Source of the DNA: a virus
Strand: one strand, 5' to 3'
IMG/VR virus record: IMGVR_UViG_3300023179_000070
Location: 1-64,000 of that record
DNA length: 64,000 nucleotides
Shown: in pieces, positions 1-64,000 of the stretch
How positions within the stretch are numbered: the stretch's first letter is position 1
How the letters are laid out: every line of letters starts with the position of its first letter
Program-made: the position numbers and the translations under genes
The notes under the pieces: generated by a model
What the model saw: the letters and a program-made list of their open reading frames with translations, nothing else
The model's database searches: none
Told to the model about the DNA's origin: nothing

Positions 1-214
1 CGCAAGTTAATACGCTTTCAACGAATTTAGCTGCGACTGGAAGTACGCTTGTAACGAATCTTGCTTCGACTGGTAGTTCGTTACAATCGCAAGTTAATAC
101 GCTTTCAACGAATTTAGCTGCGACTGGAAGTACGCTTGTAACGAATCTTGCTTCGACTGGTAGTTCGTTACAATCGCAAGTTAATACGCTTTCAACGAAT
201 TTAGCTGCGACTGG
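1..214. repeat. 87-bp perfect tandem repeats inside fibre gene
   Basis: Bases 1-87, 88-174 and 175-214 carry the same 87-bp unit (c1, c88 and c175 are equivalent positions). The third copy diverges after ctgg at 211-214. The unit is 29 codons long, so copy changes keep the frame. Within each unit two similar half-units encode TNLAxTGSxL. The repeats use ACG, TCG and GCG codons that are rare in the rest of this AT-rich window. More copies probably lie to the left of the window. Confidence 0.95.
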
Positions 215-992
215 TAATACTCTAAGTTCTAATATTAATTCATTGAGTGGAACACTTACTTCTACTTATGCTACAATAGTAAATTTAGCTTCTACGGGTT
301 CAACTTTAAATAAAAAAATAGATGATCTTAGTGGAGTATCTGTTCTTACTTATGGAGATCAATTAATTTTAGGTAATAAAACTTTTAATGGTAATACAAC
401 AATTAATAATTTATTTGTTACTGGTACTCAAACTATTGTAAATACAACAAATTTTAGCGTTCAAAGTCCTTATCTTCTTTTAAATCTTACTGGAGGAGCA
501 GTTGATGGTGGAATTTTCTTTGTTACTGGAGCGGGATTAACTGGACTAAATGATAGTGGTCCAATTATAGGCTTTGATCATAGTAATAAATTTAAATTTG
601 GCATAAGTACAAGAAATAGTGATCTTTCACCTTTATCTGATATTGCATCTGTACAAAATATTATAGCTTATAGTGGAGTAGCAGATAATAAATTTGCAAC
701 AATAATTAATTTAAACACAACGGGTTCAAATCTTCAAAATCAAATAAATACAATATTATCTAATCAACAAATATTTACAACATCATTAACACCTGGTAGT
801 GATGCTTATCAAATAAATTATCCAATACCTTTTAATTTAATACCTAAAATTCAAGCTACATTAGAAGTTCCAGGGAATATATTGTATAATTTAACTATAA
901 GTAATATTAACATGACAGGTTATACAGGTTTATTATCTGATGATTTAACTGAAAATGGTGCAAAAATACATACTTTTGCAAGCATACAGTAA
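1..992 (+). CDS. Tail fibre protein, C-terminal part (5' end outside window)
   Basis: The frame is open from the left edge (first full codon at base 3) to the stop at 992, so about 330 C-terminal residues of a longer protein are visible. The first part consists of 29-residue repeats rich in Thr, Ser, Leu and Asn (unit includes STNLAATGSTL and TNLASTGSSL), encoded by perfect 87-bp DNA repeats. Next comes a YGDQLILGNKTF segment, which resembles the QTISGNKTF motifs of the next gene, and then a C-terminal region of about 90 residues that may be a receptor-binding or trimerising head. Fibre assignment rests on this repetitive low-complexity pattern, the shared motif and the neighbouring tail genes. 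An internal ATG at 243 is unlikely to be the start because the frame is open through the repeats. Confidence 0.7.
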   Translation, partial: QVNTLSTNLAATGSTLVTNLASTGSSLQSQVNTLSTNLAATGSTLVTNLASTGSSLQSQVNTLSTNLAATGNTLSSNINSLSGTLTSTYATIVNLASTGSTLNKKIDDLSGVSVLTYGDQLILGNKTFNGNTTINNLFVTGTQTIVNTTNFSVQSPYLLLNLTGGAVDGGIFFVTGAGLTGLNDSGPIIGFDHSNKFKFGISTRNSDLSPLSDIASVQNIIAYSGVADNKFATIINLNTTGSNLQNQINTILSNQQIFTTSLTPGSDAYQINYPIPFNLIPKIQATLEVPGNILYNLTISNINMTGYTGLLSDDLTENGAKIHTFASIQ

Positions 993-1001
993 TACTATTA
1001 A

Positions 1002-1008
1002 GTGTAAT
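1002..1008 (+). promoter_or_regulatory. GTGTAAT box (putative late promoter)
   Basis: GTGTAAT lies just after the stop of the upstream fibre gene and 68 nt before the ATG of the next fibre gene, which has its own AAGGA ribosome site. The same heptamer recurs upstream of many virion genes in this window. No -35 element is visible. Confidence 0.45.
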
Positions 1009-1076
1009 TTTATTAGATTCTTTAGTTCGCCTTTAAAAGCGACAACTTAGCGCAAGCTAATAAAAAGAATAAGGAT

Positions 1077-3083
1077 ATGGCAAATATATTTAAGGCTAAA
1101 ACTTTAGTAGGTAAAAGTGGGATTTTTTCTCAAGAAGTAATTGCCCCTAATCTCGTTTATAATACTGGAAATCAAACTATATCTGGAATCAAAACTTTTG
1201 TTTCTCGCCCAACTGTAAATGGCACAGGAGTTTTGTTGAGCGGTGAAGCAGCAAGTCTTCCAATTACTATCGTTTATACTACTGGTAATCAAACTATTTC
1301 TGGTAATAAAAGTTTTGTTAATAATCTTGAAGTTCAAGGAACTGGTATTTTTAATGCTTTAGATTTAAGTAATATTAGTCAATTTGATTTCTCTGGAACA
1401 AATATTAGTTTAATAAATGGAAATGTTAATATTTCTGGAGGAACACTTTATATTTCTGGAAATCCAGTATTAACAATTTTACCAACTACAATTGTTTATA
1501 CTACGGGTAATCAAACTATATCAGGAACTAAAACTTTTTCAGCAAATACATATTTTCAAAATGATATTATTGTAACTGGAAATGCAAGAATATCAGGCGC
1601 AAGTTATTTTAATGATAATGTATACATAACAGGCAATTTAAGTGTTGGAGGTAATATAAATAACCCAACTTTAGTTTTGACAAAAAATAAACAAACTATA
1701 AGTGGAGATAAAACTTTTGCAGATATAGTTTCTCTTAATGCTTATATTGGAAATGGATATGATAGTTCTAATCTTGATTATCGTTTAAATATTGGTGGAA
1801 ATATAGATGAAAACGTAGGAATTCAAATAGATAGTTATGGAATAAATCCACCTCAAATTTTAATGAGAAGAGCTAGAGGAATACCTACTGGTCTTTCTGG
1901 AGTATTAAAAGATGATGTTTTATTTAATTTACAAGCAAGAGGTTATGTTTCTGGTTTAAACGCATATTCTCAAAATAGTAGAGCGGCTGTAAGATTATTA
2001 GCTGCAGAGGATTGGGTTGCAAGAGCAGGTTATACTGGCCAAGGAACTTATATTTTATTTAGAACAACTAATACTGGTAGTGGCCTAGCTATGGATAAAG
2101 TTATAATTGGAACTAGCGGACTTAATGTTTTAGATGGAAATATTTATGTAAGTGGAAATCAAGTATTAACTGGAATAGATCTAAGTCCTTACGCAACAAA
2201 TACAAATCTTATTGCAACTGGAAATACTTTAAATCAAAAAATAGATAATTTAAGTGGTACATCAGTTCTTGTATATGGAAATCAAATTATTTCTGGAAAT
2301 AAAACTTTTATAAATAATATAAATATTTCTGGTACAGGTATTTTTAATGCTTTAGACTTAAATAATATTGATGTACTAAGTATTTCTGGAGTCGATATCA
2401 ATATTAATAATGGAAATATTATTTCTAATGGAACAATAAATGGTACTAATCTAGTTTATAATACTGGTTCTCAAGATGTTTCTGGAATTAAAAATTTTAG
2501 CAATAGGCCAACAGTAAATGGCACAGGAATTTTGTTAAGTGGGGAAGTAGCTAATTTACCTTCAACGATAGTATATACAACAGGTAACCAAACTATAAGT
2601 GGATATAAAACTTTTAATGATGCTTCTGGAATAAATCTTACTAATGGAACATATAGAATTAATAATATTCCATATAATACATTTACAATAAACTTTTTAA
2701 GTAGTAATGCAAATTTAAGCACTGGTCATAATTATATTAGTAATGTTGGTGCAGGATATCAAAGTAGTGCAACAGATAGACTTATTCCAGTGATGGATAA
2801 TTGCACTGCCAGAAAAGCTTCAATAAGTTTATTAAATGCAGGAGCAGGTAATAATGTGGTTGGAATTACTGGGTACTTTATTAATACATCTTCAATTCCA
2901 CCTCAAACTGGAATAATAAATGCTTCAATTTCTGCTACTGTAGGTAGTACTCAATTTAGTTATACTGGAACTTTTGCTACTCCAATTAATATTTCAGTTG
3001 GAGATAATGTAACATGCTCTTTATTTAGCAATAATACAGCAACAAATGTTAGAACATCTGCGACAATATATTGTTATAATTAA
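1077..3083 (+). CDS. Tail fibre protein with repeated QTISGxKTF modules
   Basis: This 668-residue protein is probably a complete fibre subunit. The start is an ATG preceded by AAGGA. About seven copies of a GNQTISGxKTF-like motif are spread along it (near residues 27, 68, 143, 208, 402, 461 and 502). A block of about 40 residues beginning RPTVNGTG occurs twice, near residues 43 and 475, so the gene has grown by internal duplication. The last 130 residues (from about NFLSSNANL to the end) lack the motif and have three Cys; they are the best candidate for the distal receptor-binding domain. Role is inferred from repeat architecture and location; I do not recognise a named family. Confidence 0.65.
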   Translation: MANIFKAKTLVGKSGIFSQEVIAPNLVYNTGNQTISGIKTFVSRPTVNGTGVLLSGEAASLPITIVYTTGNQTISGNKSFVNNLEVQGTGIFNALDLSNISQFDFSGTNISLINGNVNISGGTLYISGNPVLTILPTTIVYTTGNQTISGTKTFSANTYFQNDIIVTGNARISGASYFNDNVYITGNLSVGGNINNPTLVLTKNKQTISGDKTFADIVSLNAYIGNGYDSSNLDYRLNIGGNIDENVGIQIDSYGINPPQILMRRARGIPTGLSGVLKDDVLFNLQARGYVSGLNAYSQNSRAAVRLLAAEDWVARAGYTGQGTYILFRTTNTGSGLAMDKVIIGTSGLNVLDGNIYVSGNQVLTGIDLSPYATNTNLIATGNTLNQKIDNLSGTSVLVYGNQIISGNKTFINNINISGTGIFNALDLNNIDVLSISGVDININNGNIISNGTINGTNLVYNTGSQDVSGIKNFSNRPTVNGTGILLSGEVANLPSTIVYTTGNQTISGYKTFNDASGINLTNGTYRINNIPYNTFTINFLSSNANLSTGHNYISNVGAGYQSSATDRLIPVMDNCTARKASISLLNAGAGNNVVGITGYFINTSSIPPQTGIINASISATVGSTQFSYTGTFATPINISVGDNVTCSLFSNNTATNVRTSATIYCYN

Positions 3084-3094
3084 TTAAAATTAAT

Positions 3095-3123
3095 TTGAAA
3101 TTAATATTACATTTTATTATTAT
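3095..3123 (+). promoter_or_regulatory. Sigma70-type promoter for sulfotransferase gene
   Basis: TTGAAA at 3095-3100, 17-bp spacer, TATTAT at 3118-3123, then 6 nt to the ATG at 3130. The start codon sits where transcription should begin, so the mRNA may be leaderless. There is no Shine-Dalgarno sequence. Confidence 0.55.
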
Positions 3124-3129
3124 AATAAA

Positions 3130-3939
3130 ATGTCTGAAAAGCAAGTATTTTTTATTTCTGGCCTTCCTAGATCAGGCTCTACATTACTTTGTAATATTTT
3201 AGCTCAAAATCCAGAGTTTTTTGTTACTAAAGCTACTAGTGGTTGTGTTGAAGTACTATTTTCTATTAGAAATCAATGGGATAGAATAATAGAACATCAA
3301 GCAGAAGGAATAAATAGAAATCAATTAAAAAATGTATTGAAAGGATCTTTAAATTCTTATTATTTAACAAATAAAAATATTATATTTGACAAAGGGCGCG
3401 GATGGTTATCTATGATAGAAACTCTTGAATTTGCTTTAGATAAAAAAGTAAAACTAATTTGCACAGTAAGAAATATAAATGAAATTCTTGCATCTTTTGA
3501 AGGATTATGGCGTAATACAACTGGTCAAAGTCAATGGAATATAGAGCAAAATAATTATGAAAAATCTCTTACAGTTAAAGGTAGATGCGAGCTTTGGAGT
3601 GAAGCTGGTCAACCTCTTGGTTCTGCTTTTAATAGATTAAAAGATGCAATTGATAGAGGGCACAAAGATAGATTATTTTTCATGGAATTTGATAATTTAA
3701 CAACTTATCCAAAAGAAACTATTAAAAATATTTATGATTTTCTTGGTTTAGAGTATTATAATCATAATTTTGATAATGTTATACAAGTTACAAAAGAAGA
3801 TGACGATAATATACATAGAATCAAAGATCTTCATACAATTCGATCAGTTGTAAAACCAGTGCCACTAAAAGCATATCAAATACTTGGAGAAGTTGCTGAT
3901 AAATATGCAAATTTAGAATTTTGGCGTAATTTAAAATGA
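3130..3939 (+). CDS. Sulfotransferase family protein
   Basis: The 269-residue protein has the PAPS-binding loop of sulfotransferases at residues 11-20 (GLPRSGSTLL). Later it has a CTVRNINEILASF stretch resembling the 3'-phosphate-binding region, where an Arg and a downstream Ser/Asp-rich helix are usual. Family members move sulfate from PAPS to carbohydrate or tyrosine acceptors. The acceptor here is unknown. The gene overlaps the next glycosyltransferase gene by ATGA, so the two are probably translated together. Their position between fibre and neck genes suggests they modify virion or host-surface glycans; that is inference. The gene has its own sigma70-type promoter, unlike the late genes around it. 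Confidence 0.75.
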   Translation: MSEKQVFFISGLPRSGSTLLCNILAQNPEFFVTKATSGCVEVLFSIRNQWDRIIEHQAEGINRNQLKNVLKGSLNSYYLTNKNIIFDKGRGWLSMIETLEFALDKKVKLICTVRNINEILASFEGLWRNTTGQSQWNIEQNNYEKSLTVKGRCELWSEAGQPLGSAFNRLKDAIDRGHKDRLFFMEFDNLTTYPKETIKNIYDFLGLEYYNHNFDNVIQVTKEDDDNIHRIKDLHTIRSVVKPVPLKAYQILGEVADKYANLEFWRNLK

Positions 3940-4802
3940 AAACTATAGTATTTTTTTTACAAGGTGGTATAGGTAAACATATAGCAGCAACTGCTGTAGT
4001 CGAAAATATAACCAAAAATTATCCAGATAGAAAATTGATTGTAATATGCCCATATCCAGAAGTTTTTCTTAATAATCCATTTATTTATAGAATTTATAGA
4101 TCAAATACTGCTCAATATTTTTATGAAGATTTTATAAAAAATAAAGATGTAATATTCTTAGGTAACGAAGTATATCAGTCTCATGCATATGTAGTAGAAA
4201 AAAAACATTTAATTGAAGCATGGTGCAATATGTTTGGATTAAAATATACTGGAGAAAATCCCAGATTATTTTTAAACTATCCAGAAGTTATAGATGTTGC
4301 TAAAAAATATAATAAAAATAAACCATTATTACTTCTTCAAACTAATGGAGGAGGAGATGGAAATCATTACAATTGGGCTAGAGATTTACCAGAATTTTTA
4401 GTTAAAGATTTAATAAATAAATTAAAAGATAATTATCATATATACCATATTGCACGAAATGATCAAATTTCATATGAACATACAGAAAAAGTTAGCGCTC
4501 ATTGGAGAGAAATTTTTTGTCTGATTAGCTTAAGTCAAAAACGATTATTTATAGATTCTTTTGCTCAACATGCATCTGCTGCCCTTAGTCTACCTTCGAC
4601 TGTTTGTTGGATAAGCACTAATCCAGATCATTTAGGGTATAATATACATAAAAATATACTAGCAAAAGATCATGCCAAAATATTTACTCATAATATAGAT
4701 GGAATTGTTATGGAAAAGGAGTTTGCTGGATTACCCCATCAATGCAATTACAATATATTACAAGCTTTTAATAAAGAAGAAATACTATCAACTTTGCTTT
4801 AA
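3936..4802 (+). CDS. Glycosyltransferase, GT9/heptosyltransferase-like
   Basis: This 288-residue protein has the N-terminal GT-B signature of family 9 enzymes (QGGIGKHIAATAV at residues 9-21, followed by a VICPYPEVF strand). Its C-terminal half has an acceptor/donor region with LFIDSFAQHASAALSLPSTVCW, matching the DSFxxHxAxA pattern of GT9 proteins. Typical GT9 enzymes transfer heptose or related sugars to lipopolysaccharide core. It overlaps the sulfotransferase gene by 4 nt. The donor cannot be deduced. Other GT9-like sequences occur at 27685-30748 in the same genome. Confidence 0.7.
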   Translation: MKTIVFFLQGGIGKHIAATAVVENITKNYPDRKLIVICPYPEVFLNNPFIYRIYRSNTAQYFYEDFIKNKDVIFLGNEVYQSHAYVVEKKHLIEAWCNMFGLKYTGENPRLFLNYPEVIDVAKKYNKNKPLLLLQTNGGGDGNHYNWARDLPEFLVKDLINKLKDNYHIYHIARNDQISYEHTEKVSAHWREIFCLISLSQKRLFIDSFAQHASAALSLPSTVCWISTNPDHLGYNIHKNILAKDHAKIFTHNIDGIVMEKEFAGLPHQCNYNILQAFNKEEILSTLL

Positions 4803-4817
4803 ATTATTATATTTAAA

Positions 4818-4824
4818 GTGTAAT
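4818..4824 (+). promoter_or_regulatory. GTGTAAT box, 7 nt before start codon
   Basis: GTGTAAT at 4818-4824 is followed by ttaaggt and the ATG at 4832. The spacing would place transcription start at or next to the ATG. AAGG lies within the spacer but would be at the extreme 5' end of such an mRNA. Confidence 0.5.
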
Positions 4825-4831
4825 TTAAGGT

Positions 4832-5341
4832 ATGATCATTAATACTGTAACATCTATTGCACAAGAAATATATGAAGAAATAGGCGAACCATCAGATTTA
4901 AGTATAGCTGCTATCGCTGCATGGGTAAGAAGAAATATTGGTGGTTTAGGCAATTTATTGAATAATTCTTACTCAATTGATGATACAACTCTAGAAATAG
5001 CTCCTAAACTTGCTGATATAGAAAAATATATACTTAAAAAAATGTATTCAATTTACTTTTTTGATATTAAAATTAAAAGTACTGGAAGTTTAGCAATAAA
5101 TGATTATGTTGTTATAAAAGATGATATTGCTAGTGTCCAAAAATTAAATAAAAATGAAGTATTAAGAAATTTCTATATGATACGTAAACAAGAGTACGAA
5201 GAATTAAAGCAATTAGTTTATCAATATAAACTTAATAACTCTTCCCCATTACAAGTAGCTGGTGATGATACAGAAGCTGGCAACTATAAATTTGAGAAAG
5301 AGCCATTATATTATATCAGAACGATTTACTATGCGTCATAA
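4832..5341 (+). CDS. Putative head-tail connector / neck protein
   Basis: 169 residues, mostly helical, with Glu/Asp-rich surface (SIAQEIYEEIGEPSDLSIAAIAAWVRRN near the start). No named domain is recognisable with certainty. It is the first gene of a compact +strand run (4832-7247) whose members abut or are 1-2 nt apart and which ends just before the major tail protein. In long-tailed phages that place is occupied by head completion, neck and tail terminator proteins, and a short helical protein opening this set is consistent with a connector. Function is inferred from position. It begins directly after a GTGTAAT box. Confidence 0.45.
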   Translation: MIINTVTSIAQEIYEEIGEPSDLSIAAIAAWVRRNIGGLGNLLNNSYSIDDTTLEIAPKLADIEKYILKKMYSIYFFDIKIKSTGSLAINDYVVIKDDIASVQKLNKNEVLRNFYMIRKQEYEELKQLVYQYKLNNSSPLQVAGDDTEAGNYKFEKEPLYYIRTIYYAS

Positions 5342-5343
5342 TT

Positions 5344-5784
5344 ATGAGCTATATTCCTTCAGATGTTGCAGCTGGATTTTCTCAGGAATATGATCAATTT
5401 TTTGATTATTTTTCAAGAGAATTTGTAGTACACAAAGATCCAATACAAGTTATTAATCAAGTTCAAAGTCCAACTTTATATGGATATGGTGGTGCATCTG
5501 ATCCAGTAAATTATACCTATATACCTGTAACAGGAGTTTTTAGAGGAAGAATATATTATAATAACGCAAGAGATGTAGATGCTGTTAATAGTGAATTAAA
5601 ATTGGTTTTTGCACGAGGAGATGTCACATTAAAAGTCAAACAACCAGCAAGAGATTTTATAGCAAATGGAAGAACTTTAAAAGTAGAATTTGATGGAAAA
5701 TCATGGAATGTTATTACTGAAGACGTTACTAAAGTATATTTGGATAAAAAATATTATATTTATGGATTAGAACAGGCAAAATAA
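5344..5784 (+). CDS. Putative head-completion / head-tail joining protein
   Basis: 146 residues beginning MSYIPSDVAAGF. The central part alternates beta strands (GVFRGRIYYNNARDV, LKLVFARGDVTLKVK) and ends with VEFDGKSWNVITEDV, the type of small beta-barrel found in head-tail joining proteins. The gene starts 2 nt after the preceding stop, so the genes are translationally coupled. I do not recognise a specific family; the call depends on size, predicted fold and place in the neck gene run. Confidence 0.4.
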   Translation: MSYIPSDVAAGFSQEYDQFFDYFSREFVVHKDPIQVINQVQSPTLYGYGGASDPVNYTYIPVTGVFRGRIYYNNARDVDAVNSELKLVFARGDVTLKVKQPARDFIANGRTLKVEFDGKSWNVITEDVTKVYLDKKYYIYGLEQAK

Positions 5785-5785
5785 T

Positions 5786-6373
5786 ATGGCAAGTAAAATT
5801 AATTTTAATCAAGTTAAAAAAGAAATTTCAAATAATTATAAAAGAGCTATTGAACGACAAGGACTCAGTTTAGCTAGAGAAATTTTAGAAGAAAATAAAA
5901 ATAAATATATTGACGAAATTGAAAATCATCCAGTGTCTAAAGAACTACAAGAGGGACCAGAAGGAGAAAATTTAAGTGATACTTTAGATGGAAAAGAAAA
6001 TTTATTCGCTTTCATTGGTTTTGATGTTAATAGAAAACCAGTTAAAGAATTAACCGATTTTATAAAAGACAATACTTCTTTAGATAGAAAATCTATTTTT
6101 GACGAGGAAAAACTTGAATTAAAATTCAACGTTACTACTCCTTCATTAGATGAAATAAAATCTGCAACTCCATTACCATTTGAAGGTGGAATAAGCTGGG
6201 TTAAGGGAATTGAAGATGGAATTTCTGGTTTTGGTTACTATGTTTATGGAATGTTCAAACAAAGCAGATCTAAACATGGTATACAATCTAAAAATAAAGT
6301 TAGATCTCTTAACTATAGACCAGTAAAATATATGAGTGAATTATATAATAAATTCATAAAAAATTTAAAATAA
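5786..6373 (+). CDS. Putative tail-completion protein
   Basis: 195 residues. The N-terminus is a basic helix with ERQGLSLAREILEENK, a pattern resembling tail completion proteins of the HK97 gp10 type, and the C-terminus is Lys/Tyr rich (RSLNYRPVKYMSELYNKFIKNLK, split here only by description). Gap to the upstream gene is 1 nt and to the downstream gene 1 nt. The assignment is positional and tentative. No enzymatic motif is seen. Confidence 0.35.
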   Translation: MASKINFNQVKKEISNNYKRAIERQGLSLAREILEENKNKYIDEIENHPVSKELQEGPEGENLSDTLDGKENLFAFIGFDVNRKPVKELTDFIKDNTSLDRKSIFDEEKLELKFNVTTPSLDEIKSATPLPFEGGISWVKGIEDGISGFGYYVYGMFKQSRSKHGIQSKNKVRSLNYRPVKYMSELYNKFIKNLK

Positions 6374-6374
6374 T

Positions 6375-7247
6375 ATGCTACCACAATACGACAATATATT
6401 AATGACTAGTATGCTTTTTTGGTTAGATAATAAAATCTTAACCAAAGGACAAGCTTATACAAATTATCAAAGCGTATTTTATCCTGTTCCAAATATGTAT
6501 TATGGATATTATACTTATGGCGCACCATTTAAACAGATGGTGATAGATTGTTCTGTAAGTGGGGCTAATATTATAAGTGGAGTATATGTAAGTGGAGTTT
6601 TCACTACCCCAGGACAAGGAACTTTAAGTGGCATAAATGCTCAAGAAGGCCAATTATATTTTAGTCAACCAATTACTAATCCTACTATAGCTTTAAGTGG
6701 AAATTATGCAGTTAAAGATTTTAATGTATATTTAACTAGCAAACCAGAAGAATTTTTATTATTTGAAACTGCATATGAGGTAAATCCAAAAACATATCAA
6801 AATCCAACTGGATTACCAATTAATGCTAATACGTATCCTATTATATATTTAAAATATCAAGGTGGCAAAAATAAACCATTTGCATTTGGTGGCATGGACC
6901 AAACTGTTAGTAATGTAAGAGCAATTATTATGGCTGATAGCGTATTTAATTTAGATGCTGTAACAAGTATAATGAAAGACTCTGTACGTCAAAATGTGCC
7001 ATTATTATATCCAGAAGATATGCCATTTAATTCATTAGGAAGTATTATTGATCCAGAAGGATGTTTTAATTATATTGAGCATATTACTGGTAAAATTGTT
7101 GATTATGATTATTCATATATTAATGATGTAAATGTTAGTAAAACTGATACAAGATTATTACAAGGTACAAATAGCTTAAATAGACATGTATATTCAGCTT
7201 TTGTTGATTTTGAAATAATTAAAAATAGACACCCTAGACAAGAATAA
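6375..7247 (+). CDS. Putative tail terminator / neck-associated virion protein
   Basis: 290 residues beginning MLPQYDNILMTSMLFWLDNK. The middle has repeated Ser-Gly-Val/Ile turns (SGANIISGVYVSGVF, GTLSGINAQEG) similar in style to the fibre and tail proteins of this phage. It is the last gene of the neck run and lies 59 nt before the major tail protein gene, where a tail terminator or tail-tube-capping protein often sits. I do not recognise a family. Expression is probably from the 4818 promoter as part of one operon. Confidence 0.4.
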   Translation: MLPQYDNILMTSMLFWLDNKILTKGQAYTNYQSVFYPVPNMYYGYYTYGAPFKQMVIDCSVSGANIISGVYVSGVFTTPGQGTLSGINAQEGQLYFSQPITNPTIALSGNYAVKDFNVYLTSKPEEFLLFETAYEVNPKTYQNPTGLPINANTYPIIYLKYQGGKNKPFAFGGMDQTVSNVRAIIMADSVFNLDAVTSIMKDSVRQNVPLLYPEDMPFNSLGSIIDPEGCFNYIEHITGKIVDYDYSYINDVNVSKTDTRLLQGTNSLNRHVYSAFVDFEIIKNRHPRQE

Positions 7248-7274
7248 AAAAATAAGAAAAAAATAAAAAATAAG

Positions 7275-7281
7275 GTGTAAT
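7275..7281 (+). promoter_or_regulatory. GTGTAAT box upstream of major tail protein
   Basis: GTGTAAT lies 24 nt before the ATG at 7306. The leader between them contains GGAGAAC, a good Shine-Dalgarno sequence. This is the long-leader version of the late promoter, in keeping with high expression of the tail tube subunit. Confidence 0.55.
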
Positions 7282-7305
7282 AACAATAAATGGAGAACAA
7301 ATAAT

Positions 7306-8457
7306 ATGGCAAGAAATCGTATAATTTATCAATCTGAAGCTTTATATGCTGGTCCATCACCAGCCACAGGTTTTCACTTAACTTCTGGAGCCAACATTCC
7401 TTGGGTTGGACCAACTGGAAATTCTTTAATTAATCAACTTCAAAGAATCCAAACAGCTAATTATAGCTTTTCAGTAGATCGTACTGATGTAAATCAATTT
7501 GGTCAATTAGCAGCTATTGATCGTGTTATCTTAACAAATCCAACAGTTAATCTTGATTTTAGTTATGTTTTAGCAAATCTTGCTAATGAAAATAATTTAG
7601 GATTTACAATTACTACAGCTACTGGTGGTGGTGGCGTAGAAGTTTCTGCTATTTCTGGAATTCTAAATGGAACACAAGACGAAAGAAATTATTTTATACG
7701 CACAGTGCCAGAAGGTAATGATGCGGTAAATTATTCAGATACAACAAGTAGCAACAATGGTGTTATTGGAATTGGAAATGGATTTATTAGTTCTTATGCA
7801 ACAGAAGGTTCTGTAGGAAACTTCCCAACCACAACAATTAAAGTTGAAGGTTTGAATATGAATTTCCAAAAAGGCTTGAGCGGAAATTATGTTCCAGCAG
7901 TTAATCCAACAGATGGTTCTGCATTATCAAATTACTACCAATTGCCACTCACAGTCCAAAATATGGGAACAAGTAGCGCAAGTGGAATTAGCGCTTTGCG
8001 CCCAGGAGATATTACTCTAACAATACCTCAAACAACTGGTGGTGGAGCAGATACTACAACAATGAATATTCAAAGCTACAGTCTAACATTTGATTTGGCT
8101 CGTACTCCAATTCAAAAATTGGGAAGTAGATTTGCATTCACAAGACCAATTAATTTCCCACTCTCTGTAAATCTAAGTGTTGATGCACAAGTTACAGATA
8201 TTATTACTGGAAATATTGCTGATCTAGTTTGTGATGATTCAACAACTTACACCCCAATTATAACAATTAAAGAGCCTGCTTGTGATAAAACAACAGCAAA
8301 AACAGTTGCTCAATATAAATTAAAAGGTGCCAAGTTAAATAGTCAAGAGTTTAGTTCTGATATCGGTAAGAATAAGACAGTAACTCTAACATTTAGCGCT
8401 CAAGTTGGAGGCCCACAAGATACACTTCGTGGATTATATATTAGCGGATTAGTTTAA
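7306..8457 (+). CDS. Major tail (tube) protein
   Basis: 383 residues, Ser/Thr/Gly/Asn rich and beta-rich, without enzymatic motifs. It lies between neck genes and the tape measure region and has its own promoter, ribosome site and strong terminator, as expected for an abundant structural protein. A recognisable core runs from about NFSYVL-like strands (NPTVNLDFSYVLANL) through SYSLTFDLARTPIQKLGS to the C-terminal TVTLTFSAQVGG strand. The protein encoded at 25245-26054 aligns with it along these segments, so the two are paralogues. Codon use is richer in C/G third positions than in neighbours, also consistent with high expression. Confidence 0.75.
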   Translation: MARNRIIYQSEALYAGPSPATGFHLTSGANIPWVGPTGNSLINQLQRIQTANYSFSVDRTDVNQFGQLAAIDRVILTNPTVNLDFSYVLANLANENNLGFTITTATGGGGVEVSAISGILNGTQDERNYFIRTVPEGNDAVNYSDTTSSNNGVIGIGNGFISSYATEGSVGNFPTTTIKVEGLNMNFQKGLSGNYVPAVNPTDGSALSNYYQLPLTVQNMGTSSASGISALRPGDITLTIPQTTGGGADTTTMNIQSYSLTFDLARTPIQKLGSRFAFTRPINFPLSVNLSVDAQVTDIITGNIADLVCDDSTTYTPIITIKEPACDKTTAKTVAQYKLKGAKLNSQEFSSDIGKNKTVTLTFSAQVGGPQDTLRGLYISGLV

Positions 8458-8479
8458 TATATAATTTAGTTAAAATTAA

Positions 8480-8511
8480 AATAACCCTCGCTTATGCGGG
8501 GGTTATTTTTT
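8480..8511 (+). terminator. Rho-independent terminator after major tail protein
   Basis: AATAACCCTCGC (8480-8491), loop ttat, GCGGGGGTTATT (8496-8507), followed by a T run to 8511. The 12-bp stem has a single T-G wobble. It is the clearest terminator in the window and sits 22 nt after the major tail protein stop, limiting read-through into the assembly genes. Confidence 0.92.
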
Positions 8512-8512
8512 G

Positions 8513-8519
8513 GTGTAAT
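8513..8519 (+). promoter_or_regulatory. GTGTAAT box restarting transcription after terminator
   Basis: GTGTAAT begins 2 nt after the terminator T run and lies 38 nt before the ATG at 8558. The leader carries AAGG repeats. The layout stops transcription after the tail tube gene and starts a new transcript for the tail assembly genes. Confidence 0.5.
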
Positions 8520-8557
8520 AGATTGTAGGTTAAAGGTTAAAATAAAGGTAAAAGATT

Positions 8558-8782
8558 ATGGAAAATGATCCTATAAAAGATATTACTCTTTTTCAGATAA
8601 AGAGAAAAATTACAAATATATATAAGAATTTCTTTTTTATTCTTGAAGATTTAAGTGATTCTGGATATAATATAAATGATGAAACTTATCAAAAAATTCG
8701 TAAAAGAGTACTCGATAATGCTAATGATGCAGTAAGAGAGATCGAAGAAAGTTTCAGTAAAATTAATATAACATTAAAATGA
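8558..8782 (+). CDS. Small helical protein of tail assembly operon
   Basis: 74 residues, charged and almost fully helical (for example RKRVLDNANDAVREIEESFSKI). No family is recognised. It opens a four-gene run between the major tail protein and tape measure and overlaps the next gene by 4 nt (ATGA). Small proteins here often assist tail assembly. The start is ATG with an upstream AAAGGT. Confidence 0.45.
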   Translation: MENDPIKDITLFQIKRKITNIYKNFFFILEDLSDSGYNINDETYQKIRKRVLDNANDAVREIEESFSKINITLK

Positions 8783-9054
8783 AATCTAAAAGATTAAATT
8801 ATAATTTTCCTATAGATGAAATAATTGAAGGAAATCTTTCTGTTCAAAGTATTCAAAAAAGTTTAAAAGATAATTTTGGAATCTTGAAACCAAGTTTGAC
8901 AACATTTAAAAATCCTAATTTTATTAAAAATTATCAAAATTGGGATGATAATAAAAAACATCAATTTATTAAAACAATTGGTGGGGTAGTTTACTATGGT
9001 AAAATCAAAAATTATTTACAAGATTTAATTAATAATAATGGAGAAAAAATATGA
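8779..9054 (+). CDS. Small protein of tail assembly operon
   Basis: 91 residues, Lys/Asn/Ile rich, with predicted helices (YNFPIDEIIEGNLSVQSIQ; HQFIKTIGGVVYYGKIK). Family unknown. It overlaps both neighbours by 4 nt, indicating coupled translation within the tail assembly run. A role in tail assembly is inferred from context only. Confidence 0.4.
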   Translation: MKSKRLNYNFPIDEIIEGNLSVQSIQKSLKDNFGILKPSLTTFKNPNFIKNYQNWDDNKKHQFIKTIGGVVYYGKIKNYLQDLINNNGEKI

Positions 9055-9800
9055 AAACAATGTTTGAATTTGATATCTATCAAGAAAAAGAAATTGAAAA
9101 AGTAGATGTTTCTACTAATGAAAAAGGTGAAGAAGTAAAGATAACTTCTAAAGTTAAAACTACAATTCCAGTTAAACTAGGGATTAAAAAACCAACAAGA
9201 AGTCTTTTTGATGAAGCCGAATTGTTTTATGGAGTTAGACTTTCAGAAGGTATTAAAGCTGGATTATTGACTCGCGCACTACTTGCTAAAAGATTTAATA
9301 ATGATGGCGGAGTTCTAAGTGACGAAGAGCAAAAAGAGTATAATGATCTATATGTAGATTTTTTTAATCTTCAGGGCGATTTTCAAAAATTATCAATTAA
9401 AGAAGAGGCTATACGTTCACCAGAAGAGAAGAAAGAAGTTCAAAATATCATAGAAAAAATGACTGCAGCCAGAGAAAGATTACAAAAGTATGAGATGGCT
9501 CAAGCAAATCTATTTGAACAAACTGCAGAAAATAGGGCTAGAAATAAAACTATTATGTGGTGGGTACTTCAACTTAGTCTTATTGAAGGCGAAGATAAAA
9601 AGTTGAAAGAATTATTTACAGGTAATTCTTATGAAGAAAAACTTAAAAAATATGATGAAATTGAAGAATCTGATAATGTTCTAGAAAAAACAGCATTACA
9701 AAAACTACTTTATTTAATTAGTTTTTGGTATATTGGAAGAGCTGCAACTCAAGAAGAATTTGAAAAACTTTTGAATTTAATGCAAAAAAGTGATAAATAA
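9051..9800 (+). CDS. Putative tail assembly chaperone
   Basis: 249 residues, acidic and helical, with long Glu/Lys-rich stretches (residues about 100-160). It lies two genes before the tape measure, the usual place of the gpG-type chaperone that coats the tape measure during assembly. The start ATG is preceded by GGAG and overlaps the preceding gene. It is in the same frame as the gene that follows and ends with TAA, so a lambda-type G/GT frameshift is not evident. Family identity is not certain. Confidence 0.45.
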   Translation: MKTMFEFDIYQEKEIEKVDVSTNEKGEEVKITSKVKTTIPVKLGIKKPTRSLFDEAELFYGVRLSEGIKAGLLTRALLAKRFNNDGGVLSDEEQKEYNDLYVDFFNLQGDFQKLSIKEEAIRSPEEKKEVQNIIEKMTAARERLQKYEMAQANLFEQTAENRARNKTIMWWVLQLSLIEGEDKKLKELFTGNSYEEKLKKYDEIEESDNVLEKTALQKLLYLISFWYIGRAATQEEFEKLLNLMQKSDK

Positions 9801-9815
9801 TTAAGGTAAACGTGA

Positions 9816-10826
9816 GTGCAAACTCAAGAAAAAGCTCAATTAAGATTACTTTTTGTTGACATATTAAAGGGTTATAGTTTAGCCTATTATAAAAATAATA
9901 AATTATATTTTAAGCATAATACCAGTTTTGATTCTGGTGATATAGACCATCTTAGGCAGGAATTTATTGAGAAAGCTAAAAAAAACGGCTTACCAACAGA
10001 AATTGAAAAAGAAAAATATTTAATCGGTGAAGAGTTATGGTCAGAAGATAAGAATCAACAAATTAAAAATATAAAATATTCAATATCTGGTTTAAAACAA
10101 ACTAAATCTAAATTATTTAAAAGTGATGATATTAATGAAATAAACAATAAAATTAATGAAGAAAATTTAAAATTAATTGAATTAAATTCTGAAAGAAAAG
10201 AATTATTAGGTTTTACAGTAGAGGATTATGCAAATAAAAAAATTAATGAATATTATATGTTTAATACATTGCATAAGGATAAAAATTTAAAAGAAAAGTT
10301 CTTTTCTGAAGAGCAGTTTGATGAATTAGAGAATAAAGACTTATCTGATATATTAAATATATATAATAATATTAATAAAAATTTTATAGAAAACAATCTT
10401 AAAAAGATCGCTCTGTCTTCTTATTATCTTAGTTTGTATAATTTATGCTCAGATAGTGCTTATAATTTATATGGAAAACCTATAGTTTATTTAACTTTTT
10501 ATCAAATGGAGGTATTTGGATATGCTAAATACTTTAAAAATGCTTTATCTGAAGCAAAAAATAAGCCAGCTGATGAATATTTTGAAGATCCAGAAAAATT
10601 AATAGAATGGTTAGAAAGTAGTAAAAATGTGGAAGAAGTACTTAATAAAACAGAAGAAAATCACAAAGGAACCGAAGGAGCCATAGCTACTTCTATTGTA
10701 GGTGCTAAAAAAGAAGATTTAGATAAGATCAAAAAAGACGAAAATGGCATTAGTCTACATCAAGAAGCAGAGAAAAAAGGTGGAGTTTTAACTATGCAGG
10801 ATTTAATGAAAATGCATGGAGTTTAA
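9816..10826 (+). CDS. Putative second tail assembly chaperone
   Basis: 336 residues, helical and Lys/Glu/Asn rich. The N-terminus (LLFVDILKGYSLAYYKNNKLYFKH) resembles a folded adaptor segment, and residues about 60-150 look like coiled coil. It starts at GTG 9816 with AAGG 9 nt upstream. It lies directly before the tape measure gene, a position usually taken by the second chaperone. The call is contextual; no family signature was recognised. Confidence 0.4.
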   Translation: MQTQEKAQLRLLFVDILKGYSLAYYKNNKLYFKHNTSFDSGDIDHLRQEFIEKAKKNGLPTEIEKEKYLIGEELWSEDKNQQIKNIKYSISGLKQTKSKLFKSDDINEINNKINEENLKLIELNSERKELLGFTVEDYANKKINEYYMFNTLHKDKNLKEKFFSEEQFDELENKDLSDILNIYNNINKNFIENNLKKIALSSYYLSLYNLCSDSAYNLYGKPIVYLTFYQMEVFGYAKYFKNALSEAKNKPADEYFEDPEKLIEWLESSKNVEEVLNKTEENHKGTEGAIATSIVGAKKEDLDKIKKDENGISLHQEAEKKGGVLTMQDLMKMHGV

Positions 10827-10857
10827 TACCTAATACTATCATAATTAATAATATTTC

Positions 10858-10864
10858 GTGTAAT
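10858..10864 (+). promoter_or_regulatory. GTGTAAT box upstream of tape measure
   Basis: GTGTAAT lies 24 nt before the ATG at 10889, the same spacing as at the major tail protein. The leader contains AAAGGAATAAGGA, a strong ribosome site. Confidence 0.5.
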
Positions 10865-10888
10865 TCCTTATAGTTAAAGGAATAAGGA

Positions 10889-13800
10889 ATGGCTAAAACT
10901 TCGGCTACAATTTCAGTAGGTGCAGATACAAGGCAGCTCGAAAGAGATATTCAGAGCGCTTTAGCGCGTGATTTTAAATTCAAAGGATTTAGTGAAAAAG
11001 CATTTACTCAACCTCTTGGGCGTATTACTGGGGCTGCTAATGAATTTCAAAAATCATTAGATGCATCAAATGCTCGTGTTATTGCATTCGGAGCCAGTGC
11101 GGGTTTAATATATTCTGTAGAAAAAGCTTTTACATCATTAGTTAAAAGTACAATAGATGTACAAAAATCATTAACTGATATTAATGTTATTTTAAATACT
11201 AATTCGGCTAATTTACAAAGATTTGGAAATAGTTTATTTGATATTGCTAAAAATACAGCTCAATCTTTTGATACAGTAGCCCAAGCTGCAACAGAATTTG
11301 CAAGACAAGGTTTAACATTAGAAGAAACTTTAAAAAGAACAAAAGACGCACTGATATTAACACGTTTAAGCGGTTTAGATACTATTAGTTCTGTAGAAGC
11401 TTTAACTGCTACTCTTAATAGTTTTAATAAAGCGGGTTTAGATTCAACTGCCGTAATTAATAAATTAGCTAATGTTGACGCAGCATTTGCAGTAAGTAGT
11501 GGCGACCTTGCAGAAGCAATTAAACGAGTTGGTTCATCTGCAACTGACGCAGGAGTTAGTTTCGATCAACTATTAGCAATTGTAACAAGCGTGCAGCAAA
11601 CTACTGCTAGAGGTGGGGCAGTCATTGGAAATTCTTTAAAGACTATTTTTACAAGATTAGAAAGAACTTCTGTTTTAGATCAATTAGAGCGATTAGGAAT
11701 TCAAGTAAGAGATACTCAAGATAATACTTTACCAGCAATACAAATTTTAAGTAATTTGGCTAAAACATACGATACCTTAGGAGATGCTCAAAAATCTCAA
11801 ACAGCAGAATTAGTTGGTGGTGTATTTCAAATTAATATTTTAAAAGCAGCTTTAGGGGATTTAAACAAACAATATTCTGTATATAAAAATGCATTAGATA
11901 CAGCTGGATCTTCTACAGATGAAGCTATTATAAGAAATGAAAAATTAAATCAAACATTATCAGCATTAGTAAATAAAACTTTTGTTAACTTAACTAAAGT
12001 GGGTTCTGAGGTAGGAAATATTACATTAGCTCCAACTCTTACAAATACTTTAAATCTATTAAATAAAGGACTAGAATCATTATCTACCGACAGTAATTCA
12101 ACTGGAGGTAAAATAGCGAAAGGAGTATTAGAGGGACTTGGGTCATTTATAAGTGGCCCTGGAGTAGTATTAGTTACTGCAGTTTTTGGAAAATTATTTT
12201 TAAATTTAGCAAAATTTGCTTCTCAATCAATTCAAACATTATTAAATATAAATACTCAAGCAGATCAAAGAGCGCAAATACAAACTAAAATTAATCAAAT
12301 ATTAGCTCAAGAACCTAATTTAATAAGTGCAATATATAATAGACAGATTAGTGTTTTAGATGTAGAGAATAATATTTTACAAATCATTCGCCAACAAACA
12401 TTAGAAAGGGAAAGAGCCGCTGCTGTTTCAGCTGCAGTAACAGAAGGCTTGCTTGTAAGAGGAGTTTCAACAAAAGGCGGAACTTTAAAAGCAAAAAGTG
12501 GAGGATTTATACCTAATTTTAGCGCTTCAGAAATTTATGGAGCATTAGCTGGTGGATATGTACCAGGAAATATTCGTCAAATGAATATACCTGGACAAGG
12601 AAATATAACATACAATACCGCAGAAACAGTTAAAAATTTTCCAGGAATGAGTCAACCAGCTATTATGCCTCCACAAGGAAGTATAGCTGGAAAAAATTAT
12701 CAAAAACAATTTATTGGAGCGCATGGATTTAATCCTTATGCGTCTGGTGGATTTATTCCTAATTTTGCAGATTATATGATTGGCGGAAGAAGATTTTCAG
12801 CTTCTCAAATACCTTATGCAATTAAATCAAAAGTTATAACTTCAGAAGAAGCCCGAGCAGCTGGATATTTAAATACTACAGAAAGAAATCTTTTAAAACA
12901 AAAAGAAAAATCAGGAAGTTATCTTGTTCCTCCTATTTTTTCTAACTCTCCTTTATTAGCATTAAATCGTTATGAAAGAAAACAAGGATATACATTTAAT
13001 ACTCCTAAAGGAAATGTGGATGTTAATTTTCCAGTAATTCCATTTAATCAAAATTCTGCTGGATTTAAGTTAACAGATTTAAGAAAAAATTTAGATAAAG
13101 TTATAGATTCTTCTATTCAAAATTTTGCAACAAGTATTTATAAAACAAGACAACTAAATCCTCCGATTGATTTACCAAAAACAATTGAACAAGCAAAACA
13201 TGAATCTGAAGGACTTGCTGGATCAGTAGAAGGAACAATCGGAGGAATATTTGAGTCTGCTTTTAGATCTGCATTTGGTCGTAGTGTCAAAGCTGGACTT
13301 GGGGGTGGATTTGATGTAGGAAGAATTCCAAGAGATTTAGGTCTATTTTTTCCTGGTGCAATGCCTGGAGTTCCAGGAGATTTTAAAAGTTCTGATAGTG
13401 GTGGTAATAGAAAAAGTATGGCACTTAAAATTTTAAGATCTGAAGGCATGGTTTCAGTTTTAAATTTAATTGGTGGAAAAAATGCAGCTGCAGGATTTAT
13501 TCCTAATTTTACAGCATTAGATAGTGCGATAGGAAGAGAAGTGGCAGCGGGAACATCTATCTCTAGAATAAGAATTGGTAAAGATTCAAGATTAACATCT
13601 TCAGCAAATCCTCTTGGTCTAGGAGTTTATAATACAAAAGATGAACCAATGGGCCTTGGTCAAGGAGTACAAAGATATGGATCTAAAGCTAAAATGGCTG
13701 GTGCAGCAAATGGATTTATTCCAAATTTTGCTAATTCTAATTGGGGATTTTCTGAATATATTAGACCTGATGATCCATTAGCAACTCAAATGAAAGCTAA

Positions 13801-16800
13801 TACAGCAGCTATGGCTGAAAATGCTAGACAACAAAAAATTGCAGCTCAATCTATAAAAGATTTATCTACATCTGCAAATAAAGCTAATAAAGGTTTATCT
13901 CTTACTGGCGATAAGTTTTTACTTTTGTCTGCTTTAGCTCCAGTAATATTATCAACTGCTTCACAATTTGCCCCAAATAATAAAGGATTACAAAGAGGTC
14001 TAAATGCTGCTCAAACAACATTACAATTTGCAGGGCTTGGAGCAGGTATAGGTAGCGTTATTCCTGGCGTAGGAACTGCGATTGGAGGAGGAGTGGGTCT
14101 TGCAGCTGGAGGAGTTCTTGCGGCATATCAATACTTAGAAGATATTAAATCTGAAGATTTCAAAAATAAAATGGCAGAATATGAAAAATTAAAAGATGAA
14201 TTTAATAGTACTCAAAATGCAGTTCAACAACTACTTCCAACTATAGAAGAATATAAAAATGTTCAAATTTCTAATGTAGACGAAATAACTAAAAAAGCAA
14301 GATTAGATTTATTAAGAGATAAAATAATTGAAGTAACTAGTCAATTACCAGAAGAAATTGGTACAAAAATAATAGAAGGTTTTAATGCTGGAGAATTAGA
14401 TAAAATTCCAGATTTAATAAATCAAGGTCTTTTTGGAAAAAGTGCAGAATTAATAGAAAAAGAAGCTGTAACATTTTTAGAAGGACTTAAACTTGAAGGA
14501 CAAAAACCTGGAGACACAGAAAAAATAGCAAAAATATTAACTGGCGGAATTAATCCAGCGACAGGAAGAGGATTTGTTTCTCAATTTTTAGAAACTAAAG
14601 GAGGAAGAGAAAAAGCCTCTGAAATAGTTGATCAATTAGCAGCTTTAAGAAGAGGTCAAACTATATCCATTGGCGGAGTTCAAGTAGGAGGTGGTGGAGG
14701 ACCTATAATTGAAAAGAATATATTTGGTACTCCACAATTAACTAAAGGTGGGGCAGCAAAATTATCAGCAATATTTAGTGCTTTAGATCCAATATATTCT
14801 TCTACAGTAGAAGGACAAAAATATTTTGAAGATATTAAAAATGAAGCAAAAAATATAGCTCTTTCCACGGGTGATGAGAATAAAGTTTTAGATTCTATTA
14901 TTAATAATTTACAAAAGAGATTAGCTTTAAGTCAACAAGCTTTAAAATCAGAAGAAATAAATGTTGTTGACGCAAAAAGTTTTGCAGCATCTTTTGCTAA
15001 AGGTCAATTAACTAGAGAAAAGATAAATAAATATTTAGAACAGCAAGCTAAACTAGAAGAAAATCAACCTGCATATATGATTGGAGCAGAATTTGAAAAT
15101 CTACTAACATCTGTAGATAAAGAAGTATTAAATTTTGAATCAAGAGATAAAATTCAAAAAGATCTTATAAATGGACAAAAAGATTTAGCTAATCAATATC
15201 TAAAAGGTAAAATAGATTATGATGAATATTTAGGCGCCTTAAAAAGTTTGAAAGAAAGTAGTATTTTGTTGGATAAAAGGCAAAGAGGTCAATTATTTGC
15301 AGAAGATTTTAGAACTGGAAGACAAACTCAAAGAGAATCTAGAATATTAAACAAACAAACAAAAATAGGTGATTTTTCACAAGCATTTTTTGATGAATTT
15401 GATAATCGGTCTGAGGATTCTTATCGTCAAGCTCAACTTGGAGCAGCTGATACAGCTAGAACAATTAAAAGCGAGTTTAATAATGCTTTCTTATCTTTTG
15501 CTAATGGAACAGCTACTGCTAGTGATGCATTTACAAAGATGGCTCTTAATATCAGTGATAAAATACAACAGTTGGCTCTTGAATTTAGTACTAATCTTAT
15601 TTTTGGTAAACTTTTCGGTAGTACTAGCAATATATTTGGTGGCGGTGGAGGTGGATTATTTGGAAGTTTATTTGGCAAATCACAAGGTGGATTAATTAAA
15701 GGTTATTCTACTGGAGGACATGTTTTTGGAGGATCAGGAAGTAAAGATGATGTTCCAGCTATGTTAAGTCAAGGAGAGTATGTTGTTAGAAAAAATGCTG
15801 TTAAAAAATATGGTTTAGAATATTTACAAATGCTTAATGAAGGAAAAGTAGATAAAAAGTTTGCTGGAGGCGCTGCTGCTCTTTTAGTTGCAGGGCTTAG
15901 TCAAGCAATAAAAACGAATCCAACTAATAATTCTCCTTTTACAGGTGTTGCTTCATTGATGATTTCTAATAAAAATAAAAATAATAAATTTTTAAAATAT
16001 GGTGGAATAATTCAAGGATTTGCTGAAGGCGGATTTGCAAATTTTGGTAAGGAAATAGGAAGTGGGCAAGCTTTTGGAGTATTTACGGGTTCAACGTTAG
16101 GAATTAGCGAGGCAAGAGCTGGGACCCCAAAAGATGTTGCTCTAGCTAAATATTCAGGTTTAGGATCATCTGCAAAATACAATGGACAACCTGCTAGTTC
16201 AATTCAACAAAAAACATTTAATTCAACTTTCTTACCAGTATTCTCTAGTGCTTATGATCAAACTGCGGCTCAACTCGCGGCTGCCAAAAACGTATCCTCA
16301 ACATCCTCAGTGGCCCCTTTTATTTCAAGATCCAATAGAGAAGAAGAGTTTTTTAAATCTGGTGGAAGAGTCCAAAAATTTGCAGATGGAGGAGAATCTA
16401 AATTTTTAGGAGAAAATGTTTATAGATATAATGATCCTCTTAATCCAACTGGTGGACAAAATATCATTGATCCAAGACTTAGTTTACAAGCGATTCTTGA
16501 TCAAAATAATCCTCAAAATAGAATAAGACAAGAAAGAGAACGAGCTTTATATGATTATTTAAATTATGTTGCTGGAGTTAATGAAAGTAATCGCAGAAGT
16601 TTAGAAGAAAATATTCGCGTAAATCAAGAAATACAAAATCAATATAATACTCAAAAAAGTGCAAAGAGCAGAGGAGCTTATATGTCTTTTGGATTAGGTT
16701 TAGCTTCAGCAGGATTAGGATTTTTAGCAAAAGGAGGAGAAGTTAAAAAATTTGCTTCTGGAGGAAGTAGTGAAGATGATGTTCCAGCTTTACTTATGGG

Positions 16801-17158
16801 TGGAGAATTTGTAATGAAAAAAGAAGCGGTTAATATGTATGGTAAAAAATTCTTTGATGATCTTAACGCTGGAAGAGCTAAAAAATTTGCAGATGGTGGA
16901 GCAGTTAGTAATGTTGTTGATGGAACAGGTTCTACTAATTATTCTCCAACAAGTAATGTAAATGTAACAATTAATTTAAATCAAGAAAATGTAATAAGTG
17001 AAAAAAGTGAAACAAATACAAGCGCGAATAATCAAGAAGAAGCAAAGAGAACTAAAATGCTAGCTGAACAAGTTAAAACTCAAGTAATGAGAGTCATCAC
17101 AGAGCAACAAAGACCAGGTGGTTTATTAAGTAGTTCAGTATATAGTAAAAAACGTTAA
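10889..17158 (+). CDS. Tail tape measure protein
   Basis: At 2089 residues it is the longest gene here. Residues about 50-350 match the TP901-type tape measure core (SVEALTATLNSFNKAGLD, LAEAIKRVGSSATDAGVS, GNSLKTIFTRLERTS). The middle has at least four GFIPNF motifs (from roughly residues 545, 623, 867 and 945), hydrophobic segments near residues 1010-1090 and long coiled-coil regions. The C-terminal part contains two copies of a DDVPAML/DDVPALL-xGEYV-AVKKYG module (near residues 1620 and 1970), typical of tape measure C-termini. Tape measures set tail length and are ejected into the cell. Length scaling would imply a long tail of roughly 300 nm, an inference from the usual residue-to-length ratio. 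Confidence 0.93.
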   Translation: MAKTSATISVGADTRQLERDIQSALARDFKFKGFSEKAFTQPLGRITGAANEFQKSLDASNARVIAFGASAGLIYSVEKAFTSLVKSTIDVQKSLTDINVILNTNSANLQRFGNSLFDIAKNTAQSFDTVAQAATEFARQGLTLEETLKRTKDALILTRLSGLDTISSVEALTATLNSFNKAGLDSTAVINKLANVDAAFAVSSGDLAEAIKRVGSSATDAGVSFDQLLAIVTSVQQTTARGGAVIGNSLKTIFTRLERTSVLDQLERLGIQVRDTQDNTLPAIQILSNLAKTYDTLGDAQKSQTAELVGGVFQINILKAALGDLNKQYSVYKNALDTAGSSTDEAIIRNEKLNQTLSALVNKTFVNLTKVGSEVGNITLAPTLTNTLNLLNKGLESLSTDSNSTGGKIAKGVLEGLGSFISGPGVVLVTAVFGKLFLNLAKFASQSIQTLLNINTQADQRAQIQTKINQILAQEPNLISAIYNRQISVLDVENNILQIIRQQTLERERAAAVSAAVTEGLLVRGVSTKGGTLKAKSGGFIPNFSASEIYGALAGGYVPGNIRQMNIPGQGNITYNTAETVKNFPGMSQPAIMPPQGSIAGKNYQKQFIGAHGFNPYASGGFIPNFADYMIGGRRFSASQIPYAIKSKVITSEEARAAGYLNTTERNLLKQKEKSGSYLVPPIFSNSPLLALNRYERKQGYTFNTPKGNVDVNFPVIPFNQNSAGFKLTDLRKNLDKVIDSSIQNFATSIYKTRQLNPPIDLPKTIEQAKHESEGLAGSVEGTIGGIFESAFRSAFGRSVKAGLGGGFDVGRIPRDLGLFFPGAMPGVPGDFKSSDSGGNRKSMALKILRSEGMVSVLNLIGGKNAAAGFIPNFTALDSAIGREVAAGTSISRIRIGKDSRLTSSANPLGLGVYNTKDEPMGLGQGVQRYGSKAKMAGAANGFIPNFANSNWGFSEYIRPDDPLATQMKANTAAMAENARQQKIAAQSIKDLSTSANKANKGLSLTGDKFLLLSALAPVILSTASQFAPNNKGLQRGLNAAQTTLQFAGLGAGIGSVIPGVGTAIGGGVGLAAGGVLAAYQYLEDIKSEDFKNKMAEYEKLKDEFNSTQNAVQQLLPTIEEYKNVQISNVDEITKKARLDLLRDKIIEVTSQLPEEIGTKIIEGFNAGELDKIPDLINQGLFGKSAELIEKEAVTFLEGLKLEGQKPGDTEKIAKILTGGINPATGRGFVSQFLETKGGREKASEIVDQLAALRRGQTISIGGVQVGGGGGPIIEKNIFGTPQLTKGGAAKLSAIFSALDPIYSSTVEGQKYFEDIKNEAKNIALSTGDENKVLDSIINNLQKRLALSQQALKSEEINVVDAKSFAASFAKGQLTREKINKYLEQQAKLEENQPAYMIGAEFENLLTSVDKEVLNFESRDKIQKDLINGQKDLANQYLKGKIDYDEYLGALKSLKESSILLDKRQRGQLFAEDFRTGRQTQRESRILNKQTKIGDFSQAFFDEFDNRSEDSYRQAQLGAADTARTIKSEFNNAFLSFANGTATASDAFTKMALNISDKIQQLALEFSTNLIFGKLFGSTSNIFGGGGGGLFGSLFGKSQGGLIKGYSTGGHVFGGSGSKDDVPAMLSQGEYVVRKNAVKKYGLEYLQMLNEGKVDKKFAGGAAALLVAGLSQAIKTNPTNNSPFTGVASLMISNKNKNNKFLKYGGIIQGFAEGGFANFGKEIGSGQAFGVFTGSTLGISEARAGTPKDVALAKYSGLGSSAKYNGQPASSIQQKTFNSTFLPVFSSAYDQTAAQLAAAKNVSSTSSVAPFISRSNREEEFFKSGGRVQKFADGGESKFLGENVYRYNDPLNPTGGQNIIDPRLSLQAILDQNNPQNRIRQERERALYDYLNYVAGVNESNRRSLEENIRVNQEIQNQYNTQKSAKSRGAYMSFGLGLASAGLGFLAKGGEVKKFASGGSSEDDVPALLMGGEFVMKKEAVNMYGKKFFDDLNAGRAKKFADGGAVSNVVDGTGSTNYSPTSNVNVTINLNQENVISEKSETNTSANNQEEAKRTKMLAEQVKTQVMRVITEQQRPGGLLSSSVYSKKR

Positions 17159-18571
17159 TTATAAAATTAATTTTGCAGAAAAATTAATTAAATCTTTTTC
17201 AGATATAACTTGATTTTTATTTATAGAAGAGTTTTGATTGATATATTGTTTTAAAGTATCTAAAGAATAAGAATATTTAAATAAAAATGTTATATAATCT
17301 TTATCATTTAATAGAGTTTTATATTTTTGATAAAGTTTAAGATTTCCACTGCTTTCAATATAAAACTTTTCATTATCACAAAAATTCGTAATAAATTGTA
17401 TATAAAGAGTACATTGATCATCAATTTCTTCTGCTTTAATAATTTCAGCTTTCAAAATATTTCTATTTTGTAAATAATCTAAATCAATTCTTGAGTCAAT
17501 GTAATTAATTAAATTTTTGTCATAATATCCAATATAATCTTTTTGTATATTATAATTATTATCTAATACTGAATCTGTATTAATATCATCTGATAAACAG
17601 ATAGTTTTATTTATTTCATTTTTTCTTAATAAAGGCAAATATTTCTTAAAGATCATATCATTAATTGATAGTTCTTGATCTAAACTAACCTCAAGGCTTT
17701 CTTTATTGAATAAATAAATATAATTTTGATAGAATATTAATGTTTCATTGTTAACTGATTGCTTGTAAATTTTACCTATATCTAATACTTGATTTGAATA
17801 AAATTCTGAGAATAAATTATTAATATCTTCTTCGTCTTCTTTATCTTTTAAAAATTTATATATTTCAGATTGAACATAATTTAATGGAATAACAGTAATA
17901 TTTAAATTTTCAGATATTTCTACGATATCACTTTCAATAAAAGGTACGGTTAATAACACTGTATTTTCATTAACATCTAACCAATTTTTTTCAATATTTT
18001 CAACAAATAAATTACTTAAGTTCTTATTTTTTAATATACGATTCGATACTTTAGTTAATACAAGAAAAGAATAAATTTCTTTTTGTTTAAAATATTCTTT
18101 ATTTATTAGAAATTTTATATTTAAATAGTCACTACTTCTATAAATTTTATTAAATAGATCGTTTTTGCTTATATTATCTATTTCTGGATATTCACCTTCT
18201 ACTCTAAAATCTTCTTGATTATCATTATTATAATCAATTTCAAATAAAAGATTTTTAAAAAATCCAAGTTTATTATTGATTCTTTTATATGATTCATAAT
18301 TATTTAAAAAATCATATTTAAATATATTTTTAGCTTTATTTTTTAGTAAATTAGAGAAATATTTTGTTTTCTTGGCTCCTTCTAAACTTTCCATTCTATG
18401 TTCGATTATTGGTTCATAATTTTGTAGACCCGTATAATTTTCAATTAATGTATTATCTTCATTTCTTATTTTAATATTATAACTTGGAAATGGTTGATTT
18501 ATATCTATATAATTAGGAATATCTCTTAAAGTCTCCCATTCTAAAGTTAAATTGATATTTTTAATTTTCAT
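17159..18571 (-). CDS. Tail-tip operon protein of unknown function
   Basis: About 470 residues, Asn/Lys/Ile/Asp rich. The best start is ATG at 18571, 1 nt after the stop of the J-like gene; an upstream TTG at 18598 would overlap that gene. It is the last gene of the inverted M-L-K-I-J operon, where lambdoid and related phages often encode a fibre, fibre chaperone or tip-associated protein. No domain is recognised. Its stop abuts the tape measure stop in a convergent arrangement with only a weak AT-rich hairpin between. Confidence 0.55.
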   Translation of the reverse strand: MKIKNINLTLEWETLRDIPNYIDINQPFPSYNIKIRNEDNTLIENYTGLQNYEPIIEHRMESLEGAKKTKYFSNLLKNKAKNIFKYDFLNNYESYKRINNKLGFFKNLLFEIDYNNDNQEDFRVEGEYPEIDNISKNDLFNKIYRSSDYLNIKFLINKEYFKQKEIYSFLVLTKVSNRILKNKNLSNLFVENIEKNWLDVNENTVLLTVPFIESDIVEISENLNITVIPLNYVQSEIYKFLKDKEDEEDINNLFSEFYSNQVLDIGKIYKQSVNNETLIFYQNYIYLFNKESLEVSLDQELSINDMIFKKYLPLLRKNEINKTICLSDDINTDSVLDNNYNIQKDYIGYYDKNLINYIDSRIDLDYLQNRNILKAEIIKAEEIDDQCTLYIQFITNFCDNEKFYIESSGNLKLYQKYKTLLNDKDYITFLFKYSYSLDTLKQYINQNSSINKNQVISEKDLINFSAKLIL

Positions 18572-18572
18572 T

Positions 18573-21500
18573 TTAATATATATTATATCCTGAAGCAATT
18601 ACTCTATCTAATGTTGCTTGAGTAGTTAAAGAATATAACCCAGTTGCAGCAACAGATCTTTCGCCAATTGAATTTTCAGCAAATACTCTAAAGTAATAGT
18701 TTCCAGTATAATATGGAGTTAAAAATGGAGGTATTGTTCCAGTCGTAAAATATCCAATAGATACTCCAGTATTTAGTAAATTGGATGATATTACATTATA
18801 TAAATATTGCTCTGTGTTGTTACTTATATCAAAATTTGTTCCACTTTTAATATATACATAATATAATGTATTTGATTGATAATTCCCAATTGGTCTAATA
18901 TTATACATTATGCTATTAACACCACCTTGATTACTTGTATAAATAGTTGTGCAATTTGCATCTGCGCAATATGAATTTGAAGTCGGACTTCTAAAAATTC
19001 CACTTAAAAATAAATCTGGAGTTACTGGTGCATTTGGTCTTACTGGAACGTTTACCAAAAGTGCAGCGTTATCAATATCTGCATATTTTTGATCATTATA
19101 TTCTAAAGCATTAACATTAAAAATTGTTGGATCTTTTTCTGTTATATTTAATACTCTATATTTTTTAGGTTTATTTAGATATGATTCTAAATAATATCCT
19201 GGATATGCTTCTCTAGAAGTATTATTAATTGGAGATCTTATGTCTAATCCTCCAGATATACCGCCATATCCAGTAGTAGATATATCTATAGACCAAACTG
19301 TATTTTGAATTAAGCCATATGGCGCATTTAATTGACTTGGGAATGTTAATTTTATATTATTTGAATATATACCAGTTCCACTAGATACTAGACTAATAAG
19401 ATTACTATCAAAATTTATTGATTGAATTTGAGATTTTCTTATAAAAGAACTATTTAATCCTGTAACTCCAGAAGATGTAATATCAAAACCAGTAGCGTAT
19501 AAATCCCCAAGAGATGTTCCTAAATTTAAATTATAAGTAGGTACAAGAACATTAAATTTAAATGAACTATTTACTCCAGTAAGTGCATATAAATTATAAG
19601 GATTATAAGGGGTATCTAATACTACACTTCCAGATGTTAATTCTAGAGTTCTACCTGCATAAACTTGATTTTTTCTATATTGATCATAAATTGATATAAT
19701 ATCTCCTGGTTTTATATAGTTTCCATCAATTCCAACTTGAAAATCTACAAGTTCAGTTTCTGTATTTTCTGTTGCTAAAATCCATCTTCCAGCTCTTCTA
19801 GCTTGATTTTTACTCGTACAACCAAAAGCTGTAATTTCTGTTTCTCTAATTCCATATTTTAGAATTGCATCTTTATTTTCTACATATTCAATAGCTGGCT
19901 TGTAACTATTATTTTCATCATTATATCTTACATATGCTACAGTTTTTCTTGCTTTTTTTGATGCGTCAGAATAATTAAATGAACCATTTATTACATTACT
20001 ATTATTGAATATATATATTGGATCTTTTAAAGAATCTTGAGATACTGTTATTTGCCCAGCAGAATAATATACTATAGCATTAAAAAGACTAGCCATATCA
20101 TTTAAAACTTTATATGCTTCTTCTTTATTTGCTATATATAAATTGCATCTAAATCTTGGTTCTAAGCCACCCATGCCATCTGCAACTAATTGATCACAAT
20201 ATTGTCCAATTTCATATAATGACCATTTATCTGTTAAATTTGAATCTATATATTTTCCTAATCCAAATCTATTATTTGTTAATAAATCATAAAAACACCA
20301 AGCTGGATTATCTGTCCATGCTACTTTAAACTGTCCATTCCATGCTCCACTATATGTTTTTGATATTGGATCATAATTTGTTGGAATTTTAACTTTTAAA
20401 AGTCTAACTTTATAACTTCTTTTGGGGATATCACTAAAATATCTTGCATCGAATTTAGAAAAAACCATAGCTGTATCTGGATAAACAAATCGATCCGAAT
20501 ATACTTGAGTAATGCTGTGAACTTCTGTAGAATTACTTAAGCTACTAGAAACTCCTTCATAAACACTTTTAATCACATCTATCGCCCATCCAATTTGATT
20601 TGGAAATAATTCAAACCATGGACTATTTTCTGCAAAAGGTCTTAAAGTAATTTCATATGTAAAAATCAAAGGATTTGATATTTTTCCTCTGGCCCCAACT
20701 TCATCATAAGAATAATAATTTGATATATATGGCGAATATTTAGATGTATCTAATTGAACAACCTGACCATCTTTTAAAACCCTCCATGTTGCAAATCTAA
20801 ATGATAAATTTTGTCTTTCTACATCTCCAGCATTTGATCCAGTCAATATTTGTTGATATAAAGAATTAACTTTTATATTTACTTTTAAAGCAGAAACATT
20901 TGTATTATATACATAATATCTTTTTGGAGTTAGTATTTGAGTTGCATATGCACTTCCACCGCTTACCAAGTATGCACCATATAATGTTTCTCCTATACTT
21001 TCGGTAACTGATGTTTCTAATGGATATTTATTTATATCAACTTTTTTACCAAAATAGTCTCTTCTATCTTCATAAAGATTTAAATATGGATTATAAATCG
21101 TATGATCATTTGTTTTTTCTCCGTAATTATATTTATAATCAACAAATTGAAAATTATAATAACCTCTAAAATCTGTTATAGGTACATCATCATAAAAAAT
21201 TGATCTTGTTTCTGGATTAGAAATTGTTTGTCCATATGGTTGAAAAGTAACACTAGTATAACCAATATCTCCAGTATTTTTTCCACTAATATTTGGGATA
21301 TAGGTTCCAGATACAAATCCTTCAATTGGTCCCTCACTTATTAAATCTAAAATATTTACTTGTGTTATAGAATTGTAAGCCCTACTATCTCTAAAACTTT
21401 GTGGAACAGCATTTTCTGTTGCTAGCGTTGTACTTGATCTAAATATTGTTTTTAAATCTGGACTATTTAATACAAGGTCATTTTTTTGCGCACCAGTAAT

Positions 21501-21767
21501 AGCTACTCCATTAAATCCAATAATTGGATTTCCAGTTAAAACTGCAATTGGTGTAAAAACTGTATAATAACCACTAGGTCCATAATTGTATTTTATGGTT
21601 GTTCCTCCGAATGGAAGAGTGCTTCCACTAAAAGATAAACAAACAGCTCCACCAGCTAAATCCATAGCTGTACTTTCTGGAAAATTATATCCACAAGCAC
21701 CCATTCCCATATTTCCTGGAAAAAGGAGATATTCTAAACCATCAGCGTATTTATTTGCATTACCCAT
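18573..21767 (-). CDS. Tail tip protein J-like (central fibre, host specificity)
   Basis: 1064 residues. Near residue 140 it has the N-terminal signature of gpJ-type proteins (NILDLISEGPIEGFVSG, then SIFYDDVPITD), followed by a long tail hub region with an internal WCFYDLLTNNRFGLG segment, typical of J proteins around the domain-III-like part. The C-terminus contains fibronectin-like strands (from about residue 940). These proteins form the tail hub and carry host receptor specificity. It starts 1 nt after the I-like gene and follows the standard order K-I-J on the minus strand. Confidence 0.85.
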   Translation of the reverse strand: MGNANKYADGLEYLLFPGNMGMGACGYNFPESTAMDLAGGAVCLSFSGSTLPFGGTTIKYNYGPSGYYTVFTPIAVLTGNPIIGFNGVAITGAQKNDLVLNSPDLKTIFRSSTTLATENAVPQSFRDSRAYNSITQVNILDLISEGPIEGFVSGTYIPNISGKNTGDIGYTSVTFQPYGQTISNPETRSIFYDDVPITDFRGYYNFQFVDYKYNYGEKTNDHTIYNPYLNLYEDRRDYFGKKVDINKYPLETSVTESIGETLYGAYLVSGGSAYATQILTPKRYYVYNTNVSALKVNIKVNSLYQQILTGSNAGDVERQNLSFRFATWRVLKDGQVVQLDTSKYSPYISNYYSYDEVGARGKISNPLIFTYEITLRPFAENSPWFELFPNQIGWAIDVIKSVYEGVSSSLSNSTEVHSITQVYSDRFVYPDTAMVFSKFDARYFSDIPKRSYKVRLLKVKIPTNYDPISKTYSGAWNGQFKVAWTDNPAWCFYDLLTNNRFGLGKYIDSNLTDKWSLYEIGQYCDQLVADGMGGLEPRFRCNLYIANKEEAYKVLNDMASLFNAIVYYSAGQITVSQDSLKDPIYIFNNSNVINGSFNYSDASKKARKTVAYVRYNDENNSYKPAIEYVENKDAILKYGIRETEITAFGCTSKNQARRAGRWILATENTETELVDFQVGIDGNYIKPGDIISIYDQYRKNQVYAGRTLELTSGSVVLDTPYNPYNLYALTGVNSSFKFNVLVPTYNLNLGTSLGDLYATGFDITSSGVTGLNSSFIRKSQIQSINFDSNLISLVSSGTGIYSNNIKLTFPSQLNAPYGLIQNTVWSIDISTTGYGGISGGLDIRSPINNTSREAYPGYYLESYLNKPKKYRVLNITEKDPTIFNVNALEYNDQKYADIDNAALLVNVPVRPNAPVTPDLFLSGIFRSPTSNSYCADANCTTIYTSNQGGVNSIMYNIRPIGNYQSNTLYYVYIKSGTNFDISNNTEQYLYNVISSNLLNTGVSIGYFTTGTIPPFLTPYYTGNYYFRVFAENSIGERSVAATGLYSLTTQATLDRVIASGYNIY

Positions 21768-21768
21768 A

Positions 21769-22548
21769 TTAGAAAGGAAGAGTTTTTAAAGAATCTTGAG
21801 AAGCTAAATAACATTTACTATTGAATAAATATTGATTACTTCCAGTAAAACTTATTTCTAAAGTAGAACTATCATAATTTGCCATATATGCTCTATATAA
21901 AATATCATAACTGCTAAATACATTATTTCCGCCAATAATTAATTCCCCATATCCAACTGGAACTGCTCCACCTTCTCCAACTGTATTTACTGGTCCATTA
22001 AAAAGATAAGATGTTGGTCCACCAGACTCTCCTTCTCCAGCGATAGGATTAACTTGTTGAGCTGTAAAAGGTACACTTGGTGGAGGTTTAGAAAGCAATT
22101 GACTAGTTCCTGCTGCAATTAATCCTAGTCCTGCAAAACCAATTGCAACTGCAGGTAATACAAAAGGCGTAAATACAGCTAAAGCTACTGCGCCAACTAA
22201 AGCAAATGCACCAAGAACAATTTTAGCGATTCCGCCTCCAAAAAATCCACCCGACCCTATAATTGATGGTACAATATCTATTGTTTGTACTTTGCCTTTT
22301 ATATTTAAACAAAATTCAGAATTTTTAATTTCTTCAAGATTTTTAAATTCTTTATTTTCAGTAAATAAATTAGTTTTATCAATTAAGATTTCATATTCAT
22401 ATTCATCTTTATAGTCAATTAACCATTTTCTTAATTTTTTAGTATTAACATCTATAGCTCTAAGAGCTTCAGAGACAGTAGATACATCTAAATCCCAAGA
22501 TTCGCCAATATCTTGCCCTAATTTACCATGTAAATTTACTCTTATCAT
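21769..22548 (-). CDS. Tail assembly protein I-like
   Basis: 259 residues. The N-terminal 90 residues look like a ubiquitin-like beta-grasp (MIRVNLHGKLGQDIGESWDL). Two hydrophobic, Gly/Ala-rich helices follow at about residues 108-155. The C-terminal part has VPVGYGELIIGGNNV, the conserved PVGYG-xL-xG motif of gpI family proteins. The protein is needed for tail tip assembly in lambda and is not thought to remain in the virion. It lies between the K- and J-like genes with 1-nt gaps. Confidence 0.85.
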   Translation of the reverse strand: MIRVNLHGKLGQDIGESWDLDVSTVSEALRAIDVNTKKLRKWLIDYKDEYEYEILIDKTNLFTENKEFKNLEEIKNSEFCLNIKGKVQTIDIVPSIIGSGGFFGGGIAKIVLGAFALVGAVALAVFTPFVLPAVAIGFAGLGLIAAGTSQLLSKPPPSVPFTAQQVNPIAGEGESGGPTSYLFNGPVNTVGEGGAVPVGYGELIIGGNNVFSSYDILYRAYMANYDSSTLEISFTGSNQYLFNSKCYLASQDSLKTLPF

Positions 22549-22549
22549 A

Positions 22550-23269
22550 TTATGCCTTTCTATAAACTAGCTCCGTATGCCTCTTATAGAAATTACAATA
22601 ATTTTCTATTTTTGAGAAACTAAGGGTAGGTTGATGTAGTATTCTATCATTTCCCATATAAAGTGCAAAATGTTTTCCTGCATTAGTTTGTAAAATTAAA
22701 ACATCATTTTTTTCTAAAGATTTTTTATTTTCTATTAATTTAAATCCTTTTTTTTCTAAAAAATTTAAAGATAAATTTTTATTAAAAACATTTTGAGCAT
22801 CAATAAAATCTGTATAATGAGTAATTATCGCTGAAATATCTATATTTAATTCATTTTTCAAAAAATCTTTAATTAATGTATAACAATCATATTTTCCTAT
22901 TTGAAAATATCTTCCAATATAAGATTTATTAATATTTATTGGTTCATAAATTTTAAATATCTTTTTATTTATATTATACATTATAATGGGTAAACAAAGA
23001 TTTTCAGAACAAATAATATCTTGTTCACTGAAATTTTCATTATCATTAATATGACTATGATAAATATAAAGAATTTTATCAGAATAATTCTTTATTTTTA
23101 GATAATCTATAGATGATATCATAAAATTTTCTTTTTTATTCGTAGCAATATTTTTGCATGGTATAGATATAAAATTATTATTTTTTAAAACTATAAATCC
23201 ACAAATTTCTTGTGATGAATTTTTTAAAGATTCTTTTATAATAAAATTTTTATTTTTTTTATCTATCAT
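22550..23269 (-). CDS. Tail tip hydrolase K-like (JAMM + NlpC/P60)
   Basis: About 239 residues from ATG 23269, which directly follows the L-like stop (the frame is open further upstream but would overlap L). An intact JAMM metalloprotease motif is visible: E21, H71-S-H73, seven residues, S81 and D84. It is followed by an NlpC/P60 peptidoglycan peptidase with C129 (GKYDCYTLIKDF) and H200 (AGKHFALYMG). gpK-type proteins carry both domains and are thought to process tail tip proteins and cut peptidoglycan at entry. All expected catalytic residues seem to be present. Confidence 0.88.
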   Translation of the reverse strand: MIDKKNKNFIIKESLKNSSQEICGFIVLKNNNFISIPCKNIATNKKENFMISSIDYLKIKNYSDKILYIYHSHINDNENFSEQDIICSENLCLPIIMYNINKKIFKIYEPININKSYIGRYFQIGKYDCYTLIKDFLKNELNIDISAIITHYTDFIDAQNVFNKNLSLNFLEKKGFKLIENKKSLEKNDVLILQTNAGKHFALYMGNDRILHQPTLSFSKIENYCNFYKRHTELVYRKA

Positions 23270-23270
23270 A

Positions 23271-24635
23271 TTAGACTTGTGGTTGATTTGTTCCAGGAAA
23301 TCCACCAAATGGTAAAAATCCATTTAAATAATTTCCTTGATAATCTTTTGGTATACCATGCGCGCGTTCTGATGTAGGGTCTTCTGCTCCAGGTCTTCTT
23401 GGGAAAAGAAATCCTGTATTAAAAGGATCATATTTAAATAAAGAATACTCACCAGAAGAATATAATCTAATAAGTCTAAGAACAAATTGATTATAATCTT
23501 CTCCATTTCTATTTGTTGGCCAAATTACTGGTCTAAATGCTGGATTTTTTAACCATCTTGATCTACAAGAAGAAATACTTTTGGCGCATGAATCTCCTAC
23601 CCAATAATTAATGTTTGGAGGAGCATTAAATACATTTGATGTATGATTATTAATACATACATAATAAAATTTTAATCCATTATTTTCTAAATAAATGAAA
23701 TCTCCAGAAACATAATTTCCACTTTGTTGCCATAAACCAGAATTACCTAAACCACCACTTATACGAAATATTGCGCCCGTGCTAGTTCCAGTTGTTGCAA
23801 AAACTCCACCAATAAATAATTGATCATTAGCTGTTGCAACTGGAGGAGCAGTTTGTAAACCTCTAATTGTTACTGGATTAGTAGTATTAGCATAAATTCC
23901 ACTATGTAAATATGTTAATCTACTATTATACTCATAAAGACATCCTTCCCCTCTATATTGAAATGGACATCTATTTGATAAAATTGTACGAGCTGGTAAA
24001 ACTGCATTTTCAACATCTAAAACAGATGCCAATTGATATTCTATAATATCTCTATTTTCTATTGTTTTTCTATCAATGTAATAAATATCTTTAGGTAGTT
24101 CTATTTCATAAATTCCAGTATTTGGATTATATGGATTAATATTTCCAGAAAAATTTGACCCATCTAAATATTTTAAAAAAGTTTTAATTCTAGTAAATTT
24201 TGCTCCAATAATATCTCCCAAAGATTGAATTTCCATCCTAATATATTTATAAAATGAGTTATAAGAATTATCTGCGGATAAATTAGATATTGATATTTTT
24301 GGAGTAGGTAGTGTTCCAGCAGAAGAATATTCAAATCCTTCTGAAAAAATTGGAAATGGATAATAATAATTACCTTGCCATTTTATAGTACCATAAGGAT
24401 TTGAACTAATATTAAACAAATTATAATCATTATATACTCTGAAAATACTATTACTTATTGGTTGACTATTAGTTGTTGATTGATTTTGGTTATAATTAAT
24501 TATTGATGGGGCAATTTTAGAAAGATCTATTTCATAAAATTGAATTTGCGTAGATGGAGTTAATGAAGCTATTTCTTTATTTAAAGAAGAACTTCCGCTT
24601 ACAACAAGATTATAAATTTCTGAAGAAGTTGGCAT
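23271..24635 (-). CDS. Minor tail protein L-like with Fe-S cysteines and inserted CBM-like module
   Basis: 454 residues. Four Cys (C223, C232, C350, C357) are arranged as CPFQYRGEGC and CAKSISSC-RSRW, with the 9- and 7-residue spacings typical of the iron-sulfur domain of lambda gpL. Between the two pairs lies an insertion of more than 100 residues. It includes LWQQSGNYVSGDFIYLENN followed by KFYYVCINN and PPNINYW, a pattern like carbohydrate-binding modules of the CBM5/12 type (W-Y-G-x-V...YY...P...W). gpL-like proteins join the distal tube to the hub. The gene lies 9 nt after M on the minus strand. Confidence 0.85.
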   Translation of the reverse strand: MPTSSEIYNLVVSGSSSLNKEIASLTPSTQIQFYEIDLSKIAPSIINYNQNQSTTNSQPISNSIFRVYNDYNLFNISSNPYGTIKWQGNYYYPFPIFSEGFEYSSAGTLPTPKISISNLSADNSYNSFYKYIRMEIQSLGDIIGAKFTRIKTFLKYLDGSNFSGNINPYNPNTGIYEIELPKDIYYIDRKTIENRDIIEYQLASVLDVENAVLPARTILSNRCPFQYRGEGCLYEYNSRLTYLHSGIYANTTNPVTIRGLQTAPPVATANDQLFIGGVFATTGTSTGAIFRISGGLGNSGLWQQSGNYVSGDFIYLENNGLKFYYVCINNHTSNVFNAPPNINYWVGDSCAKSISSCRSRWLKNPAFRPVIWPTNRNGEDYNQFVLRLIRLYSSGEYSLFKYDPFNTGFLFPRRPGAEDPTSERAHGIPKDYQGNYLNGFLPFGGFPGTNQPQV

Positions 24636-24644
24636 AATTAAAAA

Positions 24645-25193
24645 TTAAATAGGTACTTCTATAAATTTTGCTTCAATTGTATAATTATTATAAGAAATAT
24701 ATGAAGGAGACCATTCTGGACAAATAAATCTTGTGGTTAAATTTGATGAAGATTTTGAAAAAATAGTTGGAATATTATATATGAAACTTTCTTGTCCGTT
24801 TCTTTGTTTTAAAAAATGAAGAATTGAAACTGTTTCTAATTCTGATCGGTTTTCAAATGCTAAATTAAATTCAATTAAGTTATTATTTAAACCATCAACA
24901 ATTCTTTGTTCATATCCATTTCCAAATTTATTAATCTTAATTCTTGGATTAACATTAATTTTAGCATTATATGAGGGTTTCCACCAAAAATTAGGTATTA
25001 AATTTCCATTTAAAATAATATATCCATCCCAATCAACTTGAAGATTAGTAGGAGTTACTGGATTATTCCCTGCTCCTACATTAGAATCAATTATTGAATA
25101 ATAATATTTACTATCACTACCAAGTACTATACTGTACTTATTATAAGTAGTAGACTGGTTCCAAGTCGGAACTGTATCATATATACTAGCCAT
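24645..25193 (-). CDS. Minor tail protein M-like with N-terminal CBM-like module
   Basis: 182 residues. Residues about 70-180 show the gpM pattern (NPRIKINKFGNGYEQRIVDG, then ILHFLKQRNGQESFIYN). The first 55 residues form a short CBM5/12-like repeat (PTWNQSTTYNKYSIV, KYYYSII, NPVTPTNLQVDWDGY). It is the first gene of the inverted tail-tip operon and has GTGTAAA and then AGAGG/AAAGG upstream. The protein is a tail tube/hub adaptor; the added module could bind cell-surface polysaccharide. Confidence 0.82.
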   Translation of the reverse strand: MASIYDTVPTWNQSTTYNKYSIVLGSDSKYYYSIIDSNVGAGNNPVTPTNLQVDWDGYIILNGNLIPNFWWKPSYNAKINVNPRIKINKFGNGYEQRIVDGLNNNLIEFNLAFENRSELETVSILHFLKQRNGQESFIYNIPTIFSKSSSNLTTRFICPEWSPSYISYNNYTIEAKFIEVPI

Positions 25194-25213
25194 ATACCTT
25201 TTACCTCTTATAT

Positions 25214-25220
25214 TTTACAC
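25214..25220 (-). promoter_or_regulatory. GTGTAAA box for tail-tip operon
   Basis: GTGTAAA on the minus strand lies 20 nt before the M-like start at 25193, with AGAGG and AAAGG between. It is 9 nt away from the GTGTAAT box of the divergent gene at 25245, so the two late promoters are back to back. Confidence 0.45.
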
Positions 25221-25229
25221 TTAAAAGTA

Positions 25230-25236
25230 GTGTAAT
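25230..25236 (+). promoter_or_regulatory. GTGTAAT box, 8 nt before start codon
   Basis: GTGTAAT, then tataatta, then the ATG at 25245. No Shine-Dalgarno sequence is present. Divergent with the box of the tail-tip operon. Confidence 0.5.
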
Positions 25237-25244
25237 TATAATTA

Positions 25245-26054
25245 ATGTTTAATGTATATTCTATAGAAAATCAGAACTTTTATCTAAATGATTCTTTAAT
25301 ATCTGGAATCCAAAGTTTAGGAATTAGTTATGATAATAATATAAATCCTTCTATAGCCATCGATAATTCTAATTTGAATTATTTTGTAGGTAAACCAGTT
25401 ACAGCGAATCTTGATTTAGCCTATATATTAAGTTCTAATGATAAATTTATAAGTTATACTGGCTCTAATTCATTTAGTGGTAAAGTTGAGTATGGTAACA
25501 ATTATTTTACATTTTCAAGTGGATATTTAACAAATTACTCTTTAAATTATAAATTTGGTGAATATCCCGAAGTTAATACAAAAAGTTTTATTTTAGGTGA
25601 ACTTGGAAATACTTCTGGTACTTTTTCTTATACTCCAAAAGTTTTAAATAATTTTGATATTGGTGATAATTGTTATGTAGATTTAAATTTAGCGGAAGCA
25701 GATCAAAATAATAGATTAGAATCATTTGGAATAAATATAGATATTCCAAGAGCAACAGTTTATACTATTGGAAATTATTTACCAACAAATGTAATCGTAA
25801 AATATCCAATTTCTATATCTTTAAATTTTCAATTTTCTATGAGTAATTATACTCAAGAAAAAGTAACGAATATTTTTACTGGTATTGCCTCTAGAAATTT
25901 AACTTTAAATTTCAAAAAATATGGCACAAATCAAAACTTGTTATCTTTAAATTTATCAAATCTAATAAATAGTGAAACTCAATTAAGATATAGTACATCT
26001 GATGATGCTAAATTAAATCTCAATTTTCAAACATATATCTTAAGCGGAATATAA
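25245..26054 (+). CDS. Major tail protein paralogue
   Basis: 269 residues, beta-rich. It aligns with the major tail protein of this phage (7306-8457) in order: KPVTANLDLAYIL with NPTVNLDFSYVL; SFGINIDIPRATVYTIGN with SYSLTFDLARTPIQKLGS; VKYPISISLNFQFSM with INFPLSVNLSVDAQV; and the C-terminal LNLNFQTYILSG with VTLTFSAQVGG. It is shorter by about 110 residues, mainly missing a central insertion. Position beside the M-L-K-I-J operon suggests a distal tube or tube-initiating ring, or a second minor tube subunit. The homology was judged by eye. Confidence 0.6.
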   Translation: MFNVYSIENQNFYLNDSLISGIQSLGISYDNNINPSIAIDNSNLNYFVGKPVTANLDLAYILSSNDKFISYTGSNSFSGKVEYGNNYFTFSSGYLTNYSLNYKFGEYPEVNTKSFILGELGNTSGTFSYTPKVLNNFDIGDNCYVDLNLAEADQNNRLESFGINIDIPRATVYTIGNYLPTNVIVKYPISISLNFQFSMSNYTQEKVTNIFTGIASRNLTLNFKKYGTNQNLLSLNLSNLINSETQLRYSTSDDAKLNLNFQTYILSGI

Positions 26055-26096
26055 AATTAATAGAAATATTATTTATATTATATATAATATTAATAT

Positions 26097-26558
26097 ATGA
26101 CATTTCAAAAATTATTAGATTCTCAGGCATTTTTTAATATTTTTATTAAAAATGATATTTTTTTTAATTCTTTAAAACAAAAATTTCCAGAAATTTTAGC
26201 AGATCTTACTAGTTCTAGAAATAATCCAAATTGTTCATGTAAAAATCGAGTAAAAGCTTATTTGGAATCAAAAATTACTAATGAAGTAAATTATTTTAAC
26301 GATTTAATAAATATTGAAGAAATTAAAAAATTAATATCAGAAAAAAACGAAGAAATTATAAATTCTATTCCATCAAAACTAAGTCATCTTGATCAAATAT
26401 ATAATTTGCATAAAAATAGTGGTGGAAAAATATTTCAAATTGGCAAAACCGAACAAGATTGGGCAAATCTTGCTAAAAAAATAACAGATGAAAGAATCAA
26501 TTTTAAATCTTTTTCTATTATTGAAAAAGAAGATAAATTAGTGGTTTATTTTATTTAA
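26097..26558 (+). CDS. Conserved-looking protein of unknown function
   Basis: 153 residues, helical and Lys/Asn/Ile rich. It contains NPNCSCKNRVKAYLESKI, a Cys-x-Cys pair followed by a helix, and ends in a beta hairpin (FSIIEKEDKLVVYFI). No family is recognised. TAATAT lies 6 nt and TATAAT 8 nt before the ATG, again with no Shine-Dalgarno sequence. It is followed immediately by a membrane protein gene (ATG directly after its stop). Confidence 0.5.
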   Translation: MTFQKLLDSQAFFNIFIKNDIFFNSLKQKFPEILADLTSSRNNPNCSCKNRVKAYLESKITNEVNYFNDLINIEEIKKLISEKNEEIINSIPSKLSHLDQIYNLHKNSGGKIFQIGKTEQDWANLAKKITDERINFKSFSIIEKEDKLVVYFI

Positions 26559-26855
26559 ATGTTTTATCAATTTTTATTGTATTTATTTCTTTGTTTAGCA
26601 GTAACTTATGCTTGGAGTGATACGCAAATCGCTATACCATTTCGTAATTTTATAGCAAAAATACCTTATATTCATAAACCATTACTTTGTCATGAGTGCT
26701 CTAGCTTTTGGATATCTTTAGCTATTAGTTTTTTTATTAATCCATTTGTTGAATTAACTTATCCTTATTTTAGCAATATATTTAGTGCTTTTTGTGGATT
26801 TTTTATTAATCTTTACTTTGTTAGGAATCAACTTGTCAGGTATAAAGATTATTAA
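26559..26855 (+). CDS. Small membrane protein, DUF1360-like
   Basis: 98 residues. A hydrophobic N-terminal segment (residues 2-18) is followed by YAWSDTQIAIPFRNFIAKIPYIHK and then LLCHECSSFWISLAISFFI, the L-x-C-x-x-C-xx-FW pattern seen in DUF1360-type phage proteins. A third hydrophobic segment lies near residues 70-88. The start codon follows the upstream stop directly, so translation is coupled. The function of this family is unknown to me. Confidence 0.55.
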   Translation: MFYQFLLYLFLCLAVTYAWSDTQIAIPFRNFIAKIPYIHKPLLCHECSSFWISLAISFFINPFVELTYPYFSNIFSAFCGFFINLYFVRNQLVRYKDY

Positions 26856-27658
26856 TCTTTCACTTTCTTAAGTCTATCAATTAGTTCGAATATTTTAACT
26901 TTTGATATATCTGAAATAGAGTTAATATTCTCTGCATTTTCAAATTTTTCTTTGATAAGCCTTTTTTTAAGACTTTCAAAATTAACACCTTTATCTTTCA
27001 TAACTTTTTCAAGTAATGCTTGAGGGGATGTAGGATTTTCATTAATAGATGAAGAATCATCGATAAGCTTTGCATCCCCTAATTCTTCTTGAGAAACAAT
27101 ATTAATTTTTAAGAAATTACGTACACAACGAACAAATGCTCTATTCTCCGCAATTGCAGCCAAAAAGAATCTAGCAAAACTCTTTGTATTATTTATAGTA
27201 GCGTCAGCAAGAGATTCAAAAACTACTTCTCTTCCTCCAGTTTCATAATTTGGTAGCCAAGTAATCCTACAACTCGTTGCAAAATAGCTTTCAGATGCTG
27301 CTACTACTTTGTATTCTACGCTAGTATAGCCTCTAATTTGAGCTAATTCTTTGATTCCACCTAAAAGTATTAAAAGATCTTTATCTTGGAGCTTTGAAAC
27401 ATCTGTTTCTTGAGTTTTTTGACGATTAGGAACAAGATGTTCTACTTTGACCATCTTGCGCCAATTAATTGTTCCATCATCATTAAATATATAATTAAGA
27501 TTGGTATCTTCAACCAGACCATATTGATTTCTAGTAATCAAGTTTGGAGGTATAACTTTATTTGTAATTTGCTCTTGCTGAATAGCAGTTACTCCTTCGA
27601 ATAACTCTGAACTACCAATTGAAATAGTATTTTCTTCTGATTTAATTTTAGGGCTCAT
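26852..27658 (-). CDS. Putative single-strand annealing protein (Rad52-like)
   Basis: 268 residues. The core (residues about 95-195) reads as an annealing-protein-like alpha/beta unit: a strand pair YTSVEYKVVAASESYFATSCRI and REVVFESLADATI, then a helix AIAENRAFVRCVRNFL resembling the ENRA-x-x-R-x-VR segment of Rad52-like phage proteins. The C-terminal 70 residues could be a protein-binding tail. Such proteins anneal ssDNA during phage recombination. The call fits the nearby RecA, nuclease and polymerase genes but is based on pattern only. It ends convergently 4 nt inside the neighbouring gene. Confidence 0.45.
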   Translation of the reverse strand: MSPKIKSEENTISIGSSELFEGVTAIQQEQITNKVIPPNLITRNQYGLVEDTNLNYIFNDDGTINWRKMVKVEHLVPNRQKTQETDVSKLQDKDLLILLGGIKELAQIRGYTSVEYKVVAASESYFATSCRITWLPNYETGGREVVFESLADATINNTKSFARFFLAAIAENRAFVRCVRNFLKINIVSQEELGDAKLIDDSSSINENPTSPQALLEKVMKDKGVNFESLKKRLIKEKFENAENINSISDISKVKIFELIDRLKKVKD

Positions 27659-27664
27659 TTAGTA

Positions 27665-27693
27665 ATGATACTATACATTGTATATTAAGTCAA
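27665..27693 (-). promoter_or_regulatory. Sigma70-type promoter, 6 nt before start codon
   Basis: On the minus strand: TTGACT (27693-27688), 17-bp spacer, TATCAT (27670-27665), 6 nt, ATG at 27658. No Shine-Dalgarno sequence. Confidence 0.55.
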
Positions 27694-28827
27694 CTTAAAA
27701 ATATAGAAATTATCGGCTTCTTTCCAAAATTCTGGATCATCTACTACTTTATCTCCATTTTTATTAATCCAATCATATCTAGAGATAAATTTACCTTCTG
27801 CCCCATATAATGTTCTTGAAGATTTGTAATGAAGATTATTTATATTTTTAATATTAAAATCTTCTTTTGTTTTATGTTTTTTATTTATAATTAAATTATA
27901 GTCGAGATAATCTAATTTAAATTTATTTAAAACTTCTTCAGCCAAAAATGAAAGCAATATATAATTTATAGAATTTATTTTTAATAATTTTACAAAATTA
28001 GGACTATTTTCTTCTTCTATTATATAAATTATTTGATTTATATTGCTTTTGTATTTTTCAATTATTTCCTTTTTAATTGGTTTATTTGTAAATATAATAC
28101 ATTTTTTCTGCTGTAATAATTGTTCTAAAACTATTTCATTAAAGCAGTAATCCATTCTGACGATAGGATTTTCTACTAGAAAATTAGTTAAATTAATATT
28201 ATCTTCTGGAATTATTTCATAGCTTTGTAGATTATAATCAGAACCAAAATTAATTGTTTCTTTATTGTTATTAAATTTAATATTTAAAAGTTTTAATACT
28301 GAATAAGCTATTTCTTCTGGTTTTATATTATTGATACTTTTAGGATTTTCTTCTGCGGAATAAGATGGTTTTTTATCTCTATTAGAAGATATTAATATTT
28401 TATCTTGTTTTTTTGTCCAATATGGGCAAGCATTTTCAATATTGCTATTACTATAAAGTGCTACTATTTTTTTATCATAACCAGAAGCAATATGTACGCC
28501 AAAACTATCTGCACCTAAATGAAGAATTGAATTTTTTATTATATATGCTGCTTGATTTATAGTTGTTTGACCACCTAAAAACGCAGTATTTAAAAATTGT
28601 TTATCATTTTTTGTTCCAATTTGGACAATTTTAATATTATATTCTTCTAAATATGGAATTAATATTTCTAATACTTCTTGCCAATAATCATAATTTTTAG
28701 AATTATATTTACTAAAAGGTTGAAAACATATATATTTTTCTATTGGTAATGGAAAAAATTTTTCATAAATAAAAGGTTTTCCAATTTTAACCCCACAAGA
28801 TGTTGCGTATCTTTCAATTAAATGCAT
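27685..28827 (-). CDS. GT9-like glycosyltransferase, C-terminal half plus extension
   Basis: 380 residues. Residues about 30-190 correspond to the donor-binding half of GT9 enzymes (KYICFQPFSKYNSKNYDYW; HLGADSFGVHIASGYDKKIVALYS). The N-terminal half is not in this protein but at the end of the preceding gene (28829-30748), whose last 90 residues carry the other Rossmann domain. The start ATG lies 1 nt after that stop with AAGGAT overlapping it, so re-initiation is likely. Residues after 190 are an Ile/Asn-rich domain I do not recognise. Confidence 0.65.
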   Translation of the reverse strand: MHLIERYATSCGVKIGKPFIYEKFFPLPIEKYICFQPFSKYNSKNYDYWQEVLEILIPYLEEYNIKIVQIGTKNDKQFLNTAFLGGQTTINQAAYIIKNSILHLGADSFGVHIASGYDKKIVALYSNSNIENACPYWTKKQDKILISSNRDKKPSYSAEENPKSINNIKPEEIAYSVLKLLNIKFNNNKETINFGSDYNLQSYEIIPEDNINLTNFLVENPIVRMDYCFNEIVLEQLLQQKKCIIFTNKPIKKEIIEKYKSNINQIIYIIEEENSPNFVKLLKINSINYILLSFLAEEVLNKFKLDYLDYNLIINKKHKTKEDFNIKNINNLHYKSSRTLYGAEGKFISRYDWINKNGDKVVDDPEFWKEADNFYIFKLT

Positions 28828-28828
28828 A

Positions 28829-30748
28829 TTAATCCTTTATATTGAATTGTATATTAGTTTTACCATTATGTAAATAATCTAAAAATCTTTGTGTACCTAC
28901 ATGTGGTAAAAATGCTATTTCAAAATAACCTTTATGATCTTGAGATCCTTCTAGCCAAATTAATTGATCCATTTGAGGTATATAATTTAAAAGCCTATGA
29001 ATATGAGGATTTCCATCTAATATTTCAAAATATTCCTGCTTTACAGCAACATAAAGATTATATTCTGGATATTGTTTTTTAATATTTTCGAATAAAGAAG
29101 TAGATAAAAATATATCTCCTATGCTTTCTGGCATTACATATAAAATTCTTTTACCTTTATCATTTTGATCTAATAAGTCTTCAAAATTAATTTTCTTTAA
29201 TTTTTGATTTTCTTGTACGGCTACATTTCTAAAATAATTTTCAATGTCTTGTCTTTTAGCACCCTTTGATAATTCGTTCATCCAATATTTACAACCATCA
29301 TCATTTTGATCAACCTCTTTCATTTTCAAAATATTATGATACATAAATAATAACCATTCAATATTATTTGGAATTTCTGGAATTTGGAAATATGGATCTT
29401 TTTCTTCTTTGCTTTCTGAAATTTTTGACCAATCTATAAATTCTTTGCTATCAATAAATGATTCTATTTGTTTGCATATATTTTCTACACCAAAGTTTTT
29501 AATTGTCCATTCTCTAGCCTTTGCTCCCATTTCTTTTCTTTTTTGAATTGGCATTTTATAAACAATATTTAAATTTTTTGCTATTGACTCTGGAGATGTT
29601 GAAGCTTTAATAAACTCTGTTCCATGTTCTCTATATTCTGACCACTCAAGAGATAATGAATGAGCTTCTTTTTCGCACATTTCTTCTCCACAGCTATAAT
29701 TTGTAACTAATGTAATAAGCTCTGTTAATTTTGCTTCTTGAATTGGTATTTCTTGTCCACCACTAGTAAATGGATGACAGTATATATCCATTAAATTATA
29801 AATTTCATTTAATTTTTCTTCTGATACTCCTAATCCAACGTTTGTAGTTATTTGAGTTTTTTGACTTTTACAAAATCTGCAATTTAAATCTTGACCACTA
29901 AAAGGTTTTACTTCATATTCTCCGCAATTTTTACATACATAAGTAGTTAATATTTCTTGTGGATTTACTCCAATTTCACCAGCTAATTTATGTATGTTCC
30001 AACCTTCTCCCCAATGAGTATGGAGAAGAAGGTATGTATTTTTAATCTCTGGATTTTGTTTTTTCCATAGCGCATATCCTTGAAGCAAATTAGGAACACT
30101 TTTTCTTAATTGATTTCTAAAAACAAAACCTATAACAAATGCATCTGGAGGTATATTATTTCTTTTTCTAAGTTGATTTCTATCAAAATCAGAAAGTCTA
30201 TAAAAATCTTTATTTTCTAATGCTCCATGAAGAGTTTTTACGTGAGGAAATCCAAGTTTATGCAAAGCTTTTGTAGCGAAATCACTCCAAATCCAATAAT
30301 TTTTTACTTTTCTTGCCGCTTGTATTGCCGATTCAAGAATTGGTAAAGAATCTAATGTTGTCCATATAACAGAATTGATTTTATTAAACCAAGGCTTTTC
30401 TATTGCAAAATCTACTCCCCAAATATCTTGGACTGCAATATAAACATCTGGTTTTTCTTCATTAATTACCTTGTCTAAAAGATGTGCTCCATAACTAGCC
30501 ATTCTAGCCAAGTGTGGATCTCTATTTAATTGATCTAATTCTTGTTGAGTATTTGGTAAAGAGCCTACTGTTTTCCAAGGAGTTTTACCAAAATCTGGAT
30601 GATTATAAGTCATCCCACATGCATAGTGTACAATATCGTATTTATTTTTTAAATATAAATTTTTTAATATAGCTCTTGCACTTCTTCCAAAGCCTGTTTT
30701 AGCTAAAGAAAAATCAGTTTGTATTAAAATTTTCTTTTTTCGTTCCAT
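28829..30748 (-). CDS. Multidomain glycosyltransferase (GT4 with zinc ribbon, DUF4214-like, GT9 N-half)
   Basis: 639 residues. Residues 1-430 form a GT-B fold (ILIQTDFSLAKTGFGRSARA at the start; HPFTSGGQEIPIQEAKL as the donor-site loop with Glu). A four-Cys zinc ribbon is inserted at C272, C275, C290 and C293. Residues about 465-530 resemble DUF4214 (MYHNILKMKEVDQNDDGCKYW, MNELSKGAKRQDIENYF). Residues from about 555 (GKRILYVMPESIGDIFLSTS) start a GT9 domain that stops after its first half and continues in the next gene. It probably adds sugars in series, possibly on phage or host glycans. It overlaps the upstream gene by 1 nt. Confidence 0.7.
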   Translation of the reverse strand: MERKKKILIQTDFSLAKTGFGRSARAILKNLYLKNKYDIVHYACGMTYNHPDFGKTPWKTVGSLPNTQQELDQLNRDPHLARMASYGAHLLDKVINEEKPDVYIAVQDIWGVDFAIEKPWFNKINSVIWTTLDSLPILESAIQAARKVKNYWIWSDFATKALHKLGFPHVKTLHGALENKDFYRLSDFDRNQLRKRNNIPPDAFVIGFVFRNQLRKSVPNLLQGYALWKKQNPEIKNTYLLLHTHWGEGWNIHKLAGEIGVNPQEILTTYVCKNCGEYEVKPFSGQDLNCRFCKSQKTQITTNVGLGVSEEKLNEIYNLMDIYCHPFTSGGQEIPIQEAKLTELITLVTNYSCGEEMCEKEAHSLSLEWSEYREHGTEFIKASTSPESIAKNLNIVYKMPIQKRKEMGAKAREWTIKNFGVENICKQIESFIDSKEFIDWSKISESKEEKDPYFQIPEIPNNIEWLLFMYHNILKMKEVDQNDDGCKYWMNELSKGAKRQDIENYFRNVAVQENQKLKKINFEDLLDQNDKGKRILYVMPESIGDIFLSTSLFENIKKQYPEYNLYVAVKQEYFEILDGNPHIHRLLNYIPQMDQLIWLEGSQDHKGYFEIAFLPHVGTQRFLDYLHNGKTNIQFNIKD

Positions 30749-31290
30749 TACCAGAGTTCGCTGTCTTCTTGGTTATCAGGATTAACTTCTTTAGTATCTT
30801 TTGTTGAATTTTTAGCTTTTTTAATAGCTTCAATTCTTTGAGCTTCAAAAACGGAATTTAAAGAGTAAGTTAAAAATTCTTTTAATAACCTAGCTTCGTT
30901 AAAATAAAATCCAATTAAATATGATTGTTTATTTTCAACATTTTGTTTATCTTCTTTATTGACGCTATATGAAAAACCTACTTGTTTTTCATCTTTAATA
31001 TAAGGCGCAAGTTTAATTTTTGTAATTTGTTTTTCAGAAGTATGATATGCTGAAAACTCTACATTTCTTTCTAGAGCATCAAGAAGTCCAGCCGCTTCTG
31101 TAAGTGAAAATTTAACTTTAACACTTTTATTAGGGTTATTTTGATTTTCTGAAAAAGATCCGATTTTTTTAGCATCGTTCCAAGAACTTTGCTTAATTAA
31201 TGATCCCCATACTGAATTATCTTTAGAATTTACGCTGAAACTACAAGCTGTGCCTGTATTTTTACTATTTGGTTTATAAAATGATATCAT
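30748..31290 (-). CDS. Putative single-stranded DNA-binding protein
   Basis: 180 residues. A beta-rich N-terminal half (MISFYKPNSKNTGTACSFSV, VWGSLIKQSSWND, VKVKFSLTEAAGLLDAL) precedes a second sheet-helix segment. The last 20 residues are Asp/Glu/Asn rich and end ...EDSELW, an acidic tail with a final aromatic residue like those of phage and bacterial SSBs that recruit partner proteins. It opens a minus-strand run just downstream of the polymerase catalytic gene. Family identity is not certain; PC4/Whirly-like folds are another possibility. Confidence 0.45.
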   Translation of the reverse strand: MISFYKPNSKNTGTACSFSVNSKDNSVWGSLIKQSSWNDAKKIGSFSENQNNPNKSVKVKFSLTEAAGLLDALERNVEFSAYHTSEKQITKIKLAPYIKDEKQVGFSYSVNKEDKQNVENKQSYLIGFYFNEARLLKEFLTYSLNSVFEAQRIEAIKKAKNSTKDTKEVNPDNQEDSELW

Positions 31291-31298
31291 ATTAATCT

Positions 31299-31327
31299 AT
31301 GTTACTAATTATATTTAAAAATGTCAA
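31299..31327 (-). promoter_or_regulatory. Sigma70-type promoter, 8 nt before start codon
   Basis: On the minus strand: TTGACA (31327-31322), 17-bp spacer, TAACAT (31304-31299), 8 nt, ATG at 31290. It overlaps the 3' end of the polymerase gene and gives the SSB-like gene independent expression. Confidence 0.6.
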
Positions 31328-33915
31328 TTATTTTTATCTGTCTTTTTTAGATCATTTAATTTCATATAAATTTGATGATCTTGAATAGCTATTAAGTCTC
31401 CAAATACGCAATCATCTCTTTTTGAACCTTTGCAAATAACTATATTTCCTTCTTCAAAAGTCCTGTTATTTAATAATTTATTATTTTCAATATTATCATT
31501 AAATATTAATACGCTAATTGATGATGTTTCGTCTGATATCTTTAATCTTACATATCTAGTTTTCTTTTCATTTTTGGAAACGCCAGTAAATACTTCTTCA
31601 ATTTGACCTACAAACGCTACTTTATTATTTATTGGTTCATCTATAATCTCGCAAATATATTTTAAATTTTCTCTTTTCTCTGAGAAGATTTCCTTAAGAT
31701 CTTTATTATAAGTATATCCTAAAAGTTTCTTTTCGTAATACCAATTTGCAAAACTTTCACTTTTGCTATTTTGATTATAAATTTGTAAATATGGATCATA
31801 TTTACTTTTAATCGTTTTTAATCTTGTATCTTTGATTACTACATGATTTTTTTCATCAGTAAATTTATTTAAATGTTTAATAATCTTAATAAGATCATAA
31901 TCAAATTTTTCTGCGAATGAAATTGCATATTTCTTTTCTTTAGCAGTTAAAATATTCCATAGTTGGGCTTCTAATACGATTTTACTTCTAGATTGATTAA
32001 AACCACTTAATGCTCCAGCTTGTATAAGTGCAGATAATACTCCAATATTAAGATCTGCTTCTTCTGCTGCTTGAAAAATTTCAAATTTATTGGAATACTT
32101 ATTTCTAAAACTATTAAGTTTTTCAATTGATTTATCGCTAATACCTTTAATTGACAACAATCCAAATCGGATGTCTTTTTGTTCAATTGAAAAATCCATT
32201 TCAGATTTAATGATATGAGGAGGAAGTAATTGAATATTAAATTCATGCATTTCTTTTTGAATTTTAGAAATTTCACCAATTGGATCTGGTTCATTTCTGC
32301 TCATTTTTAAAAGAGATAAGAAGAATTGTTGTGGATAATTAAATTTTAGATAAATTGTAACTGCAGCTAAGGCTGCATATGCAAGCGAGTGAGATTTATT
32401 AAATGAATAATTTGCTGAATCTTCCATGATTTTCCATAGAATTTCTCCTACTTCTTTTGGTAGTTTATTTTGTTTTACTTTTTCTTGAATCTTCTTTTGC
32501 CATGCTTTGATTTCTTCGGTTTTCTTTTTACCTACGATTCTTCTTAAAATTTCTGCTTCATCAAGAGTGAACCCAATTTTATGCGCCATTTGCATAAGCT
32601 GTTCTTGGTAAAGCGCAACTCCACCAGTTTGCTTTAAAATATCATCAAAGAATGGATGAATACTTTCATGTTCACCATAATTTGTATATTTAGCATATTT
32701 GTCTACGAATTGAAGTGCTCCAGGTCTAGCTAAAGCAAGAACTCCACTAAGTTCTTCTAGATTTTTCGGTTTTACTTTTTGGCATACTTTAAAATTTGTA
32801 TCTGCTTCAATTTGAAATAGTCCATGAGGCGATTTTAATTCTTGTAAATTTCTATAAATAGATTCATGAGACAAATCAATATCTTGGACTTTGACACCAA
32901 TACTTTTGCAAACGTCATCTACAACAGAAACACTTCTTAATCCAAGAATATCAAGTTTAATATTAAATAAACTAACCCAATTCATATCAAAACTTGAAAC
33001 GGCTTCTTTATCACTTGAAAATTCAGTTGGACATACTTTTTCAAGGTTATTATAAGATAAAAGAACTCCAGAAGGATGAACTCCTTTATTTTTAATTAAA
33101 TCTCTAAGTTTTAAAGCAATTTCATAAACCTCTTTATTTTCATCGCACCATTCTTTAAATTTTTCAATTTCCTCGTAAGCAGTTGTAATATCTTTGACTT
33201 GACCGAATACCTTTGGAATAAGTGAGGAAATATTCGTCATTTCTTCTTCACTTTTTTCCCCTACAATCTTTCCGCACTCTTTAATAAGTAATTTTCCACT
33301 AAGAGTATTAAGAGTTAAAATTTTACTAGTTTTGCCTTTAAATTTAGTCTCAAGATATTCAAGTACTCTATGACGATTATAATAACAAATATCCAAATCA
33401 ACGTCACACATTAATGAACCATCTAAATAGGTTATTCCATCTACAACTTGCTTTTTAGCTCGAATCTTGGATATAAATCTTTCAAAATAAAGGTTATATT
33501 TAACTGGATCAATTCTAGTTACTCCAATAAGATATAAAATTAATGATCCAGCAGCAGAACCTCTACCTAATCCAACTGGAATATCATGAGTTTTACAAAA
33601 GTTAATAACATCCCAAACTAGGAGGATGTAATCAATAAATCCAAGTTCTTTTAATGTTTCTAGCTCATATTTTGCTCGATCAATATATTTCTTATAATCT
33701 AAAGAATTTTTATGAATATTTAAATCTTTAAATCCATTTAAAGCTAAAGCTCTTAAAAAATCATAATTCGATACATCTTCGCTAACATTTAAATGTCTTT
33801 TCGATTCGGCATCAATCGTAAATTCTGGTAATCTAACACCATGCAGCCCAAGATCAACGTCTTGAAATTTTGATGAAAATACTTTATCTTCTAAAATATT
33901 ATTCATCATCTTCAT
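31324..33915 (-). CDS. dnaE: DNA polymerase III alpha subunit, catalytic part
   Basis: 863 residues, shorter than cellular DnaE because the PHP domain is encoded separately at 34757-35503. Visible catalytic features: GRGSAAGSL (residues 117-125), the metal-binding CDVDLD (D173, D175) and a third Asp in KLDILGLRS near residue 326. A helix-hairpin-helix/fingers region with EILRRIVGKKK follows, and a C-terminal OB fold (VAFVGQIEEVFTG ... VLIFNDNI) near residues 760-840. It starts inside the preceding small gene; ATG at 33909 or 33906, nearer to AAGGA, are alternative starts. It should replicate the phage genome. Confidence 0.9.
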   Translation of the reverse strand: MKMMNNILEDKVFSSKFQDVDLGLHGVRLPEFTIDAESKRHLNVSEDVSNYDFLRALALNGFKDLNIHKNSLDYKKYIDRAKYELETLKELGFIDYILLVWDVINFCKTHDIPVGLGRGSAAGSLILYLIGVTRIDPVKYNLYFERFISKIRAKKQVVDGITYLDGSLMCDVDLDICYYNRHRVLEYLETKFKGKTSKILTLNTLSGKLLIKECGKIVGEKSEEEMTNISSLIPKVFGQVKDITTAYEEIEKFKEWCDENKEVYEIALKLRDLIKNKGVHPSGVLLSYNNLEKVCPTEFSSDKEAVSSFDMNWVSLFNIKLDILGLRSVSVVDDVCKSIGVKVQDIDLSHESIYRNLQELKSPHGLFQIEADTNFKVCQKVKPKNLEELSGVLALARPGALQFVDKYAKYTNYGEHESIHPFFDDILKQTGGVALYQEQLMQMAHKIGFTLDEAEILRRIVGKKKTEEIKAWQKKIQEKVKQNKLPKEVGEILWKIMEDSANYSFNKSHSLAYAALAAVTIYLKFNYPQQFFLSLLKMSRNEPDPIGEISKIQKEMHEFNIQLLPPHIIKSEMDFSIEQKDIRFGLLSIKGISDKSIEKLNSFRNKYSNKFEIFQAAEEADLNIGVLSALIQAGALSGFNQSRSKIVLEAQLWNILTAKEKKYAISFAEKFDYDLIKIIKHLNKFTDEKNHVVIKDTRLKTIKSKYDPYLQIYNQNSKSESFANWYYEKKLLGYTYNKDLKEIFSEKRENLKYICEIIDEPINNKVAFVGQIEEVFTGVSKNEKKTRYVRLKISDETSSISVLIFNDNIENNKLLNNRTFEEGNIVICKGSKRDDCVFGDLIAIQDHQIYMKLNDLKKTDKNN

Positions 33916-34117
33916 CCTTTTGATTTATTTTGTCAATTTCTTTATTAAATTCATTTAATCCTGTTGAAAGAATTTTCATAGAAGCCTTATCCTTCAAAGA
34001 AAAGAAAACATCAGCTTTTCCAGTTTTCTTACCTTTTTGAATAGTAATAAGTAGATATTCTATACCAGAATCATCTAGATTTTGAAGCATATCATAAATA
34101 TTATCTAATGATGCCAT
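33899..34117 (-). CDS. Small protein between exonuclease and polymerase genes
   Basis: 72 residues with alternating strand and helix (GIEYLLITIQKGKKTGKADVFF) and an acidic C-terminus (KINQKDEDDE). No family is recognised. It starts 1 nt after the exonuclease gene and overlaps the polymerase gene by 17 nt, so it is translated with both. A replisome accessory role is possible from context. Confidence 0.5.
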   Translation of the reverse strand: MASLDNIYDMLQNLDDSGIEYLLITIQKGKKTGKADVFFSLKDKASMKILSTGLNEFNKEIDKINQKDEDDE

Positions 34118-34118
34118 A

Positions 34119-34757
34119 TTAAATTTCTACCTGCCATTTCAATTTATTCCATACTTTTAAATTTAAGTCAAGATCATTTATTGCATCATGTAGTTTATCA
34201 TAATCATGTTCAATACCATTTTCTTTACCTAAAGCTGTTAAAGAACTTTTAATACCTTTTTTTCTTGTATGAAAAATCTTGTATTGATATTCAATTAAAC
34301 TTTCTTTTGCATTATATGGGCTTCCATATTTAATACCTCTGGCTATAGTGTTAGTATCAATAAATTTATTAATGAGGTGATGCCAATTACATCCCATATG
34401 CTTATAATATTCTTTAATTAAATAAATATCAAATCCAAGAGTATTATGACCTACGATATAATCTGCATGATCTAACCAATCTTTAATAGTTGGAAATATT
34501 TCTTTAGGATCATGTCCTTCTTTTTGGACTTTTTTATGATCGTATCTTGTTATTCTAGCTGCGTCTTGGCTAATTTTTAAATCTGTTTGCCATTTTAGAT
34601 AAAAATTCTTTTCGTCAACTTTTTTATCACCTTGAACTTTAATCATAGCAATTTGCCAAGGAATATTGTGACAGAAGTTAAGACAAAGATTAAATGTCTC
34701 GCAATCAATAAATACCAAAGTCTTTTTCTTGTTATATCTTAATAAATGCTCATCCAT
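34119..34757 (-). CDS. DEDDh 3'-5' exonuclease (DnaQ-like proofreading subunit)
   Basis: 212 residues with all DEDDh motifs: D18-x-E20 (FIDCE), VGHNTLGFD with D110, and H190 with D195 (HDAINDLD). The epsilon/DnaQ family removes mismatched 3' ends for DNA polymerase III. It lies between the PHP-like gene and the polymerase catalytic gene in one overlapping operon, supporting a role as the proofreading subunit. Confidence 0.88.
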   Translation of the reverse strand: MDEHLLRYNKKKTLVFIDCETFNLCLNFCHNIPWQIAMIKVQGDKKVDEKNFYLKWQTDLKISQDAARITRYDHKKVQKEGHDPKEIFPTIKDWLDHADYIVGHNTLGFDIYLIKEYYKHMGCNWHHLINKFIDTNTIARGIKYGSPYNAKESLIEYQYKIFHTRKKGIKSSLTALGKENGIEHDYDKLHDAINDLDLNLKVWNKLKWQVEI

Positions 34758-35503
34758 TATTTTGTTCCTAAATAACTTTCAAAAGAAAATTCATTACTAG
34801 ACATATGCTCTAATTCTGGTTTATTTAAAATACTTCTATTATTTATACAACGGAATGTAAGATATGTTTTAAAATCTTTTCTTTTATTATAATAAATACT
34901 TTTAGTCTTGTAAAGTTCTAAATTATTTTCTTGAGCATATTTTTCAATTTTGTTTTTAACAATAAGATCAAATGGTAAATCATTATCTTCAATAAAGACT
35001 ATAGGTTTTGTAAAATCAAATTGTGGAATACATATAAAGTTTTTTAAAGCATTATTAAATATAAAAGAATCATAAAATGGAATACAAAGTAATAAATCAT
35101 CTGTCCAGTTTTGTTTAATAGTTTCATAATCAAGCCTTGGTTCATAATAAAAACCAGTTTTTGCTGCTGTACTAAATAATTTAGTTAAAAGCTCATGACC
35201 TTGTTTGTTTCTAAAAAATATAACTATTTTTGAATTTTTCTGGCGAGATTCATCTGTTTTATCATTAATAGACTCCGTGACTGTAACTCTTAATCCATAA
35301 TTTAACTTAATATTATTGTTTTTCGTGTTTGTATACGCCTCAAGAAAAGATGACATATTATCTTCAACTAAAAATATCTCTTTAAGGTTATTTTGTTTGG
35401 CGATTTGAATTATAGAATCTGGATAATCATCTGCTTCATTTTTATCCTCAAGAGTCAAAATAGATCTACCTAATGAATAATGGGATTTAAATAATGGTAT
35501 CAT
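34757..35503 (-). CDS. PHP-like N-terminal domain of DNA polymerase III alpha as a separate protein
   Basis: 248 residues. The N-terminus PLFKSHYSLGRSIL, followed by QIAKQNNLKEIFLVEDN and LNYGLRVTV, matches the PHP domain that begins bacterial DnaE/PolC proteins. The first metal-binding His-x-His is changed to Lys6-Ser-His8, so metal-dependent activity is probably lost. It ends where the exonuclease gene begins (1-nt overlap). It likely forms a complex with the catalytic protein at 31324-33915. The domain match is from the N-terminal pattern; the C-terminal half is divergent. Confidence 0.65.
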   Translation of the reverse strand: MIPLFKSHYSLGRSILTLEDKNEADDYPDSIIQIAKQNNLKEIFLVEDNMSSFLEAYTNTKNNNIKLNYGLRVTVTESINDKTDESRQKNSKIVIFFRNKQGHELLTKLFSTAAKTGFYYEPRLDYETIKQNWTDDLLLCIPFYDSFIFNNALKNFICIPQFDFTKPIVFIEDNDLPFDLIVKNKIEKYAQENNLELYKTKSIYYNKRKDFKTYLTFRCINNRSILNKPELEHMSSNEFSFESYLGTK

Positions 35504-35510
35504 TATCTTT

Positions 35511-35539
35511 AATATAACAACTTTTTAAAAAGTAATCAA
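35511..35539 (-). promoter_or_regulatory. Sigma70-type promoter of polymerase operon
   Basis: On the minus strand: TTGATT (35539-35534), 17-bp spacer, TATATT (35516-35511), 7 nt, ATG at 35503. The -35 box overlaps the end of the upstream nuclease gene. Confidence 0.5.
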
Positions 35540-36498
35540 TCTAAAAATTCATCTTTTGTTTCATCAAGAAAATCATCTTTTTTGATAGGTGTTTGAAATC
35601 TAGGACATCCTTCATATTGTCGAGTTTCTATTTTAAATCCTTTTATATCTTTAAAATTATCTTCTAAACTAGTTTCTATAATTTCATTTTTATCATTAAG
35701 CTTAACGTAATATGTATATGGATCTTTGTATGGACATTTCCATCCTCCGACTTGACACATCCATTTATTTTTTTGATTATCTATTGCAAAATTAGATCTA
35801 GCAGATTCTTCATTAAATTTATTGATATAATCATTAATATGTTCTAAATAATGTTCAAATCCTTTAATTTGATTATCATCAAATGATAATTCTTGGATAG
35901 GTTGTTTTGGAAATCTAAGAAATAAGAATTTTACTATTGGTTTTAATTTTGGCCATAATTTTTTGCTAGCAAGACTATACATCATCGCTTGAATATTAGC
36001 TTCAAGGTCATCACCCCTAAACTTATATTTGGAGCTTTTGTAGTCAATTATATGCATTTCTTTTTTAATTTTAATAGGTTTATCTATAAAACCCTTAATA
36101 TGATATTTAGGTTCTTCATTTACAATATCAAAAGAATATTCTGGTTTAACTATTTCGCCACCTTCACCAAAGAAATCATTTTTAAGCCCAACTAGTATCA
36201 TATCATTTAATAATTTATAATTACTTTCATCTAATTTGACTTTTGCAGCTAATTTTTTGACTAATCTTGAGACTCCTTTATCGCCATCTATAGAATTTTT
36301 CTTGATAATTCTTTTATAGTTTTTAAGATGTCTTTTATTTAATAATAATTCAAAAATAGTATGACAAATCGTACCACGATCACTTCCATCATTAGATCTT
36401 TGTGGAATTTTTAAATGATAATTTAACCAATATGTCCATGAACATGTTTCGAGAGTTTTTATTCTTGAAGCAGATAAAGTTTTATTTTGATGGGTCAT
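35536..36498 (-). CDS. PD-(D/E)XK nuclease with four-Cys Fe-S pattern (Cas4/AddB-like)
   Basis: 320 residues. N-terminal SRIKTLETCSWTYWL with C19 and RGTICHTIFELL; catalytic GFIDKP (D139) and IIDYKSSK (D152, K154). Three C-terminal Cys (C248, C255, C298) together with C19 make the arrangement of Fe-S-containing RecB-family nucleases such as Cas4 and AddB. These enzymes trim DNA ends during recombination or replication. No CRISPR array is nearby, so a replication/recombination role is more likely than adaptation. The C-terminus carries a repeated DEFLD/DDFLDETKDEFLD acidic tail. Confidence 0.8.
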   Translation of the reverse strand: MTHQNKTLSASRIKTLETCSWTYWLNYHLKIPQRSNDGSDRGTICHTIFELLLNKRHLKNYKRIIKKNSIDGDKGVSRLVKKLAAKVKLDESNYKLLNDMILVGLKNDFFGEGGEIVKPEYSFDIVNEEPKYHIKGFIDKPIKIKKEMHIIDYKSSKYKFRGDDLEANIQAMMYSLASKKLWPKLKPIVKFLFLRFPKQPIQELSFDDNQIKGFEHYLEHINDYINKFNEESARSNFAIDNQKNKWMCQVGGWKCPYKDPYTYYVKLNDKNEIIETSLEDNFKDIKGFKIETRQYEGCPRFQTPIKKDDFLDETKDEFLD

Positions 36499-36528
36499 AA
36501 ATTTTTTTTACCCTTTTTGCTCCACTAT

Positions 36529-37434
36529 TTAGAGATTGTTTTTCCATTGTAAAATTTCTTCTTTGTTCATTTCTCCAAAATCTTTTTTAGTTGGTAAAGC
36601 TATTTTTAATTGTTTATCATCAAAATATCTTTTTAATCTTGAATGAGTTTTTTCTGCGCCAATATTACCCGCGTTATTTTTATTTGAATCATTATTTAAA
36701 CTAATATAAATTTTTTTAATATCAATTCTTAAAAGATAATTTAAAATACCCAAACTAAGACTTGTTCCAAATGTTACTAAAATATTTTTAATTCCAGCTT
36801 GATATAAACTCAACATATCGCCAATACTTTCTACAAGAATAATCTCTTTCTGAGATTGTATGGCTTCTGAATTTAAAAATAATGGATAAAGAAAATCACT
36901 TTTTTCTCCAAGATGTTTCCACTTAATTTTAGAAAGATTTGTAATATCTCTGCCAGAAAATCCTATAATATTATTTTTAATATCAAATATTGGGAAAACG
37001 TATCTGTTTTTCATTTTTCCAGCTTTTCCTACTCCACCTTTAAATTGATCAAGAGTCTCATTATTAATTCCTCTTTTATTCCAATATGAATTATCGTTTT
37101 CTAAATTAGATAAAAGATCCAAATCAAACTTCTTTGTTGATTTAAGAAGTGGTTTGGAAATTTCTTTAGGTTGATGAAATGCAAAATTTTTATCTTTTAA
37201 CCATTCTTTAGCTTTATTCGGATCTTCTAGTTTTAATGTCATTCCCACTAATGAACTAAAATCGCCACTAATATTTTCTTTAAAATCAAACCAATGACCA
37301 GTATCTTTATAAATTTTTAATACAGTGTCATTATCACTATCTCTATAAAGAGGTTTAGCTCTATACTCTTTTCCAAAATCTTTTAACTTATATCCTAAAT
37401 CAGTTAAAATTTGATAAACATTTACTTGATCCAT
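36529..37434 (-). CDS. DnaG-like primase with Toprim domain
   Basis: 301 residues. The N-terminal 80 residues resemble the zinc-binding domain of DnaG but have no Cys ligands (LYRDSDNDTVLKIYKDTGHWFDF). Residues 120-165 show the RNA polymerase basic region (NRYVFPIFDIKNNIIGFSGR). Toprim residues follow: E202 (ILVESIGD) and LNND (N247-D249) where DnaG usually has D-x-D. It lies next to the ThyX and DnaB genes and overlaps ThyX by 13 nt. It should make primers together with the DnaB helicase. Confidence 0.8.
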   Translation of the reverse strand: MDQVNVYQILTDLGYKLKDFGKEYRAKPLYRDSDNDTVLKIYKDTGHWFDFKENISGDFSSLVGMTLKLEDPNKAKEWLKDKNFAFHQPKEISKPLLKSTKKFDLDLLSNLENDNSYWNKRGINNETLDQFKGGVGKAGKMKNRYVFPIFDIKNNIIGFSGRDITNLSKIKWKHLGEKSDFLYPLFLNSEAIQSQKEIILVESIGDMLSLYQAGIKNILVTFGTSLSLGILNYLLRIDIKKIYISLNNDSNKNNAGNIGAEKTHSRLKRYFDDKQLKIALPTKKDFGEMNKEEILQWKNNL

Positions 37435-38078
37435 TCTAATGCCTCGCTTATTATAGGAAATTCTTTAATAAAGATTTTTTTACATTTTTCAGCAATCATT
37501 CTATGTTCTTTTTGAGTATTTTGTTCGGTTCTCAATTCAATATAATGAATCCAACTTCTTAAAGATCCTTTCATATACATTGTAGTTTGAGTGCTCAAAG
37601 GTAATATCATTCTTGCTACTTCTTTTGCTACTCCATTTTCAATCATTGTATCATAACAATGCTGTGAAAGCGATAAAGATTCTACTAGAAGTTCATTAAT
37701 TTTATCATATGCATCAGTATTTGTAGGCATAAGTATCTCTCCTACTTGTCTATTTTTATCTCCTTGCAAACGAAGCTCAACATCTTCAAATTCATTTGCA
37801 ACACTATATCTTTGACTAAACTCTTGAAAGCTAAATGATCTATGCCTAAGAATTTGCGCTGCAATTCCTCTGCTAGTTTTTATTTCAACGCACATATCAA
37901 CAAGTTCAAATGGACTCCAATGCTTATGCTTGATTAAAAATTTTAATAATTTCGGAGCAGTTTCTACATTCATTTGATTAGATGGATTACTAACTCTAGC
38001 ACAAAATGCTACTAAATCTTCTGGATTTTTAATTCCTTTAATTTCTGGTTTTGTAATTGATATTAAATCTACATTCAT
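37422..38078 (-). CDS. thyX: FAD-dependent thymidylate synthase
   Basis: 218 residues, the usual length. The ThyX signature RHRSFSFQEFSQRY is intact at residues 78-91. The enzyme methylates dUMP to dTMP using methylenetetrahydrofolate and FADH2. It overlaps the helicase gene by 4 nt and the primase gene by 13 nt, so thymidine supply is coupled to replication genes. dCMP deaminase and dNMP kinase genes are encoded at 60-62 kb. Confidence 0.95.
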   Translation of the reverse strand: MNVDLISITKPEIKGIKNPEDLVAFCARVSNPSNQMNVETAPKLLKFLIKHKHWSPFELVDMCVEIKTSRGIAAQILRHRSFSFQEFSQRYSVANEFEDVELRLQGDKNRQVGEILMPTNTDAYDKINELLVESLSLSQHCYDTMIENGVAKEVARMILPLSTQTTMYMKGSLRSWIHYIELRTEQNTQKEHRMIAEKCKKIFIKEFPIISEALEWIK

Positions 38079-39559
38079 AATAATTCTCCATCATTTGCAT
38101 TTGCATCATTAAGTTCATATTGTTCTCTTTGACGCTCTGCTACATCTGCGAGTGATCCTCTTTCTTCGATATTAAAATTTTGAACATTATAGTTTAGATA
38201 ATTTTGCGACCAGATTTCTTTACCTGTGCAATCTAATCTTCTTACTAAATCTTGATGACCCGCCGCATCTTTTCCTTGGAATCTAGTTTTAGTTGGAATC
38301 AATTTGTGCGTTCCAAATGTTTGACCATCAAGAGTAATTTCATCTAAAGTTTTTCTTCTAAAGATTGCTACGAATGACGCAAACCATTGTAATCTATCTG
38401 AAAGAGAAATTACAGAACTATCATCCACAACTTCTGAACCTTTTCTATTAAAACTTTCGCCAGTTCTATTTAATTGCATAGCTGTAATAATTGGACAATG
38501 AATTTCTTCTGAAATTCTTTTTAATTTATCAATCTTGTCGCCAATAGCTTGATGCTCTGCCCAATTTTGACCCACTTTTTCTCCAGTCAATTTGATATAA
38601 TCATAAGCAATCATAGCTTGATTACCTCTGCCGACTTTAGAAAGATACCATCTACGAATAATAGAGCATACTTGATCAATATTTTTATTTCCTACATGAT
38701 AATGAAAATATTCATATTTCTTGACTTTATCCCAAGCTTCTCTTACTTTTTTTGTCATTTCTTCATTTTTACGCCAATTACCAGTTTCAAGATACCAAAC
38801 TGGAACTCCACTTAAAGACGCAACCATTCTTAATTGAATATCTACTGTTTGCATTTCAGTATCAAGAATAAGAGTTTTAGTTTTGTTTTTAGGATTAATT
38901 GAAGTTTTAAAACAGATATCATTTAACCAAGTTGATTTTCCTTGACCTGGTCTACTTGCAATTGCATAAATATTACCATTTTTTAATCCACCATACATTC
39001 TATTAAATTCGGAATATGGAGTTATCAAGCCAGTATCTTCTTTAGGGCTATTTCCAATTTCTTCAACAAGATCTTCAACTCCTTCAAAAATATTAATTGG
39101 CACATCATTTTCTGAATATGATGATATCTTTTTATTATAAATTTGATCAATTTTACCAATGATCTCATCCATTGAATCTTCGGAGTTTTTATTTACATAT
39201 TCTTTTAATTTATCTGCCGTTTGAGATATTTCTCTACGAACTCTTAATTTAATTAACTCTTTACAAGCGTTCATTGTGGCTTCTTCTGTAATCTGTGAAA
39301 AGCTTAAATTGTCAATATAATCAAATATATTAATTTCGTCTTTGAATGTAATCCCAAGATTCTTAATCTTTTCAGCCAATAAAACTTTATCTACATTTTC
39401 ACCTTTATGCTTAATATTTTTAAATACAGTATATATTGATGAATGAACATCATTATAAAAGTCATTTTCAGTTAAAAATACATCAATATCAGCAAAAAGA
39501 TCTTGATGCCTTAACAAGCCGCTTAATACATGTCTTTCTACTTGAAGAGAGTAAATCAT
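38075..39559 (-). CDS. dnaB: Replicative DNA helicase DnaB
   Basis: 494 residues. N-terminal DnaB domain (LQVERHVLSGLLRHQDLF), Walker A RPGQGKST at residues 203-210, Walker B MIAYDYIKL, and the H4-type CPIITAMQLNRTGE segment. It unwinds DNA at the phage fork with the primase encoded downstream. The ATG follows a sigma70-type promoter by 9 nt. Confidence 0.95.
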   Translation of the reverse strand: MIYSLQVERHVLSGLLRHQDLFADIDVFLTENDFYNDVHSSIYTVFKNIKHKGENVDKVLLAEKIKNLGITFKDEINIFDYIDNLSFSQITEEATMNACKELIKLRVRREISQTADKLKEYVNKNSEDSMDEIIGKIDQIYNKKISSYSENDVPINIFEGVEDLVEEIGNSPKEDTGLITPYSEFNRMYGGLKNGNIYAIASRPGQGKSTWLNDICFKTSINPKNKTKTLILDTEMQTVDIQLRMVASLSGVPVWYLETGNWRKNEEMTKKVREAWDKVKKYEYFHYHVGNKNIDQVCSIIRRWYLSKVGRGNQAMIAYDYIKLTGEKVGQNWAEHQAIGDKIDKLKRISEEIHCPIITAMQLNRTGESFNRKGSEVVDDSSVISLSDRLQWFASFVAIFRRKTLDEITLDGQTFGTHKLIPTKTRFQGKDAAGHQDLVRRLDCTGKEIWSQNYLNYNVQNFNIEERGSLADVAERQREQYELNDANANDGELL

Positions 39560-39568
39560 TCAATATAT

Positions 39569-39597
39569 ATAATACCAGAACAAAAATTAAAAGTCAA
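39569..39597 (-). promoter_or_regulatory. Sigma70-type promoter of helicase-ThyX-primase operon
   Basis: On the minus strand: TTGACT (39597-39592), 17-bp spacer, TATTAT (39574-39569), 9 nt, ATG at 39559. The -35 box directly adjoins the divergent GTGTAAT box at 39598, so an early and a late promoter meet back to back. Confidence 0.6.
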
Positions 39598-39604
39598 GTG
39601 TAAT
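39598..39604 (+). promoter_or_regulatory. GTGTAAT box, 8 nt before start codon
   Basis: GTGTAAT, attaatat, ATG at 39613. No Shine-Dalgarno sequence. Confidence 0.55.
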
Positions 39605-39612
39605 ATTAATAT

Positions 39613-40272
39613 ATGCCATGCGCTTTAACATCTAATACAGATTATCCAGGTTATATTAAGGCGATCCTTAAGGAAATCGATGCTGGAAATGATGAAACAT
39701 TAAAAGCTTGTGCTTGCTCTCTTAAAACTCCAGTAACAGATGAAGGATGTCCTATTCTTGATGAAGATGGTAAAGTTGGAGCCTTTCCATTTTGTTGGAC
39801 ACAAAGTGATATTAGTGGGGTTGGAGCTAATACACGCTGGCCAGTAGGTGTGAGTTTAAAGCAAGCTATGAACTTATATTGGAATACTTTAGGATTTAGC
39901 ATAAAAACTAATCCACCTCCTAGATGTGCAGGAATAGGTCCTGGATGCGCTGATATTTTAAATATAGGAGCAAAAGGAATAGATCGAGGCCTTCCAGAAG
40001 GTTTTGCTAAAAAAGAATTAGTATGTTTTCATCCATTACTACTTTTATCTAGTTCAACATCTAGTAGTGTATGTAGTTATAGCTTTCATGTTGAAGACCC
40101 TTGGCCATTTGGATGGATTTATTATCCATATGATGTGCAGAAAATAGTTAAACAAGGCGACAATTATACATTTTACCCTTGCGCAGGTGATTTTTCATTT
40201 AACTGGAGCTACGGTTGCCAAGATTTTTGGAGCATGAATATAGAGAACGAAGGATCTTTAAAATTTACTTAA
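39613..40272 (+). CDS. Cys-rich protein of unknown function, probably virion-associated
   Basis: 219 residues, rich in Cys, Pro, Trp and Tyr (CACSLKTP, PPPRCAGIGPGCADIL, GYDVQ-like C-terminal strands). No family is recognised. It is an isolated plus-strand gene between replication genes and is driven by the GTGTAAT-type box otherwise found at structural genes, so a late or virion role is likely. No signal peptide is seen. Confidence 0.5.
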   Translation: MPCALTSNTDYPGYIKAILKEIDAGNDETLKACACSLKTPVTDEGCPILDEDGKVGAFPFCWTQSDISGVGANTRWPVGVSLKQAMNLYWNTLGFSIKTNPPPRCAGIGPGCADILNIGAKGIDRGLPEGFAKKELVCFHPLLLLSSSTSSSVCSYSFHVEDPWPFGWIYYPYDVQKIVKQGDNYTFYPCAGDFSFNWSYGCQDFWSMNIENEGSLKFT

Positions 40273-40279
40273 AAAAATA

Positions 40280-40555
40280 TTAATTTTTATCTTCTTGATT
40301 ATCGTCAAAATCGTCTTCTTGATTTTTTCTGGCTATTTGATCTGTAGTTGCTTCTAAATTTAATTGATCTATACTTTGACTCCATGTATTTACATAATAT
40401 AGAAGTGCCATAGCGTTTATTTGATTATCAAATTTCGTAAATACTTGAGGTTCTCCTTTACTTGAAAAATTAAATAATATATATCCTCCAAAACTGCATT
40501 CATCTATTTGCTTTAAAAGAGAGTCTGGTATTTTAAATTTTTTTTTATTAGTCAC
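40280..40555 (-). CDS. Small acidic protein of unknown function
   Basis: About 91 residues with a very acidic C-terminus (NQEDDFDDNQEDKN). Two GTG codons (40558 and 40555) follow a GTGTAAA box; the second, 8 nt after the box, fits the spacing of other genes and is chosen. No family is recognised. It lies between a plus-strand gene and the endonuclease-like gene. A DNA-mimic or SSB-like acidic tail is possible but unproven. Confidence 0.4.
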   Translation of the reverse strand: MTNKKKFKIPDSLLKQIDECSFGGYILFNFSSKGEPQVFTKFDNQINAMALLYYVNTWSQSIDQLNLEATTDQIARKNQEDDFDDNQEDKN

Positions 40556-40563
40556 CACAAATT

Positions 40564-40570
40564 TTTACAC
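40564..40570 (-). promoter_or_regulatory. GTGTAAA box before small acidic protein gene
   Basis: GTGTAAA on the minus strand precedes tandem GTG codons at 40558 and 40555 by 5 and 8 nt. A variant of the late box; the match is weaker because the last base differs. Confidence 0.3.
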
Positions 40571-40990
40571 TTAAATAATTAAAATTCCACACTTTTCTTC
40601 TATATATTGTGGCGATAGATTTTTCAAGTCATTTTCATAGAGTTCTAAAAATTTAAATCCATTCATTTCTAACCATTTTTCTTTTTTTACATCTCTTTTT
40701 ATACTTTGAAGATATTTTAATCTAGAATTATCATGAAAAAATTTATTGAAGCTTTCATGTTGATTACCCTGTATTTCAACTGCTATTTTTTTTGTTGCAT
40801 TTAATAAATCTACTTTAAGCATGCTTCCATAAACTGGAAATTCTTCATAAACTATATGATTTTTCCAATATGGATAAAAGAATTGCTTGAATTTAAATTG
40901 TAATTTGCTTCTGGATTTTCCAGACCAATCTATTTCGTAGTTTCTTACATTTTTATTAACGAGAGTTCCGTTAATATTTAATAATCTCAT
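40571..40990 (-). CDS. Putative endonuclease, PD-(D/E)XK / Vsr-like
   Basis: 139 residues. Residues about 60-85 contain LKVDLLNATKKIAVEIQGNQH, a D-x(n)-E-x-Q pattern of the PD-(D/E)XK superfamily, followed by a basic helix (KYLQSIKRDVKKEKWLEMNG) and FKFLELYENDL, as in Vsr-like and phage homing nucleases. It overlaps the recA-like gene by 4 nt. It could act as a recombination nuclease or as a homing enzyme. The catalytic core is inferred by pattern. Confidence 0.55.
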   Translation of the reverse strand: MRLLNINGTLVNKNVRNYEIDWSGKSRSKLQFKFKQFFYPYWKNHIVYEEFPVYGSMLKVDLLNATKKIAVEIQGNQHESFNKFFHDNSRLKYLQSIKRDVKKEKWLEMNGFKFLELYENDLKNLSPQYIEEKCGILII

Positions 40991-42129
40991 GATGCAAGAG
41001 TATTAATAAATTTATTATAAAAATAGTCTACGATTGGTTTATTTTCTTCAAGATAGGATCTTAGATTATCTATTCCTTGATGTTGCTTCTTAAGCTCTAG
41101 ATCTACTTTTTTGAGTTCTTCAATAATTTCATCAGAAAAAGTAACCCATGCTCCTTTTGCTGTTGCAAATTCCCAAGCTAAAATTTGATCAATAACTTCA
41201 TATTCTCTCCAAACTGAAGATCCATCTTTACGACCATATTTGATTGGATATTGAATCTTAGAATTCGTAGATTCATTTGTAGATTTTTTAATAACAATTT
41301 TAACATTGTGTCCAATAATCTTATTCTTAACTGGATCATATTTATCATTTGGTTTTTCAAGAATAAGATCTTTATTAAACTTTGGTTCAAATTCGAGAAT
41401 CCAATTAGCAAAATGTAATAGTGCATTTCCACCAGTTGCAGTAGTTTGACGAATATCTTTATTCGCTGCATAGGGATCAAGTTTAATATCAGATCTGACT
41501 TGGCTGATAAAAATAGCCATGTGACCACGCTTCGAAAGTGCAAGAGAAATCTTTTTCATCAACATTGATGATATAACCGCTCCTCCTGCAACTTTTGTGG
41601 CTTCTGTCATGCTTTTTTGAGCATCACCTTTAGTCATCAATCCGTCAACTGAATCAAGAATAAATATATACCTCTTATTCTCATCATTAGATTGAATAAG
41701 ATCTTTCATCAATTCTGAAACTGTTTCAAAAATATTACATTCAAATACAAAACAAGTTCCATCAACCCATTCTTTAGGATTGGTTACAAACTTAATTCCA
41801 GAACGATCCTTAATTTCTTTGCTCAATCTTCCTTCTGCTTTAAAAAGTAAAGCTCTTGAATTATCTACTGATTTAAGAAAGTTTTTTGTTACCTCAAGGG
41901 CTTCTGAAGTTTTGCCTCCTTCATTCATGCCAATAAATCTATGCAAACCTGGGCATAAACCACCACCTGTAGCGATATCCAGGTTTAAACTACCAGTAGA
42001 TACCTTATAATATACTTCATCTTCAAAATTATAATGATCTTCCTTATTGTCTTTCAAGAATGATAACAGTCTATCTGATGCGCTTGGACCAGATGATTCA
42101 ATAATTTCTTCTTTAGGTTTTCTTGCCAT
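40987..42129 (-). CDS. recA: RecA-like recombinase
   Basis: 380 residues. Walker A is GMNEGGKT at residues 67-74 (bacterial RecA usually GPESSGKT), Walker B YIFILDSVDGL at about 154-163, and a QVRSDI-KLDP region followed by TTATGGNALLHFANWIL, matching the L2 and adjacent segments of RecA/UvsX. It should catalyse strand exchange. The divergent Walker A suggests a phage lineage rather than recent capture from a host. It overlaps the upstream gene by 17 nt. Confidence 0.88.
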   Translation of the reverse strand: MARKPKEEIIESSGPSASDRLLSFLKDNKEDHYNFEDEVYYKVSTGSLNLDIATGGGLCPGLHRFIGMNEGGKTSEALEVTKNFLKSVDNSRALLFKAEGRLSKEIKDRSGIKFVTNPKEWVDGTCFVFECNIFETVSELMKDLIQSNDENKRYIFILDSVDGLMTKGDAQKSMTEATKVAGGAVISSMLMKKISLALSKRGHMAIFISQVRSDIKLDPYAANKDIRQTTATGGNALLHFANWILEFEPKFNKDLILEKPNDKYDPVKNKIIGHNVKIVIKKSTNESTNSKIQYPIKYGRKDGSSVWREYEVIDQILAWEFATAKGAWVTFSDEIIEELKKVDLELKKQHQGIDNLRSYLEENKPIVDYFYNKFINTLAS

Positions 42130-42451
42130 ATCTTATAAATTCTAACAGAGTTTTAGGCTTTTGGCAAATCTTTTTATCATTTTGCACTTTATTTTCTTCT
42201 AATTTTACTGTTTCTGTATTTAAATTTAAATTAAAACTTTCATATTCTTTTAGAATAAAAGCTTTTCCTTCTGCTTTAAGAAACCAAGCTAATGAAGGAG
42301 GTGGACTACCTAATTCTTTAAGATTATCCCAAAAATCAAAAGAATTAAATCTTTTAACTAACTTTTGGGCTATTTTAATCTCTCTTGGCCAATTAATATT
42401 TCCTTTGACAAATTTTTTAACTATAAATTGACAAAGTTTATGATTATGCAT
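42113..42451 (-). CDS. Protein of unknown function upstream of recA
   Basis: 112 residues, basic and helical (FVKGNINWPREIKIAQKLVKRF). The SPPPSLAWFLKAEGKAFILKEY segment may be a short recognition motif. Family unknown. It overlaps the recA-like gene by 17 nt and is probably co-expressed with it and the endonuclease gene, so a recombination accessory role is plausible. The ATG follows TATTAT by 7 nt. Confidence 0.5.
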   Translation of the reverse strand: MHNHKLCQFIVKKFVKGNINWPREIKIAQKLVKRFNSFDFWDNLKELGSPPPSLAWFLKAEGKAFILKEYESFNLNLNTETVKLEENKVQNDKKICQKPKTLLEFIRYGKKT

Positions 42452-42458
42452 TATTAGT

Positions 42459-42487
42459 ATAATACAATAAATAAATATTAATTACAA
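42459..42487 (-). promoter_or_regulatory. Sigma70-type promoter of recA operon
   Basis: On the minus strand: TTGTAA (42487-42482), 17-bp spacer, TATTAT (42464-42459), 7 nt, ATG at 42451. The -35 box overlaps the 3' end of the epimerase gene. Confidence 0.4.
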
Positions 42488-43569
42488 TCAATTTTTATTC
42501 TTTTTTTCCAAGAATCGGCTATTTCAGATAAGATTGAATCTAAGGATTTTGTTATTTTCCAATTAGGAAAATGTTCTTGAATTTTTGATAAGTCTGATAT
42601 ATAGCAAATATGATCGCCTTCTCGATTTTTTTCCATATATTCATATTTCATTTTTTTGCCAGTTATAGTCTCTATTTTTAAAAATGCTTCTAATATTGAA
42701 CAGCTATTATCCCTACCTCCTCCTAGATTATATACTTCTCCAATTTTTGGAGATTCTATGAAATTCATCATAAAATTAACTACATCTATAGAATGAATGT
42801 TATCTCTAACTTGTTTTCCTTTATATCCATAAATTTTAAATACTCTCTCTTCTAAATTACATTTTATTAAATATGATAAAAATCCATGTAATTCAACCCC
42901 ACTATGATTTGGTCCAGTAAGGCATCCTCCTCTTAAACAGCAGGTTTTCATATTAAAATACTTGCCATATTCTTGAACCATTATATCTGATGCTAGTTTT
43001 GATGCGCCAAAAAGTGAATGTTTGCTATTGTCTATAGAAAAGTTTTCATTAATCCCATTTGTATAATTTACATCTTCATAATCCCATCTTGTTTCTAATT
43101 CTTTTAATTTTATTTGATTTGGTCTATCTCCATATACTTTATTAGTAGACATATGTATAAAAATCACATCTGGACAAAATCTTCTGGAAGCTTCTAGTAA
43201 GTTTAATGTTCCAACTGCATTTGTATCAAAATCTTCGAATGGAATTGTGGCTGCTAAATCATGACTTGGTTGCGCTGCGGTATGGATTATAATGTCTGGT
43301 TTTAATTTTTCTATTAAATTCAATATACCATTTCTATCTCTGATGTCTATTTCGTGATGTATGAAATTTTTATATTTCTTTTGAATTTCTAATTGATTCC
43401 AACGAGTATCTCCATTTGGACCAAAAAATATTGCTCTTTGATTATTATCTATACCATGTACTTCGTAATCTTGTGAATAAAAAAATGCTACAGTTTCGGA
43501 TCCAATTAAACCCGAAGACCCTGTTACTAAAATTTTTTTTTTAAAGTTATTCATTGTTTTTAATATCAT
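42478..43569 (-). CDS. NAD-dependent epimerase (CDP-paratose 2-epimerase-like)
   Basis: 363 residues, extended SDR family. N-terminal dinucleotide-binding [20 protein letters not shown] as in CDP-paratose/tyvelose epimerases; [12 protein letters not shown] where the usual catalytic Tyr of YxxxK is Phe; and [14 protein letters not shown] near the substrate site. The reaction would be epimerisation or dehydration of a nucleotide sugar, but the exact substrate is uncertain because of the Phe. ATG codons at 43569 and 43554 are both possible, the first overlapping the Gmd gene by 23 nt. Confidence 0.75.
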
Positions 43570-44686
43570 TATCTATCATTTTCTTAATAAGATCATCAAA
43601 TGAAATTTTGGGTTTCCAGTTTAATTCTTTTCTAGCTTTATCTGATGTTCCAAGTAAAAGATCTACTTCTGCTGGCCTATAGAATTTTGGATTGATTTGA
43701 ATTAATATTTTCTTGTCCTTGGAAAGATATACTTCATGTTCTTTTTCTCCAATCCATTCACCAATAATCCCAGCATAAGTAAAAGCTTTTTCTGCAAATT
43801 CTCTAATTGTATGAGTTTCATTAGATGAGAAAATATATTCTTTTGGTGTTCCATCGTAATTTAGATTGTATTTATCTTGATTTAACATCATCCAAACACC
43901 TTCTACAAAATCCTCTGCATCACTCCAATCTCTTTTTGCATCTATATTACCTAATTCAAGTGGTTTAAATTCCTTATTATCTTTAATTGCATTATAAATT
44001 CTTGCTACATTTTTTGTAATTTTTCTAGTTACAAACTCTTCACCTCTCCTTGTACCTTCATGATTAAATAACCATCCTTGAATAGCATAAATATTATAAG
44101 ATTCTCTATATACTTTCACTAATTGCCTAGAGGCAGCTTTACTTGCTCCATATGGGCTTCGAGGTTTTAATGGATGATTTTCGTCTTGTGGGGTATATTG
44201 AACATTTCCAAATTCTTCGCTAGATCCAGCTTGATAAAGCCTACAAGATGGTTTATAGAGCCTAATGGCTTCTAAAATATCGAGTACTGCTGTAGAATTA
44301 GTTTGCCAAGTTTGTCTGGCAAAATCCCAACTACTTGCTACAAAGCTTTGAGCTGCAAAATTAATAAAATAATCTGGCTGTAGTTTTTCTACTGTTCTAG
44401 ATATAGCGTGAGAATCAGTTAGATCAAAATTAATAAGATAAAATCTATTTGAATTGATATGTTTAATATTTTCATGATTATAAACACTCAATCTTCTTAC
44501 TCCGCCAAAAATAACATAATCTGTATTTTTGAGTAAAAAATCAACCATATGACTTCCATCTTGACCAGTTACTCCAGTTATTACTATAGTCTTTCTTCCA
44601 TTGATTAATTTACTGGCATCTTCAATATTTAATATATTGGCAGTATCTATTTTTTTACCATAATAGGTTTCTTGAATATTATTCAT
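43547..44686 (-). CDS. gmd: GDP-mannose 4,6-dehydratase
   Basis: 379 residues. It has [15 protein letters not shown] (NADP binding), [28 protein letters not shown] with the catalytic Tyr-x3-Lys, and [15 protein letters not shown], all diagnostic of Gmd. It converts GDP-mannose to GDP-4-keto-6-deoxymannose, precursor of GDP-fucose, GDP-rhamnose and related sugars. A GT10 fucosyltransferase-like gene lies in the same cluster. A separate GDP-fucose synthase is not evident in the window. Confidence 0.92.
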
Positions 44687-44692
44687 TATATA

Positions 44693-44721
44693 ATAGTATT
44701 AATTTAATTTATTTTTTCCAA
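44693..44721 (-). promoter_or_regulatory. Sigma70-type promoter before gmd
   Basis: On the minus strand: TTGGAA (44721-44716), 17-bp spacer, TACTAT (44698-44693), 6 nt, ATG at 44686. It is within the 22-nt gap and the end of the upstream gene. Weaker match than the others. Confidence 0.35.
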
Positions 44722-45701
44722 AAAGAGTACATATTTTTATCTATTTCATAATTCATATATTCTACTTTTTTATTTGGAAATTGAATATAATATTGGTACA
44801 TTTCAGTTATAAGTTTTTCTAAATCGGTATTATCTTCAAATTTTAGTAAATCTTTAGCTTTTTGATGATCGCAGAATGCATGCACAACTTCTCTTCTTTT
44901 TTCAAGAAAAACAATTTTTGATTTATCAAAACCGAATTTTCTTCCAACATTTAAAACTAATTCGGCTCCATCTTTTATGGTAATTGGTGAATCTGATCCA
45001 ATATTGAAAAAATGATCATCATAATTAGTTAGTAATTTTTCTATTGGATCACATAAAAATTGGCAATCAGAAAAAGCTCTAGTTTGTAATCCATCTCCAA
45101 AGATAGTAATATCTTCGCCAAGTGAAGCTTGTCTAATCCAAATTGCTATTGCATTTCTATATTTATCCCAATAGTTTTGATATTTTGATACTACATTATG
45201 AGGCAATATTGTTGAGTACTTTAATCCGAAATGCTCATAGGCTTCTTTTAGATCCATTTCAATTGCTAATTTTGCTATTCCATATGGATCTTTTGGATTT
45301 CTTGTGTCGCTTTCCTTGAATGGAGGGTTACCATCCCCATAAGTTGCAAAGCTAGAAAAATTAATTAATTTTTTAACATTATGATTTATACAAGCATTTA
45401 TAATGTTAATTGAGCCTACGAGATTATTCTCATAGTTATATTTTCTAATAAAAGGGCTTAAAATTTCTGCTGCATAAGCTGCGCAATGTATCACATAGTC
45501 TGGTTTTTCTATTTCAAATATTTTATTAATCGAATTAGAATCACAAATATCATTTAAATAAAATTTAATATTATCTGGTAGATTTTCCTTAAATCCTCCA
45601 CTTAAATTATCTAAAGAGATAACATTATATTTTTTATCTAAAAAATATCTGGATAAAACACTACCAATCATTCCAGCTCCACCAGTTATTAATATTTTCA
45701 T
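44709..45701 (-). CDS. NAD-dependent epimerase (UDP-glucose 4-epimerase-like)
   Basis: 330 residues, extended SDR. GGAGMIGSVLSRYF at the N-terminus, FSSFATYGDG, catalytic DPYGIAKLAIE, and LPHNVVSKYQNYWDKYRN at the sugar site; GDGLQTRAFS near residue 205. These are typical of GalE and UDP-GlcNAc epimerases. The enzyme would supply a UDP-hexose or hexosamine for the adjacent glycosyltransferases. It overlaps the upstream gene by 4 nt. Confidence 0.82.
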   Translation of the reverse strand: MKILITGGAGMIGSVLSRYFLDKKYNVISLDNLSGGFKENLPDNIKFYLNDICDSNSINKIFEIEKPDYVIHCAAYAAEILSPFIRKYNYENNLVGSINIINACINHNVKKLINFSSFATYGDGNPPFKESDTRNPKDPYGIAKLAIEMDLKEAYEHFGLKYSTILPHNVVSKYQNYWDKYRNAIAIWIRQASLGEDITIFGDGLQTRAFSDCQFLCDPIEKLLTNYDDHFFNIGSDSPITIKDGAELVLNVGRKFGFDKSKIVFLEKRREVVHAFCDHQKAKDLLKFEDNTDLEKLITEMYQYYIQFPNKKVEYMNYEIDKNMYSFWKK

Positions 45702-46228
45702 TTAATATAAGCTATTAAAATATCATTACTTTCTACGCCATTTTCGAAAGTAATTTCATAATTTTGATTAATTTCTTTTAGTTTATTAATTATTTGAGGA
45801 ATGGTCATTTCATAATAACCTTCTCTAACATATCTTAAATCATCAATCATAATAGTGTGATCGTTTCTTTGATGATTATGTATTTGGTTTAATTCTTCAA
45901 TAATTGGAGAAATTTTTTTACCTTTTGCGGTATGATCTCCAGAAAAATGACCATCTAACCAGAAAGTAATCTTATGATTTATATCTTTTGTAATATCCTC
46001 TAGTACTTCAGAGCTATCGCCAAAAAATATTTTAATATTACTATTATTTTTAAATTTCTCTACACAAAAATCATATAATGGCTGAAAAAGCTCGATACTA
46101 TATAATTCTTTAAAATTATATTTTAGAGCTTCTTCTATTCCTTCTCCTTTATATGTACCAGTTTCAACAAATGCTTCTGATCCATTTGAATATTTATGGA
46201 ATAAATCTTGTCTTAATGTTGTTGCCAT
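45698..46228 (-). CDS. SAM-dependent methyltransferase-like protein
   Basis: 176 residues. FVETGTYKGEGIEEAL fits motif I of class I methyltransferases, with YSIEL as the acidic end of strand 2 and FWLDGHFSGDHTAKG as a later motif with Asp. Proteins of this kind are often found in polysaccharide clusters and may methylate sugars. It overlaps the epimerase gene by 4 nt and is 3 nt from the next upstream gene. Confidence 0.6.
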   Translation of the reverse strand: MATTLRQDLFHKYSNGSEAFVETGTYKGEGIEEALKYNFKELYSIELFQPLYDFCVEKFKNNSNIKIFFGDSSEVLEDITKDINHKITFWLDGHFSGDHTAKGKKISPIIEELNQIHNHQRNDHTIMIDDLRYVREGYYEMTIPQIINKLKEINQNYEITFENGVESNDILIAYIK

Positions 46229-46231
46229 TTA

Positions 46232-47008
46232 TTAATGATAGTTAGATATGTCATTTATTTCAAGATATTTTGTTTTAATATACTCTTTAAATTGTGGGGT
46301 TCCGTGATGTATTGTTGGTATTCGAATATAGTTTAAATTTTCTAGCATTAAAAATATAGCGCAGTATCTTTCAAAAAATCCAGCTTGAATTCTATATTGA
46401 TTATTTTCATCAAACCAATTCCATTTATTTGAAAGTATCATTACATATAACCAATTCATCAATTTAGTATAAATTTCTGTTTTTACAATAAATGCGGAGC
46501 ATAGAGCTATTTCTTTATGCCAATGATCTTCAAGTTTATGATCAGTTTTAAAAAAATAATTATAATCTTTAATAATTTGCTTATAACAATTATAACCATC
46601 TCCACATAATTTATTTCTTTGATTAAGATCCATTAGAATATTTTGATTGTAATCCTTAAGAAGCGTAGAATATTCAAATCCTAAAAGATTATTTGGTTGT
46701 ATATAATTTTCGAAATCTTTATATGGTATTAAAAATTGTATATCATATTGCCCAAACCCTATGTATTCAGATTGAGTATAAATCTGCGGATTTAAAAATA
46801 AATTAAATAAAACTTGTCCTTCTGCATAGCTTTGTGATAATTGAAAATAATTAGGCAAAGAATTTAATTCTAGCTTTTGTAGTTGTTTTCTGATTTTAGA
46901 TTCTCCAAAACCTACTTTTGTAAAAATTTTTATATCATTAGGCATAGAATCTGAAAAAGATTCTTCTACTGTAGAATGATATACGATATAATAATTTAAT
47001 TTTTTCAT
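46232..47008 (-). CDS. Putative glycosyltransferase (DUF4422-like)
   Basis: 258 residues. The pattern YIGFGQYDIQFLIPY resembles the YIGLxHYRRYF motif of DUF4422 glycosyltransferases, and ERYCAIFLMLENL near the C-terminus resembles its later helix. Other regions are divergent. Context is a run of ten genes for sugar-nucleotide conversion and transfer. It overlaps the next gene by 4 nt. Confidence 0.5.
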   Translation of the reverse strand: MKKLNYYIVYHSTVEESFSDSMPNDIKIFTKVGFGESKIRKQLQKLELNSLPNYFQLSQSYAEGQVLFNLFLNPQIYTQSEYIGFGQYDIQFLIPYKDFENYIQPNNLLGFEYSTLLKDYNQNILMDLNQRNKLCGDGYNCYKQIIKDYNYFFKTDHKLEDHWHKEIALCSAFIVKTEIYTKLMNWLYVMILSNKWNWFDENNQYRIQAGFFERYCAIFLMLENLNYIRIPTIHHGTPQFKEYIKTKYLEINDISNYH

Positions 47009-47736
47009 ATATTATTTATATTATCTAGATAAAATTTTTCGTATGGATATAGATTTGCGTCTGGTATATTTTGAATTACTGGATAATCAAACATTCCTTT
47101 AATTCCATTTGAATTTGTTGAATATTTATGGTCAAACATAAAAGCTCTATTAAATAAGGAATATTTGCCTATTCCTTTTTTCATATTGTCTTGATTTTCA
47201 TTAGAAGATATATTGAGTAAATTTTGAGAAATTATATTTTTGGGATATTGCTTGTATTTATTTATATATCTAAATACCATATCTCCATCTTCTTCTCCAA
47301 CCCCAAGCAATCTTTCATCAAAAAAACCTAATTCTATCATTTGAGTTCTATTAGCTACAAAATGTGACCAGCTTCCATTTATCGTAAATAAATCATTGGT
47401 TAAATTTTCTTCTACATCTTGAAAGAATTTTTTATCAGAAATTTTAACATCATCATTTAATATTAAGATATTATCTTTTGTCGAGTTAATTATAAGATTA
47501 TTCCATAATTTGCTTAATGATCTAAAAGATGTAAATATCATTGGATATACTTTGTCATATTCTGCTAGTAAATTAAGTAATTCTTTTCTATATTTTTGAT
47601 CAAAATCTTCTCTAAGTGAACCATTTATGCATACTATAACTTCTAAATCTGAATTATCTTTGATAAATTTAATTAAAGGTTTAAAATAACTATCAAATCT
47701 TTTATTAAAGGATACAATTCCTATACAATAATTCAT
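47005..47736 (-). CDS. Glycosyltransferase, GT-A fold (GT2-like)
   Basis: 243 residues. An N-terminal strand YCIGIVSFNKRF, LEVIVCINGS, and the DxD-type metal site LNDDVKIS define a GT2-like fold. GVGEEDGDMVFRY near residue 145 supplies the acidic catalytic segment. It transfers a sugar from a nucleotide donor. It overlaps both neighbours by 4 nt, within the minus-strand glycan operon. Confidence 0.72.
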   Translation of the reverse strand: MNYCIGIVSFNKRFDSYFKPLIKFIKDNSDLEVIVCINGSLREDFDQKYRKELLNLLAEYDKVYPMIFTSFRSLSKLWNNLIINSTKDNILILNDDVKISDKKFFQDVEENLTNDLFTINGSWSHFVANRTQMIELGFFDERLLGVGEEDGDMVFRYINKYKQYPKNIISQNLLNISSNENQDNMKKGIGKYSLFNRAFMFDHKYSTNSNGIKGMFDYPVIQNIPDANLYPYEKFYLDNINNI

Positions 47737-48575
47737 ATTATTGATTTTATTATATTATAGATATTGTATTTTGTAAAGTATATTGTTTTTAGCTCTTGCA
47801 GATTAAATGTATTATTGTTATTTAAGGCATTAAATACTTCATCTACAGTTAAATCTTTTAATTGTATAAAATTATTTTGATCATATATTTGATGAATATT
47901 TGGGCATCCATAATAAATTGGCACAGTACCGCATAAGAAACAATCAAAAAATTTTTCTGTTACGTAATTTTTTTCTCTACTATTTTCTATAGCTACAGAA
48001 TATTGATAATCAATTAAACCATCTTTTTTATCTACAATTTGACCCCTTATTCTTGCGTCAAAAATTGGCCAATTATTTCCATATATATGAAAATTTAAAT
48101 TTGTATTCAAAAGTTCTAATGCAAGTTTTGTTCTTTTTCCATATAGGTAATTATCATTGTTTGGAGTATAACTTGTTGTGAAGCTTAAAAGATGTTTTTT
48201 AGGAAAATTTGTATTTAAAAAATAATTAATATTATTAAAATAAAGCATATGATATAATAAACACGCTGGATGTTCTTGATAAACTTCAATATTTTTAACT
48301 TTATCATCTAATAAAGATAAATCGTGAAAAAATACTTTATTACAATAAACTCCCAATTCTCTGTCCCAATTATTTGACCAACTTGGCTCCATGATAAATC
48401 CAAACGTATTTTCTCTTGAACATTTTTGTTCACAAGTTTTTTTATTAAAAATTACTAAATGAGTATAATCATTTTTGTATGTAATTTCTGGTATTTCATA
48501 ACCAATATAATTAGATATAACTCTATCATAGATAGATTTATCATCTGTCCAATTACAATTAAATTTAATTTTCAA
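47733..48575 (-). CDS. GT10-family fucosyltransferase-like protein
   Basis: 280 residues. The family 10 signature is clear: SREKNYVTEKFFDCFLCGTVPIYYG (residues about 195-220; Y-V-T-E-K and the VPIYYG loop). FIMEPSWSNN marks the acceptor side. GT10 enzymes use GDP-fucose to make alpha-1,3/4-fucosyl linkages. Together with Gmd it suggests a fucosylated product. Overlaps both neighbours. Confidence 0.85.
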   Translation of the reverse strand: MKIKFNCNWTDDKSIYDRVISNYIGYEIPEITYKNDYTHLVIFNKKTCEQKCSRENTFGFIMEPSWSNNWDRELGVYCNKVFFHDLSLLDDKVKNIEVYQEHPACLLYHMLYFNNINYFLNTNFPKKHLLSFTTSYTPNNDNYLYGKRTKLALELLNTNLNFHIYGNNWPIFDARIRGQIVDKKDGLIDYQYSVAIENSREKNYVTEKFFDCFLCGTVPIYYGCPNIHQIYDQNNFIQLKDLTVDEVFNALNNNNTFNLQELKTIYFTKYNIYNIIKSII

Positions 48576-49332
48576 GATTTTTTATATAATAATTATTTAC
48601 AACTGTTGGTCGAATTATACTTTTATCTTCTTGCGCGATTTTAACTTGATTGAGGTATAGGTCTTTATCTTTTGTATCTAATATTGTTACCTCATTGATT
48701 CTTGCGTGTTTTATATGTAAGAAATAAAAATCCATATATTCTTGTTTTATCCCCATTCTTTGTAGTCTATATGCTATATCATTATCTTCTCCACCCCAAA
48801 CAGTAAATCTTTCATCGTAACCACCCATATTTTTTAAAGTTAAAAAATCAACAAGAAAAAATCCACTAGCATCACTCGATCTAATTGTCTCTATTGGCAT
48901 ATTATCTGAATGAGTATAGTTGTTAAAATCAAAAGCGTTGCGATCCGCTGAATCGTACCACCTTGCTGTTAGAAATTTTTCTTTAAAATTAGTATTTTTT
49001 ACATATTCAAGAAAATTATTAAAATCTCTATCTAATGTAAAAATATCAGAATCTAAACAACAAAAAATCTCTGGTTCTTGATTTTTTATTATTAAATCTT
49101 TAATGGCATAATTTATTTTAAATGATCTATAATATTCTAATGATTCTAAATTGATATGATTACTATCATCTGTTAATTTTTCTTTTCCAAAACAATATGG
49201 GAATACTTGCGAAGAGATTCCATTATAATTTAAGAAATTTGAAAGTTTTTTTACTCTATTCAAAGAGAATTTAAAATTTTCTTTTCTTTCTTGAGCATCT
49301 CCCCATGTTAAAATAACAAAAGCTATTTTCAT
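48565..49332 (-). CDS. Glycosyltransferase with galactosyltransferase-type C-terminal motif
   Basis: 255 residues. CCLDSDIFT is the DxD metal site and GGYDERFTVWGGEDNDIAYRL is the GT7 C-terminal-type motif that positions donor and acceptor. N-terminal FVILTWGDAQERKENF begins a GT-A Rossmann fold. The donor may be UDP-galactose or GalNAc, but that is inferred from the motif only. It overlaps the GT10 gene by 11 nt. Confidence 0.78.
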   Translation of the reverse strand: MKIAFVILTWGDAQERKENFKFSLNRVKKLSNFLNYNGISSQVFPYCFGKEKLTDDSNHINLESLEYYRSFKINYAIKDLIIKNQEPEIFCCLDSDIFTLDRDFNNFLEYVKNTNFKEKFLTARWYDSADRNAFDFNNYTHSDNMPIETIRSSDASGFFLVDFLTLKNMGGYDERFTVWGGEDNDIAYRLQRMGIKQEYMDFYFLHIKHARINEVTILDTKDKDLYLNQVKIAQEDKSIIRPTVVNNYYIKNLEN

Positions 49333-50108
49333 TTTACAAAAGGATATTTATTAAAAAAGTAAATCGGTCTGGATACATCATTGGCTTGATCAAGTTGCGT
49401 TGGAAATTTTTCTTCATTTAATTGCGGTAAGTTATCAAATTCATTTTTTCGAACAAATGTTAATTCAAAGTTTTCTGGCATTGTCAAATTATTAAATTTA
49501 CATGTTGAGCTACAGTTATTGTGATGAAAATGAATCGCGTAGTGAGTTTTGTTAATTTTTTCTATCATACGCCATTTTATTTTTTCATAAGGTTCATGAA
49601 GTTCTATCGCTATTTGTTTAAATTTCAATAATTGATTTTCATTAATTGTATTAATCCAAAGATACTCATCTCCTTCTATATCCATTTTTAAAAAAATATT
49701 ATTAAAATCATTTATATAATTATGTAGATTATCTTCATTTTCAGAATTAATGTCAGATATTTGTTTTTTAATAAATTTTATTTTAGGATTATTGGTTGGT
49801 AATTCTTGGATGGAGTGATCAAAAGCCGTGCAGTTTAAGTTATATTTCTGAATAAAAGCTTCTTCAAAAGAAATATCATCTTTTACTCCACAACTTATAA
49901 AACTATCATAATTATTTAAGTCGGCAATAATATAGCCTCCATCATTATCTTTACCAAGTCTAATTTTTGAAAATGGTGATTTATGTATTTCTAAACATTT
50001 TAATGGAAAATCTTCTCTTATATGCTTAAATTTATCAAGTCTAACTATATCTGCAATATCTATTCCCAATTGATTTGCAAATATTATATATTGGTTTGGG
50101 ATTGTCAT
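49329..50108 (-). CDS. FkbM/METTL24-like methyltransferase
   Basis: 259 residues. IRLGKDNDGGYIIADLN followed by SFISCGVKDDISFEEAF, then FLKMDIEGDEYLWI, is the FkbM-like pattern with Asp-x-Glu-Gly near residue 140. LTFVRKNEF is near the C-terminus. Enzymes of this type O-methylate sugars. It overlaps both neighbours by 4 nt. The methylated substrate is unknown. Confidence 0.7.
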   Translation of the reverse strand: MTIPNQYIIFANQLGIDIADIVRLDKFKHIREDFPLKCLEIHKSPFSKIRLGKDNDGGYIIADLNNYDSFISCGVKDDISFEEAFIQKYNLNCTAFDHSIQELPTNNPKIKFIKKQISDINSENEDNLHNYINDFNNIFLKMDIEGDEYLWINTINENQLLKFKQIAIELHEPYEKIKWRMIEKINKTHYAIHFHHNNCSSTCKFNNLTMPENFELTFVRKNEFDNLPQLNEEKFPTQLDQANDVSRPIYFFNKYPFVK

Positions 50109-51073
50109 ATTAAATTATCTATGAAATTTTTTAATTTTTCAAATTCTTTTTGATTGTCTATTATCTCCCTAACTATTTTAGCTGATTGTTCTTGCATATA
50201 ATATCTTAATTCCTTACTTTCCATATAATATAAAATTTTCATTTTAAGGTCAAGTTCTGTGTCGAAAAATAATGCTGTTTTATTTTCTAAGCACCATTGT
50301 TTTAAGCTTTTATTTTCTGAGTAAGCTCTACTTAAAAAGACTGGTCTTCCAGTAGCAAGGCTTTCTATAACAGAATATCCATAACCTTCAAGATGTTTTA
50401 TGTGTATTGTACCAATGCTATTTTTTAAATTTTCAAGCATTTCTGGTCTTGTACATTTATCGCATGGTTGAAATTGCACTTCTTTTATGCTGTTCATAAA
50501 ATTAAAGCAAAATTCATAATCATGTGGAAATCCTGTTTTATAATTATTTATATATGATCCAAAAATATTACCATCACTAACTCCTTGATATTTAAAAAAA
50601 TCATAATTTACTTCTGGTTTATAGTATAAATAATTTAATTGATACTTTAAAGATAGGAGATATCCAGTAAAATCTGCACAAAGATAATTTTTAATAATAG
50701 AAAAATCATAAGCTCCATCCCAATAATCATTTCCACTGTAGGCTACTAATTTACTTGTATTTTTTAAATGTGGATATAATTCATTAAAAATTTCTGGTTG
50801 GGATTCTACGCATGTTAAGAATATTATTTCTGGTTTAATGTCTAAAATTTCTTGTTTTGATAATGTTAAAATATTATCACCAATTTCTTTATTTGCTTTT
50901 TCTTGATTCCAATACGTGTTCCATGCCCATATATTTTTTTTATTTTGCCATCGAACATGATGAGTTGGCTTATATTGATCTGATGGGATAATTAATGTAT
51001 GGCCCATTTTTTTAAATGCAGAAGCCATATTTTGAGTTAAATAAATATGTGTATCTGGCCAAAGTATATTCAC
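50105..51073 (-). CDS. Glycosyltransferase, GT-B fold (GT4-like)
   Basis: 322 residues from a GTG start at 51073. The donor-site motif HLEGYGYSVIESLATGRPVFLS (near residue 225, E-x7-E type) defines a GT4-like protein. It opens the sugar operon, so its leader could control the nine genes below. A clear promoter was not found; TAAAAT lies 5 nt before the GTG but has no good -35. TAGTGAAATTAATAG upstream has no ribosome site. Confidence 0.75.
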   Translation of the reverse strand: MNILWPDTHIYLTQNMASAFKKMGHTLIIPSDQYKPTHHVRWQNKKNIWAWNTYWNQEKANKEIGDNILTLSKQEILDIKPEIIFLTCVESQPEIFNELYPHLKNTSKLVAYSGNDYWDGAYDFSIIKNYLCADFTGYLLSLKYQLNYLYYKPEVNYDFFKYQGVSDGNIFGSYINNYKTGFPHDYEFCFNFMNSIKEVQFQPCDKCTRPEMLENLKNSIGTIHIKHLEGYGYSVIESLATGRPVFLSRAYSENKSLKQWCLENKTALFFDTELDLKMKILYYMESKELRYYMQEQSAKIVREIIDNQKEFEKLKNFIDNLI

Positions 51074-51117
51074 TAATTATTTTAGTGAAATTAATAGTTT
51101 TTATCTATATTTTTTAA

Positions 51118-52596
51118 TTAAGAGAGAGAATAGCCATTGGTATCACCATCGCCACCATCTCCACTACCACTGCCACCTCCACCACCACCGCCTCCACCAC
51201 CGCCTCCACCACTAAATGTATTATCATCAGGGAAAACTATAACTGGAGGAGGAATTCCTGGAAAAAATGGACTTAAATCTGGAGCTACATTTATTGGTAT
51301 GTCATGCCCACCTTGTCCTGCTCCATTCGCTGGAGCTGGAATAAGCTCTGGAGCAACTGGAACAACTGTGCTAACTGGAATTTCTGGATTTAAACTAACT
51401 GGAGTAGTTGAAGTTGCTGGAGGAATAATAGAAGCTTGTGCAGCAGCCCATGCAGCATATGCGCTTTTTTGATTATTTTCAAATTCTCTGGCTCTTGCAG
51501 CATATTGTTGCCATATTCCAATTTCTTGAGTCAATCTTGCAATATTTAAATCCATTACTACAATTTTACTATTCCAATATAATCCACCCTCGCCAAATGG
51601 CACAATTAATTGTATATTAAATACTCCACGACCAGAACCAGTTAATCCATATTTAAACCATCCATTACCTTCACTTCGTATCACAGTTGTTCTGTTTGCG
51701 TACCATTCAGAAAGCCATCGAGCATATCTTGCGGCGTTTTGCGCTGCATAAGCTTGCTGTTCCATTAATGTTAAATTCTTATAATATCTTGCTTCCATAT
51801 CTGCAAAAATTAGGGATTTACTTGATACTACTGAATTAAGTGTTGAATTTCCGAAATCACTTGCTAAATTTGAATCCCAATAACTTGTATTTACATCACT
51901 TGCGCTCTGAACTGTATTATCTAATGTAAATTCAAAATTAATTTTATCTTCTCCAAGAAGCAATAAAGTACTTAAACATTCTTTCTTTTCTTGACCATTC
52001 GCTGGCTTATAAGTCATTGTAGCAAAGTCTGCTTTATTTGAACATGTTATAATTTTAGGCCTAATATAAAGTTTGCCTGTTATTGTTTTTTTCTCATTCA
52101 GCGCCATGCCTCTTCCCATTTTTTTATGTGCTGCAAAAATTTCAGATAATTCATTCGCTGCATTTTGACTTCTATACATCGTTCTTTTTGAATAATCAAA
52201 ATATTCTTTTATTTTCTTTTTTATTAACTCTTCTTGTGTTACTTCTAATTCTTTCAACATTCCCTCAATTTCTTCATCCAAAGAGTTATCCATATTTTTT
52301 GCGCATCCATCTTTATGCGTATTATAATATTCTTTAATTTTAGGATCTAAATGAGTTAATTTAGTAATTTTTACATCCCCAACTGTTTTCCATTTCCATT
52401 GAATAGCATCATTAATATCTGAACTTATAAAAGCTTGACTAAATTGAAAATCTAAAGTCCATGTAGCAATTTGAAATTTATCATTTATATATAATGGAGT
52501 ATATGTACAATCACAAGAATTTGCAGATTGAGTTGATATGGTAGATTTTTGATAGGTTTCTAATGGACCTACTATATATTTTCTAGTGTCTGCCAT
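51118..52596 (-). CDS. Virion-like protein with Ala-rich helices and Gly-rich tail
   Basis: 492 residues. Residues 1-260 are mixed, with beta strands ITGKLYIRPKII and helices. Residues about 270-400 are Ala/Arg-rich helix (AYAAQNAARYARWLSEWYANR; SAYAAWAAAQASI). Then comes a Pro-rich linker and a run of about 13 Gly ending in Ser/Asp/Gly. Cys at SANSCDCTYTP. No family is recognised; Gly and Pro tails of this kind occur in phage fibres and spikes. A GTGTATA box 7 nt upstream of the ATG groups it with late genes. Confidence 0.5.
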   Translation of the reverse strand: MADTRKYIVGPLETYQKSTISTQSANSCDCTYTPLYINDKFQIATWTLDFQFSQAFISSDINDAIQWKWKTVGDVKITKLTHLDPKIKEYYNTHKDGCAKNMDNSLDEEIEGMLKELEVTQEELIKKKIKEYFDYSKRTMYRSQNAANELSEIFAAHKKMGRGMALNEKKTITGKLYIRPKIITCSNKADFATMTYKPANGQEKKECLSTLLLLGEDKINFEFTLDNTVQSASDVNTSYWDSNLASDFGNSTLNSVVSSKSLIFADMEARYYKNLTLMEQQAYAAQNAARYARWLSEWYANRTTVIRSEGNGWFKYGLTGSGRGVFNIQLIVPFGEGGLYWNSKIVVMDLNIARLTQEIGIWQQYAARAREFENNQKSAYAAWAAAQASIIPPATSTTPVSLNPEIPVSTVVPVAPELIPAPANGAGQGGHDIPINVAPDLSPFFPGIPPPVIVFPDDNTFSGGGGGGGGGGGGGSGSGDGGDGDTNGYSLS

Positions 52597-52603
52597 ATAA
52601 GTA

Positions 52604-52610
52604 TATACAC
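52604..52610 (-). promoter_or_regulatory. GTGTATA box, 7 nt before start codon
   Basis: Minus strand: GTGTATA, tacttat, ATG at 52596. A variant of the GTGTAAT box; no Shine-Dalgarno sequence. Confidence 0.4.
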
Positions 52611-53161
52611 TATTTTTTAATTAAATTTATAAAATTAACCATTTGATCTTTTGTAAAATCATTTTTCATTACATTAATACAATAACATACAAATTCTACA
52701 TTTCCTTTTATATATCCTATATTCGGATCGATTCTATCTAGGCTTGCTTTTGTAGGAGTTTTTTTAATATCTTCATCGCCACTTGTTCTACTTAGTTCCA
52801 TTTGTATTTTTGTATATGGACAAATCCCATTTTGTTTATCCCAAATTTCTTTTAAATATTCTGTAGTTAAATCTGTTATGTATCCTTTTTGTTTACTTCG
52901 TGATCTAGCTTTATTTGCGTGATACTTAAATGGACTATATTGATCTAACCTATTAGCTTCGTGTCCTTTTAGTAAAGATATATTACCTTTATTTTTTTCT
53001 AGTTTACTTGGATTGTTTTTATAATCTGCTTTTCCAGAGCATTTTAAGCTACAATAAAATTTATTTTGACCAGCTTTTGCTTTTCTTTTATAATCGCTCT
53101 GTCTTATTTCGTGCTCTTTATTGCATTGAGCACAGATTATTTTTGTCTTTTTTATGTTCAT
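52610..53161 (-). CDS. HNH endonuclease with N-terminal zinc finger
   Basis: 183 residues. The N-terminus has CAQC ... CSLKC, a four-Cys zinc finger. The C-terminal half is an HNH-type nuclease: GICPYTKIQMELS, ASLDRIDPNIGYIKGNVEFVCYCINVMKNDFT (with D-R-I-D, N and H-like positions). Such enzymes are often homing endonucleases. It lies 65 nt downstream of the tmRNA 3' end, on the same strand, and has its own sigma70-type promoter. This suggests it spreads next to, or together with, the tmRNA gene. Confidence 0.8.
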   Translation of the reverse strand: MNIKKTKIICAQCNKEHEIRQSDYKRKAKAGQNKFYCSLKCSGKADYKNNPSKLEKNKGNISLLKGHEANRLDQYSPFKYHANKARSRSKQKGYITDLTTEYLKEIWDKQNGICPYTKIQMELSRTSGDEDIKKTPTKASLDRIDPNIGYIKGNVEFVCYCINVMKNDFTKDQMVNFINLIKK

Positions 53162-53166
53162 ATAAA

Positions 53167-53195
53167 ATTATATATAATATAAATATAATTGTCTA
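53167..53195 (-). promoter_or_regulatory. Sigma70-type promoter of HNH gene
   Basis: Minus strand: TTAGAC (53195-53190), 17-bp spacer, TATAAT (53172-53167), 5 nt, ATG at 53161. Confidence 0.45.
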
Positions 53196-53226
53196 ATAAA
53201 AATGCAGACACAGGGATTCGTTTACT

Positions 53227-53614
53227 TGGACCCGAGAGGAATTGAACCTCTGTCTTTTAAAAATCTAAATTAAAATACTACAAGTTTAGTTCTTTTTGTT
53301 TTTAGCTTTATATAGATAAAGAACAAACATACTTAGCGATTTTATTTTTAATACTTAATATTAATAGAATAAAAAAACTATTAATAATAAGACATCTAAT
53401 TCCGCAACTATCCAATAGATGTGTCAAGGTAGTCACGCTGTAGAACTTAGGCTACAGAAGCGGTCATCTCAACAAGAGGAACTCTTGCAGAGATATGACC
53501 TTTATATTTTGCTGTTTTGGCAGTTAATATAATTGAAACTTTTTAAGGAGTCCTCGATTCAACCTCCACTTGCATTTCAATTTATTTTCTTAAAATCGAA
53601 ACCAGTACGGGCCC
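53227..53614 (-). ncRNA. ssrA: tmRNA (one-piece), with 24-residue tag frame
   Basis: The 5' end GGGCCCG (53614-53608) pairs with the 3' CGGGTCC (53234-53228) as a 7-bp acceptor stem. GTACTGGTTTCGA follows the 5' strand as in tmRNAs, and the T arm AGAGG-TTCAATT-CCTCT is present near 53235-53252. CCA is not encoded. The tag frame starts with GCC at 53521-53519 after TTAACT and ends with TAA at 53449-53447, inside the hairpin CTGTAG-CCTAAGTT-CTACAG, as in typical tmRNAs. The tag begins AKTAKYKG and ends EMTASVA. A GTGTAAT box (53642-53636) lies 21 nt upstream. The gene lies among phage virion genes and so is phage-borne. It would rescue stalled ribosomes and tag proteins for proteolysis. Confidence 0.92.
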
Positions 53615-53635
53615 AATGTTAAAGAACTAACTAAT

Positions 53636-53642
53636 ATTACAC
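53636..53642 (-). promoter_or_regulatory. GTGTAAT box upstream of tmRNA
   Basis: Minus-strand GTGTAAT 21 nt upstream of the mature tmRNA 5' end. It suggests the tmRNA is expressed with late genes. The short leader would be removed by RNase P. Confidence 0.5.
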
Positions 53643-53686
53643 ATTATAAAGCTTTTAATAATTTTTGACAATCTTTTTTTAAATTA

Positions 53687-54625
53687 TTAATCGCCGCAAT
53701 CTTCCTTATCGTCATAATCATGTTTTGATGTTTTTTGGGCGCAACCCATAAAATTTTCATCATTTACAGTTCCCGAATCTTTTTGAGAATTATTTGAACC
53801 TTTTGTTTCTAATCCGTCTTGGGTAATTGCAACTACTTGATGTACATAATAGGATTCTGTTCCATCTCCATTATTATGAATAAATTCAATTGTATCGCCA
53901 ATTCGTACATCTTCTAAATCACAAAGAAGATTTGTTATTATTTGTTCGCCAGATTTTAGATCTGGGTGCATCGAAGAACCCTTTATTTTAGAAATCTTAA
54001 ATCCTCTTTTTAGTTTAAGTTGCGATCTTCTTGGAAGAGTATTTTGTGGATGGTTTGTTTCTTTATATGGATCGCAATCATTTTTTGAATCTTTTGGTTT
54101 CATATCTTTTGCTGCCTCAGTTAATTCTTTTGTTTGATCTTTATCTGCTAATTCATTACATGATGGACAATCTGCTCCACAATCATGCTCATTTTCGTAA
54201 GATTCTATTCTTGTGTCGTATTGTATTTTTATTTTATATTCAGCTAACATTGCGGCTGGTATATCATCTCCTGTTTCACAATTTACCCATGAATAATTTG
54301 TGAGACATTGATCAAAAGTTGCATCAATATCTTTAATGTCTGGTGGATTTTGATTTTTTGTTATCAATGTTCCTCCGCATGTATTTATGCACGCTTTAGA
54401 ATCTTGATTTGAATTTTTAGGAATAGAATTCTCTATTTTAACTCCAGATTTTTTATCTAAGATAATTTTCGGAGGTAAAACTCCTGAAGTGCCCTGATTT
54501 TTTTTAAGTGTCCAGGGCCCAGGAGGTCTAGATGGAATAGTTTTTAAACCACCAATGCGCTCACCATATATAATTGCATCTGTAGTTATAGTAGTCCATT
54601 TAGTTTTTCTTTTACAACATCCCAT
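53687..54625 (-). CDS. Cys-rich protein with C-terminal signal-peptidase (S24/S26)-like domain
   Basis: 312 residues. The first 200 are Cys- and Pro-rich and acidic (for example C149 CGADCPSC), without an evident family. Residues 210-295 fit the S24/S26 serine peptidase fold: KIKGSSMHPDLKSGEQI (nucleophile candidate S218, MxP), RIGDTIEFIH, YVHQVVAIT (H262) and ETKGSNN where many homologues have KGDNN. The pattern is closest to archaeal/ER-type signal peptidases (Ser-His type). No membrane segment is present. It could process a phage or host protein or act as a non-catalytic structural domain. It is 7 nt downstream of the gene at 54633-56123. Confidence 0.55.
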   Translation of the reverse strand: MGCCKRKTKWTTITTDAIIYGERIGGLKTIPSRPPGPWTLKKNQGTSGVLPPKIILDKKSGVKIENSIPKNSNQDSKACINTCGGTLITKNQNPPDIKDIDATFDQCLTNYSWVNCETGDDIPAAMLAEYKIKIQYDTRIESYENEHDCGADCPSCNELADKDQTKELTEAAKDMKPKDSKNDCDPYKETNHPQNTLPRRSQLKLKRGFKISKIKGSSMHPDLKSGEQIITNLLCDLEDVRIGDTIEFIHNNGDGTESYYVHQVVAITQDGLETKGSNNSQKDSGTVNDENFMGCAQKTSKHDYDDKEDCGD

Positions 54626-54632
54626 AGAATTA

Positions 54633-56123
54633 TTAGTCCTTTCCTTTATTTAAAAAGTTTTGTAATTTTCTATATTTTTTATTTTTTATTATAAGTTCTG
54701 GTATATTATTTTTAATAATTTGACGAATTTTATTTGAAATAGTATATCTTGCATTTTTTTTCGCTGCATCTAGTGATGCATTTATATTATTTCCATATCC
54801 TCTACCAATTGCGTTTATATTATAATTAATAATTTCTACATTAGTATTATTAACTTTTCCTTGTGAATTAAAAGAAGTTTCATCATAATTTAAAATTAAA
54901 TTCTCTCTAATATAATAATTTATTTTTTGATCTAAAGCATCATCTGTTCCAAATCCAGAGTATACAATATGAAATTGATTGTGTGTTCCAATTTTTTTAT
55001 TTAATTCTGTTGAAATTAATTCTATTGTAAAATTAGTGTAAGCTGGAATTATTCCATTCCAAGTGCCTGTATTAAATGTTTTATTTCCAGTATATAAACC
55101 TGTATAAAATTTATAAAATAAAGTATCTTTAATTGGTATATTTTGTGTTAAATGTTGATTTTTATCTAATGAAATAAAATTATATATTCCAGTTTTTGGA
55201 AAAATATCTCCACTATAATATTCGCTTCCTAAAGTTAATGCTGGAATTTTAATTCCTGATGAAATTTTTGTATTTATGGTAGTGGTCTTTTTATTAATTG
55301 TATTTATATTGTATACTAATGTATTTTGATATCCAGTATGAATTCCATGGGGAGAAATATAGCATATATTATATTTTTCTCCATTCCCAGTTGATATTAA
55401 AATTATTCCATTCAAATTTTTAGAATTAGTTTGATTTGTATCTAAATAATTATATATTGGCGCAATTTTTGTATCACAAATATATGCATTATATTGCCAA
55501 TTTTGTAAAGAACTTGGATAACTTAAATAAAAACCACTATAACTAGGATTTCCAGGAATTGCTCCAGAAGTATTGGATTTTGTCCATGCTCTATAAAATG
55601 TACTATTTGTAAAATCTAATCCTGTAAAAAATCCTGAAATTAAACTTGGATTATATTTTTGATTATATTCACCTGTTAGTATTTTTGAATTTGAAAAATC
55701 TTTTGTAAAAGTAGCTCTAATAAATGTTTCATTTTTATTTAAATTAGTTATTTTTGGTTTTGTTTTATAAAATTGTTGAAAATAATCATAATTATTTGAA
55801 TAAAAAATATATTCATCTGGAAAAAAATAAGATAATTGTCCAATTAATGGAATTTCTAATTTATAATTTGTATAATTTTTTTTAAATTCTATAGGTATAT
55901 GATAAGTTTGATAACTTTCTGAATTTTTTTTTGATTCAATTTTATTTTTTAAAATAAGTTCTAATTCTGGATTTTTTAAAGTACCTACATTAATTATATC
56001 TAATTTGACATTTTGTAAAGATTTATGTGTTATTTTTTCGTCATCAATAAATTGTGATTCAGAATTTACTTTAAAAGTACTCCCAAATCCTAATTTAATT
56101 AAATCTTGTTTTGAAATTGACAT
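54633..56123 (-). CDS. Large beta-rich protein, virion-like (downstream of group I intron)
   Basis: 496 residues, Asn/Tyr/Ile/Thr rich, with Tyr-x-Ser-Gly and TG-turn repeats similar to the fibres (YSGFYLSYPS, FKTGLYTGNKTF). The last 60 residues are helical (ARYTISNKIRQIIKNNIPEL). Function unknown; probably structural. The ATG at 56123 follows a group I intron. A second ATG at 56412 lies before the intron, 24 nt after a GTGTAAT box, so splicing may add a few N-terminal codons (starting MTI) and join it to this frame. Splice sites are not resolved, so I give the downstream ATG. Confidence 0.6.
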   Translation of the reverse strand: MSISKQDLIKLGFGSTFKVNSESQFIDDEKITHKSLQNVKLDIINVGTLKNPELELILKNKIESKKNSESYQTYHIPIEFKKNYTNYKLEIPLIGQLSYFFPDEYIFYSNNYDYFQQFYKTKPKITNLNKNETFIRATFTKDFSNSKILTGEYNQKYNPSLISGFFTGLDFTNSTFYRAWTKSNTSGAIPGNPSYSGFYLSYPSSLQNWQYNAYICDTKIAPIYNYLDTNQTNSKNLNGIILISTGNGEKYNICYISPHGIHTGYQNTLVYNINTINKKTTTINTKISSGIKIPALTLGSEYYSGDIFPKTGIYNFISLDKNQHLTQNIPIKDTLFYKFYTGLYTGNKTFNTGTWNGIIPAYTNFTIELISTELNKKIGTHNQFHIVYSGFGTDDALDQKINYYIRENLILNYDETSFNSQGKVNNTNVEIINYNINAIGRGYGNNINASLDAAKKNARYTISNKIRQIIKNNIPELIIKNKKYRKLQNFLNKGKD

Positions 56124-56129
56124 ACATTT

Positions 56130-56405
56130 ATGTTTAACCTTAACCCACCCACTTCGCCCGTTTTAACTACTAGCTTTTCTGGGGCAGGTCTAAATCATTT
56201 TGTTATCGTTAAATTGTTTATATTTAACATCTTTATATCACTATAAAGTTCAGACTATATCTTCTTACTTTCGTAAGTTTGGGCGCTCGTGGGCAATGTT
56301 ATTGTTGGAACTCAATCGCCTAGTCGTTACACCTTACAACCTATCTTTCCCAGTTGTCTTGGCTCGGTATAATCTATTTTAGATTTCCACCGAATTCACC
56401 CAAAA
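56130..56405 (-). ncRNA. Group I intron (subgroup IA-like), boundaries approximate
   Basis: Minus strand. P7 is GACTA (56325-56321) pairing with TAGTC (56257-56253). Between lie P8 CTTAC-GAAA-GTAAG (56277-56264) and J8/7 AAGATA, giving the group I signature AAGATATAGTC. A P9 hairpin with GNRA-type loop CTTTATA-GTGA-TATAAAG follows (56248-56231). ACAAC/GTTGT (56357-56353 with 56340-56336) is a P4/P5 candidate, AATCTA-AAA-TAGATT (56385-56371) a P2 hairpin, and CCATT (56408-56404) with GGTGG (56391-56387) a P1 with terminal U-G pair. No homing ORF is inside. The 3' splice site lies between about 56130 and 56205. Confidence 0.75.
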
Positions 56406-56436
56406 TGGTCATTTATTTAATAAAGAACTATTTTTT

Positions 56437-56443
56437 ATTACAC
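56437..56443 (-). promoter_or_regulatory. GTGTAAT box for intron-containing transcript
   Basis: Minus-strand GTGTAAT 24 nt upstream of the ATG at 56412, 31 nt from the intron. The divergent box at 56457 lies 13 nt away. Confidence 0.5.
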
Positions 56444-56456
56444 TATTTTTTTATTT

Positions 56457-56463
56457 GTGTAAT
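56457..56463 (+). promoter_or_regulatory. GTGTAAT box, 8 nt before start codon
   Basis: GTGTAAT, ataaatat, ATG at 56472. No Shine-Dalgarno sequence. Divergent to the intron promoter. Confidence 0.55.
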
Positions 56464-56471
56464 ATAAATAT

Positions 56472-57050
56472 ATGCCTAATTTATTACCATATAGAGATTA
56501 CAATGAGCACGATGTAATTAATTTATATACTTGCGTGACAGTTGCAAATAAAGGTATATTAGTTAAACCAATAACTTCCCCAAAAGATGATAATGGGACA
56601 GATAACTCTAGCGCTGGTCCATTAAAACTAACTTCTGATGGAGTTGGTGAAAGATTTAAAAATACTATAAGTGATTTATTTGAAATTGTAGGAGAGGTTT
56701 CTCCAGTTGTCAATTATAATGACGTTCCAGGACCAATAGGTATTTTATTGTATGATGTTAGGGATTTAGATGAAAATGGTGAAAAATTAATATATAATCC
56801 ACGAAAAATGGCAGAAAAAAATATAGTTCTTCCAAAAGTTCAAGCGGCACCAATTTTAACTAAAGGAATTATTTTAATAAATGATATAGATACTTTGAGT
56901 AAAACTGGCGGTGGAGGATTACCTTCTATTGGTGCAGCTGCTTATGTTGGTGATGATGGTAGGATAGGAACTGATGGAATAATAGTATTAGGAAAATTTT
57001 TAAGTAAAATAGATCAAAATGGTTACTGTTTGGTTAAATTAAATATTTAA
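56472..57050 (+). CDS. Putative head decoration or other virion protein
   Basis: 192 residues, beta-rich, beginning MPNLLPYRDYNEHDVINLYTC, followed by NKGILVKP. The last part has GGGGLPSIGAAAYVGDDGRIGTDG. No enzyme motif. Sequences with this start (N-terminal YRDYNEHDV-x-NLY) are usual for small structural proteins of phages, but I cannot name the family. Promoter type and a missing Shine-Dalgarno sequence group it with late genes. Its 3' end overlaps the convergent gene by 12 nt. Confidence 0.5.
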   Translation: MPNLLPYRDYNEHDVINLYTCVTVANKGILVKPITSPKDDNGTDNSSAGPLKLTSDGVGERFKNTISDLFEIVGEVSPVVNYNDVPGPIGILLYDVRDLDENGEKLIYNPRKMAEKNIVLPKVQAAPILTKGIILINDIDTLSKTGGGGLPSIGAAAYVGDDGRIGTDGIIVLGKFLSKIDQNGYCLVKLNI

Positions 57051-57245
57051 TAAATTTTGACAATCTTTTTTATAAACAAAATTAAATTTAACTCTTGATC
57101 CATTTATATCAGAAATTAGCTGGGGTATTGCGATACATGGATATTGCTCTGGTTCATCATAAATATTCTCATTAGAAATATTATAATGCTTAACACATTT
57201 ATTTGCATAAGCTGACCATCTGGCTTTATTTTTTATAATTTCCAT
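57039..57245 (-). CDS. Small protein of unknown function
   Basis: 68 residues from ATG 57245. The upstream TTG at 57272 is rejected because the ATG lies exactly 6 nt after a TATAAT box. Sequence MEIIKNKARWSAYANKCVKH and a C-terminal IPQLISDINGSRVKFNFVYK. Two Cys pairs are not obviously zinc binding. Family unknown. It is divergent to the structured RNA promoter. Confidence 0.5.
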   Translation of the reverse strand: MEIIKNKARWSAYANKCVKHYNISNENIYDEPEQYPCIAIPQLISDINGSRVKFNFVYKKDCQNLLNI

Positions 57246-57251
57246 TAATAT

Positions 57252-57280
57252 ATTATAAAAATAATTTGACAAAACTTCAA
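57252..57280 (-). promoter_or_regulatory. Sigma70-type promoter, 6 nt before ATG 57245
   Basis: Minus strand: TTGAAG (57280-57275), 17-bp spacer, TATAAT (57257-57252), 6 nt, ATG. It overlaps the divergent promoter at 57266-57294. Confidence 0.5.
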
Positions 57281-57294
57281 ACTTAATATATTAT
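57266..57294 (+). promoter_or_regulatory. Sigma70-type promoter of structured RNA
   Basis: TTGACA (57266-57271), 17-bp spacer, TATTAT (57289-57294). Predicted transcription start is about 57301. No gene on the plus strand follows until 58188, so the product is an RNA. Confidence 0.65.
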
Positions 57295-57300
57295 AAGTTT

Positions 57301-57620
57301 ACATAGTTCCCAATTAGAGCAGTTTGTTGATGTCAAATAATCAACTATCAATCCTTGAGATAGCAATGTCCTAAGGGCTGACAACTATTAAAACCTTCAT
57401 TTGTACATAATATGGCTAAAGAAGGAAATGTAGCTATAGGCATCGCAGAATGTAGTGATCGAAGCTACCTCTGATCCGTAAGTGCGATGGCCCATTCATC
57501 ACTGAGATCGTGGTGAAATTTGGAGTCAAAAGAAAAGTTGGATTGATAATACCCAACTTCAGATATTTAAAATCTGGAGGTAAAGCCCTTTTGGATATCA
57601 AAGAAAAGTTAAATAATTAG
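57301..57620 (+). ncRNA. Unassigned structured RNA, about 300 nt
   Basis: The interval has no coding frame but dense complementary pairs on the plus strand. AAGGGCT (57373-57379) can close a domain with AGCCCTT (57584-57590). Inside are hairpins CCTTC/GAAGG (57394-57398 with 57421-57425), CATCAC/GTGGTG (57497-57502 with 57510-57515), AAGTTGG/CCAACTT (57535-57541 with 57553-57559) and CAGAT/ATCTG (57560-57564 with 57572-57576). GTAGCT/AGCTAC (57430-57435 with 57463-57468) and GGCATCGCA with TGCGATGGCC (57439-57447 with 57483-57492) interlock as a pseudoknot. It has its own TTGACA/TATTAT promoter. I find no tmRNA, RNase P, SRP or group I signature. Length is uncertain because no clear terminator follows. 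Confidence 0.6.
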
Positions 57621-57629
57621 GATATCGTA

Positions 57630-58145
57630 TTAAAACCAAACTTCATTATGTATTATTCTTAATATTTTAATCCAGTCTTTAAGATGTTCTGATATATGTA
57701 TTTTGTCTGAATTTTCAAATCCATTTTTTGCTATATTATAATATATATTTTCTGATGGATAAGCTCTTCTTGCTTTATGTAAGTTTTTATAAAAAAATCC
57801 TAAAAATACTAAAAGTGATTTAGCTGTATCTTCGTCATGTTTGAATTCTAGTATAGATTTTTTAAAAATAGGCTCTCCAATTAAATCATAGAATTTTAAA
57901 CCAACTGCTTCTGAGACATATTCTTTTTCTTCAAATGAATATTTTAAATCTTTACTATATTTTATAATAGTTATTTCTGCAAATACTGGAAAACTTATAT
58001 CAACAATCCCATCTATATCTTCTTCTGAAATTTTATTTAATATTTCTGGCAAACAATCTGGATCTTGGATTAGTAAAAATGCTTTTTCTGGAGATAAGTC
58101 CAATTTTTTAGCAAAGAAATCAATATCTCTTTCAGATACTATCAC
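57630..58145 (-). CDS. Protein of unknown function, helical
   Basis: 171 residues from GTG 58145. Helical, mixed charge, with DFFAKKLDLSPEKAFLLIQDPDCLPEILNKI at the start and a C-terminal NEVWF. No family is recognised. The GTG lies 7 nt after a TGTAAT box (58158-58153), the usual spacing, supporting this start. It is divergent to a membrane protein gene. Confidence 0.5.
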   Translation of the reverse strand: MIVSERDIDFFAKKLDLSPEKAFLLIQDPDCLPEILNKISEEDIDGIVDISFPVFAEITIIKYSKDLKYSFEEKEYVSEAVGLKFYDLIGEPIFKKSILEFKHDEDTAKSLLVFLGFFYKNLHKARRAYPSENIYYNIAKNGFENSDKIHISEHLKDWIKILRIIHNEVWF

Positions 58146-58152
58146 TAATATT

Positions 58153-58159
58153 ATTACAT
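58153..58159 (-). promoter_or_regulatory. ATGTAAT box, 7 nt before GTG start
   Basis: Minus strand ATGTAAT, aatatta, GTG at 58145. One base differs from GTGTAAT. Divergent to the box at 58167. Confidence 0.35.
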
Positions 58160-58166
58160 TTTAAAA

Positions 58167-58173
58167 GTGTAAT
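58167..58173 (+). promoter_or_regulatory. GTGTAAT box upstream of membrane protein
   Basis: GTGTAAT 14 nt before the ATG at 58188. No Shine-Dalgarno sequence in between. Confidence 0.45.
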
Positions 58174-58187
58174 TTAGATTAAATATT

Positions 58188-59174
58188 ATGTTTAAATATA
58201 TACTTGGATTATCAGCCTTCTTATTAGCTTCTTGCGCAGCATTCTTTTCAGTTAAAGGAATAGCTCTACTTTTTGCAGCTAGTTTTTGGAGCGTTGGAAT
58301 AATGGCTGGAAGTTTAGAAATAGCAAAATTAGTTAGCGCAAGTTATCTTTATAGATATTGGTCAGTAATACATGATTTACTTAAAAAATATATGCTATCT
58401 GCTACGATATTACTGATGTGCATAACAAGTCTTGGTATTTTTGGTTTTCTTTCTGATGCTTTTCAACGTAATTTTTCTCAATATTCTTTAAACTTAAATA
58501 AAATTCAAAGTTTAAAATCTCAACAAAATTTTTATATTTCTCAAATAGATTTCAATAAAAGCAAATTAAAAGATTTAATTGAATTACAAAAAACATATCA
58601 AACATCTCTAGATAATGCCGTTAAACAAGATGTGACTACAACTAAAACTACTGGCGGTGGATTTTTCAGTTCCGCTAAAACTGAAAAAGTAACAGATATT
58701 AAATTAGTAGAAAGTAAAAATAAAATAGTTGAAGGATCTCAAGTTAATATCAATAACTTATTTTCTCAAATATCTACAGTAACTTCTGATCTTCAAAATT
58801 TAGAAAAACAAAGTCTAGAAAATAGTCAAGAAATAATGAGACTAGAGAGTGATAATACAAAAGGCGAAATTGGTACATTTAAATTTGTAGCTGATGCATT
58901 TGGATTAAAAATAGAAACTGCAGTAAGAATATTTATTATATTAATTGTTATTGTTTTTGATCCATTAGCAGTATGTTTAGTTATAGCTTACAACTCAATT
59001 ATTAAAAAAGTAGAAAATCAAGAATTGCAAAAAACAGAACAAAAAATTAAAAATATTATAGATAAACCATTAGATACTTTTAAAGTATTTTATGAAAATC
59101 TACATAAAAATTTTAAACGTGGTACAAAAATGCAACATAATCCAGAATTAGCTGACCCAAATATCAAGCATTAA
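58188..59174 (+). CDS. Membrane protein with coiled-coil domain
   Basis: 328 residues. Hydrophobic segments at about residues 4-24, 27-50, 70-95 and 240-265; the middle (residues about 100-235) is a long coiled coil with Gln/Asn/Lys (LNKIQSLKSQQNFYISQID). The C-terminal 60 residues are basic. A topology with both ends on the same side and a long loop is likely. Function unknown; a role in the envelope or lysis is possible, but holin identity is unsupported. Promoter type GTGTAAT suggests late expression. Its stop overlaps the stop of a small minus-strand gene. Confidence 0.55.
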   Translation: MFKYILGLSAFLLASCAAFFSVKGIALLFAASFWSVGIMAGSLEIAKLVSASYLYRYWSVIHDLLKKYMLSATILLMCITSLGIFGFLSDAFQRNFSQYSLNLNKIQSLKSQQNFYISQIDFNKSKLKDLIELQKTYQTSLDNAVKQDVTTTKTTGGGFFSSAKTEKVTDIKLVESKNKIVEGSQVNINNLFSQISTVTSDLQNLEKQSLENSQEIMRLESDNTKGEIGTFKFVADAFGLKIETAVRIFIILIVIVFDPLAVCLVIAYNSIIKKVENQELQKTEQKIKNIIDKPLDTFKVFYENLHKNFKRGTKMQHNPELADPNIKH

Positions 59175-59350
59175 TATTTTTTAATTTTATAATTTTTAGT
59201 TGTAGGATCTAATTTAAGAACATGAGCTTTAGCTTTTATTAAGCCTTCTTTTGATGGAGGAAAAATTCCATGAAGAAAATTATCACTTTTACTATAAACA
59301 GCGTAATATTTAAGTTGTTTCTTCTTTTTTGTTTTGATTTTCTTTTTCAT
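59171..59350 (-). CDS. Small basic protein (59 residues)
   Basis: A gene missed by size filters. Residues begin MKKKIKTKKKKQLKYYAVYS and end PTTKNYKIKKY, with a conserved-looking SDNFLHGIFPPSKEG segment. The protein is highly basic and its start overlaps the upstream SEC-C gene by 41 nt. The internal residues form a plausible fold (YYAVYSKSDNFLHG, KAHVLKLDP), which makes a random frame less likely. Function unknown, possibly nucleic-acid binding. Confidence 0.55.
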   Translation of the reverse strand: MKKKIKTKKKKQLKYYAVYSKSDNFLHGIFPPSKEGLIKAKAHVLKLDPTTKNYKIKKY

Positions 59351-59561
59351 TTGTAATTTTTGTAAGATGCTCTCTTAGAGAGTCTCTAGCTTTTTCGCAG
59401 AAATCTTGATTTAATTGACCACAACAGTTTTTGAATTTTTTACCAGTATATGGGCAAATTGTATTTCTTGGTACTTTTGGATATATTCTTACTATTGGAC
59501 TGAACTCTGTTGCCCTAGCATATTCAATCGAAGTTAATTTGTCTATATTTTCTTTATTCAT
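59310..59561 (-). CDS. SEC-C-like zinc-binding small protein
   Basis: 83 residues from ATG 59561; the upstream ATG at 59579 is less likely because the inner ATG is 6 nt after a TATAAT box. PRNTICPYTGKKFKNCCGQ resembles the SEC-C zinc motif (CPCGSGKKYKKCCG) with one Cys of the first pair changed to Tyr. The C-terminus is charged. Function unknown; SEC-C motifs often mark adaptor or translation-linked proteins. Confidence 0.6.
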   Translation of the reverse strand: MNKENIDKLTSIEYARATEFSPIVRIYPKVPRNTICPYTGKKFKNCCGQLNQDFCEKARDSLREHLTKITNEKENQNKKEETT

Positions 59562-59567
59562 TTTAAT

Positions 59568-59596
59568 ATTATAAGGCATTTATTAATTTAAATCAA
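59568..59596 (-). promoter_or_regulatory. Sigma70-type promoter of SEC-C gene
   Basis: Minus strand: TTGATT (59596-59591), 17-bp spacer, TATAAT (59573-59568), 6 nt, ATG at 59561. Confidence 0.55.
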
Positions 59597-60706
59597 TTAT
59601 TTTCCATGAGCGAATCCTTCATACATGCTATTTGGGCTATTTCTAACAGCTTGTATGGTATTATTCCATAAACCACCGCGCATATCTTGTAAATTCCTGA
59701 AACCAAGATAACTCATAGAGCTTCTCAAACCATTAGTAAAATCATATACAATATCCTCAATAGATTTATTTTCAATAATTGGAATCAAAGTATTATCTCC
59801 TTCGACAAATAAATTCTTTTTGGTTCCATCATATAAATCATAATCTTCTACAACATCTTGGCTAGCCATTCCTCTGTATTTAGCAAATCTTTTACCATCA
59901 ATTTCAATAATATTTTCATCGTCTACAACATCAGACAGTCCAGCGAAAATTCTACCACAAATAACAGCATCGCATCCACTAGCGATAGCTTTTACTAAGT
60001 CTTTTGGATATCTAATGCCACCATCAGCCAGAATACTTGGTCTATGAGATGGGTTAGGTTTGTCTTGTTTAAATAAATCAACTTGAGAAAGTTCCCAATT
60101 CCTCACAGCCTTCCAAGCGTAATAGTTTCCAGTTAGACTTGGACATCCAATTCCAGTTTTAACTTGAGTTAAGCACATAGAACCTGGACCAATCAAATGT
60201 CTAAATCCGTCTGATTTAAGATTAGCTAATCTATAAACGCTTTCTTTCGTTAAAGTATTACCAACTATAACATCTTGTGAAAATCCAGCAGTTTTATACC
60301 ATCTTAAAAAATCTTCTACGTTTTTAGCTAAACCATTAGCTGTATCTAAAAAGTAAACATTAGTAAAAGTACTAGTAGCTCTAATTCTTTCTTCTGCATC
60401 TTTTAAACCAATAGCAGTAACACAAAAATCACTTTCATTTTTAATAATTTTAGCTTTAGCTCTCTGATCATCAACACTCATAAATCTATGCAAAACTCCA
60501 GCTGCACCAAGTTTATTCATTTTAATACAAGATTTAACAGATGATACTGTATCCATAGGAGAAAGAATAATTGGAATTTTGATACTACAATTTCTTGAAA
60601 TTTTAGTAGTAGTATCTACTTCTTTTCTTGAGGTAATATTTGAAAAATTTGGAAGTAATGAAATATCATCATAACTTAAAGCTTCTTTGAATTCTTGTTT
60701 TTGCAT
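59597..60706 (-). CDS. IMP dehydrogenase / GMP reductase family protein
   Basis: 369 residues without the CBS domains of cellular IMPDH. SYDDISLLPNFS at the N-terminus, SPMDTV, DTANG (121-125), IGPGSMCLTQ with C178 as the catalytic Cys, then KTGIGCPSL, ILADGGIRYPKDLVKAIASGCDAV, and a Y-x-GM flap (KYRGMASQ). The T-G-x-G-x-P-x-L after the Cys loop is nearer to GMP reductase than to IMPDH. It interconverts purine nucleotides (GMP to IMP, or IMP to XMP). Its ATG is 6 nt after a TAATAT box. Confidence 0.85.
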   Translation of the reverse strand: MQKQEFKEALSYDDISLLPNFSNITSRKEVDTTTKISRNCSIKIPIILSPMDTVSSVKSCIKMNKLGAAGVLHRFMSVDDQRAKAKIIKNESDFCVTAIGLKDAEERIRATSTFTNVYFLDTANGLAKNVEDFLRWYKTAGFSQDVIVGNTLTKESVYRLANLKSDGFRHLIGPGSMCLTQVKTGIGCPSLTGNYYAWKAVRNWELSQVDLFKQDKPNPSHRPSILADGGIRYPKDLVKAIASGCDAVICGRIFAGLSDVVDDENIIEIDGKRFAKYRGMASQDVVEDYDLYDGTKKNLFVEGDNTLIPIIENKSIEDIVYDFTNGLRSSMSYLGFRNLQDMRGGLWNNTIQAVRNSPNSMYEGFAHGK

Positions 60707-60712
60707 TTCTTT

Positions 60713-60741
60713 ATATTAAACTATTCTTCTCAAACAATCAA
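60713..60741 (-). promoter_or_regulatory. Sigma70-type promoter of IMPDH/GMPR gene
   Basis: Minus strand: TTGATT (60741-60736), 17-bp spacer, TAATAT (60718-60713), 6 nt, ATG at 60706. Confidence 0.6.
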
Positions 60742-60749
60742 GAAAATAA

Positions 60750-60778
60750 TTGACTTAAAAATAAAAAAGTTTTAATAT
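60750..60778 (+). promoter_or_regulatory. Sigma70-type promoter of right-hand operon
   Basis: TTGACT (60750-60755), 17-bp spacer, TAATAT (60773-60778), 6 nt, ATG at 60785. It drives the small peptide, dCMP deaminase and following genes. Confidence 0.6.
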
Positions 60779-60784
60779 GTCTTT

Positions 60785-60856
60785 ATGTTTCAAACAGTTG
60801 CATGTATCATAATGGGTATTATAATATCTTTATATTGGCATTTTTCTACAAAATGA
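60785..60856 (+). CDS. Small membrane peptide (23 residues)
   Basis: MFQTVACIIMGIIISLYWHF and then STK. The ATG is exactly 6 nt after a TAATAT box, and the TGA overlaps the ATG of dCMP deaminase (ATGA at 60853-60856). The peptide is one hydrophobic helix with a short tail. It could be a membrane-active peptide or simply a leader that allows coupled translation of the next gene. Too short for the usual gene filters. Confidence 0.55.
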   Translation: MFQTVACIIMGIIISLYWHFSTK

Positions 60857-61266
60857 ATAATAGAATATCATTTATTGAAGCAGCAATTCATACTGCTCAG
60901 ATTTGGTCGAATAGATCAGAAGATCCATATAAAAAAGTTGGAGTATGTATCTTAAATAAAGATGGAAGAGTATTATCTGTTGGATATAATGGTCTTTTAC
61001 CAAAATTTAATATTAAACAAGATTTTTTTAATGACAGAGATAATAGAAGAAAATATATGATTCACGCCGAAATCAATGCATTATCTCTTATAAAAAGAAA
61101 AGATGATCCTTATTTATTAGCTTCTACATTATTACCTTGCTCAAATTGTGCAACAAATATTGTTGCATATGGAGTTAAAAGTGTGGTATACTCAGAAGAA
61201 TATGAAAAGGATTCTACAGCAAAAGAAATATTTAAATTTTATAATATAGAATTAATTAAAATATGA
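60853..61266 (+). CDS. dCMP deaminase
   Basis: 137 residues from ATG 60853, which overlaps the small peptide stop. An upstream in-frame ATG at 60802 is rejected. Zinc site H71-A-E73 (IHAEINAL) and PCSNC (C96, C99) are intact. The enzyme deaminates dCMP to dUMP, feeding ThyX at 37-38 kb. GYNGLLPKFN supports dCMP rather than cytidine deaminase. It overlaps the next gene by 4 nt. Confidence 0.87.
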   Translation: MNNRISFIEAAIHTAQIWSNRSEDPYKKVGVCILNKDGRVLSVGYNGLLPKFNIKQDFFNDRDNRRKYMIHAEINALSLIKRKDDPYLLASTLLPCSNCATNIVAYGVKSVVYSEEYEKDSTAKEIFKFYNIELIKI

Positions 61267-61751
61267 AATATATAATACTATTATCTTTTATAGCTAATTT
61301 TGCTATTGCACAATCTGGAGTAGTTTATGAAACATATAAAACTACAGGTAGTACTAATGAATCACATGGAACAATTTTTACAAAACCTTTTCAAGAATAT
61401 AATTATGTCAAAACTGCTAGAGGTATAGAAGTTTATGAAACATATAAAACTGGAGGAGGAAATTCAACGAATCAATCTCATGGCACAATATTCTCTAAAC
61501 CTTTTCCAGAGTTTATTATAATTCAAAACAAAATGTATAGAACATATAAAACTGATGCAAGCTCTACAAACCAATCTCATGGAACGATATTCACTAAACC
61601 CTTTGAGTCTAAGGATATTGATGAAAATGTAGATACAAAAAGTTTAAAAGAAAATATACAAACTCAAGTACGAACTCAAGAAATTCATACTGGACAAAAT
61701 TATCCAAAATATGACGGAACTGGAGAAATATCTTATGGAGAAGAAAAATGA
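61263..61751 (+). CDS. Secreted protein with three YETYKT repeats
   Basis: 162 residues. Residues 1-17 form a signal peptide (MKYIILLSFIANFAIAQS; possible cleavage after the Ala-x-Ala). Three repeats of about 35 residues follow: VYETYKTTGSTNESHGTIF, VYETYKTGGGNSTNQSHGT and MYRTYKTDASSTNQSHGTI, each ending TKPF/SKPF. The last 45 residues are Glu/Lys/Thr rich. No family is recognised. A phage protein exported to periplasm or surface early in infection could block superinfection or alter the envelope, but this is inference. It overlaps both neighbours by 4 nt. Confidence 0.6.
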   Translation: MKYIILLSFIANFAIAQSGVVYETYKTTGSTNESHGTIFTKPFQEYNYVKTARGIEVYETYKTGGGNSTNQSHGTIFSKPFPEFIIIQNKMYRTYKTDASSTNQSHGTIFTKPFESKDIDENVDTKSLKENIQTQVRTQEIHTGQNYPKYDGTGEISYGEEK

Positions 61752-62335
61752 TAGGATTAACTGGAGTAGCTAGATCTGGAAAAGATACTTTTTATTCAAT
61801 ACTTCAAAAGTATTTAGAAGAAAAAAATATTAAATCTCAAAGAATTGCTTTGGCAGATAATCTAAAAAAAGAACTTGGAGATTTTACTAAAGAAAAATTT
61901 AAAATAGATTTAAATAAATGTGAGGGTAAGGATAAAGAATTAATTAGACCACTTATGGTTGCTTATGGTAAATGCAGAAGAGTTCAAACAGAAGGAAAAT
62001 ACTGGACATCTTTAGTAGAAACAGAAGTTAAAAATCTTAAAAAAGACAATATTATTCCAATAATTACAGATGTAAGATATATAGAATATAAAGAAGATGA
62101 ATATTCTTGGCTGAAATCACACAATGGTATTCTTATTCATATTTCTAGAAAACTAGACGATGGATCTTTAATTCCTCCAGCTAATATTGAAGAAAAATCT
62201 AATGATAATAAACTTAAAGCTGTTGCAGATTACTCGATTTCTTGGGAAACATGTCAAGATGTTAATTTTTTATATGAACTTATGCAAAAACAATTAAAAA
62301 ATATTTATGAAAAATATATGGAGAATAAAAAATAA
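61748..62335 (+). CDS. Deoxynucleoside monophosphate kinase
   Basis: 195 residues. P-loop GVARSGKDT at residues 6-14 and later VMVAYGKCRRVQTEGKYW-type, IITDVRYIEYKED and SISWETC segments match phage dNMP kinases (T4 gp1-like). It phosphorylates dNMPs to dNDPs and completes the route from dCMP/dUMP to dTTP precursors with dCMP deaminase and ThyX. It overlaps the upstream gene by 4 nt and lies 2 nt before the sigma factor gene. Confidence 0.82.
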   Translation: MIGLTGVARSGKDTFYSILQKYLEEKNIKSQRIALADNLKKELGDFTKEKFKIDLNKCEGKDKELIRPLMVAYGKCRRVQTEGKYWTSLVETEVKNLKKDNIIPIITDVRYIEYKEDEYSWLKSHNGILIHISRKLDDGSLIPPANIEEKSNDNKLKAVADYSISWETCQDVNFLYELMQKQLKNIYEKYMENKK

Positions 62336-62337
62336 TT

Positions 62338-62931
62338 ATGAATATAAATATAGACGATAATACTTTAGTAAGAAATATACAAGAAAAAAATGATGAAGAA
62401 TCATTAAAAATGCTTATAAATAAACATTCTGCACTTTGTAATTCTTTGTATAAAAAATACTCAAATCCTATGGTTACATCTGGAGTTCACGTACAAGATG
62501 TAATAGATCAAAAAGATTATATTGTATACAAATCTGCAATGTCTTTTGATCCTTGTAAAAATTCCAAATTCTCAACTTGGTTGTACAATCAAGTAAGATA
62601 TCAATGCCTTAATTGCATGAATGAGAATAGTCATTATTTGACACTTGAAACTGATAAATTAAACTATTTAATAGAAAAAAATACTACTCCACAAAAAGAA
62701 TATAAAAATATTAATGAATATATTTTTAATATCATAGAGTCATGCTCCGATAAAAGAGTAGAAAAAATATTCAAAATGAGATATTTAAATAATACAAATA
62801 AAAAAATGTCTTGGAATAAGATAGCTAAAAAATTAAAGATTAGTACTCAAACTGCTATCAATATTCATAATAAAGCTATCAAACTATTAAAAACGAAAGT
62901 TGAGAGTAAAAATTCTTTTGACAAAATATAA
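62338..62931 (+). CDS. RNA polymerase sigma-70 family factor
   Basis: 197 residues. Region 2 is at residues about 54-92 (VQDVIDQKDYIVYKSAMSFD, NSKFSTWLYNQVRYQCLN). Region 4 HTH is at about 157-186 (MSWNKIAKKLKISTQTAINI, then HNKAIKLLKTKV). Length and lack of regions 1.1 and 3 resemble short phage or ECF-type sigma factors, such as the late factor gp55 of T4. It lies in an early-type operon. A likely role is recognition of the GTGTAAT boxes of late genes; this is inference. Confidence 0.8.
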   Translation: MNINIDDNTLVRNIQEKNDEESLKMLINKHSALCNSLYKKYSNPMVTSGVHVQDVIDQKDYIVYKSAMSFDPCKNSKFSTWLYNQVRYQCLNCMNENSHYLTLETDKLNYLIEKNTTPQKEYKNINEYIFNIIESCSDKRVEKIFKMRYLNNTNKKMSWNKIAKKLKISTQTAINIHNKAIKLLKTKVESKNSFDKI

Positions 62932-62952
62932 TAAAGGAGATACAATATAAAA

Positions 62953-63258
62953 ATGAATAATACAAATCAAAATACAAATAAAAATCAAAATGAGCTAGGC
63001 GCTCTTTGGAAGAAGAAAAGTAAAACAGGAATGTCATTTCTATCTGGTTATATTAATGACCATGATGGTCAAAGAATTGATGTTGTAGTTTTTGCTAATA
63101 GTAAAAAGACAAATGAAAAGGCTCCAGATTACAGACTATACGTTTCTAAGCCACTAGATAGTCAAAATAAGACTACAGCTTCAGCTCCAGTAGTAAAAAC
63201 TGCTCCAGCAAGGAAAGCTCAACCAGTTGTTCAAGAGGATGAAGATGACATCCTATGA
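62953..63258 (+). CDS. DUF736-like protein
   Basis: 101 residues. NELGALWKKKSKTGMSFLSGYIND, IDVVVFANSKK, EKAPDYRLYVSK match the DUF736 pattern (GxLWkk ... G-i ... vFxN..K..EKAPDYR). The C-terminus is Ala/Pro-rich and ends in acidic EDEDDIL, like an SSB tail. AAGGAG lies upstream. Function unknown; DUF736 proteins are found in phages and plasmids. ATGA overlap with the next gene. Confidence 0.6.
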   Translation: MNNTNQNTNKNQNELGALWKKKSKTGMSFLSGYINDHDGQRIDVVVFANSKKTNEKAPDYRLYVSKPLDSQNKTTASAPVVKTAPARKAQPVVQEDEDDIL

Positions 63259-64000
63259 GTTTAGCGTTTAACTTACCAATAAATTCAGTAAGTTTTGGTC
63301 AAGTATCTACATTAATTCTTAGAGAACTATATAATTCTAAGGTTAATGTAGATATTTTACCTATGGGTAATATTGATTTATCTACTCAATCAGATTTAAC
63401 TCAAGAATTCGCTAATTGGTTACAACAATCAATTAATTCTTCTCTTGAAACTTTTAATAGAAAGAATAAATTATTTAAATTATGGCATTTGAATGGTTCA
63501 TTTGAAAGTTTTTCGAATGAACAAGTTTTACTTAGTTTTTATGAATTAGATCAACCAACAAAAATAGAATTAAATATTGTAAAAAATAATAATAAAGTTC
63601 TTTTTTCTTCAAGAGAAACAGTCGAACTATTCAATAGTCTTGGTTGTAATAATGTAGAATATATTCCATTAGCATTTGATAAATATAATTTTAATAGAAT
63701 AGAAAAAACATATTTTACAGATGATAGAATTGTTTTTAATCTAGTAGGTAAACTAGAAAAAAGAAAACATCACCTTAAATTAATTAAACTTTGGGCTAAT
63801 AAATTTGGTAATGATAAAAGATATGCACTTCAATGCTGTATTTTTAATCCATTCATGAAACAAGAGGATCAAAATACTTTATTATCTCAAGTCTTAGAAG
63901 GTAAAAATTATTTCAATATAAATTTCTTACCATTCATGGGGCAAAATAAAATTTACAATGATTATTTAAATAGTGCTAATGTAATTATTGGCATGAGTGG
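63255..64000 (+). CDS. Glycosyltransferase, GT4-like, N-terminal part (cut by window edge)
   Basis: The frame opens at ATG 63255 (overlapping the previous stop) and continues beyond 64000 (248 codons visible). It begins MSLAFNLPINSVSFGQVSTL. A first Rossmann half is visible with VLFSSRETVELFNSLGCNNV, then FNLVGKLEKRKHHLKLIKLW, the GKxxxRKG-like donor-phosphate site of GT4 enzymes, and VIIGMSG at the end. It likely transfers a hexose. Regulation follows the upstream operon. Confidence 0.65.
   Translation, partial: MSLAFNLPINSVSFGQVSTLILRELYNSKVNVDILPMGNIDLSTQSDLTQEFANWLQQSINSSLETFNRKNKLFKLWHLNGSFESFSNEQVLLSFYELDQPTKIELNIVKNNNKVLFSSRETVELFNSLGCNNVEYIPLAFDKYNFNRIEKTYFTDDRIVFNLVGKLEKRKHHLKLIKLWANKFGNDKRYALQCCIFNPFMKQEDQNTLLSQVLEGKNYFNINFLPFMGQNKIYNDYLNSANVIIGMS

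What the first reader, a model, noticed from the sequence alone, without database searches (positions are those of the whole stretch)
53227..53614. Phage-borne tmRNA with an unusual long tag
The one-piece tmRNA is complete: 7-bp acceptor stem, T arm, resume GCC after TTAACT, stop in a hairpin loop. It encodes a 24-residue tag from AKTAKYKG to EMTASVA. Typical bacterial tags are around 8-15 residues and end in ALAA or similar; this one ends ASVA. A phage tmRNA could rescue ribosomes on cleaved mRNAs or redirect tagged proteins to a protease. The last residues might change recognition by host ClpXP. Known examples of phage tmRNA exist (for example in mycobacteriophages), so presence alone is not new; the tag is what is unusual.
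Basis: partly seen in the sequence, partly recalled or inferred. Interest (0 to 1): 0.75.

Follow-up and report, generated by a model that had tools for sequence, protein, structure and literature searches.

The report
Phage tmRNA with long structured tag
An uncultured phage carries its own gene for the RNA that rescues stuck ribosomes, and it marks unfinished proteins with a 24-residue tag that is preserved in 73 other phage contigs and that no sampled bacterium appears to share; the gene type is known, but this tag and the hairpin folded into its code are new.

Summary
A one-piece tmRNA lies on the minus strand at 53614..53227 (ARAGORN; Rfam RF00023, 105.4 bits, E 3.9e-40). It encodes AKTAKYKGHISARVPLVEMTASVA. 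The window belongs to an 82-kb virus record with no SmpB.

Relatives indicate that it is functional and selected. ARAGORN finds the same 24-codon tag type in 73 other IMG/VR contigs; 14 of 18 relatives of at least 70 kb have the gene. The reading frame is under purifying selection (dN/dS 0.20; 0.07 in codons 1-17). Helices covary, G3-U70 is kept, and a sigma-70-type promoter is conserved in 59 of 60 upstream sequences.

Length alone is not exceptional: 11 of 82 sampled other viral-contig tmRNAs have tags of 20 residues or more, up to 31. What is unusual: a conserved 15-bp hairpin inside the tag code, with synonymous compensatory changes; a strongly conserved tag amino half; an -SVA end; no tmRNA with this tag found in 84,980 species genomes; a hypervariable T-stem; and an HNH gene beside the tmRNA in half the relatives.

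Best reading: a working phage trans-translation RNA that uses host SmpB, AlaRS and proteases. New variant of a known kind. The host, and whether the tag changes protease choice, are unknown.

The parts
53227..53614 (-). complete one-piece tmRNA gene (388 nt, CCA not encoded)
   Evidence: ARAGORN; RF00023 105.4 bits; covariation in 55 unique relatives
53447..53521 (-). tag reading frame: resume GCC (53521-53519), 24 codons, UAA stop; AKTAKYKGHISARVPLVEMTASVA*
   Evidence: 52 unique homologous frames, all 75 nt with no indel; dN/dS 0.20 in frame 0 against 2.2 and 1.1 in the other frames
53522..53526 (-). UAACU upstream of the resume codon; U and A stand at the places of E. coli U85 and A86
   Evidence: sequence; role of A86 from PMC2481249
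53462..53500 (-). extra hairpin inside the tag ORF (15 pairs, codons 8-20), absent from the RF00023 consensus
   Evidence: MFE -20.1 kcal/mol, reached by 1 of 2000 synonymous recodings; compensatory third-position changes at the pair tmRNA nt 129-141; 98.4% of cells paired against 94.4% after synonymous shuffles, 0 of 200 reach it; insertion in the CM alignment
53438..53457 (-). helix H5 with the UAA stop in its loop
   Evidence: pairs tmRNA nt 158-163/172-177 formed in all relatives scored
53533..53567 (-). pseudoknot PK1
   Evidence: GGAG/CUCC always paired; UUGAA/UUCAA 84% paired with compensatory changes
53392..53433 (-). pseudoknot PK2
   Evidence: stem 100% paired; knot 83% paired, 3 pairs with double changes
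53339..53386 (-). pseudoknot PK3
   Evidence: stem 85% paired, 6 of 9 pairs with double changes; knot 86% paired
53285..53338 (-). PK4 region (assigned by position; pairs not counted here)
   Evidence: RF00023 alignment
53235..53251 (-). T arm; its stem is hypervariable among relatives
   Evidence: 13 T-stem haplotypes, at least 33 changes on the tree; entropy 1.3 bits against 0.07-0.58 in other segments
53228..53234 (-). 3' strand of the acceptor stem with U70; pairs with 53614-53608, including G3-U70; discriminator A at 53227
   Evidence: every unique tail listed ends GUCCA
53643..53671 (-). sigma-70-type promoter TTGTCA-N17-TATAAT for the tmRNA
   Evidence: 11 of 12 consensus matches; TTG...TANNNT at this place in 59 of 60 unique upstream sequences
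53615..53642 (-). 5' leader GTGTAATATTAGTTAGTTCTTTAACATT: GTGTAA motif plus conserved GTTCTTT box
   Evidence: leader conserved in 59 of 60; GTGTAA in 34 of 60
52610..53161 (-). HNH / endonuclease VII-like gene 65 nt downstream of the tmRNA
   Evidence: PHROG 3322 endonuclease E 7e-25; present beside the tmRNA in 29 of 56 unique loci

Best explanation
The feature is a working phage-encoded tmRNA. Proposed course: host RNA polymerase transcribes it from its own sigma-70-type promoter; host enzymes trim the ends and add CCA; host AlaRS charges it with alanine through G3-U70; host SmpB and EF-Tu deliver it to ribosomes stalled during infection. Translation resumes at GCC, melts the conserved hairpin, adds 24 residues and stops at UAA in H5. 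This frees the ribosome, and the hydrophobic C-terminal ...SVA sends the unfinished protein to a host protease. Shown here: gene, fold, selected reading frame, conserved hairpin, promoter-like sequence, absence of SmpB and ClpP from the record. Inferred: charging, SmpB use, translation through the hairpin, proteolysis. The hairpin probably folds the 39 extra nucleotides away so that the longer mRNA-like loop keeps a compact, nuclease-resistant shape. The conserved first 17 residues probably serve a specific reader (adaptor or protease), but this is a weaker inference.
For: ARAGORN and RF00023. Gene found above the family cut-off in 22 of 80 polymerase relatives (19 and 3), in 14 of 18 records of at least 70 kb and 8 of 8 of at least 95 kb; tag type in 73 other contigs. 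Frame-specific purifying selection: dN/dS 0.20 in frame 0 against 2.2 and 1.1 in the other frames; 0.07 in codons 1-17. Hairpin with synonymous compensatory changes. Covariation in acceptor, T-stem, PK1, PK2 and PK3. Promoter conserved. No SmpB and no ClpP in the window's record or 15 relatives, while controls ring. E. coli precedent for U85/A86 frame setting (PMC2481249).
Against: No expression, charging or tagging data. The host is unknown, so neither its tmRNA and tag nor its proteases can be compared. The record is incomplete, so an SmpB or protease gene could lie outside it. PK4 was not tested pair by pair. Codons 18-21 drift (dN/dS 0.70 for codons 18-24), so the protease signal may rest on ...SVA alone. 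The dN/dS values are simple pairwise Nei-Gojobori proportions over related sequences.
Confidence: 0.8

Rival explanations
1. Captured host tmRNA: a recent copy of the host gene picked up by recombination or as an attachment site, with the host's ordinary tag.
For: Many tmRNAs on viral contigs are probably host copies: 62 of 82 sampled end LAA, often ANDENYALAA. The host is unknown, so identity with its tag cannot be excluded.
Against: The tag pattern in 84,980 species genomes gives 56 hits, none a tmRNA. The gene is conserved over deep phage divergence with its own promoter and leader and in two tag subclades. It lies between phage genes.
Confidence: 0.1
2. Non-tagging role: an SmpB sink or decoy that blocks host trans-translation, as proposed for the TLD-only tmRNA of mycobacteriophage DS6A.
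For: Such a molecule inhibits tmRNA in E. coli (reported in PMC4131195 and PMC11915505). No SmpB is encoded in the record, so it must share the host's.
Against: A decoy needs no tag frame, yet the frame is strongly selected, never broken by an indel, and U85/A86 equivalents, stop codon and PK1-PK3 are kept.
Confidence: 0.05
3. The ribosome bypasses the hairpin, so the real tag is short (about AKTAKYK plus the last residues), as in programmed bypassing.
For: The hairpin is stable, conserved and in frame; removing it would leave a tag of ordinary length.
Against: Codons inside the hairpin are conserved at the protein level: third positions vary, first and second rarely. A bypassed stretch should not keep its codons. 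No bypass signals were sought or found.
Confidence: 0.05
4. Functional tmRNA whose long tag is incidental: only the last residues matter and the rest is a spacer.
For: In E. [quoted passage not shown] Other viral tmRNAs have long, unrelated tags.
Against: Codons 1-17 are the most constrained part (dN/dS 0.07), more than codons 18-24 (0.70).
Confidence: 0.2

Closest known systems
Bacterial one-piece tmRNA (ssrA; Rfam RF00023)
   Same: Acceptor with G3-U70, T arm, PK1-PK3 and a PK4 region, U85/A86-type resume context, alanine resume codon, stop in H5
   Different: 24-residue tag against the usual 10; an extra conserved hairpin in the tag ORF; ...SVA end; CCA not encoded; hypervariable T-stem
Phage tmRNAs (mycobacteriophages Bxz1, Wildcat and others, Bacillus phage G: PMC4131195; Bradyrhizobium elkanii phages: PMC12656738)
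   Same: tmRNA gene in a phage genome, presumed to use host SmpB
   Different: No sequence match in 50,697 phage records; unrelated phage group and tag
Two-piece tmRNA of methylophage Melnitz and pelagiphages (PMC9004378)
   Same: Aquatic phage-borne tmRNA with its own regulation
   Different: Two-piece and riboswitch-linked there; one-piece with a sigma-70-type promoter here
Long Mollicute tags (Mesoplasma florum mf-ssrA)
   Same: Long tag, not ending LAA; precedent for a tag read by a different protease (Lon) (PMC9382460)
   Different: Ends NYAFA; bacterial; no resemblance in sequence
30- to 31-residue tags (A.N.VDMAPS..EAD.ILA..G...AA) of more distant phage relatives (L053, L105, L250, L282 and others)
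   Same: Some lie in polymerase relatives (about 67% identity); long tag; predicted hairpins in the tag ORF
   Different: CCA encoded, unrelated tag sequence, few T-stem types

Membership tests
tmRNA (RF00023) | Covariance-model match over the whole length above the gathering score | tested here: met
   105.4 bits against 47, model 1-374
tmRNA (RF00023) | Alanine identity: G3-U70 in a 7-bp acceptor stem | tested here: met
   Sequence; GGG...GUCCA in the unique relatives listed
tmRNA (RF00023) | Pseudoknot PK1 upstream of the resume codon; downstream pseudoknots | tested here: met
   PK1, PK2 and PK3 with compensatory changes; PK4 only by position
tmRNA (RF00023) | Tag frame starting after the conserved U-A at the U85/A86 positions and ending at a stop in H5 | tested here: met
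   UAACU|GCC...UAA; frame 0 selected
tmRNA (RF00023) | Hydrophobic C-terminal degradation signal | tested here: inconclusive
   ...SVA (or ...IAA in the sister clade) is hydrophobic but not LAA; degradation untested
tmRNA (RF00023) | Alanylation, SmpB binding, tagging of stalled chains | not testable with these tools
   Needs biochemistry
Phage-encoded tmRNA | Lies in a viral genome with viral neighbours and is conserved among related phages | tested here: met
Two-piece (permuted) tmRNA | Circularly permuted gene with intervening sequence | tested here: not met
   Standard one-piece order

The most novel reading that the evidence does not exclude
The phage tag is a purpose-made signal that differs from the host's: its conserved first 17 residues bind a specific host or phage factor and send proteins from stalled ribosomes to a different fate than host tagging would, while the T-stem is remade repeatedly to escape a nuclease (a defence enzyme or the neighbouring homing-type HNH) that recognises this part of the tmRNA or its gene.
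Probability: 0.15. Interest if true: 0.8.

Novelty: new variant of a known kind. Interest (0 to 1): 0.48.

Why it matters
Phage tmRNAs are known mostly as scattered annotations and their purpose is unproven. Here many related genomes show selection acting on the tag peptide itself, on a second RNA structure inside its code, and on a dedicated promoter. That argues that phages use tagging and not merely ribosome release, and it gives concrete sequences with which to test it. The hypervariable T-stem beside a come-and-go HNH gene makes a conflict over this RNA or gene testable.

Tried and rejected
Host identification failed: no tmRNA with the tag pattern in the GTDB species genomes, no similar phage record by DNA or tag, no PDB match to the tag. 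The IMG-isolate contigs that carry the sister tag look like phages and gave no host. Weak Shine-Dalgarno use (15 of 50 genes against 7% background) did not settle a host phylum. Length alone as the novelty: rejected after sampling 82 other viral-contig tmRNAs. Chance hairpin: rejected. Relic or pseudogene: rejected. BoxA-like reading of the leader GTTCTTTAACA: from memory, not tested.

Full report
WHAT IS THERE. ARAGORN finds one tmRNA in the window, at 53227-53614 on the minus strand, with the tag AKTAKYKGHISARVPLVEMTASVA. Rfam RF00023 matches it over its whole model at 105.4 bits (E 3.9e-40), and it folds much better than shuffled sequence (z -4.9). The acceptor stem has 7 pairs including G3-U70, the determinant for charging with alanine (established knowledge). 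CCA is not encoded. The resume codon GCC follows UAACU, with U and A at the places of E. coli U85 and A86; A86 is the key frame-setting base (PMC2481249). The UAA stop lies in the loop of H5.

WHERE IT LIES. The window is part of an 82,052-base virus record with tail genes, a DnaE-type polymerase, a replicative helicase, a RecA-like protein, ThyX and sugar-nucleotide genes. The record and 15 long relatives have no SmpB or ClpP match, while the same searches ring in the control bacteria. The RNA would therefore have to use host SmpB and proteases.

RELATIVES. A search with the polymerase gave 80 relatives in IMG/VR. Of these, 22 carry a tmRNA above the family cut-off (19 and 3). Most records are fragments. 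Among those of at least 70 kb, 14 of 18 have it, and so do all 8 of at least 95 kb. A DNA pattern for the tag start found 85 viral contigs; ARAGORN confirms a tmRNA of this tag type in 72 of them, and one more came from another scan, giving 73 besides the window. Two tag clades exist: AKTAKYKGHISARVSLVE.T.SVA and AKSAKLKGSFSLRVSH....LIAA, both 24 residues. More distant polymerase relatives have unrelated 30- to 31-residue tags.

THE TAG IS SELECTED. In 52 unique tag frames, all 75 nt long with no indel, dN/dS (pairwise Nei-Gojobori, main clade) is 0.20 in the tag frame and 2.2 and 1.1 in the other two. It is 0.07 for codons 1-17 and 0.70 for codons 18-24, although the final S-V-A is invariant in the main clade. 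So the frame is very probably translated, and its amino half is the most constrained part.

A HAIRPIN INSIDE THE TAG CODE. Codons 8-20 form a 15-bp hairpin that RF00023 lacks; the covariance model treats this stretch as an insertion. In the window it has -20.1 kcal/mol; only 1 of 2000 synonymous recodings with the phage's codon use does as well. Among 45 unique main-clade sequences, 98.4% of cells pair, against 94.4% after shuffling synonymous codons (0 of 200 reach the observed value). The pair at tmRNA nt 129-141 switches between A-U, U-A and C-G, at third codon positions on both sides, with at least 6 changes of state on the tree, mismatches included. The other tag clade forms a similar hairpin from different bases. 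Without the hairpin codons the tag would have ordinary length. Some other long viral tags also fold within their code (for example L323 z -2.95, L392 z -4.07), so this may be a general habit of long-tag tmRNAs; only the window's group was tested for covariation.

THE REST OF THE RNA. In 55 unique full-length relatives, PK1, PK2, PK3, the acceptor and the T-stem all show compensatory changes. PK4 was not tested by pairs.

EXPRESSION. A near-consensus promoter, TTGTCA-N17-TATAAT, ends 28 nt upstream of the 5' end (11 of 12 matches). A sequence of that form is present in 59 of 60 unique upstream regions, followed by a conserved leader. The leader also carries GTGTAA, a motif that precedes many genes of this phage (12 of 25 copies lie within 40 nt upstream of a start, background 2.1%, p 3e-14).

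HOW UNUSUAL. In a sample of 82 other tmRNAs on viral contigs (many of them probably host copies), the median tag is 10 residues, 11 have at least 20 and the longest is 31; 62 end LAA and none ends SVA. A curated set of 97,179 sequences also has 10 as the commonest length (PMC11915505). Length alone is therefore not novel. The tag pattern matched 56 places in 84,980 species genomes, none of them a tmRNA: ARAGORN found none, 52 lie in open frames of at least 100 codons, and the other 4 lack tmRNA landmarks. The tag is thus phage-specific, or the host is outside that collection.

SIDE OBSERVATIONS. The T-stem has 13 haplotypes that need at least 33 changes on a tree built from the rest of the RNA. 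Its entropy is 1.3 bits against 0.07-0.58 in other segments. The 30-residue-tag relatives have only about three T-stem types. An HNH gene stands 35-70 nt or so downstream in 29 of 56 unique loci and is absent from the others, which is how a mobile homing-type gene behaves. A link between the two is speculation.

VERDICT. A functional phage tmRNA (about 0.8). Shown: gene, fold, selected frame, conserved hairpin, promoter-like sequence, no SmpB in the record. Inferred: charging, use of host SmpB, proteolysis, and the role of the amino half. It is a new variant of a known kind.

Noticed in passing
53235-53251 (T-stem) and the same place in relatives: T-stem is hypervariable with near-perfect compensation: 13 haplotypes, at least 33 changes on the tree, while the rest of the tmRNA is conserved.
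   Followed up: partly
52610-53161 (-): HNH / endonuclease VII-like gene just downstream of the tmRNA in 29 of 56 unique relatives, absent in the others; a promoter-like TAGACA-N17-TATAAT of its own lies at 53195-53167.
   Followed up: partly
whole 82-kb record, e.g. 4818+, 10858+, 39598+, 53642-, 56457+, 58167+: GTGTAA motif directly upstream of many start codons (12 of 25 copies; p 3e-14), possibly a phage promoter element.
   Followed up: partly
L053, L105, L250, L254, L258, L262, L267, L282, L298, L299, L305: A second set of phage tmRNAs with 30- to 31-residue tags such as ANNVDMAPSLDEADAILAKFGWAEEAAVAA, CCA encoded.
   Followed up: partly
53687-54625 (-): Protein upstream of the tmRNA has a stretch GSSMHPDLKSGE that recalls LexA/signal-peptidase-type serine proteases by eye; no Pfam or PHROG match.
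   Followed up: no
53615-53630 (-): Leader GTTCTTTAACA resembles the boxA antitermination element; recalled from memory, not tested.
   Followed up: no
26097-26558 (+): Weak Pfam match to a protelomerase muzzle domain (E 7e-4, below the curated cut-off).
   Followed up: no
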